Source: Enterobacter cloacae subsp. cloacae ATCC 13047 (lineage in GTDB: Bacteria; Pseudomonadota; Gammaproteobacteria; Enterobacterales; Enterobacteriaceae). Taken from it: a DNA stretch of 64,000 bases. Under the pieces are notes generated by a model. That model was not told where the DNA came from. It worked only from the letters and a program-made list of their open reading frames with translations, and made no database searches. This document shows, piece by piece, positions 1 through 64,000 of this stretch. The position numbers and the translations under genes were made by a program. Position 1 is the first letter of the stretch; each line of letters begins with the position of its first letter. The stretch lies in assembly GCF_000025565.1 (NCBI RefSeq), contig NC_014121.1, positions 1,922,001 to 1,986,000 on the forward strand, read 5' to 3'.

Positions 1-628
1 GCACAATGCCGTCCTCTTCGCGCTTGTAAATGGCGCCGCTCGGGCAGGTGGCGACGCAGCTTGGGTTCAGGCAGTGCTCGCACAGGCGCGGCAGGTACAT
101 CATGAAGGTGTTTTCAAACTGGCCGTACATCTCTTTCTGGATCTTCTGGAAGTTACGGTCGCGGGCGCGTTTTTCGAATTCGCCGCCCAGCAGCTCCTCC
201 CAGTTGGGTCCCCAGACGATTTTATCCATCCGCTTGCCGTCAATCAGCGAGCGCGGGCGAGCGGTAGGGAGGTGATCCCCCTCCGGCGCGCGGTGCAGAT
301 CCTGATAGTCAAAGGTAAAGGGCTCATAGTAATCGTCAATCTGCGGCATGACGGGGTTAGAAAATATTTTCGACAGCACCCCCATTTTGCCGCCGAGACG
401 CGGCGTCAGCTTACCGTGAATACCGCGGATCCAGCCGCCTTGCCACTCCTCCTGGTCTTCCCAGTTTTTCGGGTAGCCGATCCCCGGTTTGGTCTCGACG
501 TTGTTAAACCACGCATACTCCATCCCTTCACGCCCGGTCCAGACGTTCTTACAGGTGACCGAGCAGGTGTGGCAGCCAATGCATTTATCGAGATTCAGTA
601 CCATGCCAACCTGTGAACGTATTTTCAT
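1..628 (-). CDS. narY: Nitrate reductase Z beta subunit NarY, partial (C-terminal part outside window)
   Basis: Iron-sulphur electron-transfer subunit of the membrane-bound nitrate reductase, passing electrons from the cytochrome b subunit to the molybdenum subunit on the cytoplasmic face. About 209 residues are visible before the window edge; the family is about 510 long. It begins MKIRSQVGMVLNLDKCIGC. The first ferredoxin cluster motif CIGCHTCSVTC follows at once, and the second, CEHCLNPSCVATCP, lies near the edge. The ATG at 628 overlaps the narZ stop as ATGA, which implies translational coupling. It is called narY rather than narH because the operon is led by narU, as in the E. coli narUZYWV cluster; the protein alone would not separate the two isoenzymes. 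narW and narV would be expected beyond base 1. Confidence 0.93.
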   Translation of the reverse strand, partial: MKIRSQVGMVLNLDKCIGCHTCSVTCKNVWTGREGMEYAWFNNVETKPGIGYPKNWEDQEEWQGGWIRGIHGKLTPRLGGKMGVLSKIFSNPVMPQIDDYYEPFTFDYQDLHRAPEGDHLPTARPRSLIDGKRMDKIVWGPNWEELLGGEFEKRARDRNFQKIQKEMYGQFENTFMMYLPRLCEHCLNPSCVATCPSGAIYKREEDGIV

Positions 629-3600
629 TTTTTCGTCTCCTGTACCTGATCCCTACCTTCGCCATCCAGCCAGTTAATGTTTTTCATTTTGCGGATCATG
701 ATGAACTCGTCGCGGTTGGAGCCAACGGTGCCGTAATAGTTGAAGCCGTAAGCCAGCTGCGCGTAACCGCCTATCATGTGCGTCGGTTTCGGGCAGACGC
801 GGGTCACCGAGTTATGAATTCCGCCGCGCCGTCCGGTCACCTCTGAACCCGGAATGTTAAGAATGCGCTCCTGGGCGTGGTACATCATGGTCATACCCGG
901 CGGCACGCGCTGGCTCACCACCGCGCGGGCGGTGAGGGCGCCGTTGGCGTTGAAGGCTTCAATCCAGTCGTTGTCCTCAATGCCCAGTTCACGCGCGTCG
1001 GTTTCACTGATCCAGACAATCGGCCCGCCGCGCGACAGGGTCTGCATCAGCAGGTTTTCACTGTAGGTAGAGTGGATGCCCCATTTCTGGTGCGGCGTCA
1101 GGAAGTTGAGCGCTTTTTCCGGGAAGCCGTTCGGCGGGATCTCGCGCATATGGCTGACGCTGCGGGTATCAATCGGCGGACGGTAAGCCACCAGACTTTC
1201 GCCGAAGGCGCGCATCCACGGGTGATCCTGATACAGCTGCTGACGGCCGGAGAGGGTGCGCCATGGGATCAGCTCGTGAACGTTGGTATAACCCGCGTTG
1301 TAGGAGACATGCTCGCTTTCCAGACCGGACCAGGTCGGGCTGGAGATGATTTTACGCGGCTGCGCCTGAATATCGCGGAAGCGGATTTTTTCATCTTCTT
1401 TATTCAGCGCCAGGTGGGTGTGGTCGCGTCCGGTCAGTTCGCCCAGCGCTTCCCATGCCTTCACCGCCACCTGACCGTTGGTTTCCGGTGCCAGCGCGAG
1501 GATCACTTCGGCGGCATCAATGGCCGTCTCGATACGCGGACGGCCTTTCGCCGGACCGTCGAGCTTGACGTAGTTCAGCTTGCCGAGGAACTCGACCTCG
1601 TTTTGCGTGTTCCACGAGATCCCTTTCCCGCCGTTGCCGAGCTTGTCCAGCAAGGGGCCGAGGGAGGTAAAGCGCTCCCAGGTTTCCGGGTAGTTACGCT
1701 CGACGACCGCAATGTTCGGCGCGGTTTTGCCGGGGATCAAATCGCATTCGCCTTTGCGCCAGTCCTGAATATCAAACGGCTGGGACAGTTCCGCCGGGGA
1801 ATCGTGCTGCAGAGGCTGCAACACGACGTCCGTTTCCGTACCAAGATGGCCGACGCACACGTCAGAGAAAACTTTGGCGATGCCTTTGTAAATCTCCCAG
1901 TCGCTGCGCGATTCCCACGCCGGGTCGACGGCGGCAGACAGCGGATGAATAAACGGATGCATGTCGGAGGTGTTCATGTCGTCCTTTTCATACCAGGTGG
2001 CGGTGGGCAGGACGATGTCAGAGAACAGGCAGGTGCTGGACATACGGAAGTCAAGCGTTACCAGCAGGTCGAGTTTGCCCTCAATGGCGTTAGCCTGCCA
2101 GTCGACCTCTTCAGGCTTCACGTCATCGGTCGAGCCTAAATCTTCTCCCTGGATCCCGCTTTCGGTGCCGAGCAAATACTTGAGCATGTACTCGTGGCCT
2201 TTGCCGGAGGAGCCAAGCAGGTTCGAGCGCCAGACAAACAGATTGCGAGGGTGGTTTTTACCGCTGTCGGGCTGCTCGCAGGCGAAGCGGATATCGCCCG
2301 ATTTCAACGCCTGAACGGTGTACTCCTGCGGAGAAAGGCCTGCTGCCTCCGCGCGGGCTTTGATGTGCAGCGGGTTGAGGTTGAGCTGCGGCGCCGACGG
2401 CAGCCAGCCCATACGCTCGGCGCGGACGTTGAAGTCGATCAGATGACCGGTGAATCGGGATGCATCCGCCAGCGGAGAAAGCAGCTCCTGCGCTGTCAGC
2501 TTCTCATAGCGCCACTGGCTGGCGTGGTTGTAAAAGAACGAGGTGCTGTTCATCTGGCGCGGCGGGCGGTTCCAGTCCAGCGCGAAGGCCAGCGGCAGCC
2601 AGCCGGTTTGCGGACGCAGCTTCTCCTGGCCCACGTAGTGCGACCAGCCACCGCCGCTTTGGCCCACGCAGCCGCAGAAGACCAGCATGTTGATCATGCC
2701 CCGGTAGTTCATGTCCATGTGGTACCAGTGGTTTACCCCGGCACCGAGAATGATCATCGAGCGTCCATGCGTTTTGTGCGCCGTGTCGGCAAACTCACGG
2801 GCAATTTTTTCAATCAGATACGCGGGGACGCCGGTGATCTGTTCGCCCCAGGCCGGTGTATACGCTTTGATCTCACCATAATTTTCAGCCGCGTTACTGT
2901 CTTCCAGACCACGATCGAGACCGTAGTTGGCGAGCACCAGATCGTACACGCTGACCACATGTTTCTGGCTGCCGTCGGCAAGCGTCAGGGTTTTACTCGG
3001 CACGCGGCGGGTCAGCACTGGTTCCTGTTTCACGCTGCGAAAATGCGGGTTCTCATTACCGCCAAAGTAGGGGAAGGCGACATCCGCCACGCTGTCGTGG
3101 GTGATCAGCAGGGAAAGGGTCAACTCCGTTTCCTGACCCGCAGCCAGCGATTCCAGGTTCCATTTGCCTTTTTCGCCCCAGCGGAAGCCAATGGAACCGT
3201 TAGGAACCACCAGATTACCGGCAATATCAAAGGCGACGGTTTTCCACTCCGGGTTGTTGGCTTCGCCCAGCCCGTCCACAAGGTCGGACGCCCGCAGCAT
3301 GCGTCCCGGCACCAGACGACCATCGGCCTGCTCATCCAGCAGAACCAGCATCGGCATGTCAGTGTAGCGGCGGCAGTAGTTGAGGAAGTAGTCGCTTGGG
3401 TTATCGAGGTGGAACTCTTTGAGGATCACATGTCCCATGGCCATCGCCAGCGCGCTGTCGGTCCCCTGTTTGGGGGCGAGCCACTGGTCGCTCAGTTTGG
3501 CAACTTCTGAGAAGTCCGGCGTGATGGCAACGGTTTTGGTCCCTTTATAACGAACCTCGGTAAAGAAATGGGCGTCGGGGGTGCGCGTCTGGGGAACGTT

Positions 3601-4365
3601 AGAGCCCCAGGCGATGATATAGCTGGAGTTGTACCAGTCGGCGGACTCCGGCACGTCGGTCTGCTCGCCCCAGGTCATGGGCGAGGCGGGAGGCAGGTCG
3701 CAATACCAGTCATAGAAACTCAGGCAGGTACCGCCGAGCAGAGAGAGATAGCGGGTACCGGCAGCGTAAGAGACCATCGACATCGCCGGAATAGGCGAGA
3801 AACCGGCCACGCGGTCCGGGCCATAATTTTTGATGGTCCAGACGTTGGCGGCGGCAATCAGCTGGTTCAGCTCTTTCCAGTTCGAGCGGATAAACCCGCC
3901 TTTACCGCGTGCCTGTCGGTAGCTCTGCGCTTTTTGCGGATCGTTTTGAATGGCATCCCAGGCGAGTACCGGGTCGCTGTGCTGCGCCAGCGCCTCGCGC
4001 CAGAGTTCAATCAGCCTGCGGCGCACCAGCGGATATTTGAGGCGGTTGGCGCTGTAGAGGTACCAGGAGTAGCTTGCGCCGCGTGGGCAACCGCGTGGCT
4101 CATGGTTAGGCAGGTCCGGGCGAGTGCGGGGGTAATCGGTCTGCTGGGTTTCCCAGGTCACCAGTCCGTTTTTGACATAAATCTTCCAGCTGCAGGAGCC
4201 GGTACAGTTCACGCCGTGGGTAGAGCGCACAATCTTGTCGAACTGCCAGCGCTGGCGGTAGCTGTCTTCCCAGTCCCGGTTGGTGTGATACACCTGCCCG
4301 TGCCCATCGGCGAAACTGTCGCCTTTTGTTTTGAAGTAACGAAAGCGGTCCAGCAGTTTGCTCAT
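625..4365 (-). CDS. narZ: Nitrate reductase Z alpha (catalytic molybdenum) subunit NarZ
   Basis: Catalytic subunit that reduces nitrate to nitrite at a bis-MGD molybdenum centre; cytoplasmic, anchored through the beta and gamma subunits. It has 1246 residues, the usual NarG/NarZ length. The N-terminal His/Cys ligands of the FS0 [4Fe-4S] cluster are seen as STHGVNCTGSCSW (residues about 48-60). The segment SFYDWYCDLPPASPMTWGEQ carries the region of the Asp that ligands molybdenum. The C-terminus ends VQETKK and its TGA overlaps the narY start. The gene lies 67 nt downstream of narU on the same strand, which supports isoenzyme Z, known in E. coli to be RpoS-linked and only weakly nitrate/FNR-dependent. 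Assigning it as NarZ rather than NarG rests on this context. The gene is intact, with no odd residues seen. Confidence 0.95.
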   Translation of the reverse strand: MSKLLDRFRYFKTKGDSFADGHGQVYHTNRDWEDSYRQRWQFDKIVRSTHGVNCTGSCSWKIYVKNGLVTWETQQTDYPRTRPDLPNHEPRGCPRGASYSWYLYSANRLKYPLVRRRLIELWREALAQHSDPVLAWDAIQNDPQKAQSYRQARGKGGFIRSNWKELNQLIAAANVWTIKNYGPDRVAGFSPIPAMSMVSYAAGTRYLSLLGGTCLSFYDWYCDLPPASPMTWGEQTDVPESADWYNSSYIIAWGSNVPQTRTPDAHFFTEVRYKGTKTVAITPDFSEVAKLSDQWLAPKQGTDSALAMAMGHVILKEFHLDNPSDYFLNYCRRYTDMPMLVLLDEQADGRLVPGRMLRASDLVDGLGEANNPEWKTVAFDIAGNLVVPNGSIGFRWGEKGKWNLESLAAGQETELTLSLLITHDSVADVAFPYFGGNENPHFRSVKQEPVLTRRVPSKTLTLADGSQKHVVSVYDLVLANYGLDRGLEDSNAAENYGEIKAYTPAWGEQITGVPAYLIEKIAREFADTAHKTHGRSMIILGAGVNHWYHMDMNYRGMINMLVFCGCVGQSGGGWSHYVGQEKLRPQTGWLPLAFALDWNRPPRQMNSTSFFYNHASQWRYEKLTAQELLSPLADASRFTGHLIDFNVRAERMGWLPSAPQLNLNPLHIKARAEAAGLSPQEYTVQALKSGDIRFACEQPDSGKNHPRNLFVWRSNLLGSSGKGHEYMLKYLLGTESGIQGEDLGSTDDVKPEEVDWQANAIEGKLDLLVTLDFRMSSTCLFSDIVLPTATWYEKDDMNTSDMHPFIHPLSAAVDPAWESRSDWEIYKGIAKVFSDVCVGHLGTETDVVLQPLQHDSPAELSQPFDIQDWRKGECDLIPGKTAPNIAVVERNYPETWERFTSLGPLLDKLGNGGKGISWNTQNEVEFLGKLNYVKLDGPAKGRPRIETAIDAAEVILALAPETNGQVAVKAWEALGELTGRDHTHLALNKEDEKIRFRDIQAQPRKIISSPTWSGLESEHVSYNAGYTNVHELIPWRTLSGRQQLYQDHPWMRAFGESLVAYRPPIDTRSVSHMREIPPNGFPEKALNFLTPHQKWGIHSTYSENLLMQTLSRGGPIVWISETDARELGIEDNDWIEAFNANGALTARAVVSQRVPPGMTMMYHAQERILNIPGSEVTGRRGGIHNSVTRVCPKPTHMIGGYAQLAYGFNYYGTVGSNRDEFIMIRKMKNINWLDGEGRDQVQETKK

Positions 4366-4432
4366 GACATTTCTCCTGCTTCGATAGCATGGCCGGAGGG
4401 TGCTGCATCACGCTCCGGCGAAGATGTAGTTA

Positions 4433-5818
4433 TTATTTTTGTGAGGATTTACGGCCGTACACCAGCCAGGTGACGAGCACGCAGACGATGTAAAACACGA
4501 GGAAGACTTTCATGGCGCCGACCGGCGATCCGGTCATTGCCAGCGAGGTGCCGAAGGCTTTAGGGATAAAAAATCCGCCTACTGCGCCAATGGCGGAAAT
4601 AAAGCCCAGCGCGGCAGCGGTGTCTGTCACGGCTTCATGCTGCGCCTGTTCATCGGTGCCACCTTGCTTTCTCACCCGGTCAATGGTGATTTGGCGAAAG
4701 ATAATCGCAATCATCTGGAAGGTTGAGCCGCTGCCCAGCCCGGCGGTGAGGAACAGCCCCATAAAGACCAGATAAAACGCGACAAAGCTGCCGGAGCCCG
4801 AGCCGGGCAGGGTCAGGAAGATCAGGGCGCTAAAGATGGCCATAAAGACAAAGTTGATGAGTGTGACGCGCACGCCGCCCAGCCTGTCGGAGATCATCCC
4901 GCCCGCTGAACGCGCCAGCGCACCAATCAGGGGGCCAAAGAAGGCAAGGTGAAGAATGTTAACGTCCGGAAACTGGGTTTTCGACAGCATGGCAAAGCCT
5001 GCCGAGAAACCGATAAACGAGCCGAAGGTCGCCAGATAGAGCAGGCTCAGCAGCCAGAGATGAAACCGCTTAAGCACAGGAAGCTGGCTGGCGATAGAGG
5101 CTTTTGAGCTGGCGATATCGTTCATGCCAATAAACGCCGCAATGGTGGCCAGCAGCAGAAGCGGGGCCCAGATCCAGGCGGCATTCGCCAGCCACATGGT
5201 GGACCCGTCCTCCAGAGGCACACCGTTTACCCCCAGAAAGGTGAAGATCGGCAGAAAAATGACCAGTGGCGCGATCAACTGCATTACGCTGACGCCCAGG
5301 TTTCCCAGCCCGCCGTTGATTCCCAGTGCGCTACCCTGTCTGGATTTCGGGAAGAAAAAGCTGATATTCCCCATGCTGGAGGCAAAGTTAGCGCCCGCAA
5401 ATCCGCAGAGCAGGGCAATGACGATAAAGACCCAATAAGGCGTCGCGGTGTTCTGAATGGCAATCCCCAGCCAGACGCAGGGGATAATCAGGATCACGGT
5501 GCTCAATACTGTCCAGTTACGTCCGCCAAATATCGGCACCATAAAAGAGTAGGGGACACGCAATATTGCGCCGGAGAGAGAAGGTAATGCCGTTAGCATA
5601 AAAAGCTGATCGGTAGTGAAATTAAATCCGACTTTATTGAGGTTAACCGCAATGGCACTAAATAACATCCAGACGCAAAAGGCCAATAGCAGGCAAGCCA
5701 CAGAAATCCATAGGTTTCTTCGCGCGATATGTTTGCCTTTATTCTCCCAGAATTGCGGATTTTCCGGTTTCCAGTTAGTTAAAAGATGGTGATGACTTTT
5801 CTCACTTTGTTGTGACAT
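4433..5818 (-). CDS. narU: Nitrate/nitrite transporter NarU
   Basis: Major-facilitator transporter of the nitrate/nitrite porter family, moving nitrate in and nitrite out across the inner membrane for the downstream reductase. The start chosen is MSQQSEK at 5818 because an AAGAGGG Shine-Dalgarno sits a few bases before it. A start seven codons further upstream is possible but lacks a good site. The resulting 461 residues match the E. coli NarU length (462). Residues close to the N-terminus read NWKPENPQFWENKGKHIARR, a hallmark of NarK/NarU. Two glycine-rich nitrate signature stretches are visible (GFAGANFASSMGNISFFFPK, and GLFLTAGLGSGSTFQMIAII later). About 12 membrane segments are expected. 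NarU is preferred over NarK by its C-terminal sequence and the narZY context. Confidence 0.94.
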   Translation of the reverse strand: MSQQSEKSHHHLLTNWKPENPQFWENKGKHIARRNLWISVACLLLAFCVWMLFSAIAVNLNKVGFNFTTDQLFMLTALPSLSGAILRVPYSFMVPIFGGRNWTVLSTVILIIPCVWLGIAIQNTATPYWVFIVIALLCGFAGANFASSMGNISFFFPKSRQGSALGINGGLGNLGVSVMQLIAPLVIFLPIFTFLGVNGVPLEDGSTMWLANAAWIWAPLLLLATIAAFIGMNDIASSKASIASQLPVLKRFHLWLLSLLYLATFGSFIGFSAGFAMLSKTQFPDVNILHLAFFGPLIGALARSAGGMISDRLGGVRVTLINFVFMAIFSALIFLTLPGSGSGSFVAFYLVFMGLFLTAGLGSGSTFQMIAIIFRQITIDRVRKQGGTDEQAQHEAVTDTAAALGFISAIGAVGGFFIPKAFGTSLAMTGSPVGAMKVFLVFYIVCVLVTWLVYGRKSSQK

Positions 5819-6025
5819 ATCGCCCTCTTGCTTACCCAAATGAAGATAAAAAATAAGTAAAAACAGCTAGATATGTGAAGGTCTGGTATTGTGGTTATTG
5901 GAAGTATTGAGATACATCTGAAAGGATAGATAAAAAAGCGAACCCCAGAGTTTGGAAATCAAATAGGGGATCGCCTAATGTGTTACCAATTGTAACGGTG
6001 GGATTTAATTACTCAGAAGGGAGTA

Positions 6026-6601
6026 TTAAAACAACTCCAGAGAAATTAATTTATCAAGATGATTATTAAACGCAGCGTCATCCATTTCAGGCATGTTTAA
6101 TAGATATATGCCGTCAAGGCCACACACCAGGCCAATTAAACGCCAGGCAATACTTGCTGCCGGGTCACCGGAACGGAATACGCCTGCATTCCTGCCAGCT
6201 TCAATAAGGGCAACCGTTTCCTGATGCCACATCTCCATTGTCAGCACATACGCGCCCTTGATCTCTGCGTCGCGGGTTGCGAGGATTTGCGCTTCTCGCC
6301 AGAGGCGAATGTAGGGTTCAAACCTGCCGTCATCGCTGCCGAGCATGGCATGTAAACGTGCCCGCCAGCTGGCGTGTTCCCCGACCACATCCGCATCCAG
6401 CAGTTCGCGGATCAGTCGGATAAAGGCCAGCGATTTTAACTCACCGCCGGAGGTGAAATGGTGATGCACTTGCCCGGTTGCGACACCGGCTTCGGAGGCG
6501 ATGCGGCGCACCGTCATGGCGGAAAATCCCTCGGCCAGCGCCACGCGCATGGCGGCCTGTAAGATCTCTTCCCGTCTTTCATCCCTGGTCAGATAACCCA
6601 T
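6026..6601 (-). CDS. smvR: TetR-family repressor SmvR of the smvA efflux gene
   Basis: One-component TetR-family regulator, 191 residues. The N-terminal helix-turn-helix (about residues 25-50, with TVRRIASEAGVATGQVHHHF) is typical; the rest is the all-helical ligand-binding and dimerisation domain. The gene is transcribed divergently from the MFS pump gene smvA across a 116-bp gap holding three short palindromes. This is the arrangement of SmvR/SmvA in Klebsiella and Enterobacter, where loss of SmvR raises tolerance to cationic biocides such as chlorhexidine. That role is inferred here from sequence and synteny. The start at 6601 is preceded by a GAGTGAGAG purine stretch. The reading frame is intact, so repression is presumably functional in this strain. 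Confidence 0.85.
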   Translation of the reverse strand: MGYLTRDERREEILQAAMRVALAEGFSAMTVRRIASEAGVATGQVHHHFTSGGELKSLAFIRLIRELLDADVVGEHASWRARLHAMLGSDDGRFEPYIRLWREAQILATRDAEIKGAYVLTMEMWHQETVALIEAGRNAGVFRSGDPAASIAWRLIGLVCGLDGIYLLNMPEMDDAAFNNHLDKLISLELF

Positions 6602-6646
6602 TTTCTCTCACTCTTAAATAGCAATGAAACGAGTGTAACAAAGAGC

Positions 6647-6695
6647 TGGACAAGTGTTCAACATTCCGTAGGATCGCATCCTGGACATGTGTCCA
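6647..6695. promoter_or_regulatory. Probable SmvR operator region: clustered palindromes between smvR and smvA
   Basis: Three dyads are packed in 49 bp. TGGACAAGTGTTCA (6647-6660) is imperfect. AGGATCGCATCCT lies at 6670-6682. TGGACATGTGTCCA (6682-6695) has perfect 6-bp arms around a TG core. The first and third share the same TGGACA half-site, 35 bp apart, as expected for a dimeric TetR regulator acting on both divergent promoters. Binding is inferred. Confidence 0.55.
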
Positions 6696-6717
6696 TTTTT
6701 ATATAAAAAGGAAATTT

Positions 6718-8205
6718 ATGTTTCGTCAGTGGTTAGCGTTAGTGATTATCGTGCTGGTGTATATCCCGGTGGCGATTGACGCGACGGTGCTGCACGTGGC
6801 GGCGCCGACATTGAGCATGACGCTGGGCGCCAGCGGTAATGAATTATTGTGGATCATCGATATCTACTCGCTGGTGATGGCGGGTATGGTGCTGCCAATG
6901 GGCGCGCTCGGCGACCGCATCGGTTTTAAACGGCTGCTGATGCTTGGCAGCACGCTGTTTGGCCTGTCATCGCTGGCGGCGGCCTTTGCCCCCTCTGCGG
7001 GCTGGCTGATTGCCGCGCGCGCCTCGCTGGCAATTGGCGCGGCAATGATCATACCGGCAACCCTTGCGGGTATACGCACCTTGTTTATTAACGCGCGAGA
7101 TCGCAACATCGCGCTTGGCGTCTGGGCCGCGGTCGGGTCCGGCGGGGCGGCGTTTGGTCCGCTGATTGGCGGTATGCTGCTGGAGCATTTTTACTGGGGA
7201 TCGGTCTTTTTGATCAACGTGCCGATTGTGCTGGTGGTGGTGTCGCTGGCCGCGGTCTATGTTCCGCGTCAGCAAGGGCGCCCAGAGCAGCCGCTGAATA
7301 TTAGCCATGCCGTCATGCTGATTGCGGCAATTTTGCTGCTGGTCTATAGCGCCAAAACCGCGCTGAAAGGCGGGCTTTCTCCATGGCTGGTGGCCTGTAC
7401 ACTGCTCACCGGCGCGGTATTGCTGTTTATCTTCGTGCGTATTCAGCTTCGCGCCCGCGTGCTGATGATCGACATGCGCCTGTTTTGCCATCGCATCATT
7501 TTAAGCGGGGTGGTGATGGCGATGACCGCCATGATCGCCCTGGTGGGGTATGAATTGCTGATGGCCCAGGAGCTGCAGTTTGTGCATGGCTTTACCCCGT
7601 TTGAAGCGGGCATGTTCATGCTGCCGCTCATGGTCGCCAGCGGGTTCAGCGGCCCGATTGCCGGGATACTGGTTGGTCGTCTGGGGCTGCGCATGGTAGC
7701 GGCAGGCGGAATGGGGCTGAGCGCCGTCAGCTTTATTGGCCTGTCGATGCTCGACTTCAGCACGCAGCAGTGGCAGACGTGGTGCCTGATGGTGCTGCTT
7801 GGCTTCAGTGCAGCGAGTGCGCTGCTGGCCTCCACCTCGGCAATCATGGCGGCGGCACCGAAAGAGAAAGCCGCCGCTGCCGGGGCGATTGAAACCATGT
7901 CCTACGAACTGGGCGCAGGGCTGGGGATCGCGATATTTGGTCTGTTGCTGACCCGCAGCTTCTCGGCGTCGATTGAACTACCGCAGGGCTTACCTTCAAC
8001 GCTGGCTGATAAAGCCTCGTCATCCATTGGCGAAGCGATGAAGGTCGCGCAGGATCTCAGTCCGGCGCTCGGTGAAACCGTCATTGAGGCGGCAAAAACG
8101 GCGTTTATCACGTCGCACAGCGTGGCGTTAGGCAGCGCCGGTGGGATGTTATTGCTGCTGGCGATTGGGATTTGGTTTAGCCTGGCGAACGCGCCGCAAC
8201 AGTAA
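6718..8205 (+). CDS. smvA: MFS multidrug efflux transporter SmvA (DHA2 family)
   Basis: Proton-driven drug exporter of the 14-transmembrane DHA2 family, known for methyl viologen, acriflavine and quaternary-ammonium/chlorhexidine efflux. It has 495 residues, the expected length. DHA2 motifs are visible: the motif A region GALGDRIGFKR near residue 65, and a motif C-like glycine-rich stretch (GSGGAAFGPLIGGMLLEHF) near residue 140. Start MFRQWLAL at 6718 is preceded by AAAAAGGAAATTT. Transcription is divergent from smvR, with shared palindromes in between. A strong terminator follows directly (8211-8240), so it is a single-gene unit. Substrate range is taken from the family. Confidence 0.9.
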   Translation: MFRQWLALVIIVLVYIPVAIDATVLHVAAPTLSMTLGASGNELLWIIDIYSLVMAGMVLPMGALGDRIGFKRLLMLGSTLFGLSSLAAAFAPSAGWLIAARASLAIGAAMIIPATLAGIRTLFINARDRNIALGVWAAVGSGGAAFGPLIGGMLLEHFYWGSVFLINVPIVLVVVSLAAVYVPRQQGRPEQPLNISHAVMLIAAILLLVYSAKTALKGGLSPWLVACTLLTGAVLLFIFVRIQLRARVLMIDMRLFCHRIILSGVVMAMTAMIALVGYELLMAQELQFVHGFTPFEAGMFMLPLMVASGFSGPIAGILVGRLGLRMVAAGGMGLSAVSFIGLSMLDFSTQQWQTWCLMVLLGFSAASALLASTSAIMAAAPKEKAAAAGAIETMSYELGAGLGIAIFGLLLTRSFSASIELPQGLPSTLADKASSSIGEAMKVAQDLSPALGETVIEAAKTAFITSHSVALGSAGGMLLLLAIGIWFSLANAPQQ

Positions 8206-8210
8206 ATGCA

Positions 8211-8240
8211 AGCCCGAAGGCGCTGCACCTTCGGGCTTTT
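8211..8240 (+). terminator. Rho-independent terminator of smvA
   Basis: A perfect 10-bp stem AGCCCGAAGG / CCTTCGGGCT with loop CGCTGCA is followed by TTTT, six bases after the smvA stop codon. Confidence 0.9.
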
Positions 8241-8267
8241 CACTTCTTCTTCAGCGGCGCGGTGTCG

Positions 8268-8804
8268 TTATCGCGTCAGCCGATAGTGCGATTGCACCAG
8301 ACCTGACGGGAAGCTACGGGTGGATAAAAGCATTAAATCGATATCCCGGGGCAGCGAGCCGAACAGCGGCTTGCCTGAGCCGATAAGGACAGGAACGGTG
8401 GTGATAACCATATCGGCCACCAGTCCTTCGCGCAGAAACGACTGGATCACCTGTCCGCCATCAATATAGACGCGGTGTGCGTTCTGCGCTGCCAGCTCAG
8501 CAAGCGCTTCCTTTGGGGTACAGCGGGAGAACTGCACTTTACCTTTCAGAGGCTCGGGCACCTCGGTGTCAGCCAGCTGACTGGAGAGCACCAACACGGG
8601 TCGGTTATAGGGCCATTGGTCAAAGGTCAGCACTTTCTCATAGCTTCCCCGGCCCATCACAATCCAGTCTTTGTCGGCAATGAACGCATCATAACCATGA
8701 TCTTCCGTTGGATCATCGCGCTGGAGTAGCCAGCCGATATCGCCATCCTGGCGGGCAATGTAGCCATCAAGACTGACGGCGATAAAAACGTGGGTGGTAA
8801 TCAT
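8268..8804 (-). CDS. Dihydrofolate reductase-like (RibD C-terminal domain) oxidoreductase
   Basis: A 178-residue single-domain protein of the RibD_C/DHFR-like fold. It has FIAVSLDGYIAR at the N-terminus, the conserved GRGSYEKV stretch near residue 52, and IDGGQVIQSFL near residue 115, which belongs to the nucleotide-binding part of the family. Members are presumed NAD(P)H-dependent reductases of small heterocycles, but most, including the Bacillus YyaP/YwjB type, have no proven substrate. It is not a true folate reductase or riboflavin RibD, since it lacks the deaminase domain. It stands alone, convergent with smvA. The physiological role is unknown. Confidence 0.75.
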   Translation of the reverse strand: MITTHVFIAVSLDGYIARQDGDIGWLLQRDDPTEDHGYDAFIADKDWIVMGRGSYEKVLTFDQWPYNRPVLVLSSQLADTEVPEPLKGKVQFSRCTPKEALAELAAQNAHRVYIDGGQVIQSFLREGLVADMVITTVPVLIGSGKPLFGSLPRDIDLMLLSTRSFPSGLVQSHYRLTR

Positions 8805-8900
8805 CGAGGGCTCCCTGTTCAGGCTGTGACGTTAGGACAGTGACGACAGAGCAGTATACCGGAACCGGGGGATGACGATCAGGGGAGCGGGCAGAGGGGC

Positions 8901-8930
8901 AAAAAAAAGCCAGCCGCAGGGGCTGGCTTT
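8901..8930 (-). terminator. Terminator of the ompD-type porin gene
   Basis: On the minus strand, AAAGCCAGCC pairs with GGCTGGCTTT around a short CCTGC-type loop and runs into a long U tract (plus-strand run of eight A at 8901-8908). It lies 15 bases past the porin stop codon. Confidence 0.9.
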
Positions 8931-8945
8931 CGGGTGTGACAAATC

Positions 8946-10019
8946 TTAGAACTGGTAGGTCAGACCTACAGCAACGATATTGTCGGTAGCGATTTTAGCG
9001 TCTTTGGTGAACGCATTGTCGTCCAGCAGGTTGATTTTGTAATCAACATAGGTGGACATGTTTTTGTTGAAGTAGTAGCTCGCGCCAACGTCAACGTATT
9101 CCACCAGATCCTGGTCGCCGTAAGAACCGATGTCTTTACCTTTGGATTTCAGGTAAGCGATGGACGGACGCAGACCGAAGTCGAACTGGTACTGAGCCAC
9201 AACTTCGAAGTTCTGTGCTTTGTTTGCAACGTGACCGTCACCGAAAGCTGTCATGTTACGGGTTTCAGAGTAGGTGGTTGCCAGGTAGATGTTGTTCGCA
9301 TCGTACTTCAGACCGGCTGCCCATACTTCTGCGTTCTCGCCACCTGCGTTCAGGTCGCTTGCTGCACGAACCTGACGGTCAGTACGGTCAGATTTCGCGT
9401 AGGTTGCACCCGCTGCGAAGCCGTCGAATTCATAGGTAGAAGAGAGACCCCAGCCGTCACCGTTAGATTCGGTGATGTCGTTACGGTCGTTTTTACCCTG
9501 GTACTGAGCGGCAACGTTCAGGCCGTCAACCAGACCGAAGAAGTCGGTGTTACGGTAAGTCGCGACGCCAGTTGTACGGCCAGTCATAAAGCCATCAGTC
9601 TGGGTCCAGGTATCGCCACCGAATTCTGGCAGAACGTCAGTCCATGCGCCGATGTCGTACGCCACGCCGTAGTTACGGCCGTAGTCGAAGGAACCGAATT
9701 CGTTGAATTTCAGACCTGCGAACGCCAGACGCGTTTTGTTACCGTCAGCACCCTGGGATTCAGAGCGGTTGCCCTTGAACTCATATTCCCACTGGCCATA
9801 ACCGGTCATCTGGTCATTGATCTGAGTTTCGCCTTTGAAGCCCAGACGAACGTAGGTTTTGTCGCCGTCGTTGTCAGTATCATCAGAAAAATAGTGCAGA
9901 CCTGTGACTTTACCGTACAGATCCAGCTTGTTACCGTCTTTGTTAAAAACTTCAGCCGCGTTTACAACGCCTGCTGCCAACATGGAAGTGACCGCCACTG
10001 CAACTAATTTAAGTTTCAT
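8946..10019 (-). CDS. ompD: General outer-membrane porin, OmpD/NmpC type
   Basis: Trimeric 16-strand beta-barrel porin for passive diffusion of small hydrophilic solutes through the outer membrane. It has 357 residues with a 21-residue signal peptide ending VVNA before [16 protein letters not shown]. The constriction-loop region carries the porin hallmark [11 protein letters not shown]. The C-terminus is GLTYQF with terminal Phe, as needed for BAM recognition. The sequence is closest to Salmonella OmpD, and the smvA-ompD-yddG-fdn order matches Salmonella; E. coli K-12 keeps only a remnant (yddL) here. OmpD is a major target of small RNAs in Salmonella. The 5' untranslated region here is about 80 nt with AAGGA before the ATG. 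OmpC/OmpF/OmpN paralogy makes the exact name less certain. Confidence 0.85.
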
Positions 10020-10105
10020 CTTAAATATTCCTTATAATTTTCTTGGGTATTTCCTGAACCACTTCGAACGATTTCCAAACGAGGCTGTTCGTCAATGGCA
10101 AGCTA

Positions 10106-10134
10106 TTTTTAAAAATCTTGTAGCCTGCTTTCAA
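10106..10134 (-). promoter_or_regulatory. Candidate sigma-70 promoter of the ompD-type porin
   Basis: On the minus strand TTGAAA (10134-10129) and TAAAAA (10111-10106) are separated by 17 bp. This would start transcription about 80 nt before the porin ATG, in keeping with the 5' UTR lengths of related porin messages. It is called from pattern only. Confidence 0.35.
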
Positions 10135-10610
10135 TAATAAGTTTCAAAATATTAAAGATAATTTCAATTAGTGTGATCGTGATCGGGTAAATTTTAGCTT
10201 TAATGAATAAATTGCCTGAAAATTATGCGATTTGTGCGCGTTTTACCGCCATTTTCGTTGCGGGAAATATAATTATTACCATTTTTATTTCATGGCGGTA
10301 ATTATCGTTTTTTCCGTGTTTTTACAGTGGCTGTTGAAATCTATGTGTATTAAAATCAGTATGTTATAAGATTAAACGCACGCCGATTCCGATGTGTGAA
10401 GTGAATGTTTTGCAGTGAATTATATTATTTCATGCTTTTTCTGACGTGACTGTTTGCTATGCAGTTATTACGTTCCGGTGTCAGTTTATGTCAATTTGCG
10501 CGCCATATCTTTACGAACGAGAGTTAATATAAACAGAAACTAAACCGCTTTCTATTATTTTGCTAAAGAGTGAATGGGCGATCACATTTTAAATTTATGT
10601 TAATTATGTG

Positions 10611-10632
10611 GCCGGGTTGTAATTAACCCGGC
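10611..10632 (-). terminator. Hairpin downstream of yddG
   Basis: Perfect 8-bp stem GCCGGGTT / AACCCGGC with a 6-base loop, 13 bases after the yddG stop. No clear U tract follows, so it may act as a weak terminator or 3' end stabiliser. Confidence 0.6.
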
Positions 10633-10644
10633 ATCAGGAAAAGA

Positions 10645-11523
10645 TTATTTTCGTGTGGCGTACCAGCACAGCAAAGAACCCACACAGACCATGATGGCGC
10701 CTTGCCAGAAGGAGAAGGAAAGTGGGGCGCTCAACAACAGCGCCGCCAGCGCAGCGGATAAGACCGGGGTAAAATAGGACACGGCTGCCAGCACCGTGAC
10801 GTTACCGTGAAGGATCCCAATATTCCACGACGCATAGCCCAGCCCCAGTGCGACGCCGCACATGAGTAATTTCACCACCACCGGAACGCTGAAAACCATT
10901 TCCGGTTGATCGCTTAGGGCATATTTCACCCACAAACTCAGCGCGGTAAGCAACACAAAGAGCGTGATCCCGTTTTGTCCTTTGGCATATTTACTGGTTA
11001 CCGTGCAGTACGCCGCCCAGATAAACGCGCCGGCAAATGCAAGGGCATAGCTGAGGGGGCTGGAGACAACATTGCGGATAATCTCATTCACCTGCAACCC
11101 CTGTTCGCCGCCCAATACCCAGCACACACCGAGTAAAGAGAGGGCTAATCCGGGGATCACCCACAGGGACGATTTCTGCCCGTTAAACAAAATGGCAAAC
11201 ACAATGGTCAGACTTGGCCAGAGATAATTCACCATGCCGACTTCAATCGCCTGTGAACGCGTAGCCGCATACCCTAACGACAGCGCCAGACAAATTTCGT
11301 AGCTCACAAACAGGAGGCTGCCGGCAATAAGATAGCCGGGAGTGAAGCGCCGGATTTGAGGAAATCCTACCGTCACCAGACAGAGAAAGCCGCTGACGGT
11401 ATAGATCATGGCGGCACCCCCCACAGGCCCAAGCCCTTCACTCACGCTGCGAATGAGCCCCACCATGGTGCTCCATAACAAGATTGCTGCCAGCCCAGTC
11501 AGCGTTGCTCTTTTTCTGTCCAT
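10645..11523 (-). CDS. yddG: Aromatic amino acid exporter YddG (DMT superfamily)
   Basis: Ten-transmembrane inner-membrane exporter of the drug/metabolite transporter superfamily (two EamA repeats), known in E. coli to export phenylalanine, tyrosine and tryptophan, with a role in paraquat tolerance reported in Salmonella. It has 292 residues (E. coli 293). The sequence starts MDRKRATLTGLAAILLWSTM, and the conserved GMVNYLWPSLTIVFA occurs near residue 95. The second repeat contains GLGYASWNIGILHGN. It is divergent from fdnG across about 220 bp, as in E. coli and Salmonella. No anomalies are visible. Confidence 0.92.
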   Translation of the reverse strand: MDRKRATLTGLAAILLWSTMVGLIRSVSEGLGPVGGAAMIYTVSGFLCLVTVGFPQIRRFTPGYLIAGSLLFVSYEICLALSLGYAATRSQAIEVGMVNYLWPSLTIVFAILFNGQKSSLWVIPGLALSLLGVCWVLGGEQGLQVNEIIRNVVSSPLSYALAFAGAFIWAAYCTVTSKYAKGQNGITLFVLLTALSLWVKYALSDQPEMVFSVPVVVKLLMCGVALGLGYASWNIGILHGNVTVLAAVSYFTPVLSAALAALLLSAPLSFSFWQGAIMVCVGSLLCWYATRK

Positions 11524-11668
11524 ATCCTTGCCGCTACTCTCAAAACTAAAGGCAAAACTTATAGCACCGATCGCGCCCCGGTCGCGAATTATTCTCTTAA
11601 GCCGTTAATCAAAAAGAGGTATTTAAATGCGAGATGGCTGACTATTAAGGGGGCGAACACCGGCGACC

Positions 11669-11682
11669 TTGATTTGACGCAA
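11669..11682 (+). promoter_or_regulatory. Probable FNR box upstream of fdnG
   Basis: TTGATTTGACGCAA has the FNR layout TTGAT-N4-ATCAA with one good half and one degenerate half (CGCAA). Its centre lies about 70 bp before the fdnG start codon. If it acts from about -41.5, transcription would begin near 11717. E. coli fdnG is activated by FNR and nitrate-responsive NarL; I did not identify NarL heptamers with confidence. Confidence 0.45.
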
Positions 11683-11744
11683 AAAAAACAGGGGCTTTGC
11701 TGTTAGTTTGCGGCGCGAAGTCTTATCCGTAAATGAGGACAACA

Positions 11745-14700
11745 ATGGACGTCAGCCGCAGACAATTTTTTAAAATCTGCGCGGGCGGTATGGCCGGAAC
11801 AACAGCCGCGATGCTGGGATTCGCTCCCAAAATGGCGCTGGCTCAGGCGCGCAACTATAAACTGCTGCGTGCCAAAGAGATCCGTAACACCTGCACATAC
11901 TGCTCCGTGGGTTGTGGGCTTTTAATGTATAGCCTGGGCGATGGCGCGAAGAACGCCAGAGAGGCCATTTATCATATTGAAGGGGATCCAGACCATCCGG
12001 TGAGCCGTGGGGCACTCTGCCCGAAAGGGGCGGGACTGCTGGACTACGTTCACAGCGATAACCGTCTGCGCTATCCGGAATACCGCGCGCCGGGTTCCGA
12101 CAAATGGCAGCGTATTTCCTGGGATGAAGCCTTCTCCCGGATTGCCAGACTGATGAAAGCCGACCGCGACGCCAACTTCATTGAGAAGAACGCGCAGGGC
12201 GTGACGGTGAACCGTTGGCTCTCTACCGGCATGCTGTGCGCCTCGGCGGCCAGCAATGAAACCGGCATGCTAACGCAAAAATTTGTTCGCTCCCTCGGGA
12301 TGCTGGCGGTTGATAACCAGGCGCGCGTCTGACACGGACCAACGGTAGCAAGTCTTGCTCCAACATTTGGTCGCGGTGCGATGACCAACCACTGGGTTGA
12401 TATCAAAAACGCCAACGTCGTGATGGTGATGGGTGGCAACGCCGCTGAGGCCCATCCGGTGGGGTTCCGCTGGGCGATGGAAGCGAAAAACAATAACGAT
12501 GCGACGCTTATCGTCGTCGATCCGCGCTTTACGCGTACGGCATCGGTGGCCGATATTTATGCACCGATCCGCTCCGGTACGGACATTACGTTCCTCTCGG
12601 GCGTGCTGCTCTATCTGATTGAAAACAATAAAATCAACGCGGAGTACGTAAAACACTACACCAACGCCAGCCTGCTGGTGCGGGATGATTTTGCCTTCGA
12701 TGAGGGGCTGTTCAGCGGCTATGACGCGGACAAACGTCAGTATGATAAATCGTCCTGGAACTACCAGTTCGATGAAAACGGCTATGCCAGACGCGATGAA
12801 ACCCTGAGTCATCCACGCTGCGTGTGGAACTTGCTAAAACAGCACGTTTCCCGCTATACGCCGGACGTAGTAGAAAACATCTGCGGTACGCCAAAAGCCG
12901 ACTTCCTGAAAGTGTGTGAGGTGCTGGCCTCTACCAGTGCCGCCGACAGAACCACCACGTTCCTGTACGCGCTGGGCTGGACGCAGCACACCGTTGGTGC
13001 GCAGAACATCCGTACCATGGCGATGATTCAGCTGCTGCTCGGCAATATGGGCATGGCGGGAGGCGGGGTAAATGCCTTGCGCGGTCACTCCAACATCCAG
13101 GGCTTAACCGATCTGGGTTTACTCTCGACCAGCCTGCCGGGTTACCTGACGCTGCCGTCGGAAAAACAGGCCGATCTGCAAACCTATCTCACGGCCAATA
13201 CGCCAAAAGCGACGCGTGCGGAGCAGGTGAACTACTGGAGCAACTATCCGAAGTTCTACGTCAGCCTGATGAAATCGTTTTATGGCGATGCGGCGCAGAA
13301 AGAGAACGACTGGGGCTTTGAGTGGCTGCCGAAATGGGACCAGGCCTACGACGTCATCAAGTATTTCAACATGATGGATAAGGGCAACGTCACGGGCTAT
13401 ATCTGCCAGGGCTTTAACCCGGTAGCGTCCTTCCCGGACAAAAACAAAGTGGTTCGCAGCCTGAGCAAGCTGAAGTACATGGTCGTTATCGATCCGCTGG
13501 TGACGGAAACGTCTAACTTCTGGCAGAACCACGACGAGATGAATGATGTGGATCCCGCATCAATTCAGACCGAGGTCTTCCGCTTGCCGTCTACCTGTTT
13601 TGCCGAGGAAGACGGGTCGATCGCCAACTCCGGTCGCTGGTTACAGTGGCACTGGAAGGGGCAGGATGCGCCGGGTGAAGCGCGTAATGACGGTGAAATT
13701 CTGGCCGGGATTTACCATCGCCTGCGTGAGATGTACCGCACCGAAGGTGGCAAAGGCGCTGAACCGTTGCTGAAGATGAGCTGGAACTATAAGCAACCGG
13801 ATCATCCTGAATCCGAAGAGGTGGCCAAAGAAAACAACGGCGTGGCGCTGGCCGATCTCTATGACGCCAACGGCAAACTGGTGGCGAAGAAAGGCCAGCT
13901 GCTGAACAGCTTTGCGCTCCTGCGCGATGATGGTTCCACCGCGTCGTCCTGCTGGATCTACACCGGCAGCTGGACCGAGCAGGGCAACCAGATGGCCAAT
14001 CGCGATAACGCAGACCCGTCCGGGTTGGGTAATACGCTTGGCTGGGCCTGGGCATGGCCGCTAAACCGTCGGGTGCTGTACAACCGTGCGTCGGCGGATG
14101 TCAACGGTAAACCGTGGGATCCGAAACGGATGCTGATCGCGTGGAACGGCGTGAAATGGGCGGGGAATGATATTCCTGACTTCAACACCGCGCCACCGGG
14201 CAGTGAGACCGGGCCGTTTATTATGCAGCCGGAGGGGCTGGGACGCCTGTTTGCCCTCGACAAGCTGGCAGAGGGGCCATTCCCGGAACACTACGAGCCG
14301 ATGGAAACGCCGCTCGGCACGAATCCGCTACACCCAAATGTTATCTCCAGTCCGGTCGTGCGTATCTACGCTGACGACGTGTTGCGTTTAGGCAAAAAGG
14401 ACAAATTCCCATATGTGGGAACCACCTATCGCCTGACGGAGCATTTCCACACCTGGACCAAGCACGCGCGGCTTAACGCCATCGCTCAGCCGGAACAGTT
14501 TGTGGAGATAAGCGAAACGCTGGCGAAAGCGAAAGGGATTGCCAATGGCGATCGCGTGACGGTGAGCAGCAAACGTGGCTTTATCCGTGCGGTTGCGGTG
14601 GTCACTCGTCGTCTGCAGACGTTAAACGTGAATGGTCAGCAGGTGGAAACCGTGGGTATCCCGCTGCACTGGGGCTTTGAAGGTGTGGCGCAGAAAGGCT

Positions 14701-14792
14701 ATCTCGCCAATACCCTGACGCCAAACGTTGGCGATTCCAACTCGCAAACGCCGGAGTACAAGGCGTTTCTGGTCAACATCGAGAAAGCGTAA
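11745..14792 (+). CDS. fdnG: Formate dehydrogenase N alpha subunit FdnG (selenoprotein, TGA read as Sec)
   Basis: Catalytic subunit that oxidises formate to CO2 in the periplasm with a bis-MGD molybdenum-selenocysteine centre. The frame is interrupted only by TGA at 12330-12332. Reading it as selenocysteine (residue 196, context ARV-Sec-HGPTV) gives 1015 residues, exactly the E. coli length. The start is MDVSRRQFFK at 11745, preceded by GAGGA; an upstream in-frame ATG at 11733 is less likely. SRRQFFK is a twin-arginine export signal. CTYCSVGCGLL with a later GALCPKG supplies the [4Fe-4S] cluster. Automatic calling would split it into a 199-residue and an 803-residue protein. It leads the fdnGHI operon and needs SelA/B/C/D encoded elsewhere. 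Confidence 0.97.
12330..12375 (+). promoter_or_regulatory. SECIS element and UGA selenocysteine codon of fdnG
   Basis: Directly after the UGA the mRNA can form a hairpin. Its apical part is GGUAGCAAGUCUUGCUCC: GG/CC and AGCA/UGCU pairs, a bulged U, and a GU-containing loop. This matches the SelB-binding bulge and loop of E. coli fdhF/fdnG. It directs selenocysteine insertion at codon 196. Confidence 0.85.
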
Positions 14793-14803
14793 GGAGCGAG
14801 TAA

Positions 14804-15688
14804 ATGGCGATGGAAACACAAGACATTATCAAACGCTCCGCGACCAACCCGATAACGCCCGCGCCGCGCGCGCGGGATTATAAGGCCGAAGTCGCCAAGC
14901 TTATCGATGTCTCTTCCTGCGTGGGCTGCAAAGCCTGCCAGGTGGCTTGTTCAGAGTGGAATGATATCCGCGATGAGGTAGGGCACTGCGTTGGCGTTTA
15001 CGACAACCCGGCCGATCTGAGCGCCAAATCCTGGACGGTGATGCGTTTTAGCGAAACTGACCAGAACGGCAAGCTGGAGTGGCTGATTCGAAAAGACGGC
15101 TGTATGCACTGTGAAGATCCGGGCTGCCTCAAGGCCTGCCCGTCTGCAGGCGCCATCATCCAGTATGCGAACGGAATCGTCGACTTTCAGCAGGATAACT
15201 GTATCGGCTGCGGGTACTGCATTGCGGGTTGTCCGTTTAACATCCCGCGCCTCAATAAAGAGGATAACCGGGTATATAAATGCACCCTGTGCGTAGACCG
15301 CGTCAGCGTCGGGCAGGAGCCTGCCTGCGTCAAGACCTGTCCAACCGGGGCCATTCACTTCGGCACCAAGAAAGAGATGCTGGAGGTGGCGCAGCAGCGC
15401 GTGGACAAACTGAAAGCGCGCGGCTACGACAAGGCGGGCATTTACAACCCGCAGGGGGTGGGCGGTACGCACGTGATGTACGTTCTGCATCACAATGACC
15501 AGCCGGAGCTGTACCACAATCTGCCGAAAGATCCGGCGATCGATACCTCCATCAACCTGTGGAAAGGGGCGCTAAAACCACTCTCGGCGGCGGGCTTTAT
15601 CGCCACCTTTGCCGGGCTGATTTATCACTACATCGGTATCGGGCCGAATAAAGAGGTGGATGACGAGGAGGAGGAGCATCATGAGTAA
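14804..15688 (+). CDS. fdnH: Formate dehydrogenase N iron-sulphur subunit FdnH
   Basis: Electron-transfer subunit with four [4Fe-4S] clusters linking FdnG to the cytochrome b subunit. It has 294 residues, identical in length to E. coli FdnH. Four cysteine clusters are visible: [11 protein letters not shown] (near residue 39), [14 protein letters not shown] (near 100), [12 protein letters not shown] (near 133), and [20 protein letters not shown] (near 160). A single C-terminal membrane helix (about 256-280, [20 protein letters not shown]) anchors it on the periplasmic side, followed by an acidic tail. It starts 11 nt after fdnG behind AAGGAG, and its end overlaps fdnI by 8 nt, which indicates coupled translation. 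Confidence 0.97.
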
Positions 15689-16337
15689 GTCGAAAATGAT
15701 AGTGCGCACAAAGTTTGTCGATCGCGCCTGTCACTGGACGGTGGTGATCTGCTTCTTCCTGGTGGCCGTATCCGGAATTTCGTTCTTCTTCCCGACGCTG
15801 CAATGGCTGACGGAAACGTTCGGCACGCCGCAGATGGGGCGTATTCTGCACCCGTTTTTTGGCGTACTGATTTTTGTGGTGCTGATGTTTATGTTTGTGC
15901 GTTTCGTCCACCACAATATCCCGGACAAGCAGGATATTCCCTGGCTGAAGGGCATTATTGAGGTCCTGAAGGGGAACGAACATAAAGTCGCGAAGGTCGG
16001 TAAATACAATGCCGGACAGAAGATGATGTTCTGGAGCATCATGAGCATGATTTTCGTCCTGCTGGTGACTGGTGTGATCATCTGGCGTCCTTATTTTGCG
16101 CAGTACTTCCCGATGCAGGTCATCCGCTACGCGCTGCTGATCCACGCAACCTCAGCCATCATTCTGATCCATGCCATTTTGATCCATATGTATATGGCGT
16201 TCTGGGTTAAAGGGTCGATTAAAGGCATGATTGAAGGGAAGGTGAGCCGCCGCTGGGCGCAGAAACACCACCCACGCTGGTACCGGGAAGTGGAGCGACA
16301 GGAAGCGAAACAGGAGAGTACGGAAGGGATGAAGTAA
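15681..16337 (+). CDS. fdnI: Formate dehydrogenase N cytochrome b556 subunit FdnI
   Basis: Membrane-embedded gamma subunit carrying two b hemes; it passes formate electrons to menaquinone at the cytoplasmic side, generating proton motive force by the redox loop with nitrate reductase. The start chosen is MSKSKMIVR at 15681, overlapping the fdnH end by 8 nt; it gives 218 residues against 217 in E. coli. Histidines in transmembrane segments ([16 protein letters not shown], the later LLIHATSA and [10 protein letters not shown]) are candidate heme ligands. Four membrane spans are expected. A REP-like palindrome follows the stop codon. Confidence 0.95.
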
Positions 16338-16359
16338 AACGTCCTGCGCCGTCGGCTTT

Positions 16360-16391
16360 GCCCGGCGGCGCTTCGCTTGCGCGGGCCTACG
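16360..16391. repeat. REP-like extragenic palindrome after fdnI
   Basis: The segment GCCCGGCGGCGCTTCGCTTG and the following CGCGGGCCTACG form an imperfect GC-rich hairpin. It has the CGGGCCTACG ending typical of enterobacterial REP units. It separates the fdn operon from the decayed toxin-antitoxin region. Confidence 0.6.
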
Positions 16392-16614
16392 TTATGTGTT
16401 CGTCACTAACGCATCTATCGCCGCAATGACGGTTCTTCTTGCGCTGCGAAGATTACATACAATATTTTTATTATTTAATTTCTTTTTCTCCACGTGTGTT
16501 ATGCCAGCGGTGTTGAGAAAATATCTCTCAAATTCAATATTCACTAACGGTCCGGAGGGTTGTAATACCTGTGTAAGTTATTATGTTTCGATAAACATCG
16601 AACTGAAAGCACAT
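16392..16614 (-). pseudogene. Decayed CcdB-like toxin gene (internal deletion and frameshift)
   Basis: An ATG at 16614 overlaps the upstream gene's TAA by one base, as in ccdAB operons. Its first residues, MCFQFDVYRN, resemble the CcdB start (MQF-x-VY-x-N). That frame stops at 16534. In another frame, an open stretch ending at the TAA 16392-16394 reads GPLVNIEFERYFLNTAGI, then a tail LRSARRTVIAAIDALVTNT. These match the pattern of the CcdB second half, whose family usually ends like IIAAIDFLxTGI. Total span is 223 bp against about 300 for ccdB, so part of the N-terminal half is missing. The DNA is AT-rich compared with flanking genes. Assignment is by eye, from motif pattern only. Confidence 0.5.
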
Positions 16615-16802
16615 TAAAGCCCTCCAAAATAAGGGTCATCTGATAATAATCCCGCTTTAGCAGTAAATTCATTCATTGCTTTTATGAACTCCTGATCCTG
16701 ATGGTGCTGGCGTTTACGTTCCTCTGGAGTCAAGGCCTGACGGGGTATTCTCTCTATCCGGGGTAGTCTGCCACTGCAGTTTTTTGTTCGGTTTGGTTTC
16801 AT
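16614..16802 (-). CDS. Small CcdA-like antitoxin (orphan, 62 residues)
   Basis: A 62-residue basic-then-acidic peptide with a strong AAAGGAGG Shine-Dalgarno 7-8 nt before ATG 16802. The C-terminal part FIKAMNEFTAKAGLLSDD resembles the toxin-binding tail of CcdA antitoxins (pattern I-x-A-x-N-x6-G-x-x-S-D-D/E). The N-terminal half (PRIERIPRQALTPEERK) does not look like the usual ribbon-helix-helix DNA-binding domain, so the protein may be shortened. Downstream, overlapping by 1 nt, lies a broken ccdB-like frame. If right, it is a relic antitoxin left after toxin decay. Otherwise it is an unrecognised small protein. Confidence 0.55.
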   Translation of the reverse strand: MKPNRTKNCSGRLPRIERIPRQALTPEERKRQHHQDQEFIKAMNEFTAKAGLLSDDPYFGGL

Positions 16803-16905
16803 TTTTTAGCCTCCTTTGTTGGTGCGGTCATTATCAACCGCAGCCAACAAAAAACAATACCGTTTCCCCTGGTAATCTTCATTATTCGAGCCGTATTCCA
16901 GCTTA

Positions 16906-17724
16906 TCAGAATTTCTCCGCAATATATCGGAAAGGATATTTTGTCGGTTTGACTTTGCCAATTTTGCGCTTCGGCAAATCCACTTTTTCAACGTGAAGTT
17001 CTTTATACGGGATCTGCGAAAGCAGATGGGAGATAATATTCAACCGCACGCGTTTTTTATCTTCCGAGCGCGCCACAAACCACGGTGCCCAGGCAGTGTC
17101 CGTGGAGGCAAACATGGCATCCCGCGCTACGGTGTATTCATCCCATAAATTGAACGATTTAATATCCATAGGCGATAATTTCCAGATCTTGCGGCCATCG
17201 TTAATGCGATCGCGTAGCCTGCGTTCCTGCTCTTTCGGCGTCACTTCAAGCCAGTATTTCAGCAAAATGATCCCGGCATCGACCATCGCTTTTTCCATCA
17301 CCGGTGCGCCATCAAGAAACTTTTCAACCTGTTCCGGCGTGCAGAACCCCATCACCCGTTCAACGCCTGCGCGGTTGTACCAGCTGCGGTCAAAAATAAC
17401 GATTTCACCGGCAGCGGGCAGGTGCGGAACATAACGCTGGAAATAGAGCTGCGTTTTCTCTTTTTCTGTAGGCGCAGGCAGCGCGACAACCCGGAATACG
17501 CGCGGGCTGACGCGTTCGGTTATCGCTTTTATGGTGCCGCCTTTACCGGCCCCGTCTCGTCCCTCAAACACGATGCAGACTTTTAATCCTTTGGCGACAA
17601 CCCATTGCTGGAGTTTGACCAGTTCAACGTGAAGGCGACGAAGCTCTTTTTCATACTCTTTTGTTTTCAGAGGGGCATTTTTAACGACATCAACAGCGAC
17701 GCTGGTTTTCTTATTACTTGCCAT
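16906..17724 (-). CDS. ppk2: Polyphosphate kinase 2 (PPK2 family)
   Basis: Single-domain PPK2: uses inorganic polyphosphate to phosphorylate nucleotides (GDP or ADP to the triphosphate) in the cytoplasm, reversibly. 272 residues from the ATG at 17724, chosen because GAGG lies at the right distance; an ATG three codons upstream is also possible. Walker A is FEGRDGAGKGG near residue 60. Walker B-type IVFDRSWYNRAGVERVMGF follows near 115. A lid region rich in Arg/Lys (EQERRLRDRINDGRKIWKLS) lies near 165. The nucleotide preference cannot be read from sequence with confidence. E. coli K-12 lacks this gene; here it is inserted between fdnI and adhP with no operon partner. Confidence 0.9.
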   Translation of the reverse strand: MASNKKTSVAVDVVKNAPLKTKEYEKELRRLHVELVKLQQWVVAKGLKVCIVFEGRDGAGKGGTIKAITERVSPRVFRVVALPAPTEKEKTQLYFQRYVPHLPAAGEIVIFDRSWYNRAGVERVMGFCTPEQVEKFLDGAPVMEKAMVDAGIILLKYWLEVTPKEQERRLRDRINDGRKIWKLSPMDIKSFNLWDEYTVARDAMFASTDTAWAPWFVARSEDKKRVRLNIISHLLSQIPYKELHVEKVDLPKRKIGKVKPTKYPFRYIAEKF

Positions 17725-17891
17725 GATTGTCATCCTCAGGTTGTCCGGTCGCGGGGAAGAAGCGAGGCCGCATTAAGAAGTGTAATTCACCTGAATTAAT
17801 GGATTAACGTGTCAGTCTGCTGATTTGAACTGGCTCACCATACAAGATTATTCAATAATGCCCGCTGCGAATTTTCACTCGTGGTTGTGGT

Positions 17892-19067
17892 ATGAAAAAG
17901 ACAATTTTCTCGTTAGCCCTTAGCACGTTTGGCCTGGGCATGGCTGAATTTGGTATTATGGGTGTCCTGACGGAACTGGCGCATGATACCGGTATTTCCA
18001 TTCCCTCCGCCGGAAATATGATTTCGTTTTACGCCTTTGGCGTGGTGATTGGCGCGCCGATTGTGGCGCTGTTTTCCAGTAAGTTCTCGTTAAAAACCAC
18101 GCTGCTGTTTCTGGTTGCCCTATGTGCGGTGGGTAACGCGATGTTTACCTTTTCCACATCCTATTTTTGGCTGGCGGCAGGGCGCTTAATCTCGGGGTTC
18201 CCGCACGGCGCAATTTTCGGCGTGGGGGCGATTATCCTCTCGAAAATAGCGCCACCGGGTAAGGTGACGGTGGCCGTGGCGGGGATGATCGCCGGGATGA
18301 CCGTGGCGAATCTGGTGGGGGTTCCGTTTGGAACCTGGCTGGGGCATACATTCAACTGGCGTTATACCTTTTTCCTGATAGCCCTGTTTGACGCGCTGGT
18401 GATCCTCTCGGTGCTGGTGTGGGTACCAAACCTTCATGACGCATCAGAAATAAAACTCACCGAGCAGTTTCACTTCCTGAAAAAACCGGAACCGTGGCTG
18501 ATTTTCGCTGCCACCATGTTTGGCAACGCTGGCGTTTTTGCGTGGTTCAGTTTTGTGAAGCCGTTTATGGTCAATGTCTCTGGCTTCTCCGAGGGGTTGA
18601 TGACGATCATCATGATGTTGATGGGCTTCGGCATGGTGCTGGGTAACCTGCTGAGCGGGAAACTATCGGGTCGTTTCAGCCCGCTGCGTATTGCTGCCAC
18701 CACCGATATGGTGATTGTCGCCTCACTGTTATTGCTTTTCGCCTTTGGTGAACAGAAAACCGCGTCGCTGGTGATGGGGTTCATCTGCTGTGCCGGGCTG
18801 TTCGCACTCTCTGCACCACTGCAAATTCTGCTGCTGCAAAATGCGAAAGGAGGGGAAATGCTTGGTGCCGCAGGCGGGCAGATGGCCTTTAACCTGGGCA
18901 GTGCGATTGGTGCTTATTTTGGCGGAATGATGATTACGCTCGGTTTTAGCTGGAGCTATGTCACGCTACCGGCGGCGATATTATCCTTCCTGGCGATGAG
19001 CGCGCTGCTGGTGTATGGCTATCTGCGCGCCCGGCGGGCTCAGTCTGATGCTCGTGCGCTGGCCTGA
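17892..19067 (+). CDS. araJ: AraJ-type MFS transporter
   Basis: Twelve-helix major-facilitator exporter of the DHA1 group, 391 residues (E. coli AraJ 394). Strong match along the length: start MKKTIFSLALSTFGLGMAEF, the AGRLISGFPHGAIFGVGAI stretch near residue 100, and LFALSAPLQILLLQNAKGGE near residue 310. E. coli AraJ is arabinose-induced but has no established physiological substrate; export of sugars or their derivatives is assumed. No AraC-type site or ara gene is nearby here, so arabinose control is doubtful in this genome. It is transcribed divergently from ppk2 and convergent with adhP. A weak ribosome site (GTGGTTGTGG) precedes the ATG. Confidence 0.82.
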   Translation: MKKTIFSLALSTFGLGMAEFGIMGVLTELAHDTGISIPSAGNMISFYAFGVVIGAPIVALFSSKFSLKTTLLFLVALCAVGNAMFTFSTSYFWLAAGRLISGFPHGAIFGVGAIILSKIAPPGKVTVAVAGMIAGMTVANLVGVPFGTWLGHTFNWRYTFFLIALFDALVILSVLVWVPNLHDASEIKLTEQFHFLKKPEPWLIFAATMFGNAGVFAWFSFVKPFMVNVSGFSEGLMTIIMMLMGFGMVLGNLLSGKLSGRFSPLRIAATTDMVIVASLLLLFAFGEQKTASLVMGFICCAGLFALSAPLQILLLQNAKGGEMLGAAGGQMAFNLGSAIGAYFGGMMITLGFSWSYVTLPAAILSFLAMSALLVYGYLRARRAQSDARALA

Positions 19068-19084
19068 GTGCCGGAATGTGGTCA

Positions 19085-19113
19085 TAAAAAACCGCCCCAT
19101 AAACGGAGCGGTT
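19085..19113. terminator. Bidirectional terminator between araJ and adhP
   Basis: AACCGCCCC and GGAGCGGTT form a stem around ATAAAC, preceded on the plus strand by five A. Read on the minus strand it becomes a hairpin followed by a U run, suited to end adhP. It also lies 17 nt beyond araJ. Confidence 0.75.
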
Positions 19114-19128
19114 AGCGGGAACGGACCG

Positions 19129-20139
19129 TTACGAGCGTAAATCAATCACCATACGGCCGCGGATCTGGCCCTGTTCCATCTCTTTGAAGATGGCATTGAT
19201 ATCTTCCAGCGGGCGCATTGTCACTTTTGGCACCACTTTGCCTTCGGCAGCGAACTGGAATGCTTCCTGCAGATCCTGACGGGTACCAACCAGCGAGCCG
19301 ACCACCTGGATACCGTCCAGCACCAGACGGGGGATATCAAGGCTCATGGCTTCCGGCGGCAGGCCAACGGCCACCACGCGACCACCGGCACGCACCGCGT
19401 CCACCGCCGAGTTAAACGCTGCTTTCGCGACCGCGGTTACCACAGCCGCATGCGCGCCGCCGGTTTTTTCCTGCACGATTTTAGCGGCATCTTCGCTGCG
19501 GGAGTTGATGGTTAAATCCGCCCCCATGCTTGCAGCCAGCTTCAGCTGTTCGTCGTTAACGTCAAGGGCGATGACTTTGGCGTTGAAGACGTTTTTCGCA
19601 TACTGCAGCGCGAGGTTACCCAGTCCGCCCAGGCCGTAGATCGCAATCCACTGGCCCGGCTTGATATGGGAGACTTTTACCGCTTTGTAAGTGGTGACGC
19701 CGGCACAGGTTATGCTGCTGGCCGCAGCGGAATCCAGCCCGTCAGGCACTTTTACCGCGTAATCCGCGGTGACAATGCACTCTTCAGCCATGCCGCCATC
19801 AACGGAATAACCGGCGTTTTTCACATCGCGGCACAGGGTTTCGTTGCCGGTATTACAGTATTCACAGTGGCCGCAGCCCTCAAAGAACCACGCGACGCTT
19901 GCACGGTCGCCGACTTTCAGTGACGTCACGCCAGGCCCAACTTCTTTCACGATCCCAATCCCTTCGTGGCCCAGGATCACACCGGTTTTATCACCGAAAT
20001 CGCCATTTTTGACATGGAGGTCAGTATGGCAAACGCCACAGCACTCCATTTTGAGCAGGGCTTCGCCGTGCTTCAGTGGGCGTAAGGTTTTTTCGGTAAC
20101 ATTGACCTGATGATCCTGTGTAACAACAGCAGCCTTCAT
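19129..20139 (-). CDS. adhP: Propanol-preferring zinc alcohol dehydrogenase AdhP
   Basis: Cytoplasmic zinc-dependent, NAD-linked alcohol dehydrogenase interconverting ethanol or propanol and the aldehydes. The start [10 protein letters not shown] at 20139 gives 336 residues, as in E. coli, with AAGGAG at the right distance; a longer frame to 20175 lacks support. Catalytic zinc ligands appear in [10 protein letters not shown] and GHEGIG. The structural zinc lobe has four cysteines in [15 protein letters not shown]. The Rossmann nucleotide-binding loop is [14 protein letters not shown]. It stands alone as in E. coli, except that an ABC-F gene is placed between it and maeA. Confidence 0.95.
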
Positions 20140-20305
20140 AGGTTTCTCCTTGTTTTTGATGGGTATGTGTATCACAGGGGAATACTACTTAAGGATTAAT
20201 AGTTTAGAAGCGTTATGCAAGGCGGCGGCAACATAATGTCACCAATTGATGCGATTTCAGATTAAGAATACAGCGATCCTCTAATAATTAGGGGGGAATT
20301 CACTG

Positions 20306-20328
20306 GCCCGGCGAGAAGCTCGCCGGGC
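20306..20328 (-). terminator. GC-rich hairpin after the ABC-F gene
   Basis: Perfect 10-bp stem GCCCGGCGAG / CTCGCCGGGC with a 3-base loop, 6 bases beyond the stop codon. It lacks a U tract, so it may be a REP-like 3' stabiliser rather than a classic terminator. Confidence 0.6.
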
Positions 20329-20334
20329 ACAGAT

Positions 20335-22044
20335 CTACAGTTTTGCTTCTATCACCTCAATCTCTTTGCGCCATTGCACCTGCAGATGTGGTTTCTGATG
20401 CTTAGGCTTACGCGCCAGGTCTTCTGCCAGTAGCGTTTCCAGTGCGATCAGCCTTTCAAGCAGATCGTCCGAGGCTTGCGCTTTAACATCCGCGACTGCG
20501 GGTGACGCCGACGACGCCATCAGGCTTGTGCGTTCACGCAGCCGTTCGAACACCGCTTCGGCGTCATGCCATTCGCTAAGCAAACCGTCCTCAATCAGCC
20601 AGAAGCGATTGCAGCTTTGGGCGATCAGCTGCCGGTCATGGCTGACCAGCAGCACTCCGCCGTCAAACTGTTGCAGGGTAGTGGCCAGCGCCTCTTTGCC
20701 TTCCATGTCCAGGTGGTTGGTAGGCTCATCCAGCATCAGCAGGCTATAACGGGCAAGCGTCAGGCCGACAAACAGCAGGCGCGAACGCTCCCCGCCGCTG
20801 AGGGTGCTGACCTTTTGCCCGTGACGCGCCCACGGGAACCCGGCGCTGATAAGCGCCATCTTGCGATCCTGTGGCGCTGGCGCAAAAGGCTCCAGCGCGT
20901 CGAAGATCGTTGCCTCATCCGGAAGCTGATTCAGCGTCTGGTCGTAATAGCCTGGCGACACGCGAGGATGGAGTTTTAGCCCAGCCTCTGACGGTTCACC
21001 TGAGAAATGCCGCCAGATGAGCTTCATCAGCGATGATTTGCCGCAGCCGTTACGCCCGACGATAGCCACGCGATCGCCACTTTTAAGCCGCGCAATGTCG
21101 ACGTGAAATAGATCGGGCAACCCAGGTGCAGGCGGTACGCCGAGGTTTTCCATCTCCAGCAGTCGGTCCGCCCGCAGGGCATCACCACGCAGGGTTAACG
21201 TCCACGGACTGCCTGCCGTGAGCTCTGTCTGGTTCTCCTTTAGCCGCTCGACCTGTTTTTCCATCTGTTTGGCTTTGCGGGCCAGATCTTCGTTATCGTA
21301 GACCTTGCCCCAGGTGGCCAGCCGTCTGGCACTGGCGGTTACGCGGTCGATCTCCTTTTGCTCCGCCTTATGCCGCAGCGCATCGCTTTCGTCTTTCGCC
21401 ACCAGCGCCTGGCGCGCGGTGGTGCAGGGAAGGGCGAAGTAGTGCAACATCTTATCGCGCAGGATCCAGCTGCCGTTGGTGACGGCATCCAGCAACTGCC
21501 TGTCGTGCGAGACCAGTACAAAGCTGCCGGACCAGTTCTGTAAAAACTGCTCCAGCCAGAGCATGGTAGGCAAATCGAGGTGGTTGCTCGGCTCGTCCAG
21601 CAGTAACAGGTCCGGCTCGCCGATCAACGCCCGCGCGAGCAGGAGACGCGTGTGTTGCCCGCCGCTCAGCGTCGCCGACGTTAAGGCCATGTCCTGCGGC
21701 GTAAAGCCCATACCCGCCAGCAGCGTTTCAGCTTTCCAGCGCAGGCTCTCGCGCTCAGTCGTGGGCAGTTGCGCCAGCACGGCATCCAGCATGGTCAGGG
21801 GATAAATGGCTTCTGGCAGATGTTGCTCAACGCGCGCCATCAGACAGTGTCCTGCCAGCGCGACGCTTCCGGCAGCGGGAGAGTCTGTGCCGTCCAGCAC
21901 CTTCAGCAGCGTACTTTTGCCGCAGCCGTTGTCGCCCAGCAGGCCAATGCGGTCGCCTTTTTTCAGCGTAAAGGAGAGGGAGTCGAAGAGCGTGCCAAAC
22001 GCCGTATCAACACGTAAAGATTGTGCAGTGAGTAAAGTGCTCAT
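20335..22044 (-). CDS. ABC-F family ATPase (putative ribosome-associated, leader-controlled)
   Basis: Soluble tandem-ATPase protein of the ABC-F class, 569 residues, without membrane segments. Domain 1 has Walker A GDNGCGKST (37-45), signature LSGGQ near 128, and Walker B LLLLDEPSNHLD. Domain 2 has GRNGCGKSS, LSGGERSRL and LLMLDEPTNHLD. Both catalytic Glu residues are present. A charged helical linker (about 215-290, with ARKAKQMEKQVERLKE) joins them, as needed to reach the ribosomal E/P-site, and a basic helical tail follows. ABC-F proteins act on ribosomes as translation factors (EttA, Uup, YheS, YbiT) or antibiotic-resistance factors. This one is none of the four E. coli paralogues by length and context. 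The 5' leader (22045-22279) suggests translation-sensing induction. Confidence 0.85.
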   Translation of the reverse strand: MSTLLTAQSLRVDTAFGTLFDSLSFTLKKGDRIGLLGDNGCGKSTLLKVLDGTDSPAAGSVALAGHCLMARVEQHLPEAIYPLTMLDAVLAQLPTTERESLRWKAETLLAGMGFTPQDMALTSATLSGGQHTRLLLARALIGEPDLLLLDEPSNHLDLPTMLWLEQFLQNWSGSFVLVSHDRQLLDAVTNGSWILRDKMLHYFALPCTTARQALVAKDESDALRHKAEQKEIDRVTASARRLATWGKVYDNEDLARKAKQMEKQVERLKENQTELTAGSPWTLTLRGDALRADRLLEMENLGVPPAPGLPDLFHVDIARLKSGDRVAIVGRNGCGKSSLMKLIWRHFSGEPSEAGLKLHPRVSPGYYDQTLNQLPDEATIFDALEPFAPAPQDRKMALISAGFPWARHGQKVSTLSGGERSRLLFVGLTLARYSLLMLDEPTNHLDMEGKEALATTLQQFDGGVLLVSHDRQLIAQSCNRFWLIEDGLLSEWHDAEAVFERLRERTSLMASSASPAVADVKAQASDDLLERLIALETLLAEDLARKPKHQKPHLQVQWRKEIEVIEAKL

Positions 22045-22279
22045 TGTTGCTTACCCAAGAGTTACAGGCATGTTTATGCCTCGTCAAACATCGCTGACGA
22101 TAACTCAGTAAGCCCGAGAGAAGGGATTTCAGGGGTTGGTGTCTTCGCTCAAGCAGAAGTTATCGCAGCACGATACCGATAACGCTTGAGCTGGTGCGAT
22201 CACCAAATGCATGTGAAACATTGAAAATTTCACAGTACAGCATAATTGGCCTCCTTATATATTCAGTGGGTTAATGGAT
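22045..22279 (-). promoter_or_regulatory. Leader RNA with mutually exclusive helices controlling the ABC-F gene
   Basis: About 235 nt of leader. Segments in plus coordinates: 1 = 22177-22190, 2 = about 22151-22172, 3 = 22093-22106, 4 = 22059-22064. Helix 1:2 pairs GTTATCG (leader codons 21-23) with CGATAAC at the leader stop, and CTCAAGC with GCTTGAG, so 14 pairs with a 4-nt bulge. Helix 2:3 pairs GCUGCGAUAACUU with GAGUUAUCG-U-CAGC, so 13 pairs with one bulged U. Helix 3:4 pairs GAGUUA with UAACUC and encloses two small hairpins, just before the weak ABC-F ribosome site. 1:2 and 3:4 exclude 2:3. The pairing is seen in sequence; the switching role is inferred. Confidence 0.6.
22160..22243 (-). 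CDS. 27-residue leader peptide upstream of the ABC-F gene
   Basis: A short ORF starting MLYCEIFN and ending IGIVLR-stop, headed by AAGGAGG six bases before its ATG. This is a far better ribosome site than that of the ABC-F gene itself. Its last third lies in the first arm of a long hairpin, and its stop codon lies in the second arm, so ribosome position on it would decide which RNA helices form. It ends 115 nt before the ABC-F ATG. The composition is hydrophobic with Cys, Tyr and a Ser-Ser-Ser run. It is likely a stalling sensor peptide, not a stable protein. I do not recognise it as a known leader. Confidence 0.65.
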   Translation of the reverse strand: MLYCEIFNVSHAFGDRTSSSVIGIVLR

Positions 22280-22285
22280 GAAAGG

Positions 22286-22314
22286 AGTGTAGCGGGGGAA
22301 AGGCGGTTTGGCTA
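22286..22314 (-). promoter_or_regulatory. Candidate promoter of the leader/ABC-F transcript
   Basis: On the minus strand TAGCCA (22314-22309) and TACACT (22291-22286) are 17 bp apart. Each matches 4 of 6 consensus bases. Transcription would start near 22279, about 36 nt before the leader peptide ATG. Confidence 0.4.
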
Positions 22315-22329
22315 GGGGGGCGAATGTAA

Positions 22330-22354
22330 TTCCCTCTCCCACAGGGAGAGGGAA
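22330..22354 (-). terminator. Hairpin downstream of maeA
   Basis: Perfect 11-bp stem TTCCCTCTCCC / GGGAGAGGGAA with loop ACA, 16 bases past the maeA stop. On the minus strand it is followed by TTACATT, so it is a plausible terminator that would separate maeA from the ABC-F leader. Confidence 0.65.
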
Positions 22355-22370
22355 CGGTCGGAACACAGTG

Positions 22371-24068
22371 TTAGATCGAAGTACGACGGTAGCTGCGGTA
22401 TTCCGGCATCCAGAAGTTGTCGTCGATGGCCTGCTGCAGCGCGTCAGCAGAGGTTTTCACTGCCACACCCTGCTGCTGGGCCATTTTCCCGACCGCGAAC
22501 GCAATTGCACGCGACACCTTGTGAATGTCTTTCAACTCTGGCAGCACCAGTCCTTCGCCATCGTTCACCAGCGGCGAGTGGCCCGCCAGGGTTTCGCTTG
22601 CCGACATCAGCATCTCATCGGTAATGCGCGACGCGCCGGAGGCGATCACACCCAGACCAATGCCCGGGAAAATATAGGAGTTGTTGCACTGGGCAATAGG
22701 ATAGGTTTTGTCCTTCCACACCACCGGATCGAACGGGCTGCCGGTTGCGACCAGCGCGTTCCCTTCGGTCCAGGCAATGATGTCCTGCGGCGTTGCTTCC
22801 ACGCGCGAGGTCGGGTTGGAGAGCGGCATCACGATAGGGCGTTCGCAGTGCTTGTGCATCTCACGAATGATCTCTTCGGTAAACAGCCCCGTCTGACCGG
22901 AGACGCCAATCAGGATATCCGGCTTCACGTTGCGCACTACGTCCAGCAGAGAGAGCACTTCGTTGTCGGTGTCCCAGTTCTTCAGATTCTCACGTTTCTG
23001 CACCAGCTTGGTCTGGAACGGCAGCAGGTTTGGCATGCCGTCGGTCAGCAGGCCGAAACGGTCGACCATGAACACGCGGGAGCGCGCCAGCTCTTCGCTT
23101 AGCCCTTCACGCTGCGTCTGGGCGATAATCTGCTCGGCGATACCACAACCCGCAGAGCCTGCGCCCAGGAAGACAATTTTCTGATAGCTCAGTTGGCTGC
23201 CTGCCGCGCGACTGGCGGCAATCAGCGTGCCGACGGTGACCGCGGCGGTGCCCTGAATGTCGTCGTTAAAAGAGCAGATCTCATCGCGATATCGGTTCAG
23301 CAACGGCATCGCGTTTTTCTGCGCGAAGTCTTCAAACTGCAGCAGCACGTCCGGCCAGCGATGCTTGACCGCCTGGATGAAATCATCAACAAACTGATAA
23401 TACTCGTCGTCGGTAATACGCGGATGACGCCAGCCCATATACAGCGGGTCGTTAAGCAACTGCTGGTTGTTGGTGCCCACATCCAGCACCACCGGCAGGG
23501 TATACGCCGGGCTGATGCCGCCGCAGGCGGTATACAGAGAGAGCTTACCGATTGGGATCCCCATGCCGCCAATACCCTGGTCTCCGAGACCCAGAATACG
23601 TTCGCCATCGGTCACCACGATCACTTTGATATTGTGGTTCGGCACGTTCTGCAGAATATCGTCCATGTTGTGGCGGTTCTGATAAGAGATAAAGACGCCA
23701 CGGGAGCGACGGTAGATCTCTGAGAAGCGTTCACAGGCGGCACCCACCGTTGGGGTGTAGATCACCGGCATCATCTCTTCGAGATGATTTTGTACCAGAC
23801 GATAGAAGAGGGTTTCGTTGGTATCCTGAATGTTGCGCAGGTAAATATGTTTGTCGATTTCGGTTTTGAAACCCTGATACTGGATCCACGCGCGCTCTGC
23901 CTGTTCTTCAATGGTTTCCACCACTTCTGGCAGCAAACCGAGCAGGTTGAAGCTGCTGCGCTCTTCCATGCTGAAGGCGCTACCTTTGTTGAGCAGGGGG
24001 AATTCGAGTAATACCGGGCCGGCATAAGGGATATATAGGGAACGATGTTTTTTCAGTTTGTTGTCCAT
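22371..24068 (-). CDS. maeA: NAD-dependent malic enzyme MaeA
   Basis: Oxidative decarboxylation of malate to pyruvate with NAD, a cytoplasmic anaplerotic/gluconeogenic enzyme. The ATG at 24068 gives 565 residues, the E. coli length, beginning [24 protein letters not shown] three codons upstream is the alternative. Visible motifs: catalytic Tyr in [27 protein letters not shown] (site I), the Lys/Asp region [12 protein letters not shown] and [11 protein letters not shown] (metal and catalytic), and NAD-binding [12 protein letters not shown]. It lies upstream of the ABC-F gene and downstream of sra, as in the E. coli adhP-maeA-sra order apart from the inserted ABC-F gene. Confidence 0.96.
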
Positions 24069-24192
24069 GTCACTCACTCTTTTTTTGAAGATCCGTCCCT
24101 GACACTGCTGTTTGTCATCTTTCTGGCCTGTGCGATGGGGTGCGGTCAGGCGGTATTATAAAGGAGCTAAATATTAATTACCGCAACACATA

Positions 24193-24225
24193 AACAAAAA
24201 CACCATCGGTTTTGCCGATGGTGTT
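24193..24225 (-). terminator. Terminator of sra
   Basis: AACACCATCGG / CCGATGGTGTT make an 11-bp stem with a short TTTTG loop. On the minus strand the stem is followed by TTTTTGTTT. It starts about 22 nt past the sra stop. Confidence 0.9.
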
Positions 24226-24246
24226 GAGGATCTCTCTCCTGGGAAC

Positions 24247-24384
24247 TTACTTGCCCGCGTGGCGTTTTCTGCCGGTGGCGTGAGTGACCTGTGTTTCACT
24301 GTCGCCTTCAATCACCACTTTACGTTGGTTAGAAAGCTTGTAGTTCAGTCCCAGTATATGGCGTGCCTGACGGTTCGATTTCAT
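24247..24384 (-). CDS. sra: Stationary-phase-induced ribosome-associated protein Sra (S22)
   Basis: A 45-residue very basic protein, [20 protein letters not shown] at its start and GRKRHAGK at its end. It matches E. coli Sra/RpsV (45 residues) almost throughout. It binds the 30S subunit in stationary phase; loss has little effect in E. coli. It is short enough to be missed by gene callers. It lies between bdm and maeA, as in E. coli. A GAGGAGTTAAC-type ribosome site precedes the ATG at 24384. Confidence 0.95.
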
Positions 24385-24479
24385 GTTAACTCCTCAATCC
24401 TGTTGATAGTTTTAAGGACCAGTTCGCTTACGCAAACGAAATGTAACCCCTTAGGTTGCAGATCCAGCATAGCAGGTTT

Positions 24480-24695
24480 TTACAAAGGTGCGTTTTGCCC
24501 GCTGACGACGTAGTTAATGGTCTGCTGGTAGATGTCACTGAGGATGTCATTGTCTGTGGATTCCACCCACTTGGTCAGTTCCATCAAAATGTCATCTTCA
24601 GTCACAGCACCATGCTCGGCGTGAAGACCTTGTGCAATCGCGTTAACGAGTTCAGGTTGTGCTGCTGCAGTATTGGCCGGGTAATAAGTAAACAT
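24480..24695 (-). CDS. bdm: Biofilm-dependent modulation protein Bdm
   Basis: A 71-residue protein, MFTYYPANTAAAQPELVNAI at the start, with the conserved TEDDILMELTKWVE and DNDILSDIYQQTINYVVSGQ. Length and sequence match E. coli Bdm. In E. coli it links Rcs signalling and osmotic stress to flagellar and biofilm behaviour and its mRNA is an RNase III target. A longer in-frame extension to 24794 is rejected, because the homologue start and ribosome site lie at 24695. An RcsB-type palindrome lies 88-105 bp upstream. In E. coli osmC is next to bdm; here a LysR/MBL pair separates them. Confidence 0.95.
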   Translation of the reverse strand: MFTYYPANTAAAQPELVNAIAQGLHAEHGAVTEDDILMELTKWVESTDNDILSDIYQQTINYVVSGQNAPL

Positions 24696-24782
24696 GCTGC
24701 CTCCGTGTCGTTGTCTGTTTAATGGTACGGCTCGCAAAAAATTTAATTCACAAACAGAATGGCAAATATTTTGGCCGCTGTG

Positions 24783-24800
24783 TCTAAGATTCATCTTAGA
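24783..24800 (-). promoter_or_regulatory. RcsB-type box upstream of bdm
   Basis: TCTAAGATTCATCTTAGA is a palindrome with perfect 7-bp arms and a TTCA centre, fitting the RcsB/RcsAB pattern TAAGA-N4-TCxTA. It lies about 90 bp before the bdm ATG. E. coli bdm is RcsB-activated, so this is a likely activator site. Confidence 0.6.
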
Positions 24801-24886
24801 AATAAAAATGACATAAGTGCATGCTTTTATGCGCTTTTAGAATGGGAGGATATATTGAGGGTTTGTCGCGAGGATATTTTGCAGGT

Positions 24887-24917
24887 GCTCCTGCTATCAC
24901 TGAAATATAGCAGGAGC
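24887..24917. terminator. Hairpin after the MBL-fold gene
   Basis: Perfect 11-bp stem GCTCCTGCTAT / ATAGCAGGAGC with a 9-base loop. On the plus strand it is followed by AGATTTT; on the minus strand there is no U tract. It lies 11 nt past the MBL-gene stop and probably ends that message. Confidence 0.55.
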
Positions 24918-24927
24918 AGATTTTACA

Positions 24928-25779
24928 TTACCACTTCATTTCGCCAGTATTCACTTTGGCGCTTAATTCCAGCGAGCTCTCTTCAGCCAGACCCGGATAC
25001 TGTTTTTTCATGGCGCTGATCACGCCTGTCGATGTTTTATGTTCTGACAACGCCTGTTCGAAGCGCTGGAGATAATCACGGGTAAAGTCGAGAGCACCGC
25101 TGCCTGCCGGTGGTGTTCCCAGATAGTGACCCGGGATCACGCGTTCAGGCTTATGTGCCGCCATGCTTTCCAGCGTCTGTTGCCACTGCTTGCGGCTGGC
25201 TGGCGTCTGGGTGTCTGCCGTCCAGACGTGGATACCCCAGGCGACACCGGTACCACCGAGGATAGTTTTAGCCGAAGGGATCCAGACATAGGCGGCGTAG
25301 CTTTCTGGCTGCTCGATATCAATCTTCTCGCCGTCCACCATGAAGGTAGTGGATGCCAGCACCTGCGGAACGATAAGTTCGGTTGGTGCACCGTCTTTCA
25401 TCTGCGGTCCCCAGAAGGCAAGCTTGGCGTCTTTGGTGGCCTTGATATGGTCAACCACCTGCTGTGTGGCCACCACTTTGGCATTCGGGAAGGCTTTCAC
25501 CAGCGGTTGCAGACCAAAATAGAAATCCGGATCGCCAGAGGTAATGACGATTTTGTTCAGGGTTTTCCCGCTTTTGCGAATTTTGTCGACCAGCGCTTCG
25601 CCATCTTTGACGCTGAACTGGGCGTCAAACAGCACGGCCTCTTTTGGACCAGAGACCAGCGTGGAGGAGACCGCAAACATCCCTTTGTCCTGCGGGTTAT
25701 AGGTATCAATGGTTAATGGCGCAGCAAACACCGCGGGCGTGATAAGTGTGGAGAGCAGTGCAAGGTGAGTGAATTTCAT
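24928..25779 (-). CDS. Exported metallo-beta-lactamase-fold protein with degenerate metal site
   Basis: 283 residues with a Sec signal peptide ending near VFAA (residue 20). The overall pattern is MBL-like: VLFDAQFSVKDGEALVDKI, then KIVITSGDPDFYFGL, then a late PGHYLGTPP. The canonical HxHxDH zinc motif should be where TSGDPDF stands; both histidines are replaced, leaving only Asp residues. It may bind metal differently or be non-hydrolytic. It is transcribed divergently from a LysR regulator 111 bp away that probably controls it. Substrate unknown. The pair separates bdm from osmC, which are neighbours in E. coli. Confidence 0.75.
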   Translation of the reverse strand: MKFTHLALLSTLITPAVFAAPLTIDTYNPQDKGMFAVSSTLVSGPKEAVLFDAQFSVKDGEALVDKIRKSGKTLNKIVITSGDPDFYFGLQPLVKAFPNAKVVATQQVVDHIKATKDAKLAFWGPQMKDGAPTELIVPQVLASTTFMVDGEKIDIEQPESYAAYVWIPSAKTILGGTGVAWGIHVWTADTQTPASRKQWQQTLESMAAHKPERVIPGHYLGTPPAGSGALDFTRDYLQRFEQALSEHKTSTGVISAMKKQYPGLAEESSLELSAKVNTGEMKW

Positions 25780-25890
25780 TCTGATGTCTCTGTTGTTCAG
25801 GAAAGTCTTTATTGTACGGATATTCGTATTTGCCAGAATTCCTGAAACAAGACATGCTTTGTTTCATAAATCGAGCAAATGGGGTGTGAT

Positions 25891-26784
25891 ATGGATCGCG
25901 TTATTGCCGCTCAGGTCTATAACCGGATATGCGAGCTGGGAAGCCTGAGTGCAGCGGCCCGGGCGTTGGGGATCTCCCGTCCTATGGTGAGCCGCTATCT
26001 TGAGCAAATGGAGAAGTGGGCCGGTACGCGGCTGGTAAACCGCTCGACGCGCAAGCTGACGCTGACGGCGGCCGGAGAGAAGGTGCTGCTAAAAACGCGA
26101 ACGCTGTCCCAGCTGTCGCAGGAAATTGAAGGCCAGTCGGAGAAAGATCTCCCTTCAGGCACGCTACGGGTGGCCTGCGCCCATTTTACCGCCATGCATC
26201 TGATTGCCCCGGTGCTGCCCGGCTTGCTTTCGCGCTACCCGCAGCTGCGCATTGAGCTGGATGTGAACAACCACCCGGTGAGTCTGGTAGGGGAACGCAT
26301 TGATGTGGCGATCCGCATTACGGATAACCCAGAGCCCGGGATGATCGCCCGCAGGCTTGGGGAGTGCCGTTCCGTGCTGTGCGCGTCGCCGCAGTATCTT
26401 GCAACCCACGGCACGCCAGAGCAGGTGGAGGAGTTAGCGCAGCACAACTGTCTGCACTACAGCTTTTTCGCCGGTCAGGCGTGGCACTTCCTGACGCCGG
26501 AAGGGGAAAACGTCAGCGTCGCCGTGAGCGGCAACCTCAGCGCCAGCATCTCGTCATTGTTGATGGAGGCGGCGGTGAAGCATTGCGGCATTGCCATGTT
26601 GCCGGAGCAGGAAGCACATGCCGCGATTGAACAGGGCACGCTGGTCCCGGTGCTGAGCAGCCTGACGCCCAAAGCGTTAGCCATTCACGGTATTTATCAG
26701 TCCCGGGAGTATCAGCCCGCGGCGTTGCGCGTGTTTCTTGATGAGATAGCGCACCATCTGTCAGGCGACGCGCAGCGGGAATAG
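25891..26784 (+). CDS. LysR-family regulator, divergent from the MBL-fold gene
   Basis: About 297 residues from MDRVIAAQVY at 25891; a start four codons earlier is equally possible. The winged helix-turn-helix occupies residues about 1-60 (SLSAAARALGISRPMVSRYL), followed by the periplasmic-binding-like effector domain from about residue 90 (GTLRVACAHFTAMHL). It belongs to the CrgA/AaeR-like LysR group, common beside single target genes. The target is probably the divergent MBL gene. Effector unknown. Confidence 0.8.
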   Translation: MDRVIAAQVYNRICELGSLSAAARALGISRPMVSRYLEQMEKWAGTRLVNRSTRKLTLTAAGEKVLLKTRTLSQLSQEIEGQSEKDLPSGTLRVACAHFTAMHLIAPVLPGLLSRYPQLRIELDVNNHPVSLVGERIDVAIRITDNPEPGMIARRLGECRSVLCASPQYLATHGTPEQVEELAQHNCLHYSFFAGQAWHFLTPEGENVSVAVSGNLSASISSLLMEAAVKHCGIAMLPEQEAHAAIEQGTLVPVLSSLTPKALAIHGIYQSREYQPAALRVFLDEIAHHLSGDAQRE

Positions 26785-26865
26785 GTTACAGAATTGTCTG
26801 TGTTCCTGGGTGTGCCGGAACCATCGTCTATACTTACCCCTTTGTAAGCCAAAAGGAGAGCAAGA

Positions 26866-27294
26866 ATGACGATTCATAAGCACGGTTCGGCACACTGGTC
26901 TGGTGATATCAAAAATGGCAAAGGGACGGTCTCAACGGAAAGTGGCGTCCTGAATCAACAACCTTACGGCTTTAACACCCGCTTCGAAAGCGCTAAAGGC
27001 ACTAACCCGGAAGAGTTGATTGGCGCAGCTCACGCCGCCTGTTTTTCAATGGCGCTGTCGCTGATGATTGGTGAAGCGGGCTATACCGCCGATTCCATCG
27101 ATACCACGGCGGATGTCTCGCTGGATAAAACCGATGGCGGCTTCGCAATCAGCAAAATTGCGCTAAACAGCAAGGTCACCGTACCGGGTATCGACCCGCA
27201 GAAATTCGACGGCATCATCCAGAAAGCGAAAGCAGGATGCCCGGTGTCGCAGGTACTGAAAGCGGAAATCACGCTGGACTATAAACTTAACTAA
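26866..27294 (+). CDS. osmC: Osmotically inducible peroxiredoxin OsmC
   Basis: Cytoplasmic thiol peroxidase that reduces organic hydroperoxides, homodimeric, 142 residues (E. coli 143). Catalytic cysteines lie in AAHAACFSMALSL (peroxidatic) and AKAGCPVSQVL (resolving). It starts MTIHKHGSAHWSGDIKNG behind AAAAGGAGAGC. E. coli osmC is under RpoS, RcsB, NhaR and H-NS. The upstream spacing here differs because an unrelated LysR gene precedes it by 81 bp. A GC-rich hairpin follows. Confidence 0.96.
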   Translation: MTIHKHGSAHWSGDIKNGKGTVSTESGVLNQQPYGFNTRFESAKGTNPEELIGAAHAACFSMALSLMIGEAGYTADSIDTTADVSLDKTDGGFAISKIALNSKVTVPGIDPQKFDGIIQKAKAGCPVSQVLKAEITLDYKLN

Positions 27295-27299
27295 GTCTG

Positions 27300-27319
27300 A
27301 GCCGGGCGAAGGCCCGGCT
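27300..27319. terminator. Hairpin between osmC and the convergent LysR gene
   Basis: AGCCGGGC / GCCCGGCT is an 8-bp stem with a GAAG tetraloop, directly after osmC and touching the end of the convergent LysR gene. No U tract is present. Confidence 0.6.
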
Positions 27320-28223
27320 ATCCCTTCAGCGCAGCAGGAAAAACCGCTGCCAGCCATGCAATAAACGCCTTAAGGCGATGCGTCAGATGCCGGTTTTGCG
27401 GGTAAACCACGTGAAACGGATACGCCGCCGGGTGCCAGTCGCTTAAAATTTCTTGTAACGTACCCGCCTGAAGATATGTCTTTGCTGAATACGTAAACGT
27501 CTGAATGATGCCCAATCCTGCCACCGCCGCTGCCAGGTGCGCATTGCTTTCATTAACGCCGAGATAGTGCGAAATGCCGATCTCCTGCACCTCGCCGCCT
27601 TTCCTGAAGCGAAACGGAAAGGGCCGCCCGGTGACCGGGGAGAGATAGCTTATAAGTTTATGTCCGTTACGCAACTCTTGGGGATAAGCCGGAACGCCGT
27701 GCTTTTTCAGATAGCCCGGCGTTGCGCAGGTCACCATGTCGGCGTCGCCCAGATGACGGGCGATAAGGGTGGAATCGTTCAGCGGACCGCCTCTGATCAC
27801 ACAATCCACGTTGCCGCTGATCAAATCAACAGGACGATCCGCCACGCCAAGATCGATGCGAATATCCGGGTAGCGCTGCATGAAATCCGGGAGCAGGGGG
27901 ATGAGCACGTCGCGGGCAGTCGAACCGCCAATATCCACCCGCAGATGTCCTTTCGGTGTGGCGTGAGAGACGCGAAACGAGGTATCGATATCTTCGATAT
28001 CAATGAGCACCCTGACCGCTTTTTCATAATACTCCGCGCCTTCCGGCGTCGTGACCACCCGGCGGGTGGTACGGTGCAGCAGCCGTATTTCAAGATGCGC
28101 CTCAAGCGCTTTCACAAGCTTGCTCAGTGTGGCAATGGGCATGTTTAGCGAATCAGCCGCTCGGGTAAAGCTCCCGGTTTCCACAACCCGCGTGAAGGCG
28201 CGCATCGCCATGAGCTGGTCCAT
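27318..28223 (-). CDS. LysR-family regulator, divergent from the SDR gene
   Basis: 301 residues, starting MDQLMAMRAFTRVVETGSF, with a helix-turn-helix at about 17-40 (FTRAADSLNMPIATLSKLVK) and an effector-binding domain from about residue 90 (GHLRVDIGGSTARDVL). It is of the CrgA-like group that typically represses or activates a divergent oxidoreductase gene. The SDR start is 134 bp away on the other strand, so this is most likely its regulator. The effector is not known. Confidence 0.82.
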   Translation of the reverse strand: MDQLMAMRAFTRVVETGSFTRAADSLNMPIATLSKLVKALEAHLEIRLLHRTTRRVVTTPEGAEYYEKAVRVLIDIEDIDTSFRVSHATPKGHLRVDIGGSTARDVLIPLLPDFMQRYPDIRIDLGVADRPVDLISGNVDCVIRGGPLNDSTLIARHLGDADMVTCATPGYLKKHGVPAYPQELRNGHKLISYLSPVTGRPFPFRFRKGGEVQEIGISHYLGVNESNAHLAAAVAGLGIIQTFTYSAKTYLQAGTLQEILSDWHPAAYPFHVVYPQNRHLTHRLKAFIAWLAAVFPAALKG

Positions 28224-28357
28224 CTTTTTCTCTCGATTATTTCTGTCTGTGAATAGTCATTTTCAGTTTTGCTGGTTTTTCACTAATCCGGCAAGGGCTA
28301 ATGTGTCTCCAGCGCAAGCAAAAACGCGCACCGCAAACCCAACAAAAGGTAAATGAC

Positions 28358-29107
28358 ATGAACACAACGCTCTTCGAAAAAATCGCACTGGTCACTGGCG
28401 GCAGCACCGGTATTGGTCTTGCCACGGCGCAGGAGCTGGCGGCTCAAGGCGCCAAAGTTTATATCACCGGTCGTCGACAGGCCGAGCTGGATGCCGCCGT
28501 CGCACAAATTGATTCCCGTGCGGTGGGTATTCGTGCTGACGTCTCACAACTCGCCGATCTGGATCGAGTCTATGCGCAGATAGCAAAAGAAGAAGGGCGT
28601 CTCGATATTTTGTTCGCCAATGCGGGTGGCGGAGATATGCTGCCGCTGGGAGCAATCACCGAGGAGCAGTTTGACCGTATTTTCGGCACAAACGTGCGCG
28701 GAGTGCTGTTTACAGTACAAAAAGCGCTGCCGCTGTTATCTGCCGGGTCGTCCATTATTCTGACCGGTTCAACGGTGTCGATAAAGGGAACGGCAAACTT
28801 TAGCGTCTACAGCGCCAGCAAAGCCGCCGTGCGCAACTTTGCCCGCTCCTGGGCGCTGGATCTGCAGGGCCGTGGGATCCGTATCAACGTGGTCAGTCCT
28901 GGCCCCGTCAAAACCCCGGGACTCGGCGAACTGGTGCCAGAAGAACATCGTCAGGGGCTGTACGATGCGCTGGCTGCACAGGTTCCGTTAGGACGTTTAG
29001 GTGCGCCGGGCGAGGTGGGGAAAGTGGTGGCGTTTCTGGCCTCTGACGCGGCCAGCTTTATTAACGCCACCGAGCTGTTTGTTGATGGTGGGATGGCGCA
29101 AATTTAA
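28358..29107 (+). CDS. Short-chain dehydrogenase/reductase
   Basis: 249-residue classical SDR: Rossmann cofactor loop TGGSTGIGLA (residues 13-22), NAG motif FANAGGG near 85, catalytic Ser in ILTGSTVS near 138, YSASK with Tyr and Lys near 151, then PGPVKTPG. An Arg after the second strand (TGRRQAEL) suggests NADP(H) preference. The start ATG at 28358 is preceded by AAAGG; the longer frame from 28301 lacks a ribosome site. It probably reduces a carbonyl compound under control of the divergent LysR. Its stop codon overlaps the convergent ddpF stop by about 3 nt. Confidence 0.88.
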   Translation: MNTTLFEKIALVTGGSTGIGLATAQELAAQGAKVYITGRRQAELDAAVAQIDSRAVGIRADVSQLADLDRVYAQIAKEEGRLDILFANAGGGDMLPLGAITEEQFDRIFGTNVRGVLFTVQKALPLLSAGSSIILTGSTVSIKGTANFSVYSASKAAVRNFARSWALDLQGRGIRINVVSPGPVKTPGLGELVPEEHRQGLYDALAAQVPLGRLGAPGEVGKVVAFLASDAASFINATELFVDGGMAQI

Positions 29108-30033
29108 TCCACATTACGCCAGCAGCGCACGCTACGGCCCTCGTGTGAAGGCTGTAGCGGCTGCGGGCGTTCACACCCCTGCGTGGCCTGCGGACAACGG
29201 TCGCGGAAATAGCACCCCTCGGGCAGATGGCGGTTCCCCGGGAGATCCGTTTTACGCAGCGCCAGGTTTTCATCCAGCGGCTCACCGGTTCTGGGAACGG
29301 AATCGAGCAGCAGCCGGGTGTAGGGATGACGCGGCGTAACCAGCACCTGTGCCGCCGTGCCCAGTTCGACAATCTGCCCCAGATACATCACCGCCACGCG
29401 ATCGCTCATGTGCCTGACAACCGAGATGTTATGGGATATCAGCACATAGGTCAGGTTGCGTTCCTGCTGCAGCTTCACCAGTAAATTGAGGATCTGCGCC
29501 TGTACGGAAATATCCAGCGCGCTGGTGGGCTCATCCAGCACGATGATGTCCGGGTCAGAGGAAAGAGCGCGGGCGATAGCAATACGCTGGCGCTGCCCGC
29601 CGGAAAAGGCGTGCGGCAGGCGGTCGAGGTATTCCGGGCGGATACCGACCTGCTGCGCCAGGTTTTCAGCAAGCTGACGTCGTTCCCGTTCGCTGCTGCG
29701 TTTTTGCACCCACACCGGCTCGGTGATAATGCGCCAGACCGGCAGACGCGGGTCAAGCGACGAGAGCGGATCCTGGAACACCATCTGCATACCGCCCGCG
29801 TGGTTTGTCCGTGCACACAGGCCGGCACTGGGTTTGAGCATCCCCATTAAAAGCTGCGCCAGTGTGCTTTTACCACAGCCGGATTCGCCAACAATCCCCA
29901 GCGTTTCGCCGCGATGGATCTGAAGATCCAGCCCGTTAAGAGCATGCACCTGTTCCGTGACCCGCCCCAGCCAGTTTTTGCGTGCGGGAAAGTTAACGTG
30001 CACGCGATCCAGTTCCAGCAGTACGTCAGACAT
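29104..30033 (-). CDS. ddpF: D,D-dipeptide ABC transporter ATP-binding protein DdpF
   Basis: Second ATPase of the dipeptide importer, 309 residues (E. coli 308). Walker A GESGCGKST near residue 50, Q-loop MVFQDPLSS, signature SGGQRQRIA, Walker B IIVLDEPTSALD, switch His in LISHN, and a C-terminal oligopeptide-type cysteine motif GCYFRDRCPQATQGC. Its start overlaps the ddpD end by 8 nt. It is the last gene of the seven-gene ddp operon. It energises uptake of D-Ala-D-Ala and related dipeptides. Confidence 0.94.
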   Translation of the reverse strand: MSDVLLELDRVHVNFPARKNWLGRVTEQVHALNGLDLQIHRGETLGIVGESGCGKSTLAQLLMGMLKPSAGLCARTNHAGGMQMVFQDPLSSLDPRLPVWRIITEPVWVQKRSSERERRQLAENLAQQVGIRPEYLDRLPHAFSGGQRQRIAIARALSSDPDIIVLDEPTSALDISVQAQILNLLVKLQQERNLTYVLISHNISVVRHMSDRVAVMYLGQIVELGTAAQVLVTPRHPYTRLLLDSVPRTGEPLDENLALRKTDLPGNRHLPEGCYFRDRCPQATQGCERPQPLQPSHEGRSVRCWRNVD

Positions 30034-31012
30034 GGGTTTTCTCCTGTTGCGGATACCAGCAGGCCGCCCGCTGGCCTTCGGCCCCCTGAGGCAGTAAGCG
30101 CGGCGTTTCAGTGCATTTTACGCCCGCAGCAAAACAGCGCTCCCGAAAAGCACACCCGCGCGGAAGCTGGCTAAGATTGGGCACTGTACCGGGGATGGCA
30201 GGCAGCATCTCGCGCGGCTCGCCGTTTTCAGGCGCACACTGCAACAGGCCGATGGAATAGGGATGAACGGGATGGTGGATCAGCGTTTGCGTGGTGCCGC
30301 TTTCAATCACGCTCCCGGCGTACATGACATACATCCGATCGCAGAGCTGTGAAACCACCGCCATATCGTGGCTGATGAACAGTACCGAGGTTCCGCTGGC
30401 CCGCGCTTTATGCTTCAGCAATCGCAGTACCTGTAGCTGGACGGTGACGTCCAGTGCGGTGGTCGGCTCATCGGCAATAATCAGTTCAGGCTCGCAGGAG
30501 AAGGCCAGCGCAATCATCACCCGCTGGCGCATGCCACCGGACAGCTCGAACGGATAACGTTCCATGACCTCCGCCGCATCCGGGATCTGCATCTCTTCCA
30601 GCAGGGTGATCGCTTTTTTCCCGGCATCACGCCGTGAAAGGGGCTGATGCTGGCGGATCACCTCCACCATCTGTTTGCCAATTCGTCGCGTTGGGTTCAG
30701 CGCTGTCATCGGCTCCTGAAAAATCATCGCCACTTTGGCACCGCGCCACTGGCGGAGCTGTTTTTCCGAAGCATTCAGGACATCTTCACCCAACAGTTTT
30801 ACCTGCCCGCGATGGACCCGGTAACTGCCCTCCGGCAGCAGACGCATGGTCAGCATCGCCGTTACCGATTTTCCGGAGCCGGATTCGCCCACTACGCCAA
30901 CAATCTCGCCGCGTTTGATCTCCAGCGATACGTGGTTCAGGGCGTGAACTTCACCGCGAAATATCGGGAAGCTCAGGTGTAAATCTTCAATGGTTAATAC
31001 TGCTTCGCTCAT
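30026..31012 (-). CDS. ddpD: D,D-dipeptide ABC transporter ATP-binding protein DdpD
   Basis: First ATPase of the importer, 328 residues, the same as E. coli DdpD. Walker [10 protein letters not shown] near residue 42, Q-loop [12 protein letters not shown], signature LSGGMRQRV, Walker [22 protein letters not shown]-terminal oligopeptide-transporter motif ([15 protein letters not shown]) is present. Its ATG overlaps the ddpC stop by 4 nt, a coupled arrangement. It works with DdpF at the membrane subunits DdpB/DdpC. Confidence 0.94.
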
Positions 31013-31905
31013 GCCTGTTTTCCTCCCGATTTCGGATCCAGCAGGTCGCGAATGCCGTCACCAAACAGATTAAACCCGACGGCAGTGACCAGAATTGCCG
31101 CACCAGGAAAGGCGCAGTACCACCACTGGTCGAGCACATAGTTGCGGCCCACGGCCACCATTGCTCCCCATTCGGCGGTGGGCTGCTGTGCCCCAAGGCC
31201 GATAAAGCCCAGCGTGGCGGCCATCAGAATGGCGCTGCCAATATCCAGCGAGGCCTGCACGATCAGCGGTGGCAGGGCGTTACGCAGAATGTGCCAGCTG
31301 ATCAAATGCCAGCGCGATGCGCCAAAAGTGCGCGCGGCCTGCACATAGGTAAACTGGCGCACCACCAGGGTTTGCCCGCGTGCCAGGCGAACGTAAAACG
31401 GGATACGCACAATCGCAATCGCCAGCATGGCGTTAAACAGACTCGGCCCAAGCGCCGCCGCCAGCGCCATGGTCAGTACCAGGGAGGGAATGGAGAGCAT
31501 AATGTCCATCACCCGCATAATGATGGCATCGCCGCGCCCGCCCAGCACGCCGGACAAACAGCCCAGCAGCGAGCCGATACTCCCGGCAATCACCACCACC
31601 GCCAGCCCGGCGGTAATGGATTGCTGGCTACCGACCAGCACGCGGCTGAACAGATCGCGTCCGACTTCATCGGTACCAAACCAGTGTTGCGCAGACGGGG
31701 CCTGCAACCGGGCAGTGAGATCCAGCGCGTTCGGATCATGGGGGACGATCCACGGTGAAGTTACCATCAGCAACAGCATCACCAGCATAATCACCCCGCC
31801 GATCAGCGTGAGCGGGCTTTGACGCAGCATCCAGAACAGCCTTGCCCAGTCGATGCCCGGTTTCGTTGTGTTTACGGGGACGGGCGTTTCCTCAGTCAAC
31901 ATCAT
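31009..31905 (-). CDS. ddpC: D,D-dipeptide ABC transporter permease DdpC
   Basis: Inner-membrane permease of the oligopeptide type (DppC-like), 298 residues as in E. coli. It has an N-terminal OppC_N segment followed by about six helices; the EAA coupling loop reads AARTFGASRWHLISWHILRN near residue 200. Its start overlaps the ddpB stop by 4 nt. Together with DdpB it forms the channel for D-Ala-D-Ala. Confidence 0.94.
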   Translation of the reverse strand: MMLTEETPVPVNTTKPGIDWARLFWMLRQSPLTLIGGVIMLVMLLLMVTSPWIVPHDPNALDLTARLQAPSAQHWFGTDEVGRDLFSRVLVGSQQSITAGLAVVVIAGSIGSLLGCLSGVLGGRGDAIIMRVMDIMLSIPSLVLTMALAAALGPSLFNAMLAIAIVRIPFYVRLARGQTLVVRQFTYVQAARTFGASRWHLISWHILRNALPPLIVQASLDIGSAILMAATLGFIGLGAQQPTAEWGAMVAVGRNYVLDQWWYCAFPGAAILVTAVGFNLFGDGIRDLLDPKSGGKQA

Positions 31906-32924
31906 TCGGCACCTCCGCGCCCGATACGAGGGTCAATCCACAGATAGAGCAGATCAACCACCAGATTGACGACCACATAGGCCAGTGAAACCACCACGGC
32001 GAAGCCCATGACGGCAGGGAAATCCAGCGCCTGAATGGAGGTCACCACCCAGGCGCCCATGCCTGGCCAGGCAAAGACGGTTTCGGTCAGTACCGCACCA
32101 TAAAGCAGATCGCCCAGCGCCAGCCCGAGTACGGTAATGGACGGGATCATCGCATTCGGCAGGGCATACCGCAGGACGATATACCAGCCCGGCAAGCCGC
32201 TGGCGCGGGCGGTGCGAATATAATCTTCGCTGAGCTGCTCCAGCATGGCGGAACGTACCTGACGCGCCACGATGCCAAGATGAACAAACGCCAGCGTCAG
32301 TGACGGTAAAATCAGGTGTTGCAGGGCGTTGAAAAAGACCTCGCCGTTACCCTCCAGCAGGGCATCCAGCAGATAAAAGCCCGTCACGTGGGCAGGCGGG
32401 TCGAGCCAGTCGTCCAGCCTGCCGCCGCCGGGCAGAAGCTGCAGATGGCCGTAGAACAAGACGATGACGCCCAGACCCAGCCAGAAGGCAGGTGTGGAGA
32501 TCCCTGTCATCGCCATCAGCCGTACCAGATGATCCAGCCAGCGGTTACGGTAGACCGCCGATAAAATCCCCAGCGGAACGCCGATCACCAGCGCCAGCAG
32601 CAGGGAACAGAACGCCAGCTCCAGCGTGGCAGGGAAGAAGGCTTTTAAATCTTCCGCCACCGGCCGCCCGGTACGGATAGAGGTCCCTAAATCGCCGTGC
32701 GCCAGGGCGTCTACATAGCGGCCAAACTGGATATAGAGCGGCTGATCCAGTCCCAGTTGCTGGCGAATGTTTTGCACAATCTCGTCGCTGGCACGGTCAC
32801 CGGCGAGCAGGCGGGCCGGATCGCCGGGGATCAGGTGTGAAATGATAAAGGTGATGATACAGACACCGGCTACTACCAGGATTAACCCCCAGCAGCGCTG
32901 GCGCACAATGCTCCAGAACGTCAT
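31902..32924 (-). CDS. ddpB: D,D-dipeptide ABC transporter permease DdpB
   Basis: DppB-like inner-membrane permease, 340 residues as in E. coli. N-terminal helix then HLIPGDPARLLAGDRA, the conserved periplasmic stretch of this family. The EAA loop appears as RTARASGLPGWYIVLRYALP near residue 240. It lies 22 nt downstream of ddpA. It forms a heterodimer with DdpC. Confidence 0.94.
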   Translation of the reverse strand: MTFWSIVRQRCWGLILVVAGVCIITFIISHLIPGDPARLLAGDRASDEIVQNIRQQLGLDQPLYIQFGRYVDALAHGDLGTSIRTGRPVAEDLKAFFPATLELAFCSLLLALVIGVPLGILSAVYRNRWLDHLVRLMAMTGISTPAFWLGLGVIVLFYGHLQLLPGGGRLDDWLDPPAHVTGFYLLDALLEGNGEVFFNALQHLILPSLTLAFVHLGIVARQVRSAMLEQLSEDYIRTARASGLPGWYIVLRYALPNAMIPSITVLGLALGDLLYGAVLTETVFAWPGMGAWVVTSIQALDFPAVMGFAVVVSLAYVVVNLVVDLLYLWIDPRIGRGGAE

Positions 32925-32946
32925 ACACTTTCCCCCGGCGAAACCG

Positions 32947-34479
32947 TTACTTGCTCATGGTGGCGATGTTGAACACCTGCTCGAGCATTGGATTAAAGGT
33001 GAAGCCTTTGACCTCTTTGTTCATTGCCAGCTGGTAGTTCTTCTGGAACAGATAAACGTAGGCCGCTTCGTCAATCACAATCTTCTGCGCCTGCTGGTAA
33101 TCGCGGGTGCGCTCCGCCTGGTCCGTGGTTTTCAGCGCCGCCTGCAGCAGGGAATCGACCTCTTTGTTCTCATAGAACGAGCGGTTGCCCGGCAGACCTT
33201 TTTTGTCCGACTCAAACCAGTAGTTCATGAACATGTACGGGTCGGCAAAGTCCGGGCTCCAGTTGCCAATGGCAATGTCATAATCGCCTTTACCCACGCG
33301 GTCGCGCATGGTGGCGTTAGCCAGTTTTTCCAGCTTGACGTTGATACCGAGCTTGCCCAGGCTGGCCTGAGTGGAGAGGGCGATAGGCTCCCAGTTCGGG
33401 TCGTTGTCCGAGTAGAGGAACGTCAGGCTGGCCGGTTTATCTTTGACTTTCTCCAGCGCCGCTTTCGCTTTGGCCTCGTCAAAGCTGTACTGCATGGCGG
33501 TGGCGTCAAAGCCCCACATGCCATCCGGGATCGGGCCGCGCATCTGCTTGCCGTTACCGCTGAGAATGCCTTTCACCATCCCCTGATAATCGGTTGCCCA
33601 GGAGACGGCGCGGCGCAAATCCACCTGATTCAGCGGCGCTTTGCTGTTGTTGAGATAGAGATAGGTCACGCGCAGGGACGGATACTCCGCCACGGCGACT
33701 TTGCCCTCCTGCTTGAGCGCCGAAAGCTGATCGACAGGCAGGGAGTCGGCAATATCCAGATCGCCACGGGAAAGCTGCAGGCGACGCGACGCGCTTTCAC
33801 CGATAATTTTCACCGAGACGCGCTTAAAGTGGGGCTTATCTCCCGCCCAGTGCGGGTTAGGCACCAGCACCAGCTGCTGACCTTTTTGCCAGCTCTTCAG
33901 CATAAATGGCCCGGAACCGGCGGTGTTCTGCGCCAGATAAGCCCGCGCATCATCGGCGGCATTGGCCTTCAGTACGGCCGGGTTAATAATCGATGCACCG
34001 TCATTCGCCAGGGTATAGAGGAAGGGAGCAAACGGCTGGCTGAGGGTGAATTTCACCGTGTGGTCATCAACGGCGTCAATTTTGAGATCTTTCGGGAACG
34101 CTTCAGACGGCCCCTGGCTGAGCTTCAACAGGCGCTCAAACGACAGTTTTACCGCTTCAGCGGTGACCGGCGCGCCGTCAGAGAATTTCGCGTTGTCCGT
34201 CAGGGTGAAGGTCCACTCTTTCTGATCCTCAGATGCCTTCCAGCCCGTGGACAGATCGCCTTCGACCTCCGTGGTGCCAGGTTTGTACTTCACCAGACGC
34301 TGATAGGACGGATAGGTGACGGTCCAGTCGTTGTTATCGATGGTGATTGCCGGATCGAGGGTTTGCGGGTCGGCGGCTTTACCTATCACCAGCATGTCTT
34401 TCGGAACGGCGGCCTGCGCAGCAGGCATGCTCAGGGCCAGCGTGGCGGCGATAAGGGTCGTGAGAAGCGTTGTTTTCAT
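32947..34479 (-). CDS. ddpA: D,D-dipeptide periplasmic binding protein DdpA
   Basis: Solute-binding protein of the SBP family 5, 510 residues (E. coli 516). Signal peptide of about 23 residues ending PAAQAA before VPKDMLVIGKAADPQTLDPA. Typical family signatures include FTLTDNAKFSDGAPVTAEAV and GNWSPDFADPYMFMNYWF. It delivers D,D-dipeptides released by cell-wall turnover to DdpBCDF. It lies 15 nt downstream of ddpX in the operon. Confidence 0.93.
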   Translation of the reverse strand: MKTTLLTTLIAATLALSMPAAQAAVPKDMLVIGKAADPQTLDPAITIDNNDWTVTYPSYQRLVKYKPGTTEVEGDLSTGWKASEDQKEWTFTLTDNAKFSDGAPVTAEAVKLSFERLLKLSQGPSEAFPKDLKIDAVDDHTVKFTLSQPFAPFLYTLANDGASIINPAVLKANAADDARAYLAQNTAGSGPFMLKSWQKGQQLVLVPNPHWAGDKPHFKRVSVKIIGESASRRLQLSRGDLDIADSLPVDQLSALKQEGKVAVAEYPSLRVTYLYLNNSKAPLNQVDLRRAVSWATDYQGMVKGILSGNGKQMRGPIPDGMWGFDATAMQYSFDEAKAKAALEKVKDKPASLTFLYSDNDPNWEPIALSTQASLGKLGINVKLEKLANATMRDRVGKGDYDIAIGNWSPDFADPYMFMNYWFESDKKGLPGNRSFYENKEVDSLLQAALKTTDQAERTRDYQQAQKIVIDEAAYVYLFQKNYQLAMNKEVKGFTFNPMLEQVFNIATMSK

Positions 34480-34494
34480 GGCAGTGCTCCAGGT

Positions 34495-35070
34495 TTAAAG
34501 AGGGGTGTGCGTCAACGGAAAACAGGCGAAACGATCGTCAAGAAGGGGATAACTGGCGGCGTTTGGCAACTCGAAGTGCCACCATTCGCTGCCGATCCCC
34601 ACAAAGCCGCCGCCAAACATGATGGCGTTAAGCAGCAGGCGGTTGCGCTGGGCGTGCGGCGGCACGGAGGGGTGATACGGATGAGAACGGTCATCCATCT
34701 CATCAAACCCGGCCCCCATATCCAGCACGTTGTTATGTTCATCCATCAGGGTGACGTCGATGGCCGTGCCGCGGCTGTGATTGGAGCCAATGGCCACATC
34801 CACCACATATTCCGGGTTCGGGCACGCATCCCACAGCTGCGCCTGGGCCTGCTGAGGGCGATAGGCGTCGTAGACCACCAGTTTCAGTCCGGCGAGCGTG
34901 GCGATGCCAATCGATTTCGCCAGCGCGGTGGCGGCATCGGTATGCAGCAAACACAGCGCCTCCTGATAAATGGGACGGCCAGTCAGGTTGTCGGCGGTGG
35001 CGTATTTCAGATCGATATGCAACTCAGGAAACATTCTGGCGACATCGATCAGTTCACTCTCTTCGGGCAT
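34495..35070 (-). CDS. ddpX: D-alanyl-D-alanine dipeptidase DdpX
   Basis: Zinc D,D-dipeptidase of the VanX family, 191 residues (E. coli 193), hydrolysing D-Ala-D-Ala to D-alanine as carbon/nitrogen source. Zinc ligands are visible in SNHSRGTAIDVTL (His and Asp) and the catalytic Glu/His in GSEWWHFEL. No signal peptide: it acts in the cytoplasm after uptake. It starts 12 nt after an RpiR-type regulator gene and precedes ddpA. In E. coli the enzyme is RpoS-induced and lets stationary cells use the dipeptide. It is not by itself a vancomycin-resistance determinant. Confidence 0.94.
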   Translation of the reverse strand: MPEESELIDVARMFPELHIDLKYATADNLTGRPIYQEALCLLHTDAATALAKSIGIATLAGLKLVVYDAYRPQQAQAQLWDACPNPEYVVDVAIGSNHSRGTAIDVTLMDEHNNVLDMGAGFDEMDDRSHPYHPSVPPHAQRNRLLLNAIMFGGGFVGIGSEWWHFELPNAASYPLLDDRFACFPLTHTPL

Positions 35071-35082
35071 AGCTCCGCTCCT

Positions 35083-35937
35083 TTAGCGTTCGAATTGTCC
35101 AAACTCTTGTTGTAATTCACGGTTTATCGTCAGACGGTCTGCAAGCGCATCACCCAGCGCCTGGACCACGCCTGACAGCAGCAGGTTGAAAAGACAGCTA
35201 ACAGGGGCCAGCGAATCCCAGAAGTGGCCGGTATCGGTTTTAACCTGCAATAAATCAATAGGGTAATCCCGCGCCCACGGACACCAGATATCGGTGATCA
35301 GGGCCATTGGAATACTTTTCTCACTTGCGACACGACAGTACTGCCGGGCAATGGCGGAATAGGCGCGGGTATCGGTCAGCACCACATAAGGGTGGTCAAA
35401 ACCGGAGTTGAGCGATTCAACCCAACTGCCGGATAACCCCTCGGAGTAGCTCACGCGCGGGCGCAGGTATTCCAGGTGGCTGAAGAAGGCGTTGGCAATC
35501 CCGCGCGTTGACTGAATACCCAGCACAAACACCGCCTCAGCATGGGTGAGCTGATGGACGATTTGCTTAAAGACATCGGTTTGTGCCAGCTGATAAACAT
35601 GGGTGATTGCGTCCACCTCCAGCGAAAGGGAGTGCTGGAGGCGATCCGAGAGCGGGCGCTGCTGTTGCCAGGAGTCCAGGCGTTCGTTCATTCCCCAGGG
35701 CTGATAAGGATCGCGCAGGCTTTTTTTCGCATCGTCCAGGTTGCGATACCCCAGCTTGCGCAGGAAGCGCCCGACGGTGATCCCGCTGGTGCCGGTAGTC
35801 AGCGCCACGCTCTCTGCCGTCTCAAACGGTATCAGCGCGGCGTGCGCCAGCATCCAGCTTGCCACACGCTTTTCGCTGGGCGTCAGCTGGCTGAAGGTGG
35901 CTTCGATACGGTTCAGCATTTCAGGTTTGGTGGTCAT
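35083..35937 (-). CDS. RpiR/MurR-family regulator, likely controlling the ddp operon
   Basis: 284 residues: an N-terminal HTH_6 domain (about 1-77, LTPSEKRVASWMLAHAALIP, then SGITVGRFLRKLGY) and a SIS phosphosugar-binding domain (about 120-260, AEAVFVLGIQSTRGIANAFF). RpiR proteins usually sense phosphosugars; MurR in E. coli senses MurNAc-6-phosphate, so a cell-wall-derived effector is plausible here. It is the first gene of the ddp operon, 12 nt before ddpX, a position not found in E. coli K-12. Inverted repeats with TGTTAACC half-sites lie directly upstream. Confidence 0.8.
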   Translation of the reverse strand: MTTKPEMLNRIEATFSQLTPSEKRVASWMLAHAALIPFETAESVALTTGTSGITVGRFLRKLGYRNLDDAKKSLRDPYQPWGMNERLDSWQQQRPLSDRLQHSLSLEVDAITHVYQLAQTDVFKQIVHQLTHAEAVFVLGIQSTRGIANAFFSHLEYLRPRVSYSEGLSGSWVESLNSGFDHPYVVLTDTRAYSAIARQYCRVASEKSIPMALITDIWCPWARDYPIDLLQVKTDTGHFWDSLAPVSCLFNLLLSGVVQALGDALADRLTINRELQQEFGQFER

Positions 35938-35948
35938 TACCGCCTCGC

Positions 35949-35993
35949 TGTTAACCGGCTGTCAATGGCCGGAATTCTGTTACCTGGTTAACA
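35949..35993 (-). promoter_or_regulatory. Putative operator repeats upstream of the RpiR-ddp operon
   Basis: TGTTAACC at 35949-35956 is matched by its complement GGTTAACA at 35986-35993, with a further TGTTACC at 35978-35984 making a close dyad with the latter. They lie 11-56 bp before the regulator start. They are a natural target for autoregulation by the RpiR protein; this is inferred. Confidence 0.4.
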
Positions 35994-36204
35994 ATGCATG
36001 ACGCGTGCCATGTTCACATGACGGCGAAAAGCCGCTGTGCTGTAAATTTCATGCAATATTTGATTAACCAATGATCAACATTTGTGCAGCGTAGTTCACT
36101 TTTGGTGCATTGTCGGATTCGACAGAGATGAATTTGGTGAATACGTCAGCCCCTTCACATTTTTGATAAGATACAAACACAGTGACTAAGAGAAGGAACC
36201 CGGC

Positions 36205-37689
36205 ATGGCGAATCTGCCCTGGCGTGTCAGCGTGCGCCTGATGGCTCTCGCAAAGAAAGTGGCGATGGTCATAGGGATTATCGTGGTTGTGCTGCTGGCA
36301 GTGCGGGTATATCTCTCGCAGCAGGGGCCGGCGTTACATCTCTGGCATACCTGGCGTGCGGATGAAATGAGCGTAAGCGAGCTGGATAAGGCGAACTTTG
36401 CTGACTATCTCGACCGGGAAAAGGCCATCTTCACCGACCTGGATAACGCGGTCACGGCAAAAACGAAGGGGGAGGAGCGTACCGCCTTAAACCGCTACTA
36501 CCGTCAGAGCCTGGTGTGGCCCGGAAAATTTACTCCGGATGCAAATCGCTCGTTTGTGCTGATGCCTGCCGGTAAACCGCGTGGTGCGGTGGTTTTACTG
36601 CACGGACTCACCGATTCGCCCTATAGCGTTAAGCACCTTGCCGTTGATTATCAGCAGCGCGGATTTGTGGCCGTGGTGCCGCGTCTGCCCGGACACGGGA
36701 CGGCACCAGGGGCGCTGACAAATGTTGACTGGGAGATGTGGCTGGCGGCGACGCGTCTTGCCGTGCGCGAAGCCTCCCGTCTGGCGGGGGATAACGTTCC
36801 TTTGCATCTGGTGGGCTATTCCAACGGCGGGGCGCTGGCGATGAAATACACCCTGGACGCGCTGGAGTCGCCTTCGCTGCGAAAACCTCAGCAACTGGTG
36901 TTGTTGTCACCGATGATCGGCGTCACGGCGTTTGCCCGCTTTGCCGGATTCGCAGGCTTACCGGCACTGTTACCGGCGTTTGCGAAAGCGGCGTGGCTGA
37001 ATATCGCGCCGGAGTATAACCCTTACAAATACAATTCTTTCCCGGTAAACGCGGCGCGTCAGTCGTGGCTGTTGACGAAGGCGCTGCAGGAGCAGATTGG
37101 CCGCGATGCACAAAACCACACGCTGGATCGGTTGCCGCCGGTACTGGCCTTTCAGTCGGTGATGGATTCCACCGTCAGTACCCGTGCGGTTGTCACGGGG
37201 TTATTCGACCAGCTTCCGGCCAACGGCAGTGAACTGGTGGTGTTTGATATCAACCAGGCGGCGAGTTTCCGCCCGTTATTCCGGCCGTCGTCGTGGACGG
37301 CCCTCTCTGAGCTGTTGCCGTCTGCGCAAAGACGTTACAGTGTCACAATTATTACCAACGCCAGTGCGGAGCGTTTCGCCACGGTCGCGAAGCACATCCC
37401 CGCAGACAGCACAGAAGAGACCGTGGAGCCGCTGGCGCAGCAGTATCCGCCGGAGGTCTATTCGCTTTCGCATGTCGCCGTACCTTTCCCGCCTGATGAC
37501 GATCTGTATGGCCGGCATCCTGCCGTGAAAAACCGCTATGGCATCAGCCTGGGCACCATTGCGTTGTGGGGAGAGACCTCCGTACTGAGCGTGGGTAAAG
37601 ATGCCCTGATGCGGGTGACCTCAAATCCGTTTTACGACTACATGAAGATGCGGATCGACAACCGCATCGGGACGGAGGAAAAAGGGTGA
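36205..37689 (+). CDS. Membrane-anchored alpha/beta hydrolase (carboxylesterase/lipase-like)
   Basis: 494 residues with one N-terminal membrane helix (about 15-37, VAMVIGIIVVVLLAVRVYL), then a hydrolase core. The oxyanion/HG segment VVLLHGLTDSPYS lies near residue 130, and the nucleophile elbow GYSNGG near residue 212, with Ser as catalytic residue. The acid and His would be expected in the QSVMDSTVS and LSHVAVPF regions. Its ATG at 36205 follows AGAAGGAACC. It resembles serine aminopeptidase/monoacylglycerol lipase-type folds, but the substrate is unknown. It is divergent from the ddp regulator and 40 nt upstream of the broken BLUF-EAL gene. Confidence 0.75.
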   Translation: MANLPWRVSVRLMALAKKVAMVIGIIVVVLLAVRVYLSQQGPALHLWHTWRADEMSVSELDKANFADYLDREKAIFTDLDNAVTAKTKGEERTALNRYYRQSLVWPGKFTPDANRSFVLMPAGKPRGAVVLLHGLTDSPYSVKHLAVDYQQRGFVAVVPRLPGHGTAPGALTNVDWEMWLAATRLAVREASRLAGDNVPLHLVGYSNGGALAMKYTLDALESPSLRKPQQLVLLSPMIGVTAFARFAGFAGLPALLPAFAKAAWLNIAPEYNPYKYNSFPVNAARQSWLLTKALQEQIGRDAQNHTLDRLPPVLAFQSVMDSTVSTRAVVTGLFDQLPANGSELVVFDINQAASFRPLFRPSSWTALSELLPSAQRRYSVTIITNASAERFATVAKHIPADSTEETVEPLAQQYPPEVYSLSHVAVPFPPDDDLYGRHPAVKNRYGISLGTIALWGETSVLSVGKDALMRVTSNPFYDYMKMRIDNRIGTEEKG

Positions 37690-37729
37690 TCCCTTAAGCC
37701 GTTAATTTATTAGGTAGCGCTGGTGAAGT

Positions 37730-38991
37730 ATGTTAAACAGTAACTTCCCCGGCGCCTCCCTTATTCTGGAACCCATTCCTGTGCTCACCACGCTGATTTA
37801 TCGAAGCCAGTTACATTTATCCTGCCGGTCCGCAGAATTAAGCGCGCTGGTAGAACGAGCACGAAGCCGCAATGCCAAACTGAACATCACGGGTGTCCTG
37901 CTCTCGAACGGCTGTGACGTCATGCAAATTCTTGAGGGCGCGGAAGAGAGCGTCGTGAAGTTGTTCCACAAAATTCGCGATGATGAGCGCCACAGTGGCG
38001 TCGTCGAACTGATGCGGGATTACGGCCCCCGCAGACGGTTTGACAATGTCGGCATGCTGCTGTTTGACCTGCAGGTCCAGTCCCCAAAAGAGGTGCTTGA
38101 GTCGGTTTTGCATTACAGCCAGCTGGAAAGCTATCTCATATCCGATGATCGGGTGTTCAAATTCATTCAGACCTTTATCACCGGGAAACATACCGGCCAG
38201 ACGAGGAACCCGGTGGATGCGGGAAAATGGACGCTCGCATGTGAAAAAGCGCCCTTCGGTGAGGCCATGGGGTTTATAGCCGGTCAAATCTGTCAGTTTG
38301 CGCTGCAGCCGATAGTCGAGCCCTCGGAAGGGAAAATCAGTTCACTTGAAGCGCTTATTCGTGGCAACGATGGCGGGAGCCCGGAACATTTCTTCAAAAC
38401 GCTCGATCAGGACAAGCTCTACGAAGTGGATCTGCAAACCAAAGCGTATGCCTTTGCGCTTGCGGAGAAACTGGGTATCGGCAGCCATAAAATTGCGGTG
38501 AATTTACTCCCCATGTCGCTGGTCAAGGTGCCCGGAGCGGTCGAGTTTCTGGTGGAGCAAATCAGACAACACGGGCTTCAGCCGGAGCAGGTGGTCATAG
38601 AAGTAACTGAAAACGAGATGATTTCCGGCTTTAACAAGTTCAACAGCGCGATCAAACAGCTTCGGGGTGAAGGTATTGGCCTGGCGATCGATGTTTCGGC
38701 TCCGGGTATGCGGGGCTTTCGCTGCTTACCCGCTTCCAGCCGGATAAAATCAAGATCGATCGGGAAATTGTCAGCAATATTCATCTCAGCGGCCCAAAAC
38801 AGGCGATTGTCCGATCGATAGTGAGCTGCTGCACCGACCTTGAGATCACGCTGGTGGCGGAAGGCATTGAGAAGCTGGAGGAGTGGTGCTGGCTGGAATC
38901 CGCCGGTATTCGCCGTTTTCAGGGGTTTCTGTTTGCCCGGCCGCAGCTTAACGGGGTGGGCGATATTCACTGGCCACACCTGGTACGATAA
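37730..38991 (+). pseudogene. bluF: BLUF-EAL blue-light regulator (BluF/YcgF-like), frameshifted in the EAL domain
   Basis: The N-terminal BLUF flavin domain (about residues 18-110) has VLTTLIYRS, with the photochemical Tyr, and MQILEG, with the key Gln. The degenerate EAL domain follows. At 38693 one base is missing in the codon expected for the second Asp of DDFGSG. The original frame then runs into a junk tail and stops at 38821. The next frame continues with coherent EAL sequence (LTRFQPDKIKIDREIV, then AEGIEKLEEWCWLESAGIRR) to TAA at 38989-38991. The repaired protein would be about 420 residues, near E. coli BluF (403). BluF binds the BluR repressor under blue light to control biofilm genes; no bluR is near. 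A read error remains possible. Confidence 0.75.
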
Positions 38992-39042
38992 CGCTTTTTC
39001 CTTCCTGATTATTTCCCCTTTGGTCAGCCTGTGTTTAAATAG

Positions 39043-39056
39043 CTAAAACGGTTTAA
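39043..39056 (+). promoter_or_regulatory. ScrR operator before scrK
   Basis: CTAAAACGGTTTAA shares the CTAAAAC-GGTTTAA/G pattern with the two operators upstream of scrY. It ends 23 bp before the scrK ATG, suited to repression by the LacI-family ScrR. Confidence 0.75.
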
Positions 39057-39079
39057 CATAGTTTAGCTGAGAGGATGAC

Positions 39080-39973
39080 ATGGATAAAATCTGGGTACTC
39101 GGTGATGCAGTGGTGGATTTACTGCCAGAGGGGGACGGCAAATTGCTGCAATGTCCCGGCGGCGCACCGGCAAATGTGGCGGTCGGCATCGCCCGACTGG
39201 GCGGAAAAAGTGCCTTTATTGGCAGGGTTGGCGACGATCCGTTTGGCCGCTTTATGCAGAAAACGCTGGCGGATGAGCAGGTTGATGTGCAGTGGATGCG
39301 CCTCGATCCGGCTCACCGCACCTCAACGGTGGTGGTTGATCTGGACGAACAGGGCGAACGCTCGTTTACGTTTATGGTTCGGCCGAGCGCCGATCTGTTT
39401 CTCGATTCCACCGATCTGCCGCCTTTCAGGGCCAAAGAGTGGCTGCACGTCTGCTCCATTGCGCTCAGCGCGGAGCCGAGTCGCTCTGCCACTTTTCAGG
39501 CGATGGATGCAATTAAAAAAGCCGGTGGTTTTGTCAGCTTCGATCCCAACATTCGCCCCGACCTCTGGCAGGATGAGGGCGAGCTCCGCCGTTGCCTCGA
39601 ACTGGCGCTACAGCGCGCGGACGTGGTGAAGCTTTCCATTGAAGAGCTGACGTTTTTGACCGGCGAATCCCATATCGAAACCGGTCTGGCGGCGCTGATG
39701 CACCATTGTCCGGCCCGCCTGGTGCTGGTGACGCTGGGTAAAGAGGGGGTAATGGCCTGGCATGAGGGCATCACGACACACTATCCGGCCACACCGGTAG
39801 CGTGTGTTGACACCACCGGCGCAGGCGATGCGTTCGTCGCAGGGTTGCTGTTCGGCCTGGCCTCGTCAGGCCAGGATCTGGCAACAACCCTTGCACTGGC
39901 CCAGCGCTGTGGTGCACTGGCCACGACGGCCAAAGGGGCAATGACCGCGCTGCCGTACCGTCACAACCTGTAA
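39080..39973 (+). CDS. scrK: Fructokinase ScrK
   Basis: ATP-dependent fructokinase of the PfkB/ribokinase family, phosphorylating fructose released from sucrose-6-phosphate. 297 residues. N-terminal GGAPANVAVGIARLGG is PfkB signature 1. The C-terminal DTTGAGDAFVAGLL holds the anion hole and catalytic Asp. Start MDKIWVLGDAVVDLLPEGDG is typical of plasmid- and chromosome-borne ScrK. It begins the scrKYABR cluster, with its own ScrR operator. An operator/CRP-controlled promoter for scrYAB lies in the next gap. Confidence 0.95.
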   Translation: MDKIWVLGDAVVDLLPEGDGKLLQCPGGAPANVAVGIARLGGKSAFIGRVGDDPFGRFMQKTLADEQVDVQWMRLDPAHRTSTVVVDLDEQGERSFTFMVRPSADLFLDSTDLPPFRAKEWLHVCSIALSAEPSRSATFQAMDAIKKAGGFVSFDPNIRPDLWQDEGELRRCLELALQRADVVKLSIEELTFLTGESHIETGLAALMHHCPARLVLVTLGKEGVMAWHEGITTHYPATPVACVDTTGAGDAFVAGLLFGLASSGQDLATTLALAQRCGALATTAKGAMTALPYRHNL

Positions 39974-40005
39974 TTCCTTCCTGGCCGCCGACCGGCGGCC
40001 TGAAT

Positions 40006-40021
40006 TGTCGCCTCGATCACA
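40006..40021 (+). promoter_or_regulatory. CRP site upstream of scrY
   Basis: TGTCG-CCTCGA-TCACA fits TGTGA-N6-TCACA with one mismatch. It lies 5 bp before the first scrY operator, giving the catabolite-activation arrangement known for scrY promoters. Confidence 0.6.
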
Positions 40022-40025
40022 CTTA

Positions 40026-40039
40026 CTAAAACGGTTTAG
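40026..40039 (+). promoter_or_regulatory. ScrR operator 1 of scrY
   Basis: CTAAAACGGTTTAG has 5-bp perfect arms. It lies just after the CRP site and 104 bp before the scrY start. Confidence 0.75.
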
Positions 40040-40085
40040 CAAAAAGTATTGCCGATCCAAAATTCACGGGTTTAGTATCAGCAGC

Positions 40086-40099
40086 CTAAACCGGTTTAG
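40086..40099 (+). promoter_or_regulatory. ScrR operator 2 of scrY
   Basis: CTAAACCGGTTTAG is a perfect 14-bp palindrome, 60 bp from operator 1 (centre to centre) and 44 bp before the scrY ATG. The spacing would allow a repression loop. Confidence 0.8.
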
Positions 40100-40130
40100 C
40101 AATTTAGCATTATCAAAACACTTTTTTTAG

Positions 40131-41660
<1,530 letters not shown>

Positions 41661-41666
41661 CCCTTC

Positions 41667-41689
41667 ACGCTCCCGCCAGGCGGGAGCGT
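41667..41689 (+). other. Intercistronic hairpin scrY-scrA
   Basis: ACGCTCCCG / CGGGAGCGT form a 9-bp stem around CCAGG, 7 bases after the scrY stop. There is no U tract. Such a hairpin could protect scrY mRNA and lower downstream scrA expression, as porin is needed in greater amount. Confidence 0.6.
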
Positions 41690-41727
41690 ATCAAACATCA
41701 TAAAAATGAAGTCAGGCAGAGGTAACT

Positions 41728-43098
41728 ATGGATTTTGATAATATTTCCCGTGCGCTCATTCCGCTGCTCGGTGGCAAAGAGAACATCGCCAGTGCCGCGC
41801 ACTGCGCAACGCGCCTTCGTCTGGTGCTGGTCGACGATGCGCTTGCTGACCAGCAGGCCATCGGCAAGGTCGAGGGGGTGAAAGGCTGTTTTCGTAACGC
41901 GGGCCAGATGCAGGTGATTTTTGGCACCGGCGTAGTGAATAAGGTTTACGCGGCTTTTATTCAGGCGGCAGGGATTAGTGAATCCAGCAAGTCAGAAGCG
42001 GCAGATCTCGCGGCGCGTAAGCTCAACCCGTTCCAGCGCATTGCCCGCCTGCTTTCCAATATTTTCGTACCGATCATTCCCGCCATTGTTGCGTCCGGTT
42101 TGCTGATGGGCCTGCTCGGAATGGTGAAAACCTACGGCTGGGTGAATGCCGATAACGCCATCTACATCATGCTGGATATGTGCAGCTCGGCGGCGTTTAT
42201 TATTTTACCGATCCTGATTGGTTTTACCGCCGCGCGTGAGTTTGGCGGTAATCCCTATTTAGGCGCCACGCTAGGTGGCATTCTGACCCACCCGGCGCTG
42301 ACCAACGCCTGGGGCGTGGCGTCCGGCTTCCACACCATGAACTTTTTCGGCCTTGAGATTGCCATGATTGGCTATCAGGGAACGGTGTTCCCGGTGCTGC
42401 TGGCCGTCTGGTTTATGAGCATTGTGGAGAAAAACCTGCGCAAGGTCATCCCGGATGCGTTAGACCTGATCCTGACGCCGTTCCTGACCGTCATTCTCTC
42501 CGGTTTTATCGCGCTGCTGATTATCGGCCCGGCGGGACGCGCGTTAGGCGATGGCATCTCCTTTATTCTGAGCACGCTGATTACCCACGCGGGCTGGCTG
42601 GCCGGTTTGCTGTTCGGCGGGCTCTATTCGGTGATTGTTATTACCGGCATTCACCACAGCTTCCACGCGATTGAAGCCGGGCTGTTGGGGAATCCGTCGA
42701 TTGGCGTTAATTTCCTGCTGCCCATCTGGGCCATGGCGAACGTGGCGCAGGGTGGTGCGTGCCTGGCGGTGTGGTTTAAAACCAAAGACGCAAAAATCAA
42801 AGCCATTACCTTACCGTCGGCGTTCTCGGCCATGCTCGGCATTACCGAAGCCGCTATCTTTGGTATCAACCTGCGTTTCGTGAAACCGTTTGTGGCCGCG
42901 CTGATTGGCGGTGCGGTGGGTGGCGCATGGGTGGTGTCGGTGCATGTCTACATGACGGCGGTAGGACTGACGGCGCTGCCGGGGATGGCAATCGTGCAGG
43001 CCAGTTCGCTGCTCAACTATATTATCGGCATGGTGATTGCCTTTGGCGTAGCGTTTACCGTCTCGCTGCTGCTGAAATATAAAACGGACTCTGAATAA
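41728..43098 (+). CDS. scrA: Sucrose PTS enzyme IIBC ScrA
   Basis: Sucrose-specific phosphotransferase permease, 456 residues: it imports sucrose and phosphorylates it to sucrose-6-phosphate. IIB domain N-terminal with the phosphorylated Cys26 in AAHCATRLRL; IIC domain from about residue 110 with ten or so helices and the GITEAAIFGINL-type segment (SAMLGITEAAIFGINLRF). No IIA domain, so it needs the glucose IIA (Crr) from elsewhere. Its TAA overlaps the scrB ATG by 1 nt (TAATG), implying coupled translation. Confidence 0.95.
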   Translation: MDFDNISRALIPLLGGKENIASAAHCATRLRLVLVDDALADQQAIGKVEGVKGCFRNAGQMQVIFGTGVVNKVYAAFIQAAGISESSKSEAADLAARKLNPFQRIARLLSNIFVPIIPAIVASGLLMGLLGMVKTYGWVNADNAIYIMLDMCSSAAFIILPILIGFTAAREFGGNPYLGATLGGILTHPALTNAWGVASGFHTMNFFGLEIAMIGYQGTVFPVLLAVWFMSIVEKNLRKVIPDALDLILTPFLTVILSGFIALLIIGPAGRALGDGISFILSTLITHAGWLAGLLFGGLYSVIVITGIHHSFHAIEAGLLGNPSIGVNFLLPIWAMANVAQGGACLAVWFKTKDAKIKAITLPSAFSAMLGITEAAIFGINLRFVKPFVAALIGGAVGGAWVVSVHVYMTAVGLTALPGMAIVQASSLLNYIIGMVIAFGVAFTVSLLLKYKTDSE

Positions 43099-44504
43099 TG
43101 ACATTACCTTCCCGCTGGCCTGCCGTGCTGCAGGCCGTGATGAAAGGCCAACCGCGCGCGCGTGCCGACCGCCACTACCCGCAGTGGCACCCGGCACCGG
43201 TGACGGGGCTGATGAACGATCCGAACGGTTTTATCTGGTTCGCCGGGCGCTACCATCTGTTTTATCAGTGGAACCCGCTGGACTGCGATCACCGCTATAA
43301 ATGCTGGGGGCACTGGAGTTCGCACGATCTGCTGCACTGGCAGCACGAGCCGATGGCGCTGATGCCAGATGAAGAGTACGACCGCAACGGTTGCTATTCC
43401 GGCAGCGCCGTGGACAACAACGGGATGCTGACGCTGTGCTATACCGGCAACGTTAAATTCGATGACGGCAGCCGCACCGCCTGGCAGTGCCTGGCGGTGG
43501 AACAACCGGACGGGACCTTTAAAAAACTGGGGCCGGTGCTGGCGCTGCCGGATGGCTACACCGGCCACGTGCGCGACCCGAAAGTGTGGAAGCACGACGG
43601 GCAGTGGTACATGGTGCTGGGCGCGCAGGATGTGCAAAAGCGGGGTAAGGTGCTGCTGTTCAGGTCTGCCGATTTGCACACGTGGGAATCGTGCGGAGAA
43701 ATCGCCGGTCACGGCGTCAACGGACTCACGGATGCGGGATACATGTGGGAGTGCCCGGACCTATTTGCCCTCGACGGGACGCACGTTCTGATCTGCTGCC
43801 CGCAGGGGCTTGCCCGTGAGCCGCATCGTTATCTCAACACCTATCCGGCGGCCTGGATGAGCGGGGCGTTTGACTATCAGCGCGGCGCATTTGAGCACGG
43901 TGAGTTACACGAACTGGATGCCGGTTTTGAATTCTACGCCCCGCAAACGACGCTGGCGGAAGATGGCCGGCGGATCCTGATTGGCTGGATGGGCGTGCCT
44001 GACGGGGAAGAGATGCTGCAGCCCACCCGGGCACAGGGCTGGATCCATCAGATGACCTGTCCGCGAGAGCTGCGCTACCGCGACGGCAAGCTCTGGCAGA
44101 CTCCGGTGCGTGAGCTGGAAATGCTGCGTGAAGAGGAACTGCACTGGCAGGGCAACGCCTGCGATGCGCCGGAGCTTGATGCCTCGCGCCTTGAGTTCGA
44201 GCTGAGCGCTGCCTGCGCGAAACTGGATTTTGCCGGTGCGCTGCACCTCACGGTCGATGGCAATGGCCTGCGTCTGGAACGTGCCAGCCTGCAAACGGGT
44301 GAGACGTTAACCCGCTACTGGCTGGGTGAGGTTCACCATCTGCGCGTGCTGTGCGACCGCTCCAGCGTCGAAATTTTCATCAACCACGGCGAAGGGGTGA
44401 TGAGCAGTCGCTATTTTCCTGACCAACCGGCCCGTGTGCGATTCGAAGGTGCGTCCGACATCACATTACGCTACTGGTCGCTGCGCGGCTGCATGGTAGA
44501 ATAG
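43098..44504 (+). CDS. scrB: Sucrose-6-phosphate hydrolase ScrB
   Basis: Glycoside hydrolase family 32 invertase, 468 residues, splitting sucrose-6-phosphate into glucose-6-phosphate and fructose in the cytoplasm. Catalytic motifs: nucleophile Asp in LMNDPNGFIWF (near residue 40), RDPKVW stabiliser Asp near 158, and the acid/base Glu in WECPD near 216. C-terminal beta-sandwich domain follows. It is coupled to scrA by a 1-nt overlap, and scrR follows 28 nt later. Confidence 0.95.
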   Translation: MTLPSRWPAVLQAVMKGQPRARADRHYPQWHPAPVTGLMNDPNGFIWFAGRYHLFYQWNPLDCDHRYKCWGHWSSHDLLHWQHEPMALMPDEEYDRNGCYSGSAVDNNGMLTLCYTGNVKFDDGSRTAWQCLAVEQPDGTFKKLGPVLALPDGYTGHVRDPKVWKHDGQWYMVLGAQDVQKRGKVLLFRSADLHTWESCGEIAGHGVNGLTDAGYMWECPDLFALDGTHVLICCPQGLAREPHRYLNTYPAAWMSGAFDYQRGAFEHGELHELDAGFEFYAPQTTLAEDGRRILIGWMGVPDGEEMLQPTRAQGWIHQMTCPRELRYRDGKLWQTPVRELEMLREEELHWQGNACDAPELDASRLEFELSAACAKLDFAGALHLTVDGNGLRLERASLQTGETLTRYWLGEVHHLRVLCDRSSVEIFINHGEGVMSSRYFPDQPARVRFEGASDITLRYWSLRGCMVE

Positions 44505-44532
44505 CGGTTTTGGCAGCCGGATCTAAGTCGTT

Positions 44533-45549
44533 GTGAGAAAAACAAAACGCGTCACCATTAAAGACATCGCGGAGCTGGCGGGAGTGTCAAAAGCCACCGC
44601 CAGCCTGGTACTGAACGGACGCAGCAAAGAGCTGCGCGTGGCGGAAGAGACCCGTGAGCGCGTGCTGGCCATTGCGAAAGAGCATCACTACCAGCCCAGC
44701 ATTCACGCCCGCTCGCTGCGCGATAACCGCAGCCACACCATTGGTCTGGTGGTCCCGGAGATCACCAACTACGGGTTTGCCGTGTTTTCTCACGAACTGG
44801 AGACGTTGTGCCGCGAGGCGGGCGTTCAGCTGCTCATCTCCTGTAGCGATGAAAATCCGGGGCAGGAGACCGTGGTGGTCAACAACATGGTGGCGCGTCA
44901 GGTCGACGGGCTGATTGTTGCCTCCAGCATGCTCAACGATGCGGATTACCAGAAACTGAGTGAACAGCTGCCTGTGGTGCTCTTTGACCGCCACATGAAT
45001 GACAGCTCGCTGCCGTTGGTGATCACCGATTCCATTACCCCGACAGCCAAACTGGTGGCCGACATTGCCCGCCAGCACCCCGATGAGTTTTACTTCCTCG
45101 GTGGGCAGCCACGGCTTTCCCCCACGCGCGACCGCCTTGAAGGGTTTAAACAGGGTCTGCGCGACGCGAACGTTACGCTGCGCCCGGAGTGGATCATTCA
45201 CGGAAATTATCACCCGAGTTCCGGTTACGAGATGTTCGCCGAACTCTGTGCTCGCCTGGGGCGTCCGCCAAAAGCCCTGTTCACCGCCGCCTGCGGCCTG
45301 CAGGAAGGGGTGCTGCGCTACATGGGGCAGCACAATCTGTTGCAAAGTGACATCAGGTTAGCGAGCTTTGACGATCACTATCTTTACGACTCGCTCACGA
45401 TCCCGGTGGATACCGTGCGCCAGGATAACCGTCAGCTTGCATGGCACTGCTTTGATCTGATTGGGAAATTGATTGACGGTGAAACGCCGGAGCCCGTGCA
45501 GCGGAAACTGGATGCCACCCTGCAGCGGCGCTATAAAGCGGCAGAATAG
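44533..45549 (+). CDS. scrR: Sucrose operon repressor ScrR (LacI family)
   Basis: 338 residues, LacI/GalR family: helix-turn-helix [20 protein letters not shown] (residues 7-26) with hinge helix, then a sugar-binding core. It starts at GTG 44533. It binds the CTAAAAC-type operators found before scrK and scrY; in related scr systems the inducer is fructose or fructose-1-phosphate rather than sucrose. It is encoded 28 nt after scrB, so it is partly co-transcribed with its targets. Confidence 0.93.
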
Positions 45550-45646
45550 CCCTGCCGGACGACGGGATACATCAATAACTTTAATTAATTTAAGTTTTGG
45601 TTTAGCCGATAACCATAAGGAATAATTTTCTTTGAGGTATCGGTTC

Positions 45647-47197
45647 ATGTCGTTAAAAAAATCATCCCTGATTGTCTTTTTCTCGCTGCTTTTCTTCTTT
45701 ATCGCCAGCACCCTCACCAGCGTTGGCCTCATCATCAAAAGTAATAACTCCCTGGATAACGTGAACAAAGAGATCCAGGTGGTGCTGTCAATTATTGATC
45801 CCATCAACCATAGCCGCACGTTGCGCGTCCGGGTGATGGAGTATGTGAAGATGGTAGAGGCGGGCGCATCAGCGGATGAATCTGCGAAGCTCGCCGCAGT
45901 TAAAGAGGCACTGACCAAAGCCGATCGCGCCTTTGCTGCCTTTATGGCGTCTCCCCGTCTGACGGATGAAGCGCCGCTGGTAAGCGCTTATCAGGATGCC
46001 TGGCAGAATTACCGTAACCAGGGGCTGGCACCGCTCATTGATGCTGCCGCCGCGCACGATATTGCCAAATTCAACGCCCTGATACCGGAAGTCTCGCGCC
46101 TCGATCGTCAGTATGAGATTGTCCTCGACCAGGTTCTGGCCGTACACCAGGCCTATGCCAAAAGCCTGAACGAAGATGCGAGCAGCAACTTTGTTTCTGG
46201 CCTGGCGATTATCGCCGCTATCGCACTGCTGTTTATGCTGGTGATCGCCGCCGTCAGCCTGCTGATGAAACGCCTTGTTCTGGCACCGGTTAATCTGGCA
46301 CGTGAACATTGCAGCCAGATTGCCGCAGGCAAACTCGATATTCCGGTGCCGGTGAAGGGGAATTCCGGCAATGAAATTGATCACCTGATGGGCTCTATGG
46401 AGCAGATGCGCCAGGCGCTGCTGGCAACCATCGCCCAGGTGCGTGACGCGAGTCATACCGTGACCCATGCCGCACAGGAGATTGCCTCCGGGAATATCGA
46501 CCTGGCTTCGCGCACCGAACAGCAGGCTTCTGCGCTAACCCAGACGGCGGCCAGCATGGAAGAACTGACCGCGACCGTCGCCAATAACACCGATAACGTC
46601 TATCAGGCCGGAAAACTGGTGCAGGACGCGGTGAAAAATGCCCACACCGGGGAGGCCGTCACGCGTGAAGTGATTGAAACGATGAATACCATCGCCGCAA
46701 ACTCGAAGCGCATCGAGGACATCACCAGCGTGATCAACAGCATCGCTTTCCAGACCAACATTCTGGCGCTCAACGCGGCGGTAGAAGCGGCGCGCGCCGG
46801 TACCCAGGGGCGTGGTTTTGCCGTGGTAGCCAGCGAAGTTCGCACGCTGGCGCAGAAAAGCGCGGTGGCGGCCAAGGACATCGAAAGCCTGATTGCCCAG
46901 TCGGTTTCCAGCGTCAAAAACGGTGCCGAACTGGTGGGGCGCTCAGGGGAGGTGATTGACTCGATTATCAGTTCCGTCAATAAAGTGAACACGTTGATGG
47001 AGCAGATCTCTGTGGCCTCTGAAGAGCAAAGCCGCGGGATTAGTCAGGTCGGGCAGGCAGTGACGGAAATGGACGGCGTGACCCAACAGAACGCCGCGCT
47101 GGTGCAACAGTCCGCCGCGGCGGCCGCGTCGCTGGAAGAGCAGGCCCAGCAGCTCACGCGGAGTATTTCGAGTTTTAGTTTGCCAGTGCAGGCTTGA
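45647..47197 (+). CDS. Methyl-accepting chemotaxis protein
   Basis: 516 residues from [12 protein letters not shown] at 45647, with GAGG upstream. TM1 about 8-30, periplasmic four-helix-bundle (TarH-like) sensor about 35-190, TM2 about 190-212, then HAMP and the cytoplasmic signalling hairpin with the conserved tip [20 protein letters not shown]. Gln/Glu methylation-helix residues are present ([20 protein letters not shown]). It lacks the C-terminal NWETF-type CheR tether, so it is a minor receptor relying on others for methylation. The ligand is unknown; being downstream of scr does not prove sucrose sensing. Confidence 0.9.
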
Positions 47198-47215
47198 TAT
47201 TATTGTGGATTGTAA

Positions 47216-47241
47216 GCCGGGTAAGCGTAGCGCCACCCGGC
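47216..47241. repeat. REP-like palindrome after the chemoreceptor gene
   Basis: GCCGGGTAAGCGTAGCGCCA followed by CCCGGC forms a 7-bp GC stem. It has the GCCGGGT...ACCCGGC shape common in enterobacterial extragenic repeats. Confidence 0.6.
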
Positions 47242-47316
47242 AATAAACGCGGCTAAGTTGTTGGTTTCAGCTTAATTTTGCTAAGTGTTTTGATTCAACA
47301 ACCGGTGTGACGGGCA

Positions 47317-47535
47317 TTATCTTTGGCGATGTTTCGCTGATAGCCGATGTAGCCGAAGGCATACCAGTAGCGCCGGGAATAAAAAGAAAATTAATCCTGT
47401 CAGGAATGCGTCATCCCCATGAAAATGCAGTATGGCATTAAAAAATACGCCAGCAGCCACGCCGACCACTAATAAAAATATAAACACCCAGACAGTGTGG
47501 TACCAGAGGATATAATTCGTCAGTCTGCCTATCAT
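47317..47535 (-). CDS. Small two-helix membrane protein, unknown function
   Basis: 72 residues: short N-terminus MIGRLTNYILWYHT, helix 1 (VWVFIFLLVVGVAAGVFFNA), a polar hairpin with HFHGDDAF, helix 2 (LTGLIFFLFPALLVCLRL), then a basic tail. AAAAAGGAG lies upstream of the ATG, though spacing is long. It stands alone between the chemoreceptor and a long AT-rich gap. I do not recognise the family. Confidence 0.6.
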   Translation of the reverse strand: MIGRLTNYILWYHTVWVFIFLLVVGVAAGVFFNAILHFHGDDAFLTGLIFFLFPALLVCLRLHRLSAKHRQR

Positions 47536-47958
47536 TACCGGATTGCTCCTTTTTAATGTGTCTGTTTCTATTTCCTGCTGCAGGGCATGACGCTATGAAT
47601 AATAGACAGAGATGTAATGATTACAAACCTTTAACTAAAAATAGTTAATTAAGCCTCGCTTTAGATTATTGTTAAATGGAAGTTTTTTTGGATGATTATA
47701 GGAATAATCTCAATAACTGGAATGGGGCATTTAAAAAGCATCAATATCAAACCTGCTGAATAAATAACCTGGTTTAAAAGCGCGAACAGATCGGCATTAT
47801 TACGGGTTCTAATTTTTATGCTGTTTCCATTCGTCAGTCGCTAAAAGCGTAAACCACATTGACTACGATGTTTTGAAAAATTTTTAGCAATATTCTTGTT
47901 CCTCATCCGTCTACCTCATCACAAGCCATAATCAGTTACTGTAAACGAGGTCAACACC
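47536..47958. other. 423-bp AT-rich intergenic region
   Basis: No coding frame with a credible ribosome site. It contains a perfect AT palindrome TTAACTA-AAAA-TAGTTAA at 47631-47648. A TTGACT hexamer lies near 47858, which could be the -35 of a promoter for the downstream membrane-protein/sigma pair. Nothing else is clear. Confidence 0.45.
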
Positions 47959-48378
47959 ATGAGAGAGTTTGATATGCACGGCAGAGGTCACGGGCGCGGA
48001 TTCGGTCGCCACCGTATGGGCAAGGGCTTAGTCATCGGCGCGGTCATTTTTATCGTGCTCGGCCTGCTGGTGATGTCCCTGTGGAACGCCTTACTCCCGG
48101 CGATCCTCGGCGTGAAAGCCATTGGCTTCTGGCAGGCGCTGGGCATTTTGATATTGAGCCGGATCCTGTTTGGTGGTCTGGGGTTCCGTCCGGGTATGTT
48201 TGGTGCGCACCGCCGGATGCACGAACGCTGGATGAACATGACGCCCGAACAGCGTGAAGCGTTCATGCAGCAGCGCCGGGAAGGATTTGGTCGCCATGGT
48301 CGCGGGCACTGTGGCTGGCACGGCCACCGTGATGACAAGCGTGAAGACAACGCGCCAAAAGCGCCGGACGCAGAGTGA
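47959..48378 (+). CDS. His-rich small membrane protein coupled to an ECF-type sigma factor
   Basis: 139 residues. A His/Gly/Arg-rich N-terminus (MHGRGHGRGFGRHRMGKG), two hydrophobic helices (about 22-47 and 53-70, the second within GFWQALGILILSRILFGG), then a His-rich C-terminal tail (GRHGRGHCGWHGHRDD) that looks metal-binding. MNMTPEQREAFMQQRR lies between. Its stop overlaps the start of a sigma-factor gene by 4 nt. By position it may be a sensor or anti-sigma partner, perhaps for a metal or envelope signal; no known anti-sigma domain is seen. Confidence 0.65.
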   Translation: MREFDMHGRGHGRGFGRHRMGKGLVIGAVIFIVLGLLVMSLWNALLPAILGVKAIGFWQALGILILSRILFGGLGFRPGMFGAHRRMHERWMNMTPEQREAFMQQRREGFGRHGRGHCGWHGHRDDKREDNAPKAPDAE

Positions 48379-48950
48379 GCGAGATGAAAACCGGGGAGGC
48401 GGGCGGATCCTTGCTGATGTCGGCGGTTAATGCCTGCCGCGCCCGGCTGAGAGCCTTTATTCGCGGAAGAACGCCGGTACGTGACGACGCCGACGATATT
48501 TTGCAGGAGATCACGTATCAGCTGATGAAGGTGGAACAGCCGGTCGAAAACGTTGCCGCGTGGCTGTTTCGCGCGGCGCGAAATGAGATGACCGACCGGG
48601 CGCGGAAAAAGCGTGAAGTATCGCTCTCCGGTTATTTCAGTTTCACAGGCGAGGAGGATGACGATTTTCCGGAAGATGAGATCGCTGAAACCCTGTTCGG
48701 CGATCCGCATACCCCGGAAGAGGAGTACCTCAAAACGCTGCTGTGGGAAGAGCTGGGGCAGGCGCTGGCTGAACTGCCCGCAGCGCAGCGCGAGGTCTTT
48801 GAGAAGACGGAGCTACAGGGCTACAGCATCAAATTGCTGGCCGGGGAAACCGGGGTTAGCGAGCAGGCATTATTATCGCGTAAGCATAAGGCCGTGTTGT
48901 TCCTGCGCACGCGATTGCGGGATGTGTATGACGCGCTGACAGGGGGATAA
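48375..48950 (+). CDS. ECF-type RNA polymerase sigma factor
   Basis: 191 residues from GTG 48375, or 188 from ATG 48384. Sigma region 2 near residues 25-75 (DDADDILQEITYQLMK, then NVAAWLFRAARNEMTDRARK) and region 4 near 125-180 (LPAAQREVFEKTELQGYSIK, with a helix-turn-helix through GVSEQALLSRKHKAVLFLRT). An acidic spacer (EEDDDFPEDEIAE) separates them. It overlaps the His-rich membrane protein gene by 4 nt, so the two form a unit. The scsA gene begins about 90 bp downstream; sigma targets are unknown. Confidence 0.82.
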   Translation: MSEMKTGEAGGSLLMSAVNACRARLRAFIRGRTPVRDDADDILQEITYQLMKVEQPVENVAAWLFRAARNEMTDRARKKREVSLSGYFSFTGEEDDDFPEDEIAETLFGDPHTPEEEYLKTLLWEELGQALAELPAAQREVFEKTELQGYSIKLLAGETGVSEQALLSRKHKAVLFLRTRLRDVYDALTGG

Positions 48951-49040
48951 TGTTCCCGGCAGACAAAACCTTACACTGTCGGGACTTGTAGATTCATCAC
49001 TATCGTTTATGATCGGGGCGTCTTGTTATTTTGGAACGTT

Positions 49041-49412
49041 ATGCGCAACCGTCAGCTTCTCGGTAAATGGCTTCTGATAATCACGTGTCTGGCAATGGCA
49101 ATTTGCCTGGTTCAGCGTGCGGTTTATCTCAACCATTTTTTACAGGGGCTGGATCCTCAGGTGCAAACGCTCATGATGGCTGACGCCCCGGGTCAGGAGG
49201 CTGAACAGCCCGGCCCGTCGCCGTGTCAACTTGGCGCACAGTCTTTGCTTTGCGCCCAGCCGCTGTTTTTTGACGGTGCGCTACCGGCGATTATTATCTT
49301 CTTCGCTCTGCTGCAGTTGTTTACCCAACGGCGCACATTTCTCTCCAGGGAGCAGCCTGTCCAGGCACCGCCTCCCCGAATACACCTCAAAAACTGCGTT
49401 TTCCGTGAATGA
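49041..49412 (+). CDS. scsA: Copper-sensitivity suppressor ScsA
   Basis: 123-residue membrane protein from MRNRQLLGKWLLIITCLAMA at 49041; an in-frame TTG further upstream is rejected. One N-terminal helix, a periplasmic loop with CQLGAQSLLCAQPLF (two Cys), a second helix (ALPAIIIFFALLQLF), and a basic tail. It matches the place and type of ScsA at the head of the Salmonella scs locus, where it is linked to copper and peroxide tolerance. It lies 47 nt before scsB. Confidence 0.75.
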   Translation: MRNRQLLGKWLLIITCLAMAICLVQRAVYLNHFLQGLDPQVQTLMMADAPGQEAEQPGPSPCQLGAQSLLCAQPLFFDGALPAIIIFFALLQLFTQRRTFLSREQPVQAPPPRIHLKNCVFRE

Positions 49413-49459
49413 AAAGCATCGTCACCACACGATAATTTTCACTATTCACGGAGTAAAAC

Positions 49460-51490
49460 ATGGTTAACCTTTTCAGGGGACTCGTCCTCCTGTGGCTGTC
49501 CTGCATGGGTATTGCTCATGCGGCAGATACGGGCTGGCTGGTGTCACCGCAAAACGATCACGCCCGCATCCGCTTTCAGGCTGAGCGGGATCACGACCGC
49601 ATCATCGGCCTGCTCAGCGTGGAGCTGCAGCCCGGCTGGAAAACCTACTGGCGTTCGCCGGGCGAGGGCGGCGTGGCCCCGAAAATCAGCTGGCCACAGG
49701 GTGTTAAGGATACCTGGTACTGGCCGGTTCCTTCCCGCTTTGATATCTCGGGCCTGACGACCCAGGGCTACCACGATAGCGTCACTATCCCTATTACGAT
49801 CGCCGGGACGGACGCGGATGTGCTCGACGCCACGCTTACGCTCTCAACCTGCAGCAACGTCTGTCTGTTGACGGACTACAAGCTGCATCTGGATTTCCGC
49901 ACGCCAGCGGATGCGGGCTTTCGTACGGCATTTGAAGACGCGATGCGTTCAGTACCCGGTTCGTCAGGCGTGTCGTCAGACTTCAGCGCCTGGTTATCAG
50001 ACGGCAAGCTGATGATTACGGCCACGACGGAAGGCGAATGGGTCAATCCTGGGATCTATTTTGACCCGCTGGAGGGTGACATTCTGCCCGGCGAACCGGT
50101 GATTAAGCACACCGGAAACCGGCTTCAGGTCGCGGTTCCGGTCACCGATGAGTGGGGCGATAAACCCGCGACGCTTGCGGGGAAAACGCTGTCATTTGTC
50201 GTCACCAACGGCGATAAAGCCCAGCAAACGCAACTGACCGTAGGCGCAGCCCCCGCAGACGCGGTGCAGAGTGCGCCAGCGGGAACAGTCAAAATGTTGG
50301 CCTTTGCACTGCTGGGCGGTCTGATCCTGAACCTGATGCCCTGCGTATTGCCGGTAATGGGCATGAAGCTCAGCAGCGTCCTGCAGGCGGGTACGGACAC
50401 GCGGAAAATCCGGCTGCGTTTTCTGGCGACCAGTGCGGGTATTCTGACCTCCTTTATGCTGCTGGCCACGATGGTAACCGTTCTGAAACTCACCGGTGCG
50501 TCGCTGGGCTGGGGCATCCAGTTCCAGAACCCGTGGTTTATTGGGCTGATGGTTGCCGTGACCTTTATCTTCGCACTGAACCTGTTTGGTGCGTTTGAGT
50601 TGTTTCTGCCTTCCGCCGCCACCGGACGGCTCGCCACAACGGGCGGAACCGGACTGACGGGCAGCTTCTGCGAAGGCGTGTTTGCCACGCTGCTTGCCAC
50701 GCCGTGTTCCGCGCCGTTCCTCGGTACGGCCGTGGCCTTTGCGCTGGGCGCACCGCTGCATTCTCTGTGGCTTATCTTCCTGATGCTCGGGGTGGGCATG
50801 AGCTTGCCGTGGCTGTTCGTGGCGCTGATCCCCACAACCGCCTTGTTGCTGCCAAAACCTGGCCGCTGGATGAATACCCTGAAGGTGATTCTGGGGGGGA
50901 TGATGCTGGCCTCCAGCCTGTGGCTGGTGACGTTGCTGAGTCTGCATCTGGGCGAGATGTTCAGCCACATCCTCATGCTGCTTCTGATTGTGGTCGCCAT
51001 TGTGGTCTATGCCCTTCGCGGTCAGACATCATCGCCGCTGTTCTGGGTGGTGGTGATTGCGCTGGCCGTATTCGGGGGCTATCAGCTGCGCGGGATAGTG
51101 AACGCAACGCCGGTAACCACGGCTGAGAATAGCGAACAGACGATCCCGTGGCAGCCGCTCAGTGAAGAGGCAATCAGCGATGCGCTTGCGCAAGGGAAAC
51201 GTGTGTTTGTGGATATCTCGGCGGACTGGTGTGTCACCTGCAAGGTGAATGAGCACCGGGTGCTGAATCAGCCGGAGGTTATCGCCGCGCTGCGCCAGCC
51301 GGATGTGGTTGCGCTACGCGGAGACTGGAGCCAGCCATCAGAGACGATTGCGGCGTTTCTGAAATCACGCAATCGCTACGCCATCCCGTTTAACCAGGTG
51401 TATGGCCCTGGAACGCCGGAGGGCGACATCCTCTCGCCATTGCTGGACAAATGCACCCTGATGACCACCCTGAACAAAGCAAAAGGCTAA
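49460..51490 (+). CDS. scsB: DsbD-like membrane thiol reductase ScsB
   Basis: 676 residues. Signal peptide (ending AHAAD), an N-terminal periplasmic domain with STCSNVC, a central membrane domain of about eight helices with paired cysteines in NLMPCVLPVMG and ATPCSAPFLGTA, and a C-terminal thioredoxin domain with DISADWCVTCKVNEH. It passes cytoplasmic reducing power to periplasmic partners such as ScsC. The layout equals ScsB rather than DsbD because of the enlarged N-terminal domain and the scsC neighbour. Confidence 0.92.
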   Translation: MVNLFRGLVLLWLSCMGIAHAADTGWLVSPQNDHARIRFQAERDHDRIIGLLSVELQPGWKTYWRSPGEGGVAPKISWPQGVKDTWYWPVPSRFDISGLTTQGYHDSVTIPITIAGTDADVLDATLTLSTCSNVCLLTDYKLHLDFRTPADAGFRTAFEDAMRSVPGSSGVSSDFSAWLSDGKLMITATTEGEWVNPGIYFDPLEGDILPGEPVIKHTGNRLQVAVPVTDEWGDKPATLAGKTLSFVVTNGDKAQQTQLTVGAAPADAVQSAPAGTVKMLAFALLGGLILNLMPCVLPVMGMKLSSVLQAGTDTRKIRLRFLATSAGILTSFMLLATMVTVLKLTGASLGWGIQFQNPWFIGLMVAVTFIFALNLFGAFELFLPSAATGRLATTGGTGLTGSFCEGVFATLLATPCSAPFLGTAVAFALGAPLHSLWLIFLMLGVGMSLPWLFVALIPTTALLLPKPGRWMNTLKVILGGMMLASSLWLVTLLSLHLGEMFSHILMLLLIVVAIVVYALRGQTSSPLFWVVVIALAVFGGYQLRGIVNATPVTTAENSEQTIPWQPLSEEAISDALAQGKRVFVDISADWCVTCKVNEHRVLNQPEVIAALRQPDVVALRGDWSQPSETIAAFLKSRNRYAIPFNQVYGPGTPEGDILSPLLDKCTLMTTLNKAKG

Positions 51491-51497
51491 CGCAGTT

Positions 51498-52109
51498 ATG
51501 AAAAAAATCCTTATTACGTTTCTGCTGTTTTTCGCGTCAGCCCAGGTGATGGCGGCGGACCCGATCACCCCGGATCAGGAGCAACGCGCTCAGAAGCTGA
51601 TCTACGATTTTCTGTTTAACGACCCGGATTCGCCGCGTATCGGTGCCAAAAATCCAACGCTGACGCTGGTGGTGTTTACGGACTACAACTGTCCATACTG
51701 CAAAAAATTCGATCCGTATCTGGAGAAGATCGTTGAGAAACATCCGCAGGTGGCCGTGGTGTTTAAGTTTTTGCCGTTCCGTTCGGAAAGCTCGCTAACC
51801 GCCGCGCGCGACGCGTTAACCGTCTGGCGTTCACACCCTGAGCAGTTTATGAAGTTCAACGAAACCCTGATGGCGAAAAAAGGGTATCACGATGACGCCA
51901 GCATTCAGGAGGCGCAAAAGCGCGCGGGCGTGAATGTTTCAACGCCGGATGATACGAGCCTGGTCACGGTAAAACGCAGCCTGATCATCGCCGAAAAACT
52001 GGGCATTCAGGGAACACCGGCCACGCTGATTGGCGAAGGGCTGTTACCCGGCTGGGTACCTTTCGAACAGTTTGATGAAATGGTCACCGATGCACTGAAA
52101 AACCGCTAA
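51498..52109 (+). CDS. scsC: Periplasmic thiol-disulphide protein ScsC
   Basis: 203 residues, DsbA-like thioredoxin fold. Signal peptide ends MAADPIT. Active site CPYC in DYNCPYCKKFDPYLEKIV and cis-Pro in GTPATLIG. It starts 7 nt after scsB. In Salmonella ScsC is kept reduced by ScsB and protects periplasmic proteins during copper stress. A GC hairpin follows before dsbG. Confidence 0.92.
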   Translation: MKKILITFLLFFASAQVMAADPITPDQEQRAQKLIYDFLFNDPDSPRIGAKNPTLTLVVFTDYNCPYCKKFDPYLEKIVEKHPQVAVVFKFLPFRSESSLTAARDALTVWRSHPEQFMKFNETLMAKKGYHDDASIQEAQKRAGVNVSTPDDTSLVTVKRSLIIAEKLGIQGTPATLIGEGLLPGWVPFEQFDEMVTDALKNR

Positions 52110-52116
52110 CCTGAAG

Positions 52117-52133
52117 GGGGGCCTCAGGCCCCC
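52117..52133 (+). other. Intercistronic GC hairpin scsC-dsbG
   Basis: GGGGGCC-TCA-GGCCCCC is a perfect 7-bp all-GC stem, 8 bases past the scsC stop and 20 bases before the dsbG start. No U tract follows, so it more likely modulates than ends transcription. Confidence 0.5.
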
Positions 52134-52152
52134 GAACAAACCGGAGAGGGAC

Positions 52153-52911
52153 ATGAAAAAATTACTGTTACTTTCGCTGCTGACCGCGTCAGGGCTGGCG
52201 CAGGCTGCGGATGCTATACCTGATGTCTTGAAGACCTTTAGCGAGCAGCAGGAGATTACGATCCTCAAGAAGATCGACGTGCCCGGTGGCGCACCCGCCT
52301 GGCTGGGACAATATCAGGACATGGGGGTGACGCTCTTTCTCACGCCTGACGGAAAGCACGTTATTTCGGGTTATCTCTATGATGAGAAGGGTAAAAACCT
52401 CAGCGAGGGTATTTTCCAGAAAGAGATCTACGCCCCGATGGGACGCGAAATGTGGAAACAGCTTAACGCTGCGCATCCCCTGAAAGAGGGGGCGGATAAC
52501 GCGCCACGCAAAGTCTTTGTCTTCGCTGACCCGTTCTGCCCGTACTGCAAGGCATTCTGGTCAGAAGCACAGCCGTGGGTGACGGCGGGTAAGGTGCAGC
52601 TCAATACGCTGCTGGTGGCGTTCCTCAACCCAAACAGCGGCCGTAACGCATCTGCGATCCTGAATGCAAAAGATCCGGTTACGGCGTGGAAGGAGTATGA
52701 ACTGTCCGGCGGGAAAAAACTGCCTAAACCGGAAGGCACCGCCTCGCGTGAAACCGTGGCGATACTGCAAAAACACCAGGCGTTAATGGACAGTCTGGGG
52801 GCGAATGCCACACCGGCCATTTATTATCTCAATGACCAGAATGAGCTCCAGCAGGTTGTCGGTATGCCGGACGCGAAGCAGCTTGAGGCGATGTTCGGGC
52901 CGAAGCCGTAA
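52153..52911 (+). CDS. dsbG: Thiol:disulphide interchange protein DsbG
   Basis: 252 residues, secreted (signal MKKLLLLSLLTASGLAQA). N-terminal cystatin-like dimerisation domain (GQYQDMGVTLFLTPDGKHVI), linker helix, thioredoxin-like catalytic domain with CPYC in FADPFCPYCKAFW, and cis-Pro in TPAIYYL. E. coli DsbG (248) protects single cysteines from sulfenylation and acts as isomerase, reduced by DsbD. Here it sits where Salmonella has scsD, 43 nt after scsC, so it may be fed by ScsB. Confidence 0.93.
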   Translation: MKKLLLLSLLTASGLAQAADAIPDVLKTFSEQQEITILKKIDVPGGAPAWLGQYQDMGVTLFLTPDGKHVISGYLYDEKGKNLSEGIFQKEIYAPMGREMWKQLNAAHPLKEGADNAPRKVFVFADPFCPYCKAFWSEAQPWVTAGKVQLNTLLVAFLNPNSGRNASAILNAKDPVTAWKEYELSGGKKLPKPEGTASRETVAILQKHQALMDSLGANATPAIYYLNDQNELQQVVGMPDAKQLEAMFGPKP

Positions 52912-52916
52912 AAAAA

Positions 52917-52943
52917 CAGGCAGAAACAGGGCGTTTCTGCCTG
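52917..52943. terminator. Bidirectional terminator between dsbG and digH
   Basis: CAGGCAGAAAC / GTTTCTGCCTG make an 11-bp stem with loop AGGGC. A run of A precedes it on the plus strand (U tract for digH on the minus strand). Confidence 0.8.
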
Positions 52944-52950
52944 ACTGTAC

Positions 52951-54243
52951 TTAGCTTCCCCAGCGTCCTTTCAGGTAGTTTACCGCCTGCTGCGTCTGCG
53001 GCTGGTTGAGGTAATCTTCGCGGAACAGGATGGTGCCATTCACGTTCGGCAGGGAGTCGTTGAGATCGAGCTGTTTTTTCAGCTCCGGCACGCCGCCCTG
53101 AATCGTCCAGTCCGGCTCATTTCTCGACGGCTCGCCCACTTTATAGAACGCAATGCCGATGTACAGACGGGTATGGGTCGGTTTCACTACGTCGGCCCAC
53201 CATTTGGTCAGCACGTCATAGCGTGCCGCATCGCGGGAGAAAGGCCAGTAGATTTGCGGGGCAATGTAGTCCAGCAGCCCCTGTTGCACCCACTGACGGG
53301 TGTCCGCGTAGGATTCATCATACGCCGCCGCGCCACGGGTGTCGGATCCTGCCGGGTCAAAGGAGCGGTTACGCCAGACACCCGCCGGGCTGACACCAAA
53401 TTCAACCTGCGGTTTTGTCTGTTTGATCGCCCGAGAGACCTGCACAATCAGCTGCTGCGTATTGTGGCGACGCCAGTCGGCTTTGGAGCTAAACCCCTGG
53501 CCGTATTGTCTGTAGGTCTGCGCATCATTCAGCGTTGAGCGAGGCGATTCGGCATAAAAGTAGTCATCAAACTGCACGCCGTCTATCGGGTAGTTCGCCA
53601 CCACCTCGGTCACCACCCGGGTTATCCAGTCACGCACCTCCGGGATGCCCGGGTCGAGCACAAACCGATCGCCTGCGATGCGAACCCACTCAGGGTGCTG
53701 CACATAGACGCTGGACGGTTGTTGGTATGAGGTGCGGTTCAGCGCGGCGATGGTTGACGGTTTGGTATTGGTTGAAACGCGATAGGGGTTGAACCAGGCA
53801 TGAACTTTCATCCCACGCTTGTGGGCTTCATCGAGCATAAACTGCAGCGGATCGTAGCCCGGATACTCGCCAATATTGCCGGTAAGAATATCTGACCACG
53901 GCAGGATTTTGGACGACCAGAGCGCCGTGCTGTCCGGTTTTACCTGGAAAAACACCGTGTTAATTCCCAGGCGTTTCAGATTGTCGAGTTTGTCGATCAG
54001 CGCCTGTTTTTGCATCGCAATACGCTGGTCAGCACTGCGGCCATTCACCGACGCGACCGGCGGCCAGTCGAGACGGGAGACAGTTGCCAGCCAGATCCCA
54101 CGCATCGGCTCGTTTGCCTGCTGCGTCGGTTTGCCTGGGGTCGGGAGCGGTGTGACCAGCGACTTTGGGGGTTTTGAGGAGCAACTAACAAGTAAAAGCG
54201 CGCAGCCAAGCAGCGCACCAGTCCGTTTTACATGTCGCATCAT
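52951..54243 (-). CDS. digH: Divisome-localised glycosyl hydrolase DigH (YddW)
   Basis: 430-residue outer-membrane lipoprotein (E. coli 439). Lipobox LLVSCSS near residue 21; a second Met follows the first. Core is GH10-like (DUF187): PMRGIWLATVSRLDWPP, INTVFFQVKPDS, MKVHAWFNPYRVS, DGVQFDDYFY, PQIYWPFSRD. It cleaves denuded glycan strands at the division site in E. coli. It stands convergent to dsbG and downstream of a small VF530-type gene on the same strand (7-nt gap). Confidence 0.92.
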   Translation of the reverse strand: MMRHVKRTGALLGCALLLVSCSSKPPKSLVTPLPTPGKPTQQANEPMRGIWLATVSRLDWPPVASVNGRSADQRIAMQKQALIDKLDNLKRLGINTVFFQVKPDSTALWSSKILPWSDILTGNIGEYPGYDPLQFMLDEAHKRGMKVHAWFNPYRVSTNTKPSTIAALNRTSYQQPSSVYVQHPEWVRIAGDRFVLDPGIPEVRDWITRVVTEVVANYPIDGVQFDDYFYAESPRSTLNDAQTYRQYGQGFSSKADWRRHNTQQLIVQVSRAIKQTKPQVEFGVSPAGVWRNRSFDPAGSDTRGAAAYDESYADTRQWVQQGLLDYIAPQIYWPFSRDAARYDVLTKWWADVVKPTHTRLYIGIAFYKVGEPSRNEPDWTIQGGVPELKKQLDLNDSLPNVNGTILFREDYLNQPQTQQAVNYLKGRWGS

Positions 54244-54250
54244 TTGCGTA

Positions 54251-54541
54251 TTAGCTCTTGGTTATCCGACTATTGGCCCAGGGGTTAAAGGCGGGCGCCT
54301 CGCGTTCAGCGGTCCCGTTATCATTGAGGGAATCAAGATACAGGGCCTCGACCTCCGCGCGTGCCCAGGGGGTACGGCGCAGGAATTTCAGGCTCGACTT
54401 CACGCTTGGGTCATTTCTGAAACAGTTAATTTTGATTCGATCGCCCAACTCGCGCCAGCCATATCGCGCCACCAGGGCGTTGACCATCATCTCCAGCGTA
54501 ACGCCATGCAAAGGATCTTTGGAGGAAATATGTGCAGTCAT
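54251..54541 (-). CDS. VF530-family (DUF2132) small protein
   Basis: 96 residues: MTAHISSKDPLHGVTLEMMV, then RYGWRELGDRIKINCFRNDP and SVKSSLKFLRRTPWARAEVE, the conserved core of the VF530/DUF2132 family, proposed to bind DNA from structure. The start chosen at 54541 follows the homologue start; a longer frame to 54637 begins with a non-homologous tail. It ends 7 nt upstream of digH. Role unknown. Confidence 0.8.
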   Translation of the reverse strand: MTAHISSKDPLHGVTLEMMVNALVARYGWRELGDRIKINCFRNDPSVKSSLKFLRRTPWARAEVEALYLDSLNDNGTAEREAPAFNPWANSRITKS

Positions 54542-54667
54542 AGGCGTCCGGTGTCTCGATTTACAGGGGATTGGGGTAAACGCTGAAAGGGTACAAGAAA
54601 GCAGGGGAAGCGGCAATTTAAGCTTGCGTTTCTTCACCCGGTGGGGCGAAGAAACGGCGACGACGGT

Positions 54668-56155
54668 CTATTTTTTATCGCTGAACAGCTCCGGCGCCCA
54701 CGGTGTGGGGTCAACCTCCATGAACGGCGCCCGTTCAAACCGCGCCTTCAGCGCCCACGGCACCGTGCAGTCGAAGATAGTCTTGCAGGAAATGCCGTTT
54801 CCACGGATCGAGGTGCTGTAGTCCGGTGACTGCGACGGATCCAGCTGGTGGCCGCGGATCCCCGGAAGCGTGGTGATGCTCACATCGCCCTGCATGCGGG
54901 TGGTCATTGCCCACAGGATATCGTCGCTGTCGAAGATATCCACGTCTTCATCCACGAGGATAATGTTTTTCAGCTCGGAATAGGTGGCCAGGGCGATAAG
55001 TGCCGCCTGGCCCTGACGTCCTTCGTCTGACGGCTGGCGTTTTTTCACCTGTAAAATGCCGAGGAATTTACCGCCTCCGGCGGTGTGGGCGTAAACGTTT
55101 TGCAGAAAGCCGGGAATGGCCTCTTCGACCGCGTTGCGAATGCTGGCCTCGGTCGGCAAACCGGCAAGCGTGGTGTGCTCTTCGCCCGGGCCCACCAGCG
55201 TCTGCAGGATCGCGTGGTTTCGCATCGTCACGGCTTTCACTTTGATCACCGGCAGAGACGGATTCGCCTCGCCGCAGTAGCCCGGGAACTCCGGCATGGC
55301 GTGGCCGGTGTTGGTGTGCTGATCTTCTCTTACGCGCACGCCGGGAAGCAGTTCGCCCTCGATGATGATTTCCGCCCGCGCGATCGCTTTCTCTTTTACC
55401 GCCACGCCCTGTACCAGCTCCACCGGTTGCTGGCGTAATGCCCCGGCAACGCCAAGCTCGTTGTAACCGAATGGCGTGGTTGGCGCTTCGAAACAGGCCC
55501 CAATGTAGATAGCCGGGTCAAGTCCCATATTGATGGTTACCGGCAGCGGTTTGCCCGCCGCTTCGGCCTTCTTGCGAAAGACTTCGATATGGCGGCCGGC
55601 GGCAAGGAACATAGAGAGTTCATCTCGCTCCTGCACACAGAGACGGTGAATGGTCACATCGGTCAGCGAGGTATCTTCCGGATCGCTTGCCAGTACCAGC
55701 CCCAGACAGAAGAACGGGCCTGCATCAATCGGCGTGTTGGTCGGGGCCGGAAGCAGCTTACGCAGGTCAAAGTCCGGATCGTCGGCGTAAAAGACCTGCT
55801 CCTGGCACGGTGCCTGCGAGGCCGGAACCACCACCGGTGCAACCGGGTTTTTCACCGCCTGACCAACGTGCTGTGCCAGCTTCGAGGGTACACAGCCCAG
55901 CAGAAGCGCCGCTCTTTCCCGGCTGGCGTGCATACCTACCAGGATGCGGGAGCCAGGGTAGCCCTTCACGCTATTGAACATCATGGCCGGGCCCGTGCGG
56001 GTGGGGCGTTTTACGGTACCGCCCGCGCCGATATGGCGGTAGACGCCCGCCAGTTCAGCATTGGGATCTACCGGGTGATCGGTTTCGATATAGTGACCTG
56101 GATGGCGTTGCAGCAACGCGATGGCGCTTCTGAGATCGTTGATGGGGTTTTGCAT
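54668..56155 (-). CDS. aroY: UbiD-family protocatechuate (3,4-dihydroxybenzoate) decarboxylase, AroY-like
   Basis: 495-residue prenyl-FMN-dependent decarboxylase of the UbiD superfamily. The sequence strongly resembles my recollection of Enterobacter cloacae AroY, which makes catechol from protocatechuate. Visible: TDHPVDPNAELAGVYRHIG at the start, TINMGLDPAIYIGACFEAPT in the middle, EGELLPGVRVREDQHTNTGH, and MPEFPGYCGEANPSLPVIK near residue 290 (the Glu/Arg catalytic region). No ubiX-like prenyltransferase or small lpdB/D partner is adjacent, so cofactor must come from elsewhere. It is divergent from a LysR regulator across 115 bp holding two long dyads. Gallate or 4-hydroxybenzoate activity cannot be excluded. 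Confidence 0.8.
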   Translation of the reverse strand: MQNPINDLRSAIALLQRHPGHYIETDHPVDPNAELAGVYRHIGAGGTVKRPTRTGPAMMFNSVKGYPGSRILVGMHASRERAALLLGCVPSKLAQHVGQAVKNPVAPVVVPASQAPCQEQVFYADDPDFDLRKLLPAPTNTPIDAGPFFCLGLVLASDPEDTSLTDVTIHRLCVQERDELSMFLAAGRHIEVFRKKAEAAGKPLPVTINMGLDPAIYIGACFEAPTTPFGYNELGVAGALRQQPVELVQGVAVKEKAIARAEIIIEGELLPGVRVREDQHTNTGHAMPEFPGYCGEANPSLPVIKVKAVTMRNHAILQTLVGPGEEHTTLAGLPTEASIRNAVEEAIPGFLQNVYAHTAGGGKFLGILQVKKRQPSDEGRQGQAALIALATYSELKNIILVDEDVDIFDSDDILWAMTTRMQGDVSITTLPGIRGHQLDPSQSPDYSTSIRGNGISCKTIFDCTVPWALKARFERAPFMEVDPTPWAPELFSDKK

Positions 56156-56201
56156 GTTTTTCTCCCTTAATGGCTGACCTCCATTGTTGGGCGAACGACA
56201 G

Positions 56202-56254
56202 ATAGCATCAATTGCATCATTGATGCTATTTTGATAAGAATTTTATTATCAAAA
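56202..56254. promoter_or_regulatory. Two long dyads in the aroY-lysR intergenic region
   Basis: ATAGCATCAA / TTGATGCTAT (56202-56211, 56220-56229) is a perfect 10-bp inverted repeat with an 8-nt centre. TTTTGATAA / TTATCAAAA (56229-56237, 56246-56254) is a perfect 9-bp repeat, also with an 8-nt centre. They share a core ATCAA/TTGAT half-site. This is the recognition plus activation layout of a LysR activator. Confidence 0.65.
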
Positions 56255-56270
56255 TTCGCGGGACTTCGTC

Positions 56271-57155
56271 ATGCAATTTCGTCTGATGCGTAATTTTCTG
56301 GTGGTAGCCGAAGAGCTCCATATGCACCGCGCCGCGGAGCGTCTGAACATGGCGCAACCTGCGCTGAGCCAGCAGATTAAAGCGCTGGAGGCGCGTCTGG
56401 GCGTCACACTGTTTAGCCGGGCACATCGTCGCTTAACCCTGACGCCTGCCGGTGACGCGTTTCTGGTCAAAGCCCGGCTGGCAATTGCGATGACCGAGCA
56501 GGCCGTGCTGGACGCCAGACAAACCGCTCGTGGCGAACAGGGGGTGTTGAATCTGGGATGTGTATCGAGTGCGATGTTCGACGGTAAGCTGCCTGCTACG
56601 CTGCGCCAGCTGCACGAGAACTGGCCCGCGATTGCCATTTCGCTGATGACCGGGAACGTGCAGACGCTTTACGAAGCCGTGCAGACCAACCAGCTGGACG
56701 TGGCGATTATCCGGGCTCCGCTGCCTGCGTTACCTGACGATCTGCAATCTCGCCCCTTTACCTCAGAGAAAACGGTGCTGGCACTGCCTCGCCAACACCC
56801 CCTGGCCACGTCATCCGCGCTGACGCTTTCCTCCGTGAAGGACGAAAAGTGGATCTCGCTGCGCGATCCGCAAGGCATGGGGCTGGAACAATATTTCTAT
56901 GACGCCTGTAACGGTGCGGGTTTCCAGCCGGAGGTGGTGCAGAATGCCACCGACGTGCCCACCGTCATCAGCCTTGTCGCGGCGGGATTTGGCATTGCGC
57001 TCTTGCCCGCCTCAGCAAGGGCGGTGAGCGTCGGGAATGTGGTTTACGTCGACATTATTGATCGGCTCAGGGAGAGCGAACTGACGCTGGTTTGTCACCG
57101 AATCATTCGTTCTGAAGTCTTAAAAAAATTCCTCACCACCGTTGCTCAGGGTTGA
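56271..57155 (+). CDS. LysR-family regulator, divergent from aroY
   Basis: 294 residues. Winged HTH at about 1-60 (MHRAAERLNMAQPALSQQIK), then an effector domain of the BenM/CatM-like kind (LNLGCVSSAMFDGKLPATLR; later VSLVAAGFGIALLP-type segment). Regulators of this group respond to aromatic acids, fitting control of the divergent decarboxylase gene. It overlaps the convergent next LysR gene by 10 bp at the 3' end. Confidence 0.83.
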   Translation: MQFRLMRNFLVVAEELHMHRAAERLNMAQPALSQQIKALEARLGVTLFSRAHRRLTLTPAGDAFLVKARLAIAMTEQAVLDARQTARGEQGVLNLGCVSSAMFDGKLPATLRQLHENWPAIAISLMTGNVQTLYEAVQTNQLDVAIIRAPLPALPDDLQSRPFTSEKTVLALPRQHPLATSSALTLSSVKDEKWISLRDPQGMGLEQYFYDACNGAGFQPEVVQNATDVPTVISLVAAGFGIALLPASARAVSVGNVVYVDIIDRLRESELTLVCHRIIRSEVLKKFLTTVAQG

Positions 57156-58057
57156 CGCCCGGCGGCCAGCAGCAGTTGTTCGCGCAGCCAGGCGTTCGCC
57201 GTGTCCTGACTGTTTTTAGGATGCCAGAACATGCTGATGGCGATCGGCTGGAGTGGCAGCGGGGGCGGGAAAATATCGAGCGTGGTGGCGAACTGCTGCA
57301 ACATGCGTCCCGGTAAGGTGCAAATCAGGTCAGTCCCCGCCACCAGAGGTGGTGCCATGGCATAGCTTTGCGTGGACATCACCACGTTGCGCTGATATCC
57401 CAGCCCGGCCAGCGTCTGGTCGACAAAGCCGGTAAATGGATCGCCCTGGGAGGAGACCACCAGATGAGAGAGGGCGCAATACTGCGCCAGATCCAGCGGC
57501 CCCGTACCGCGAGGATGCCCTTTGCGCTGGGCGGTGGCAAACGCGTCTTCAAACAGTTTGCGTCTGACCCAGCCGTCATGCGCGCCCGCACTCACGCCAA
57601 TGTAAATATCAACGTCGCCGCTTTCCAGCTGCTGGGGCAGGTTCACCCACTCCGGCAGGGCGAAACGCAGGCGGATCCCCGGCGCTTCACGTCTGATGTG
57701 ATTCAGCAGTTCAGCCCCAAGCATCAGGGCCGGGTTTTCATGCAGGGCAATGACGAACGTGCGATTGCTCTCGCGGGGGTTAAACCCGGTGGGGGCAAGC
57801 ATCGCGCTGATGCCACGCAGAACGGCCGCGACCTGAGGCCTCAGCGCCTCGGCTCGGGGTGTGGGCAACACCCCACGTCCATGTGGGGAAGGGATAAACA
57901 ACGGCTCGCCAAAAATGGCACGCAGGCGCGAAAGACGGGCTGACAGCGCGGGCTGGCTGACCCCCAGACGTGCGGCGGCGTGCGTGATGTTCCGGTCGGT
58001 GAGCAGTGCATCCAACGTCAATATCAGGTCAATATCCAGGTCTGAAAATGGCGTCAT
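57146..58057 (-). CDS. LysR-family regulator (NodD/NahR-like group)
   Basis: 303 residues: DLDIDLILTLDALLTDRNIT at the start, with HTH ITHAAARLGVSQPALSARLS, the sequence style of the NodD/NahR/LinR subgroup. Effector domain from about residue 95 (TFVIALHENPALMLGAELL). It lies 15 nt downstream of an MBL hydrolase gene on the same strand and may be co-transcribed with it. Target and ligand unknown. Confidence 0.8.
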   Translation of the reverse strand: MTPFSDLDIDLILTLDALLTDRNITHAAARLGVSQPALSARLSRLRAIFGEPLFIPSPHGRGVLPTPRAEALRPQVAAVLRGISAMLAPTGFNPRESNRTFVIALHENPALMLGAELLNHIRREAPGIRLRFALPEWVNLPQQLESGDVDIYIGVSAGAHDGWVRRKLFEDAFATAQRKGHPRGTGPLDLAQYCALSHLVVSSQGDPFTGFVDQTLAGLGYQRNVVMSTQSYAMAPPLVAGTDLICTLPGRMLQQFATTLDIFPPPLPLQPIAISMFWHPKNSQDTANAWLREQLLLAAGRQP

Positions 58058-58072
58058 GTTGTTTTCCGTTGT

Positions 58073-59059
58073 TTATTTAGCTGTGCTGGCGTCCCGGTTG
58101 GTATAGGTAACCGGAACCCAGGCATAGCCCGCGCGTTCGCCTTTGGTGACATAACCGATACCGGGGAACGGCAGGTGTGGTGCGGCAACCAGATCTCTGT
58201 TTTTGACAAAGTCGTCAAAGGCCTGCTTGCGCACACGGGCTGCTCCGTCCTGATCTTCATCGTAGGCGATGGTCACATCAGGCTGCGGGAACTGTACCGC
58301 AGCGACGTGGATAATGTCGCCCACGAAGGTAATTTTCTCGCCTTTACTTTCCAGCGTATAGAAGGCCGAGCCCGGCGTATGACCGGGGTGAACCGTTCCG
58401 GTAATACCCGGCAGCAGCGCTGATGTACCGGTAAACGGCACCACTTTGCCGGCATCAAGATACGGTTTTAAGGTCTTCTGTGCCACGTCAAAGTAGTTCT
58501 GATCGTAACCGGTTTTTTTCTGATTCTCTTCATTGAAGAAAAAGTCGATATCCGGTTTCCCCACGAACACGCGGGCGTTGGTAAATACCGCCTTACCGTC
58601 CTTTATCAGGCCACCGGAATGATCGGAATGCGCGTGCGTCAGTAAGATTTCCGTGATGTCCTGCGGTTTGATCCCCTGCGTTGCCAGGCTCTCGATTAAA
58701 CGCCCGCCGTTGCCCGGACCAAAAAGCTGGCCTGAACCGGTATCGACCAGAATTTTGTGTCCCGGCAGCGCAATCAGAAAGGCGTTAATGGAGACCTCAA
58801 CCGGGTTCGCCTGGAAATTTTTCGCCAGTAACGCATCGGTTTTCTGCGCTGTGGTCCGGCGCAATAGCGTGTGCAGATCCTGCGCGACGCTGCCGTCCGT
58901 AAACGACGTAACCAGCACGTCGCCCACCTGAACGCTGTAACCGCCCGCCGGTTGTTTCACCACGTGCTGAGGCGTCTCTGCCAGGGAGTGCAGCGCAGGG
59001 TAGAAGAGCAGTGAACTGGTGATGAGCGTAGAGAGGGCAAGTTTCTTGACAGTAAGCAT
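58073..59059 (-). CDS. Exported metallo-beta-lactamase-fold hydrolase
   Basis: 328 residues with a signal peptide (MLTVKKLALSTLITSSLLFY, cleavage near LAET). The zinc motif is intact, LLTHAHSDHSGG near residue 142, with VHPGHTPGSAF near 225 and VGDIIHV near 248, and a late PHLPFPGIG. This is the pattern of quorum-quenching lactonase or methyl parathion hydrolase-type MBL proteins, but substrate cannot be given. Upstream on the same strand is no gene; downstream lies the LysR above. Contrast with the degenerate MBL at 24928. Confidence 0.82.
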   Translation of the reverse strand: MLTVKKLALSTLITSSLLFYPALHSLAETPQHVVKQPAGGYSVQVGDVLVTSFTDGSVAQDLHTLLRRTTAQKTDALLAKNFQANPVEVSINAFLIALPGHKILVDTGSGQLFGPGNGGRLIESLATQGIKPQDITEILLTHAHSDHSGGLIKDGKAVFTNARVFVGKPDIDFFFNEENQKKTGYDQNYFDVAQKTLKPYLDAGKVVPFTGTSALLPGITGTVHPGHTPGSAFYTLESKGEKITFVGDIIHVAAVQFPQPDVTIAYDEDQDGAARVRKQAFDDFVKNRDLVAAPHLPFPGIGYVTKGERAGYAWVPVTYTNRDASTAK

Positions 59060-59163
59060 GATGATCTCCTTTAGAAAGTCCTCATCTTACTTATGCATCA
59101 AAATTTAAGAACCCGCTTAAAAGTGATAGGACCTATAAATGGGATGGATAGCTCAGTGGGTTG

Positions 59164-59191
59164 GCCGGGCAACGGCAATGCCATGCCCGGC
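59164..59191. repeat. REP-like hairpin between the acid phosphatase and the MBL hydrolase genes
   Basis: GCCGGGCA / TGCCCGGC is an 8-bp stem with a 12-base loop, 11 bases past the acid phosphatase stop. It may also end that transcript. Confidence 0.6.
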
Positions 59192-59201
59192 GGGCAGATT
59201 G

Positions 59202-59942
59202 TTACGGCTTCCAGCTGTCCGGCGTGGCTTTAGACCATGAGCCATAAGCGGCATTAGGCAGCACAATCCAGTCATTGCCAAAATGCTCTGCGCTTGCCTC
59301 AACCAGCTCGCGCTGCTGCTCACTCGGTTTTTTGTTTTTAAACTGCACAGCGAAATCCGGCAGGCTGTCGCCAAACAGCATAATGATCTGTTGCTTTTTA
59401 AGGATGCTCTGGCGGCGCTCTTCTTTACTCACCGTATCCAGAAGCACGCTGTCGTCCGAGACCTGCGGCAGGCCAAGGGATTTTAACGTTTTAATGGTAT
59501 CTGCTTTATTTTCCTGCATGCGGTCTGAGACATAGTAGATACGCACCTTGCTTTGATTCACATGCTCAAGAAACGCCTTCGCGCCGGGGATCAGGCCGGG
59601 TTTTCCCTGTTTTTCCCAGTCGCTCCAGGTATCCCATTGGGTGTAGTCATGGCACTGTTCCATGTCGCGCACCAGCAGCGGGGTGTTGTCGAGCACGGTT
59701 TCATCCAGATCCATGACCACCGCGTAATTTTCTGGCGTTTTCAGATCTTTCACTTTCTCGTCAAAACGGCCGGTGGCAAAACGGTACGTCTGCAGCTGAA
59801 GCGCCATGATTTCAGCTGACTTCTGCTGGTAGCGCAGCGCCATTTCGTAGGCTTTTGGTTCACACAGTTCATTATTTGCCGCGGTAGCGGTTGCGCTCAA
59901 CATCGATACTGCCACCAGTAATGCCTTAGCTATTGAATTCAT
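59202..59942 (-). CDS. Periplasmic class C-type HAD acid phosphatase
   Basis: 246 residues from MNSIAKALLVAVSML at 59942. Signal peptide ends near TATAANN; no lipobox Cys, so it is soluble and periplasmic, unlike lipoprotein e(P4). HAD motif I DLDETVLDNTP near residue 77; a motif III/IV region FGDSLPDFA near 185. It belongs to the acid_phosphat_B Pfam family and resembles e(P4)/OlpA enzymes that dephosphorylate nucleotides and other monoesters. It is divergent from treZ. Confidence 0.85.
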   Translation of the reverse strand: MNSIAKALLVAVSMLSATATAANNELCEPKAYEMALRYQQKSAEIMALQLQTYRFATGRFDEKVKDLKTPENYAVVMDLDETVLDNTPLLVRDMEQCHDYTQWDTWSDWEKQGKPGLIPGAKAFLEHVNQSKVRIYYVSDRMQENKADTIKTLKSLGLPQVSDDSVLLDTVSKEERRQSILKKQQIIMLFGDSLPDFAVQFKNKKPSEQQRELVEASAEHFGNDWIVLPNAAYGSWSKATPDSWKP

Positions 59943-60104
59943 TATTGTTTCCTTAACACCCTTGTCAAAATGACGAAAGCGTAATGAATTTAAGTGACAG
60001 AAAAATGACGGTTGCACGTTGGGGCTCTGTTGAAACGTGCTTTCGATCCTGAACTAAGCTTGTACTTCATTCCGCGTAAAATGTGGGTCATTCGAGGACA
60101 ATGA

Positions 60105-61889
60105 ATGGAATTCAGGACATTTCAAAAGCAGTGGGGTGCTGAGTTTATTTCCGGTGACGTTGTACGTTTTCGCGTCTGGGCTGAGGGACAACAACAACTT
60201 ACGCTACGTCTGGCAGAACGCGATCTGCCCATGACGGCGGTCGGTAACGGCTGGTTCCAGATTGACGTACCTGGCGTGACGCATGGCACCGAGTATCAGT
60301 TCGTTTTACAGGACGGCATGGCGGTACCTGACCCCGCATCGCGGGCGCAGAAAGGGGACGTTAATGGCCCCTCCGTGGTGATTGACCCCGGCCGCTATCA
60401 GCCCATCAACCCAGACTGGGCAGGGCGACCGTGGGAAGAGACGGTGATCTACGAACTGCATATTGGCACCTTTACACCGCAGGGCACCTTCCGGGCGGCT
60501 ATCGACAAGCTGCCGTATCTGGCTGAACTCGGCATCACCCAGCTTGAAGTCATGCCGGTTTCACAGTTCGGCGGCAGCCGCGGCTGGGGCTATGACGGCG
60601 TATTGCTATATGCTCCGCACTCCGCCTATGGCACGCCGGAGGATTTTCACGCGTTCATCGATGCGGCGCACGGCCTGGGCCTTTCTGTCGTGCTGGATAT
60701 CGTACTCAACCATTTCGGCCCGGAAGGAAACTACTTACCCTTGCTGTCACCCGCGTTTTTTGATGCGCAGAGAATGACACCGTGGGGTAACGGTATCGCC
60801 TATGAACGGGAGCCGGTCAGACACTACATTCTTGACGCGCCCCTGTTCTGGCTGACTGAATACCGTCTGGATGGCTTACGGTTTGATGCCATCGACCAGA
60901 TTAAAGATACGGCGTCGAAACATATTCTTCAGCAGATCGCGGAAACGATCCGCGAAGCGCTCCCGGATCGTCATATCCATCTCACCACCGAGGACAGCCG
61001 TAACGTGATTTTCCTGCATCCTCGGGATGAGAAGGGAGCCACGCCGCTGTTTACCGCCGAGTGGAATGATGATTTCCACAACGCCGCCCACGTCTTTGCC
61101 ACCGGCGAAACGCATGCCTACTATCAGGATTTTGCCTTCGAACCGGAAAAAAAATTCGCCAGAGCGCTCGCAGAAGGATTTGTCTATCAGGGTGAGGTCT
61201 CTTTGCAGACCGGACACTCACGCGGGGTGGAATGCCACACCCAGCCGCCGACCTTCTTTGTCGATTTTATTCAAAACCACGATCAAACCGGTAACCGCGC
61301 CCAGGGCGAACGGCTTATTACCCTGGCGGGCGCGGATAAAACCCGCGTTCTGCTCGCCGCGCTGCTGCTGTCACCCCATATCCCGCTGCTGTTTATGGGC
61401 GAAGAGTATGGCGAAACCAACCCGTTCCTGTTCTTTACGGATTTTCATGGCGATCTGGCGAAAGCCGTGCGGGAAGGGCGGGCAAAAGAGTTTACCGGCC
61501 ACAGCGGACACGATGGCGATGTACCGGATCCGAATGACGAGCAGACTTTTGCCCGCTCAAAACTGGACTGGCACAACGTGACGACTGCGCAGGGTAAATC
61601 CTGGCTGCGCTTCACGCGAAGCCTGCTGGTCCTGCGGCATCGCTATCTTGTGCCGTTACTTCGCCCTGGCGGCACCGTTGAGGGCAAAATCGTTAAGACT
61701 GCTCCCGGTATGGTGGCGGTGAGCTGGTCTTTCCCGACGGGGACATTGTCGCTGGCGCTGAATATCGGTAATAAGCCCGTTGACGTTCCTGCGCTGGCAG
61801 GCGAAACGCTCTTTAGCTGGCCGGAGGCCGCTGAGGTGTTAGCGCCGAACAGCATTGTCGTTCGTTTTGCAGATGGAGACGCATCATGA
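60105..61889 (+). CDS. treZ: Malto-oligosyltrehalose trehalohydrolase TreZ
   Basis: 594-residue GH13 enzyme that cuts trehalose from maltooligosyl-trehalose. N-terminal beta domain (FRVWAEGQQQLTLRL), then TIM barrel with PWEETVIYELHIGTFTPQG, GWGYDGVLLYAP, nucleophile Asp near 261 in LDGLRFDAIDQI, acid Glu near 296 in LTTEDSRN, and Asp near 393 in FIQNHDQTGN. Start at 60105, just behind GAGGACAATGA. Its TGA overlaps the treY ATG by 4 nt. TreY and TreZ form the glucan-to-trehalose route. Confidence 0.95.
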   Translation: MEFRTFQKQWGAEFISGDVVRFRVWAEGQQQLTLRLAERDLPMTAVGNGWFQIDVPGVTHGTEYQFVLQDGMAVPDPASRAQKGDVNGPSVVIDPGRYQPINPDWAGRPWEETVIYELHIGTFTPQGTFRAAIDKLPYLAELGITQLEVMPVSQFGGSRGWGYDGVLLYAPHSAYGTPEDFHAFIDAAHGLGLSVVLDIVLNHFGPEGNYLPLLSPAFFDAQRMTPWGNGIAYEREPVRHYILDAPLFWLTEYRLDGLRFDAIDQIKDTASKHILQQIAETIREALPDRHIHLTTEDSRNVIFLHPRDEKGATPLFTAEWNDDFHNAAHVFATGETHAYYQDFAFEPEKKFARALAEGFVYQGEVSLQTGHSRGVECHTQPPTFFVDFIQNHDQTGNRAQGERLITLAGADKTRVLLAALLLSPHIPLLFMGEEYGETNPFLFFTDFHGDLAKAVREGRAKEFTGHSGHDGDVPDPNDEQTFARSKLDWHNVTTAQGKSWLRFTRSLLVLRHRYLVPLLRPGGTVEGKIVKTAPGMVAVSWSFPTGTLSLALNIGNKPVDVPALAGETLFSWPEAAEVLAPNSIVVRFADGDAS

Positions 61890-64000
61890 TCCCTTGTGCC
61901 ACATACCGAATACAGTTCCGCAATGGCATGACCTTTGACCGCGTGGTGGAGCTGGTGCCATACCTTAAAGACCTCGGGATCAGCCATCTCTATGCCTCAC
62001 CGATATTTACCGCCACCACCGGTTCAACCCACGGTTATGACGTTACCGATCCTAACGAAATCGATCCTGCCATTGGCGGGCGCGCCGGTTTCGACCGCAT
62101 GACGGCGGCACTCAGGCAGGCGGGAATGGGGCTCATTCTGGACATCGTCCCTAACCATATGTCGACCTCGCTGGAAAACCGCTGGTGGCGGGACGTTATC
62201 GCGTTTGGTCAGCAAAGCCGTTACGCGCACTATTTTGATATTGACTGGTCGCGCCCGCTGACGCTGCCGTTCCTTGGCGACACCTTTGAGGCCGAGCTGG
62301 AGAAGGGGGCAATTACTCTGAAACGTGACAGTGTCACCGGTGAGGCCGGGCTGGTCTACTATGACACAGCCTATCCGCTTAACCCCGGAACATGGGCTGC
62401 GGAGAAAAGCATCGAGGCGATCCACGAGGCGCAGAGCTGGCGGCTGATGTCCTGGCGGGAAGCGCCGAAACAGCTCTCATGGCGGCGCTTTTTTGAAATT
62501 ACCGGCCTGGTGGGCGTCAGAGTGGAAGACGAGGGGGTGTTTCAGGATACGCATCGCCTGATCCTCGAGCTCGTGCATACCGGCATTGTCGACGGGTTGC
62601 GCATTGACCATATCGACGGGCTGGCCGACCCGCTGGGTTACCTGCAGCGGTTACGACAGGCAACCGGTCCCGACTGTTATATCACGGTGGAAAAAATTCT
62701 CGCCAAAGGGGAACAACTGCCTGTGGAATGGCCGGTATCCGGCACCACCGGATATGAGTTTATCGCCTCGCTGGCCGAAGTGCTGGTCGACGATAATAAC
62801 CTCGGGCGGCTGGAAAAAATCCACGACGAGACGCTGGGCGTAACGGTCGATCGCCATGCGGAACTTCGCAACGCTAAAGGGCTGATGACCGATCGCAATT
62901 TTGAGGGTGAATTCACAACGCTGCTTAACATTGCCACCGACCTTGCCCGATGCAACGACATTGACGTGCCGCAGGACGACATACGCTACACGCTGCGCGA
63001 ACTGCTGATTGCGTTTCCGGTCTACCGCACCTACGGCACCGCCGACGGGTTAACCGCCCCGGATGTCGCGCTGTTGAACCGCGTTGTCGCCAGCGTCGAC
63101 GCACCGGAACCGGCGTTAAGCCTGTTGGTGAGGATCCTCACCGGCGACCTGGACGCCAGCAGCCGCGATGCGGCCTCGCTGTTCAGAACCCGCTTCCAGC
63201 AGCTTACCGGGCCGCTGATGGCGAAATCGGTGGAAGATACGCTCTTTTTCCGCCATAACCTCGAGCTCGCCCTGAACGAAGTGGGGGCCGATCCCACCCC
63301 GCGCGCATTCTCGTTATCCCGCTTTCACCAGGAGATGCGCATCCGTCTGGCCCGTCAGCCCGATGCGCTGCTGGGGACCTCCACGCACGACACCAAGCGC
63401 GGGGAAGACGCGCGGGCGCGCCTCTACACCCTGACGGAAGCCCCGGAACAGTGGGGTGAAAATCTGGCGCGCTGGCGACAGATGAACCAGACCCAGGTGC
63501 GTTTTCTCAATGACGGTACCGCGCCAAACGCGGCCGATACCTGGATGATCTACCAGGCGCTGGCGGGCGTCTGGCCTGCAACGTTGTCGCCTGACGATAG
63601 TGAAGGGCTGAAGTCTCTCGAAGCGCGTTTCCTCGGGTTTATTGAGAAAGCGCTGCGCGAGGCCAAACAGCGTACCGACTGGATCGACAGCAATGAGGGC
63701 TATGAGAGCGTGGTGCTGAATTACGTCCGGCACTTGCTGTCCCCTGAGAACACGCTGTTCCTGCATGATTTCTCGTCCTCCCTGCAACCCTTTATCCGCG
63801 CCGGGCTGATGAACAGCCTGAGCCAGACGGTGATCAAACTGACGGCGCCGGGTGTACCAGACATCTATCAGGGAAGCGAGGCGCTTAATTTTAGCCTGGT
63901 CGACCCGGATAACCGGCTGGAGCCGGATTTCGCCACGCTGAGGCAAAACCTGAGCAGCGCCGACGCAAAGCTCTTTGCCGACGAACAGCAGTGGCGAAAC
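61886..64000 (+). CDS. treY: Malto-oligosyltrehalose synthase TreY, partial (C-terminus outside window)
   Basis: Isomerises the reducing-end alpha-1,4 bond of maltodextrins to the alpha,alpha-1,1 trehalose linkage. 705 codons are visible, open to the window end; the family is about 800 or more. Start MIPCATYRIQFRNGMTF; YASPIFTATTGSTHGYDVTD; ILDIVPNHMS; nucleophile Asp about 241 in VDGLRIDHIDGLADP; acid Glu about 269 in YITVEKILAKGE; GTSTHDTKRGEDARARL. Gene callers miss it because no stop is in the window. Coupled to treZ by ATGA. Confidence 0.94.
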   Translation, partial: MIPCATYRIQFRNGMTFDRVVELVPYLKDLGISHLYASPIFTATTGSTHGYDVTDPNEIDPAIGGRAGFDRMTAALRQAGMGLILDIVPNHMSTSLENRWWRDVIAFGQQSRYAHYFDIDWSRPLTLPFLGDTFEAELEKGAITLKRDSVTGEAGLVYYDTAYPLNPGTWAAEKSIEAIHEAQSWRLMSWREAPKQLSWRRFFEITGLVGVRVEDEGVFQDTHRLILELVHTGIVDGLRIDHIDGLADPLGYLQRLRQATGPDCYITVEKILAKGEQLPVEWPVSGTTGYEFIASLAEVLVDDNNLGRLEKIHDETLGVTVDRHAELRNAKGLMTDRNFEGEFTTLLNIATDLARCNDIDVPQDDIRYTLRELLIAFPVYRTYGTADGLTAPDVALLNRVVASVDAPEPALSLLVRILTGDLDASSRDAASLFRTRFQQLTGPLMAKSVEDTLFFRHNLELALNEVGADPTPRAFSLSRFHQEMRIRLARQPDALLGTSTHDTKRGEDARARLYTLTEAPEQWGENLARWRQMNQTQVRFLNDGTAPNAADTWMIYQALAGVWPATLSPDDSEGLKSLEARFLGFIEKALREAKQRTDWIDSNEGYESVVLNYVRHLLSPENTLFLHDFSSSLQPFIRAGLMNSLSQTVIKLTAPGVPDIYQGSEALNFSLVDPDNRLEPDFATLRQNLSSADAKLFADEQQWRN

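What the first reader, a model, noticed from the sequence alone, without database searches (positions are those of the whole stretch)
22160..22243. Undescribed 27-codon leader peptide before an ABC-F ribosome-factor gene
Directly seen: an ORF starting MLYCEIFN and ending GIVLR-stop with a near-perfect AAGGAGG site, placed 115 nt before an ABC-F start that itself has only a weak site (UAAG). Known: several ABC-F resistance genes (e.g. vmlR, lmo0919-type) are controlled by short translated uORFs that sense stalled ribosomes. Inference: this peptide senses a ribosome-targeting drug or stress and induces the ABC-F protein. I do not recall this leader from any described system in enterobacteria.
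Basis: partly seen in the sequence, partly recalled or inferred. Interest (0 to 1): 0.8.

Follow-up and report, generated by a model that had tools for sequence, protein, structure and literature searches.

The report
Conserved leader-peptide switch before ABC-F gene
A 27-codon mini-gene and the RNA around it look like an ancient on/off switch, shared by Enterobacter, Klebsiella, Serratia, Vibrio, Aeromonas and relatives, that would turn on a ribosome-binding ABC-F protein when ribosomes stall on the mini-gene; the signal (perhaps an antibiotic) is still unknown.

Summary
Upstream of this ABC-F gene, 137 of 140 distinct leaders (genus and family genomes plus 4 named records) have exactly 27 codons, nearly all with a strong SD; 79 of 80 named loci have 26-28, as do 18 of 20 orthologues sampled outside the family and named Vibrio and Aeromonas records. 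Four RNA segments form mutually exclusive helices 1:2, 2:3 and 3:4; segment 4 holds the weak ABC-F ribosome site. Pairing is kept in 94-95% of cells against 24-53% when slid. Modelled ribosomes at the leader's end give 3:4 (site hidden); at codons 14-21 they cover segment 1 and leave 2:3. A model trained inside the family finds 20 of 20 outside elements and none of 5 negatives.

Best reading: an undescribed translational attenuator, ermC/cat-86-like in logic. Peptide selection is real but modest. Equilibrium folding alone does not separate early stalls from codons 14-21. Drug sensing, and whether this ABC-F gives resistance, are untested. My searches of an open-licence library found no description.

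The parts
22309..22314 (-). putative -35 (TAGCCA), 17 nt from the -10
   Evidence: read; with the -10, 8 of 12 consensus letters, so below the threshold of the scan, which found none; inference
22286..22291 (-). putative -10 (TACACT; TATACT, TATAGT or TATAAT in some relatives)
   Evidence: conserved position in the upstream alignment (25 of 126 rows printed); inference
22250..22256 (-). leader Shine-Dalgarno AAGGAGG
   Evidence: SD match of 7-8 letters in 137 of the 141 distinct sequences (the 141 include the non-leader L151)
22160..22243 (-). 27-codon leader ORF
22212..22234 (-). hairpin 0 inside the leader (TGTGAAA / TTTCACA)
   Evidence: I8; 4 of 139 sequences change one G-C pair to A-U, 3 break it
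22196..22207 (-). codons 13-16 (F G D R): peptide core, where a ribosome begins to cover segment 1
22177..22191 (-). segment 1 (GCTCAAGC GTTATCG)
22143..22165 (-). segment 2 (CGATAACTTCTGCTTGAGCGAAG); overlaps the leader stop codon; pairs with segment 1 or segment 3
22098..22123 (-). segment 3 (CTTCTCTCGGGCTTACTGAGTTATCG); pairs with segment 2 or segment 4
22082..22099 (-). hairpin x (CGTCA / TGACG)
22066..22081 (-). hairpin y (AGGCAT / ATGCCT)
   Evidence: change on both sides in 6, 34 and 15 of 139 sequences at three pairs
22049..22064 (-). segment 4 (TAACTCTTGGGTAAGC); contains the weak ABC-F ribosome site
20335..22044 (-). ABC-F ATPase gene (569 aa)

Best explanation
A translational attenuator. 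Its own promoter (inferred) starts the mRNA just before the leader. Without a ribosome in the leader, segment 1 pairs with segment 2 as soon as both are made, leaving segment 3 to pair with segment 4 and hide the ABC-F ribosome site (OFF). A ribosome that finishes the leader sits on the start of segment 2 and also leaves 3:4 in place (OFF). A ribosome held with its P site at about codons 14-21 covers segment 1 but not segment 2, so segment 2 captures segment 3 and segment 4 is released (ON). Shown by comparison or computation: the ORF, the segments, the mutually exclusive helices, the OFF state of finishing ribosomes, and that 1:2 is lost once the P site reaches codon 14. Inferred: the promoter, the order of folding in the cell (on which OFF without a ribosome depends), and the signal, most likely a drug that stalls elongation (helped by the F/L-G-D/N-R stretch or the Ser-rich codons 18-20), with the ABC-F clearing or protecting such ribosomes.
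For: ORF: 137 of 140 distinct leaders have 27 codons; 79 of 80 named loci and 18 of 20 sampled orthologues outside the family have 26-28. 112 of 115 family genomes with the ABC-F have a leader, one of them frame-shifted; the 3 without carry 41-46% identical proteins. Pairing: 93.9% (1:2), 95.1% (2:3), 95.1% (3:4 with hairpins x and y) of cells, against 24-53% for slid partners; cells changed on both sides 31, 4 and 66. Ribosome occlusion, 135 sequences: P site 14-20 gives outer 2:3 helix 0.78-0.92 and the outer 3:4 helix 0.03-0.13; 1:2 outer stem falls from 0.21 at codon 13 to 0.04 at 14; P site 26-28 gives outer 3:4 0.70-0.84 and outer 2:3 0.00. Nascent RNA cut before segment 3: 1:2 outer stem mean 0.99, above 0.5 in 139 of 139. 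Outside the family the ABC-F start is freer in the ON than the OFF window in 18 of 18, mean difference 0.116 against -0.004 for shuffles. Model R1 finds 20 of 20 outside elements, none of 5 negatives, and one element in each of 34 of 159 family genomes. Frame-0 synonymous excess 144 against 109.1 (sd 8.2), none in frames +1 and +2.
Against: No expression, toeprint or drug data. At equilibrium the free RNA prefers 2:3 (0.57) over 3:4 (0.27), and P sites 1-13 already give 2:3 0.63-0.75 and 3:4 0.13-0.22, so the folding alone shows an upper edge (about codon 22) but not a lower edge of the inducing window; the lower edge rests on 1:2 forming first. Part of 2:3 (the inner helix) persists at P site 23-26 (0.65-0.48). 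Peptide selection is weak beside the ABC-F (506 synonymous changes seen, 254.5 expected); codons 9, 13 and 15 show no synonymous excess, and the C-terminus can be explained by RNA pairing. 2:3 has only 4 double-change cells because segment 2 hardly varies. Five of six loci of one unnamed family (f21: L253-L257) show ON-OFF differences of only 0.01-0.04 (the sixth, L260, 0.37), and in 10 of the 18 outside loci at least 1 of 20 shuffles equalled the observed difference. Confidence lowered from 0.72 to 0.70 when this check showed the missing lower edge.
Confidence: 0.7

Rival explanations
1. General translation-stress sensor or autoregulatory loop: any slow or absent leader translation, or lack of the ABC-F itself, opens segment 4; the ABC-F relieves pausing on its own leader, so the circuit is feedback rather than drug detection.
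For: Free RNA and a ribosome at codon 1 already favour 2:3 at equilibrium (0.57 and 0.63). ToiL in E. coli answers several drug classes, and EttA acts on leader MgtL (passages of PMC12121999 and PMC11282234).
Against: Nascent RNA forms 1:2 first in the model. Synonymous excess at codons 7, 14 and 16 suggests a particular arrest site.
Confidence: 0.3
2. Rho-linked transcription attenuation: leader stalling controls Rho loading in the C-rich gap rather than, or as well as, the ABC-F ribosome site.
For: C-rich stretch between leader stop and segment 3; ToiL combines both layers (passages).
Against: The 3:4 helix covers the ribosome site directly. The middle of the gap is variable and takes an insertion in L119. 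Not tested further here.
Confidence: 0.25
3. Untranslated RNA element (riboswitch, thermosensor); the ORF is an accident.
For: Most of the conservation is RNA pairing; hairpin 0 keeps a pair in 4 sequences while two amino acids change.
Against: 26-28 codons, SD, ATG and stop kept inside and outside the family; frame-specific synonymous excess; no Rfam family at gathering score.
Confidence: 0.04
4. Amino-acid-starvation attenuator, or a small protein acting in trans.
For: Short conserved ORF.
Against: No run of one regulatory codon apart from Ser/Cys codons inside segment 1; residues 3, 6, 8, 9, 12 and 17 vary freely.
Confidence: 0.03

Closest known systems
vmlR leader of Bacillus subtilis (PMC9226507, passages read)
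   Same: uORF in front of an ABC-F gene; stalling changes mutually exclusive hairpins, including one that hides the ABC-F SD.
   Different: vmlR has a 3-codon uORF, an intrinsic terminator and RNA polymerase pausing; here 27 codons, no terminator found in the scan, gammaproteobacteria.
MsrDL of msrD (PMC10314930, passages read)
   Same: Leader peptide controlling an ABC-F gene.
   Different: MYLIFM stalls at its stop codon and acts through an intrinsic terminator; here a ribosome at the stop codon is predicted to keep the gene off.
ToiL-TopAI of E. coli (PMC12121999, passages read)
   Same: Enterobacterial uORF, translational repression of the next gene, relieved by ribosome-targeting drugs.
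   Different: Controls a toxin-antitoxin pair; its sequence was not compared here.
ermC and cat-86 translational attenuators (recalled, no call)
   Same: 1:2 / 2:3 / 3:4 logic with a hidden SD.
   Different: Downstream gene, leader peptide and hosts differ.

Membership tests
translational attenuator (ermC/cat-86 type, definition recalled) | leader ORF with its own SD, under coding selection | tested here: met
   translation itself not measured
translational attenuator (ermC/cat-86 type, definition recalled) | mutually exclusive helices, one hiding the downstream SD | tested here: met
   by comparison and computation only
translational attenuator (ermC/cat-86 type, definition recalled) | induction by drug-dependent ribosome stalling | not testable with these tools
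   needs reporter or toeprint
transcription attenuator with intrinsic terminator (msrD, vmlR type) | intrinsic terminator in the leader | tested here: not met
   0 found on either strand of window 21950-22450 (shuffles 0.3); pattern scan of the window only, relatives not scanned
ABC-F protein | two ABC domains with linker, fold of solved ABC-Fs | tested here: met
named antibiotic-resistance ABC-F families (Msr, Vga, Lsa, Sal, OptrA, CplR and others shown) | curated NCBIfam cut-off | tested here: not met
   all those shown are below; general model NF000355 312.8 against 380
named antibiotic-resistance ABC-F families | confers resistance | not testable with these tools
   no phenotype data
housekeeping EttA, Uup, YheS, YbiT | curated NCBIfam cut-off (the models named only by number are matched to YheS and YbiT by recall) | tested here: not met
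amino-acid attenuator | run of regulatory codons | tested here: not met
   the Ser/Cys codons 18-20 lie in segment 1 and are explained by pairing
known Rfam element | gathering score | tested here: not met
   only SECIS_3, elsewhere in the window

The most novel reading that the evidence does not exclude
An ancient gammaproteobacterial resistance-type circuit: a peptide-specific arrest (core x-F-G) that senses a natural ribosome inhibitor and induces an uncharacterised ABC-F protector, carried in the genomes of many Enterobacterales, of Vibrio and of Aeromonas, and overlooked because E. coli lacks it.
Probability: 0.45. Interest if true: 0.87.

Novelty: new member of a known kind. Interest (0 to 1): 0.74.

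Why it matters
Leader-induced ABC-F protection is known to me (recall) from Gram-positive bacteria, antibiotic producers and mobile genes. A conserved leader-controlled ABC-F in Klebsiella, Enterobacter, Citrobacter, Serratia, Vibrio and Aeromonas would be an unseen layer of response to ribosome inhibitors, and the leader can be used directly as a reporter to find the inducing compound. E. coli genomes gave no DNA match to it, which may be why it was missed.

Tried and rejected
Rfam, the promoter and terminator scan and PADLOC gave nothing specific. RNAalifold on the whole alignment gives only the outer 1:2 stem, hairpin y, hairpin 0 and a leader-SD pairing, because one consensus cannot show two alternative folds; the alternatives were tested one by one. 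An unpaired-probability measure of the ABC-F start moved only from 0.38 to about 0.52; helix probabilities show the switch more clearly. A CRP site in TGTGA...TCACA was rejected (13-nt spacer; consensus recalled). A drug class could not be chosen: the Asp-Arg stretch recalls ErmBL (Asp codon 10, abstract seen; Lys after it recalled), and the Ser-rich codons recall the Ala/Ser/Thr context of chloramphenicol (passage in PMC12121999). The class-level search found the ABC-F at E <= 1e-110 in the window's own genome and in none of the 320 others. The structure search does not separate resistance from housekeeping ABC-Fs (VmlR2, PoxtA, YbiT and YheS all near the top).

Rows dropped: L151 (no leader) from all leader counts. 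L119 (insertion) from alignment A1; L037's ABC-F start was mis-set and corrected for A1. L151, L068, L119, L037 and the two 28-codon leaders left out of the folding set (135 of 141). One search used the 137 leaders of 27 codons. One search used 125: those 137 without L119 and without 11 loci with short ABC-F sequence. One search used 23 of the 135 family sequences, 20 shuffles each. Five of 25 outside-family genomes with the ABC-F (all f25) were not fetched. print capped lists; counts are from their tally lines and genome tables.

Full report
WHAT IS THERE. On the minus strand maeA (22371-24077) is followed by the leader ORF (22160-22243), the ABC-F gene (20335-22044) and adhP (19129-20175). 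A promoter-like TAGCCA-17 nt-TACACT lies just upstream; its -10 position is conserved in relatives, but it is below the threshold of the scan, so the leader's own promoter is an inference.

CONSERVATION OF THE ORF. The ABC-F has an orthologue in 34 of 36 genomes of the genus (79-100% identity); the other 24 genomes of that call match only at paralogue level, best E 1.9e-58. The leader DNA matches 102 of 392 family genomes, in 35 of 154 genera; the ABC-F at E <= 1e-120 is in 115 of 392. Of those 115, 101 have the DNA match, and each has a leader ORF, one frame-shifted. Of the 14 without a DNA match, 11 carry a 27-codon leader and 3, with proteins 41-46% identical, do not. So 112 of 115. Of the 137 loci first fetched (some show the same place twice), 136 have the ABC-F start downstream; the exception, L133, is a truncated second copy. 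Of 140 distinct leaders 137 have 27 codons, 2 have 28, and 1 (L068, the same peptide as named Phytobacter massiliensis L180) reads 35 after losing a base. Of 80 named loci (Klebsiella, Raoultella, Citrobacter, Kosakonia, Serratia, Yersinia, Rahnella, Ewingella, Hafnia, Morganella, Erwinia and others) 79 have a 26-28-codon leader; 35 of 80 show neither maeA nor adhP within the flanks fetched (2.5 kb, shorter in a few), so the leader goes with the ABC-F rather than with the neighbourhood.

OUTSIDE THE FAMILY. Of 345 genomes sampled in the order, 41 have the ABC-F at E <= 1e-110, 25 of them outside the family. I read upstream of 20 of the 25: 18 have a leader, ten of 26 and eight of 28 codons, e.g. 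MSLWCSINPRLFGMKARSRVIDIALR and MVIQACPMFSARLFGTFECSCLHTIALR; the two without have proteins 38-39% identical to the query. A named Vibrio (MTKCELHFARFFSNHASSSFTGIVLR) and Aeromonas caviae (MVIQACPMFSARLFGTFKCSCLHTIALR) have it too. In these 20 an aromatic residue sits 14 residues before the end, as F13 does in the window; inside the family that position is F 89, L 39, Y 7, I 2 of 137. blastn found no match in 5,426 E. coli genomes for leader or ABC-F DNA.

RNA SWITCH. Segment 1 (22177-22191) pairs with segment 2 (22143-22165), segment 2 with segment 3 (22098-22123), segment 3 with segment 4 (22049-22064), and segment 4 carries the weak ABC-F ribosome site. On 139 aligned sequences standard pairs fill 93.9%, 95.1% and 95.1% of cells (the third with hairpins x and y), against 24-53% with partners slid by 1-3 columns; cells changed on both sides number 31, 4 and 66. 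For 2:3 the covariation score does not stand out from shuffles (65 of 500 reach it), because segment 2 hardly varies; its support is retained pairing. In a more diverse 24-sequence subset 2:3 with hairpin y gives 14 double-change cells, 6 of them in 2:3, none of 500 shuffles reaching 14. A covariance model from those 24 finds 18 of 18 outside-family loci plus Vibrio and Aeromonas and none of 5 negatives (one weak antisense match lies inside the Vibrio locus), one strong site in the window, and one site in each of 34 of 159 family genomes, under Infernal's stricter filters.

HOW IT WORKS. With the RNA under a ribosome and upstream of it removed, 135 sequences were folded for each P-site codon. 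P site 14-20: outer 2:3 helix 0.78-0.92, outer 3:4 helix 0.03-0.13. P site 21-25 is a transition (outer 2:3 falls from 0.67 to 0.00; inner 2:3 stays at 0.64-0.78; outer 3:4 rises from 0.12 to 0.49). P site 26-28: outer 2:3 0.00, inner 2:3 0.48, 0.09 and 0.06, outer 3:4 0.84, 0.70 and 0.74, inner 3:4 0.47-0.54. So a ribosome that completes the leader turns the gene off. P sites 1-13 also favour 2:3 (0.63-0.75), as does free RNA (0.57 against 3:4 0.27): equilibrium folding gives no lower edge to the inducing window. That edge comes from 1:2: RNA cut before segment 3 forms the 1:2 outer stem with mean probability 0.99, above 0.5 in 139 of 139, and a ribosome removes it only once its P site reaches codon 14 (0.21 at 13, 0.04 at 14). 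With the named helices alone, 1:2 plus 3:4 is on average 7.8 kcal/mol better than 2:3 plus hairpin y. Outside the family the ABC-F start is freer in the ON than the OFF window in 18 of 18, mean difference 0.116 against -0.004 in shuffles; in 8 of 18 none of 20 shuffles equalled it; L253-L257 show only 0.01-0.04; in the family sample 22 of 23 are positive.

PEPTIDE OR RNA? Both, mainly RNA. Codons 18-28 overlap segments 1 and 2, and codons 4-5 and 10-11 hairpin 0, where 4 related sequences keep a pair while Glu5 becomes Lys and Ser10 Leu. In codons 2-16 synonymous changes exceed expectation only in frame 0 (144 against 109.1, sd 8.2; frame +1 110 against 104.3; frame +2 86 against 96.3), clearest at codons 3, 7, 12, 14 and 16; codons 9, 13 and 15 show fewer than expected. 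Codons 14-16 lie where a ribosome starts to cover segment 1. This fits an arrest site there but does not prove one; D15 and R16 are not kept outside the family.

THE ABC-F. Two ABC domains and an ABC-F fold; model pLDDT 85.6. It reaches the cut-off of none of the 25 best NCBIfam families shown, resistance or housekeeping. Nearest folds mix resistance (VmlR2, PoxtA) and housekeeping (YbiT, YheS, EttA) proteins. Calling it a resistance gene would go beyond the evidence.

KNOWN OR NEW. Searches for ABC-F leaders in enterobacteria, Klebsiella, Vibrio and Aeromonas, and for the peptide letters, found no description (open-licence library only, listings read). Papers seen in passages: ToiL, MsrDL, vmlR, EttA. 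[quoted passage not shown] The present element is a new member of the leader-peptide attenuator kind, without a terminator in the scan and in gammaproteobacteria.

Noticed in passing
window 12327-12385 (+): Rfam SECIS_3 match (84.3 bits, gathering score 63), presumably in a selenocysteine formate dehydrogenase gene.
   Followed up: no
L198 about 940-1010 (Citrobacter sp. Awk 4): A second, truncated copy of the promoter and leader start followed by unrelated DNA, about 1.5 kb upstream of the intact leader.
   Followed up: partly
L119 (G373): About 45 extra nt in the loop between segments 2 and 3; the leader stays at 27 codons.
   Followed up: partly
L068 / L180 (Phytobacter massiliensis): The only frame-shifted leader seen (35 codons), with the RNA segments present.
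   Followed up: no
window 22250-22254 with the CTTCYC part of segment 3: RNAalifold pairs the leader SD with segment 3; possible extra control of leader translation.
   Followed up: no
window 22330-22354: Perfect 11-bp inverted repeat between the maeA stop and the leader, without a T run; perhaps the maeA terminator.
   Followed up: no
G307:C15:34396-36108 and G394:C115: ABC-F orthologues with an internal stop or split in two pieces.
   Followed up: no
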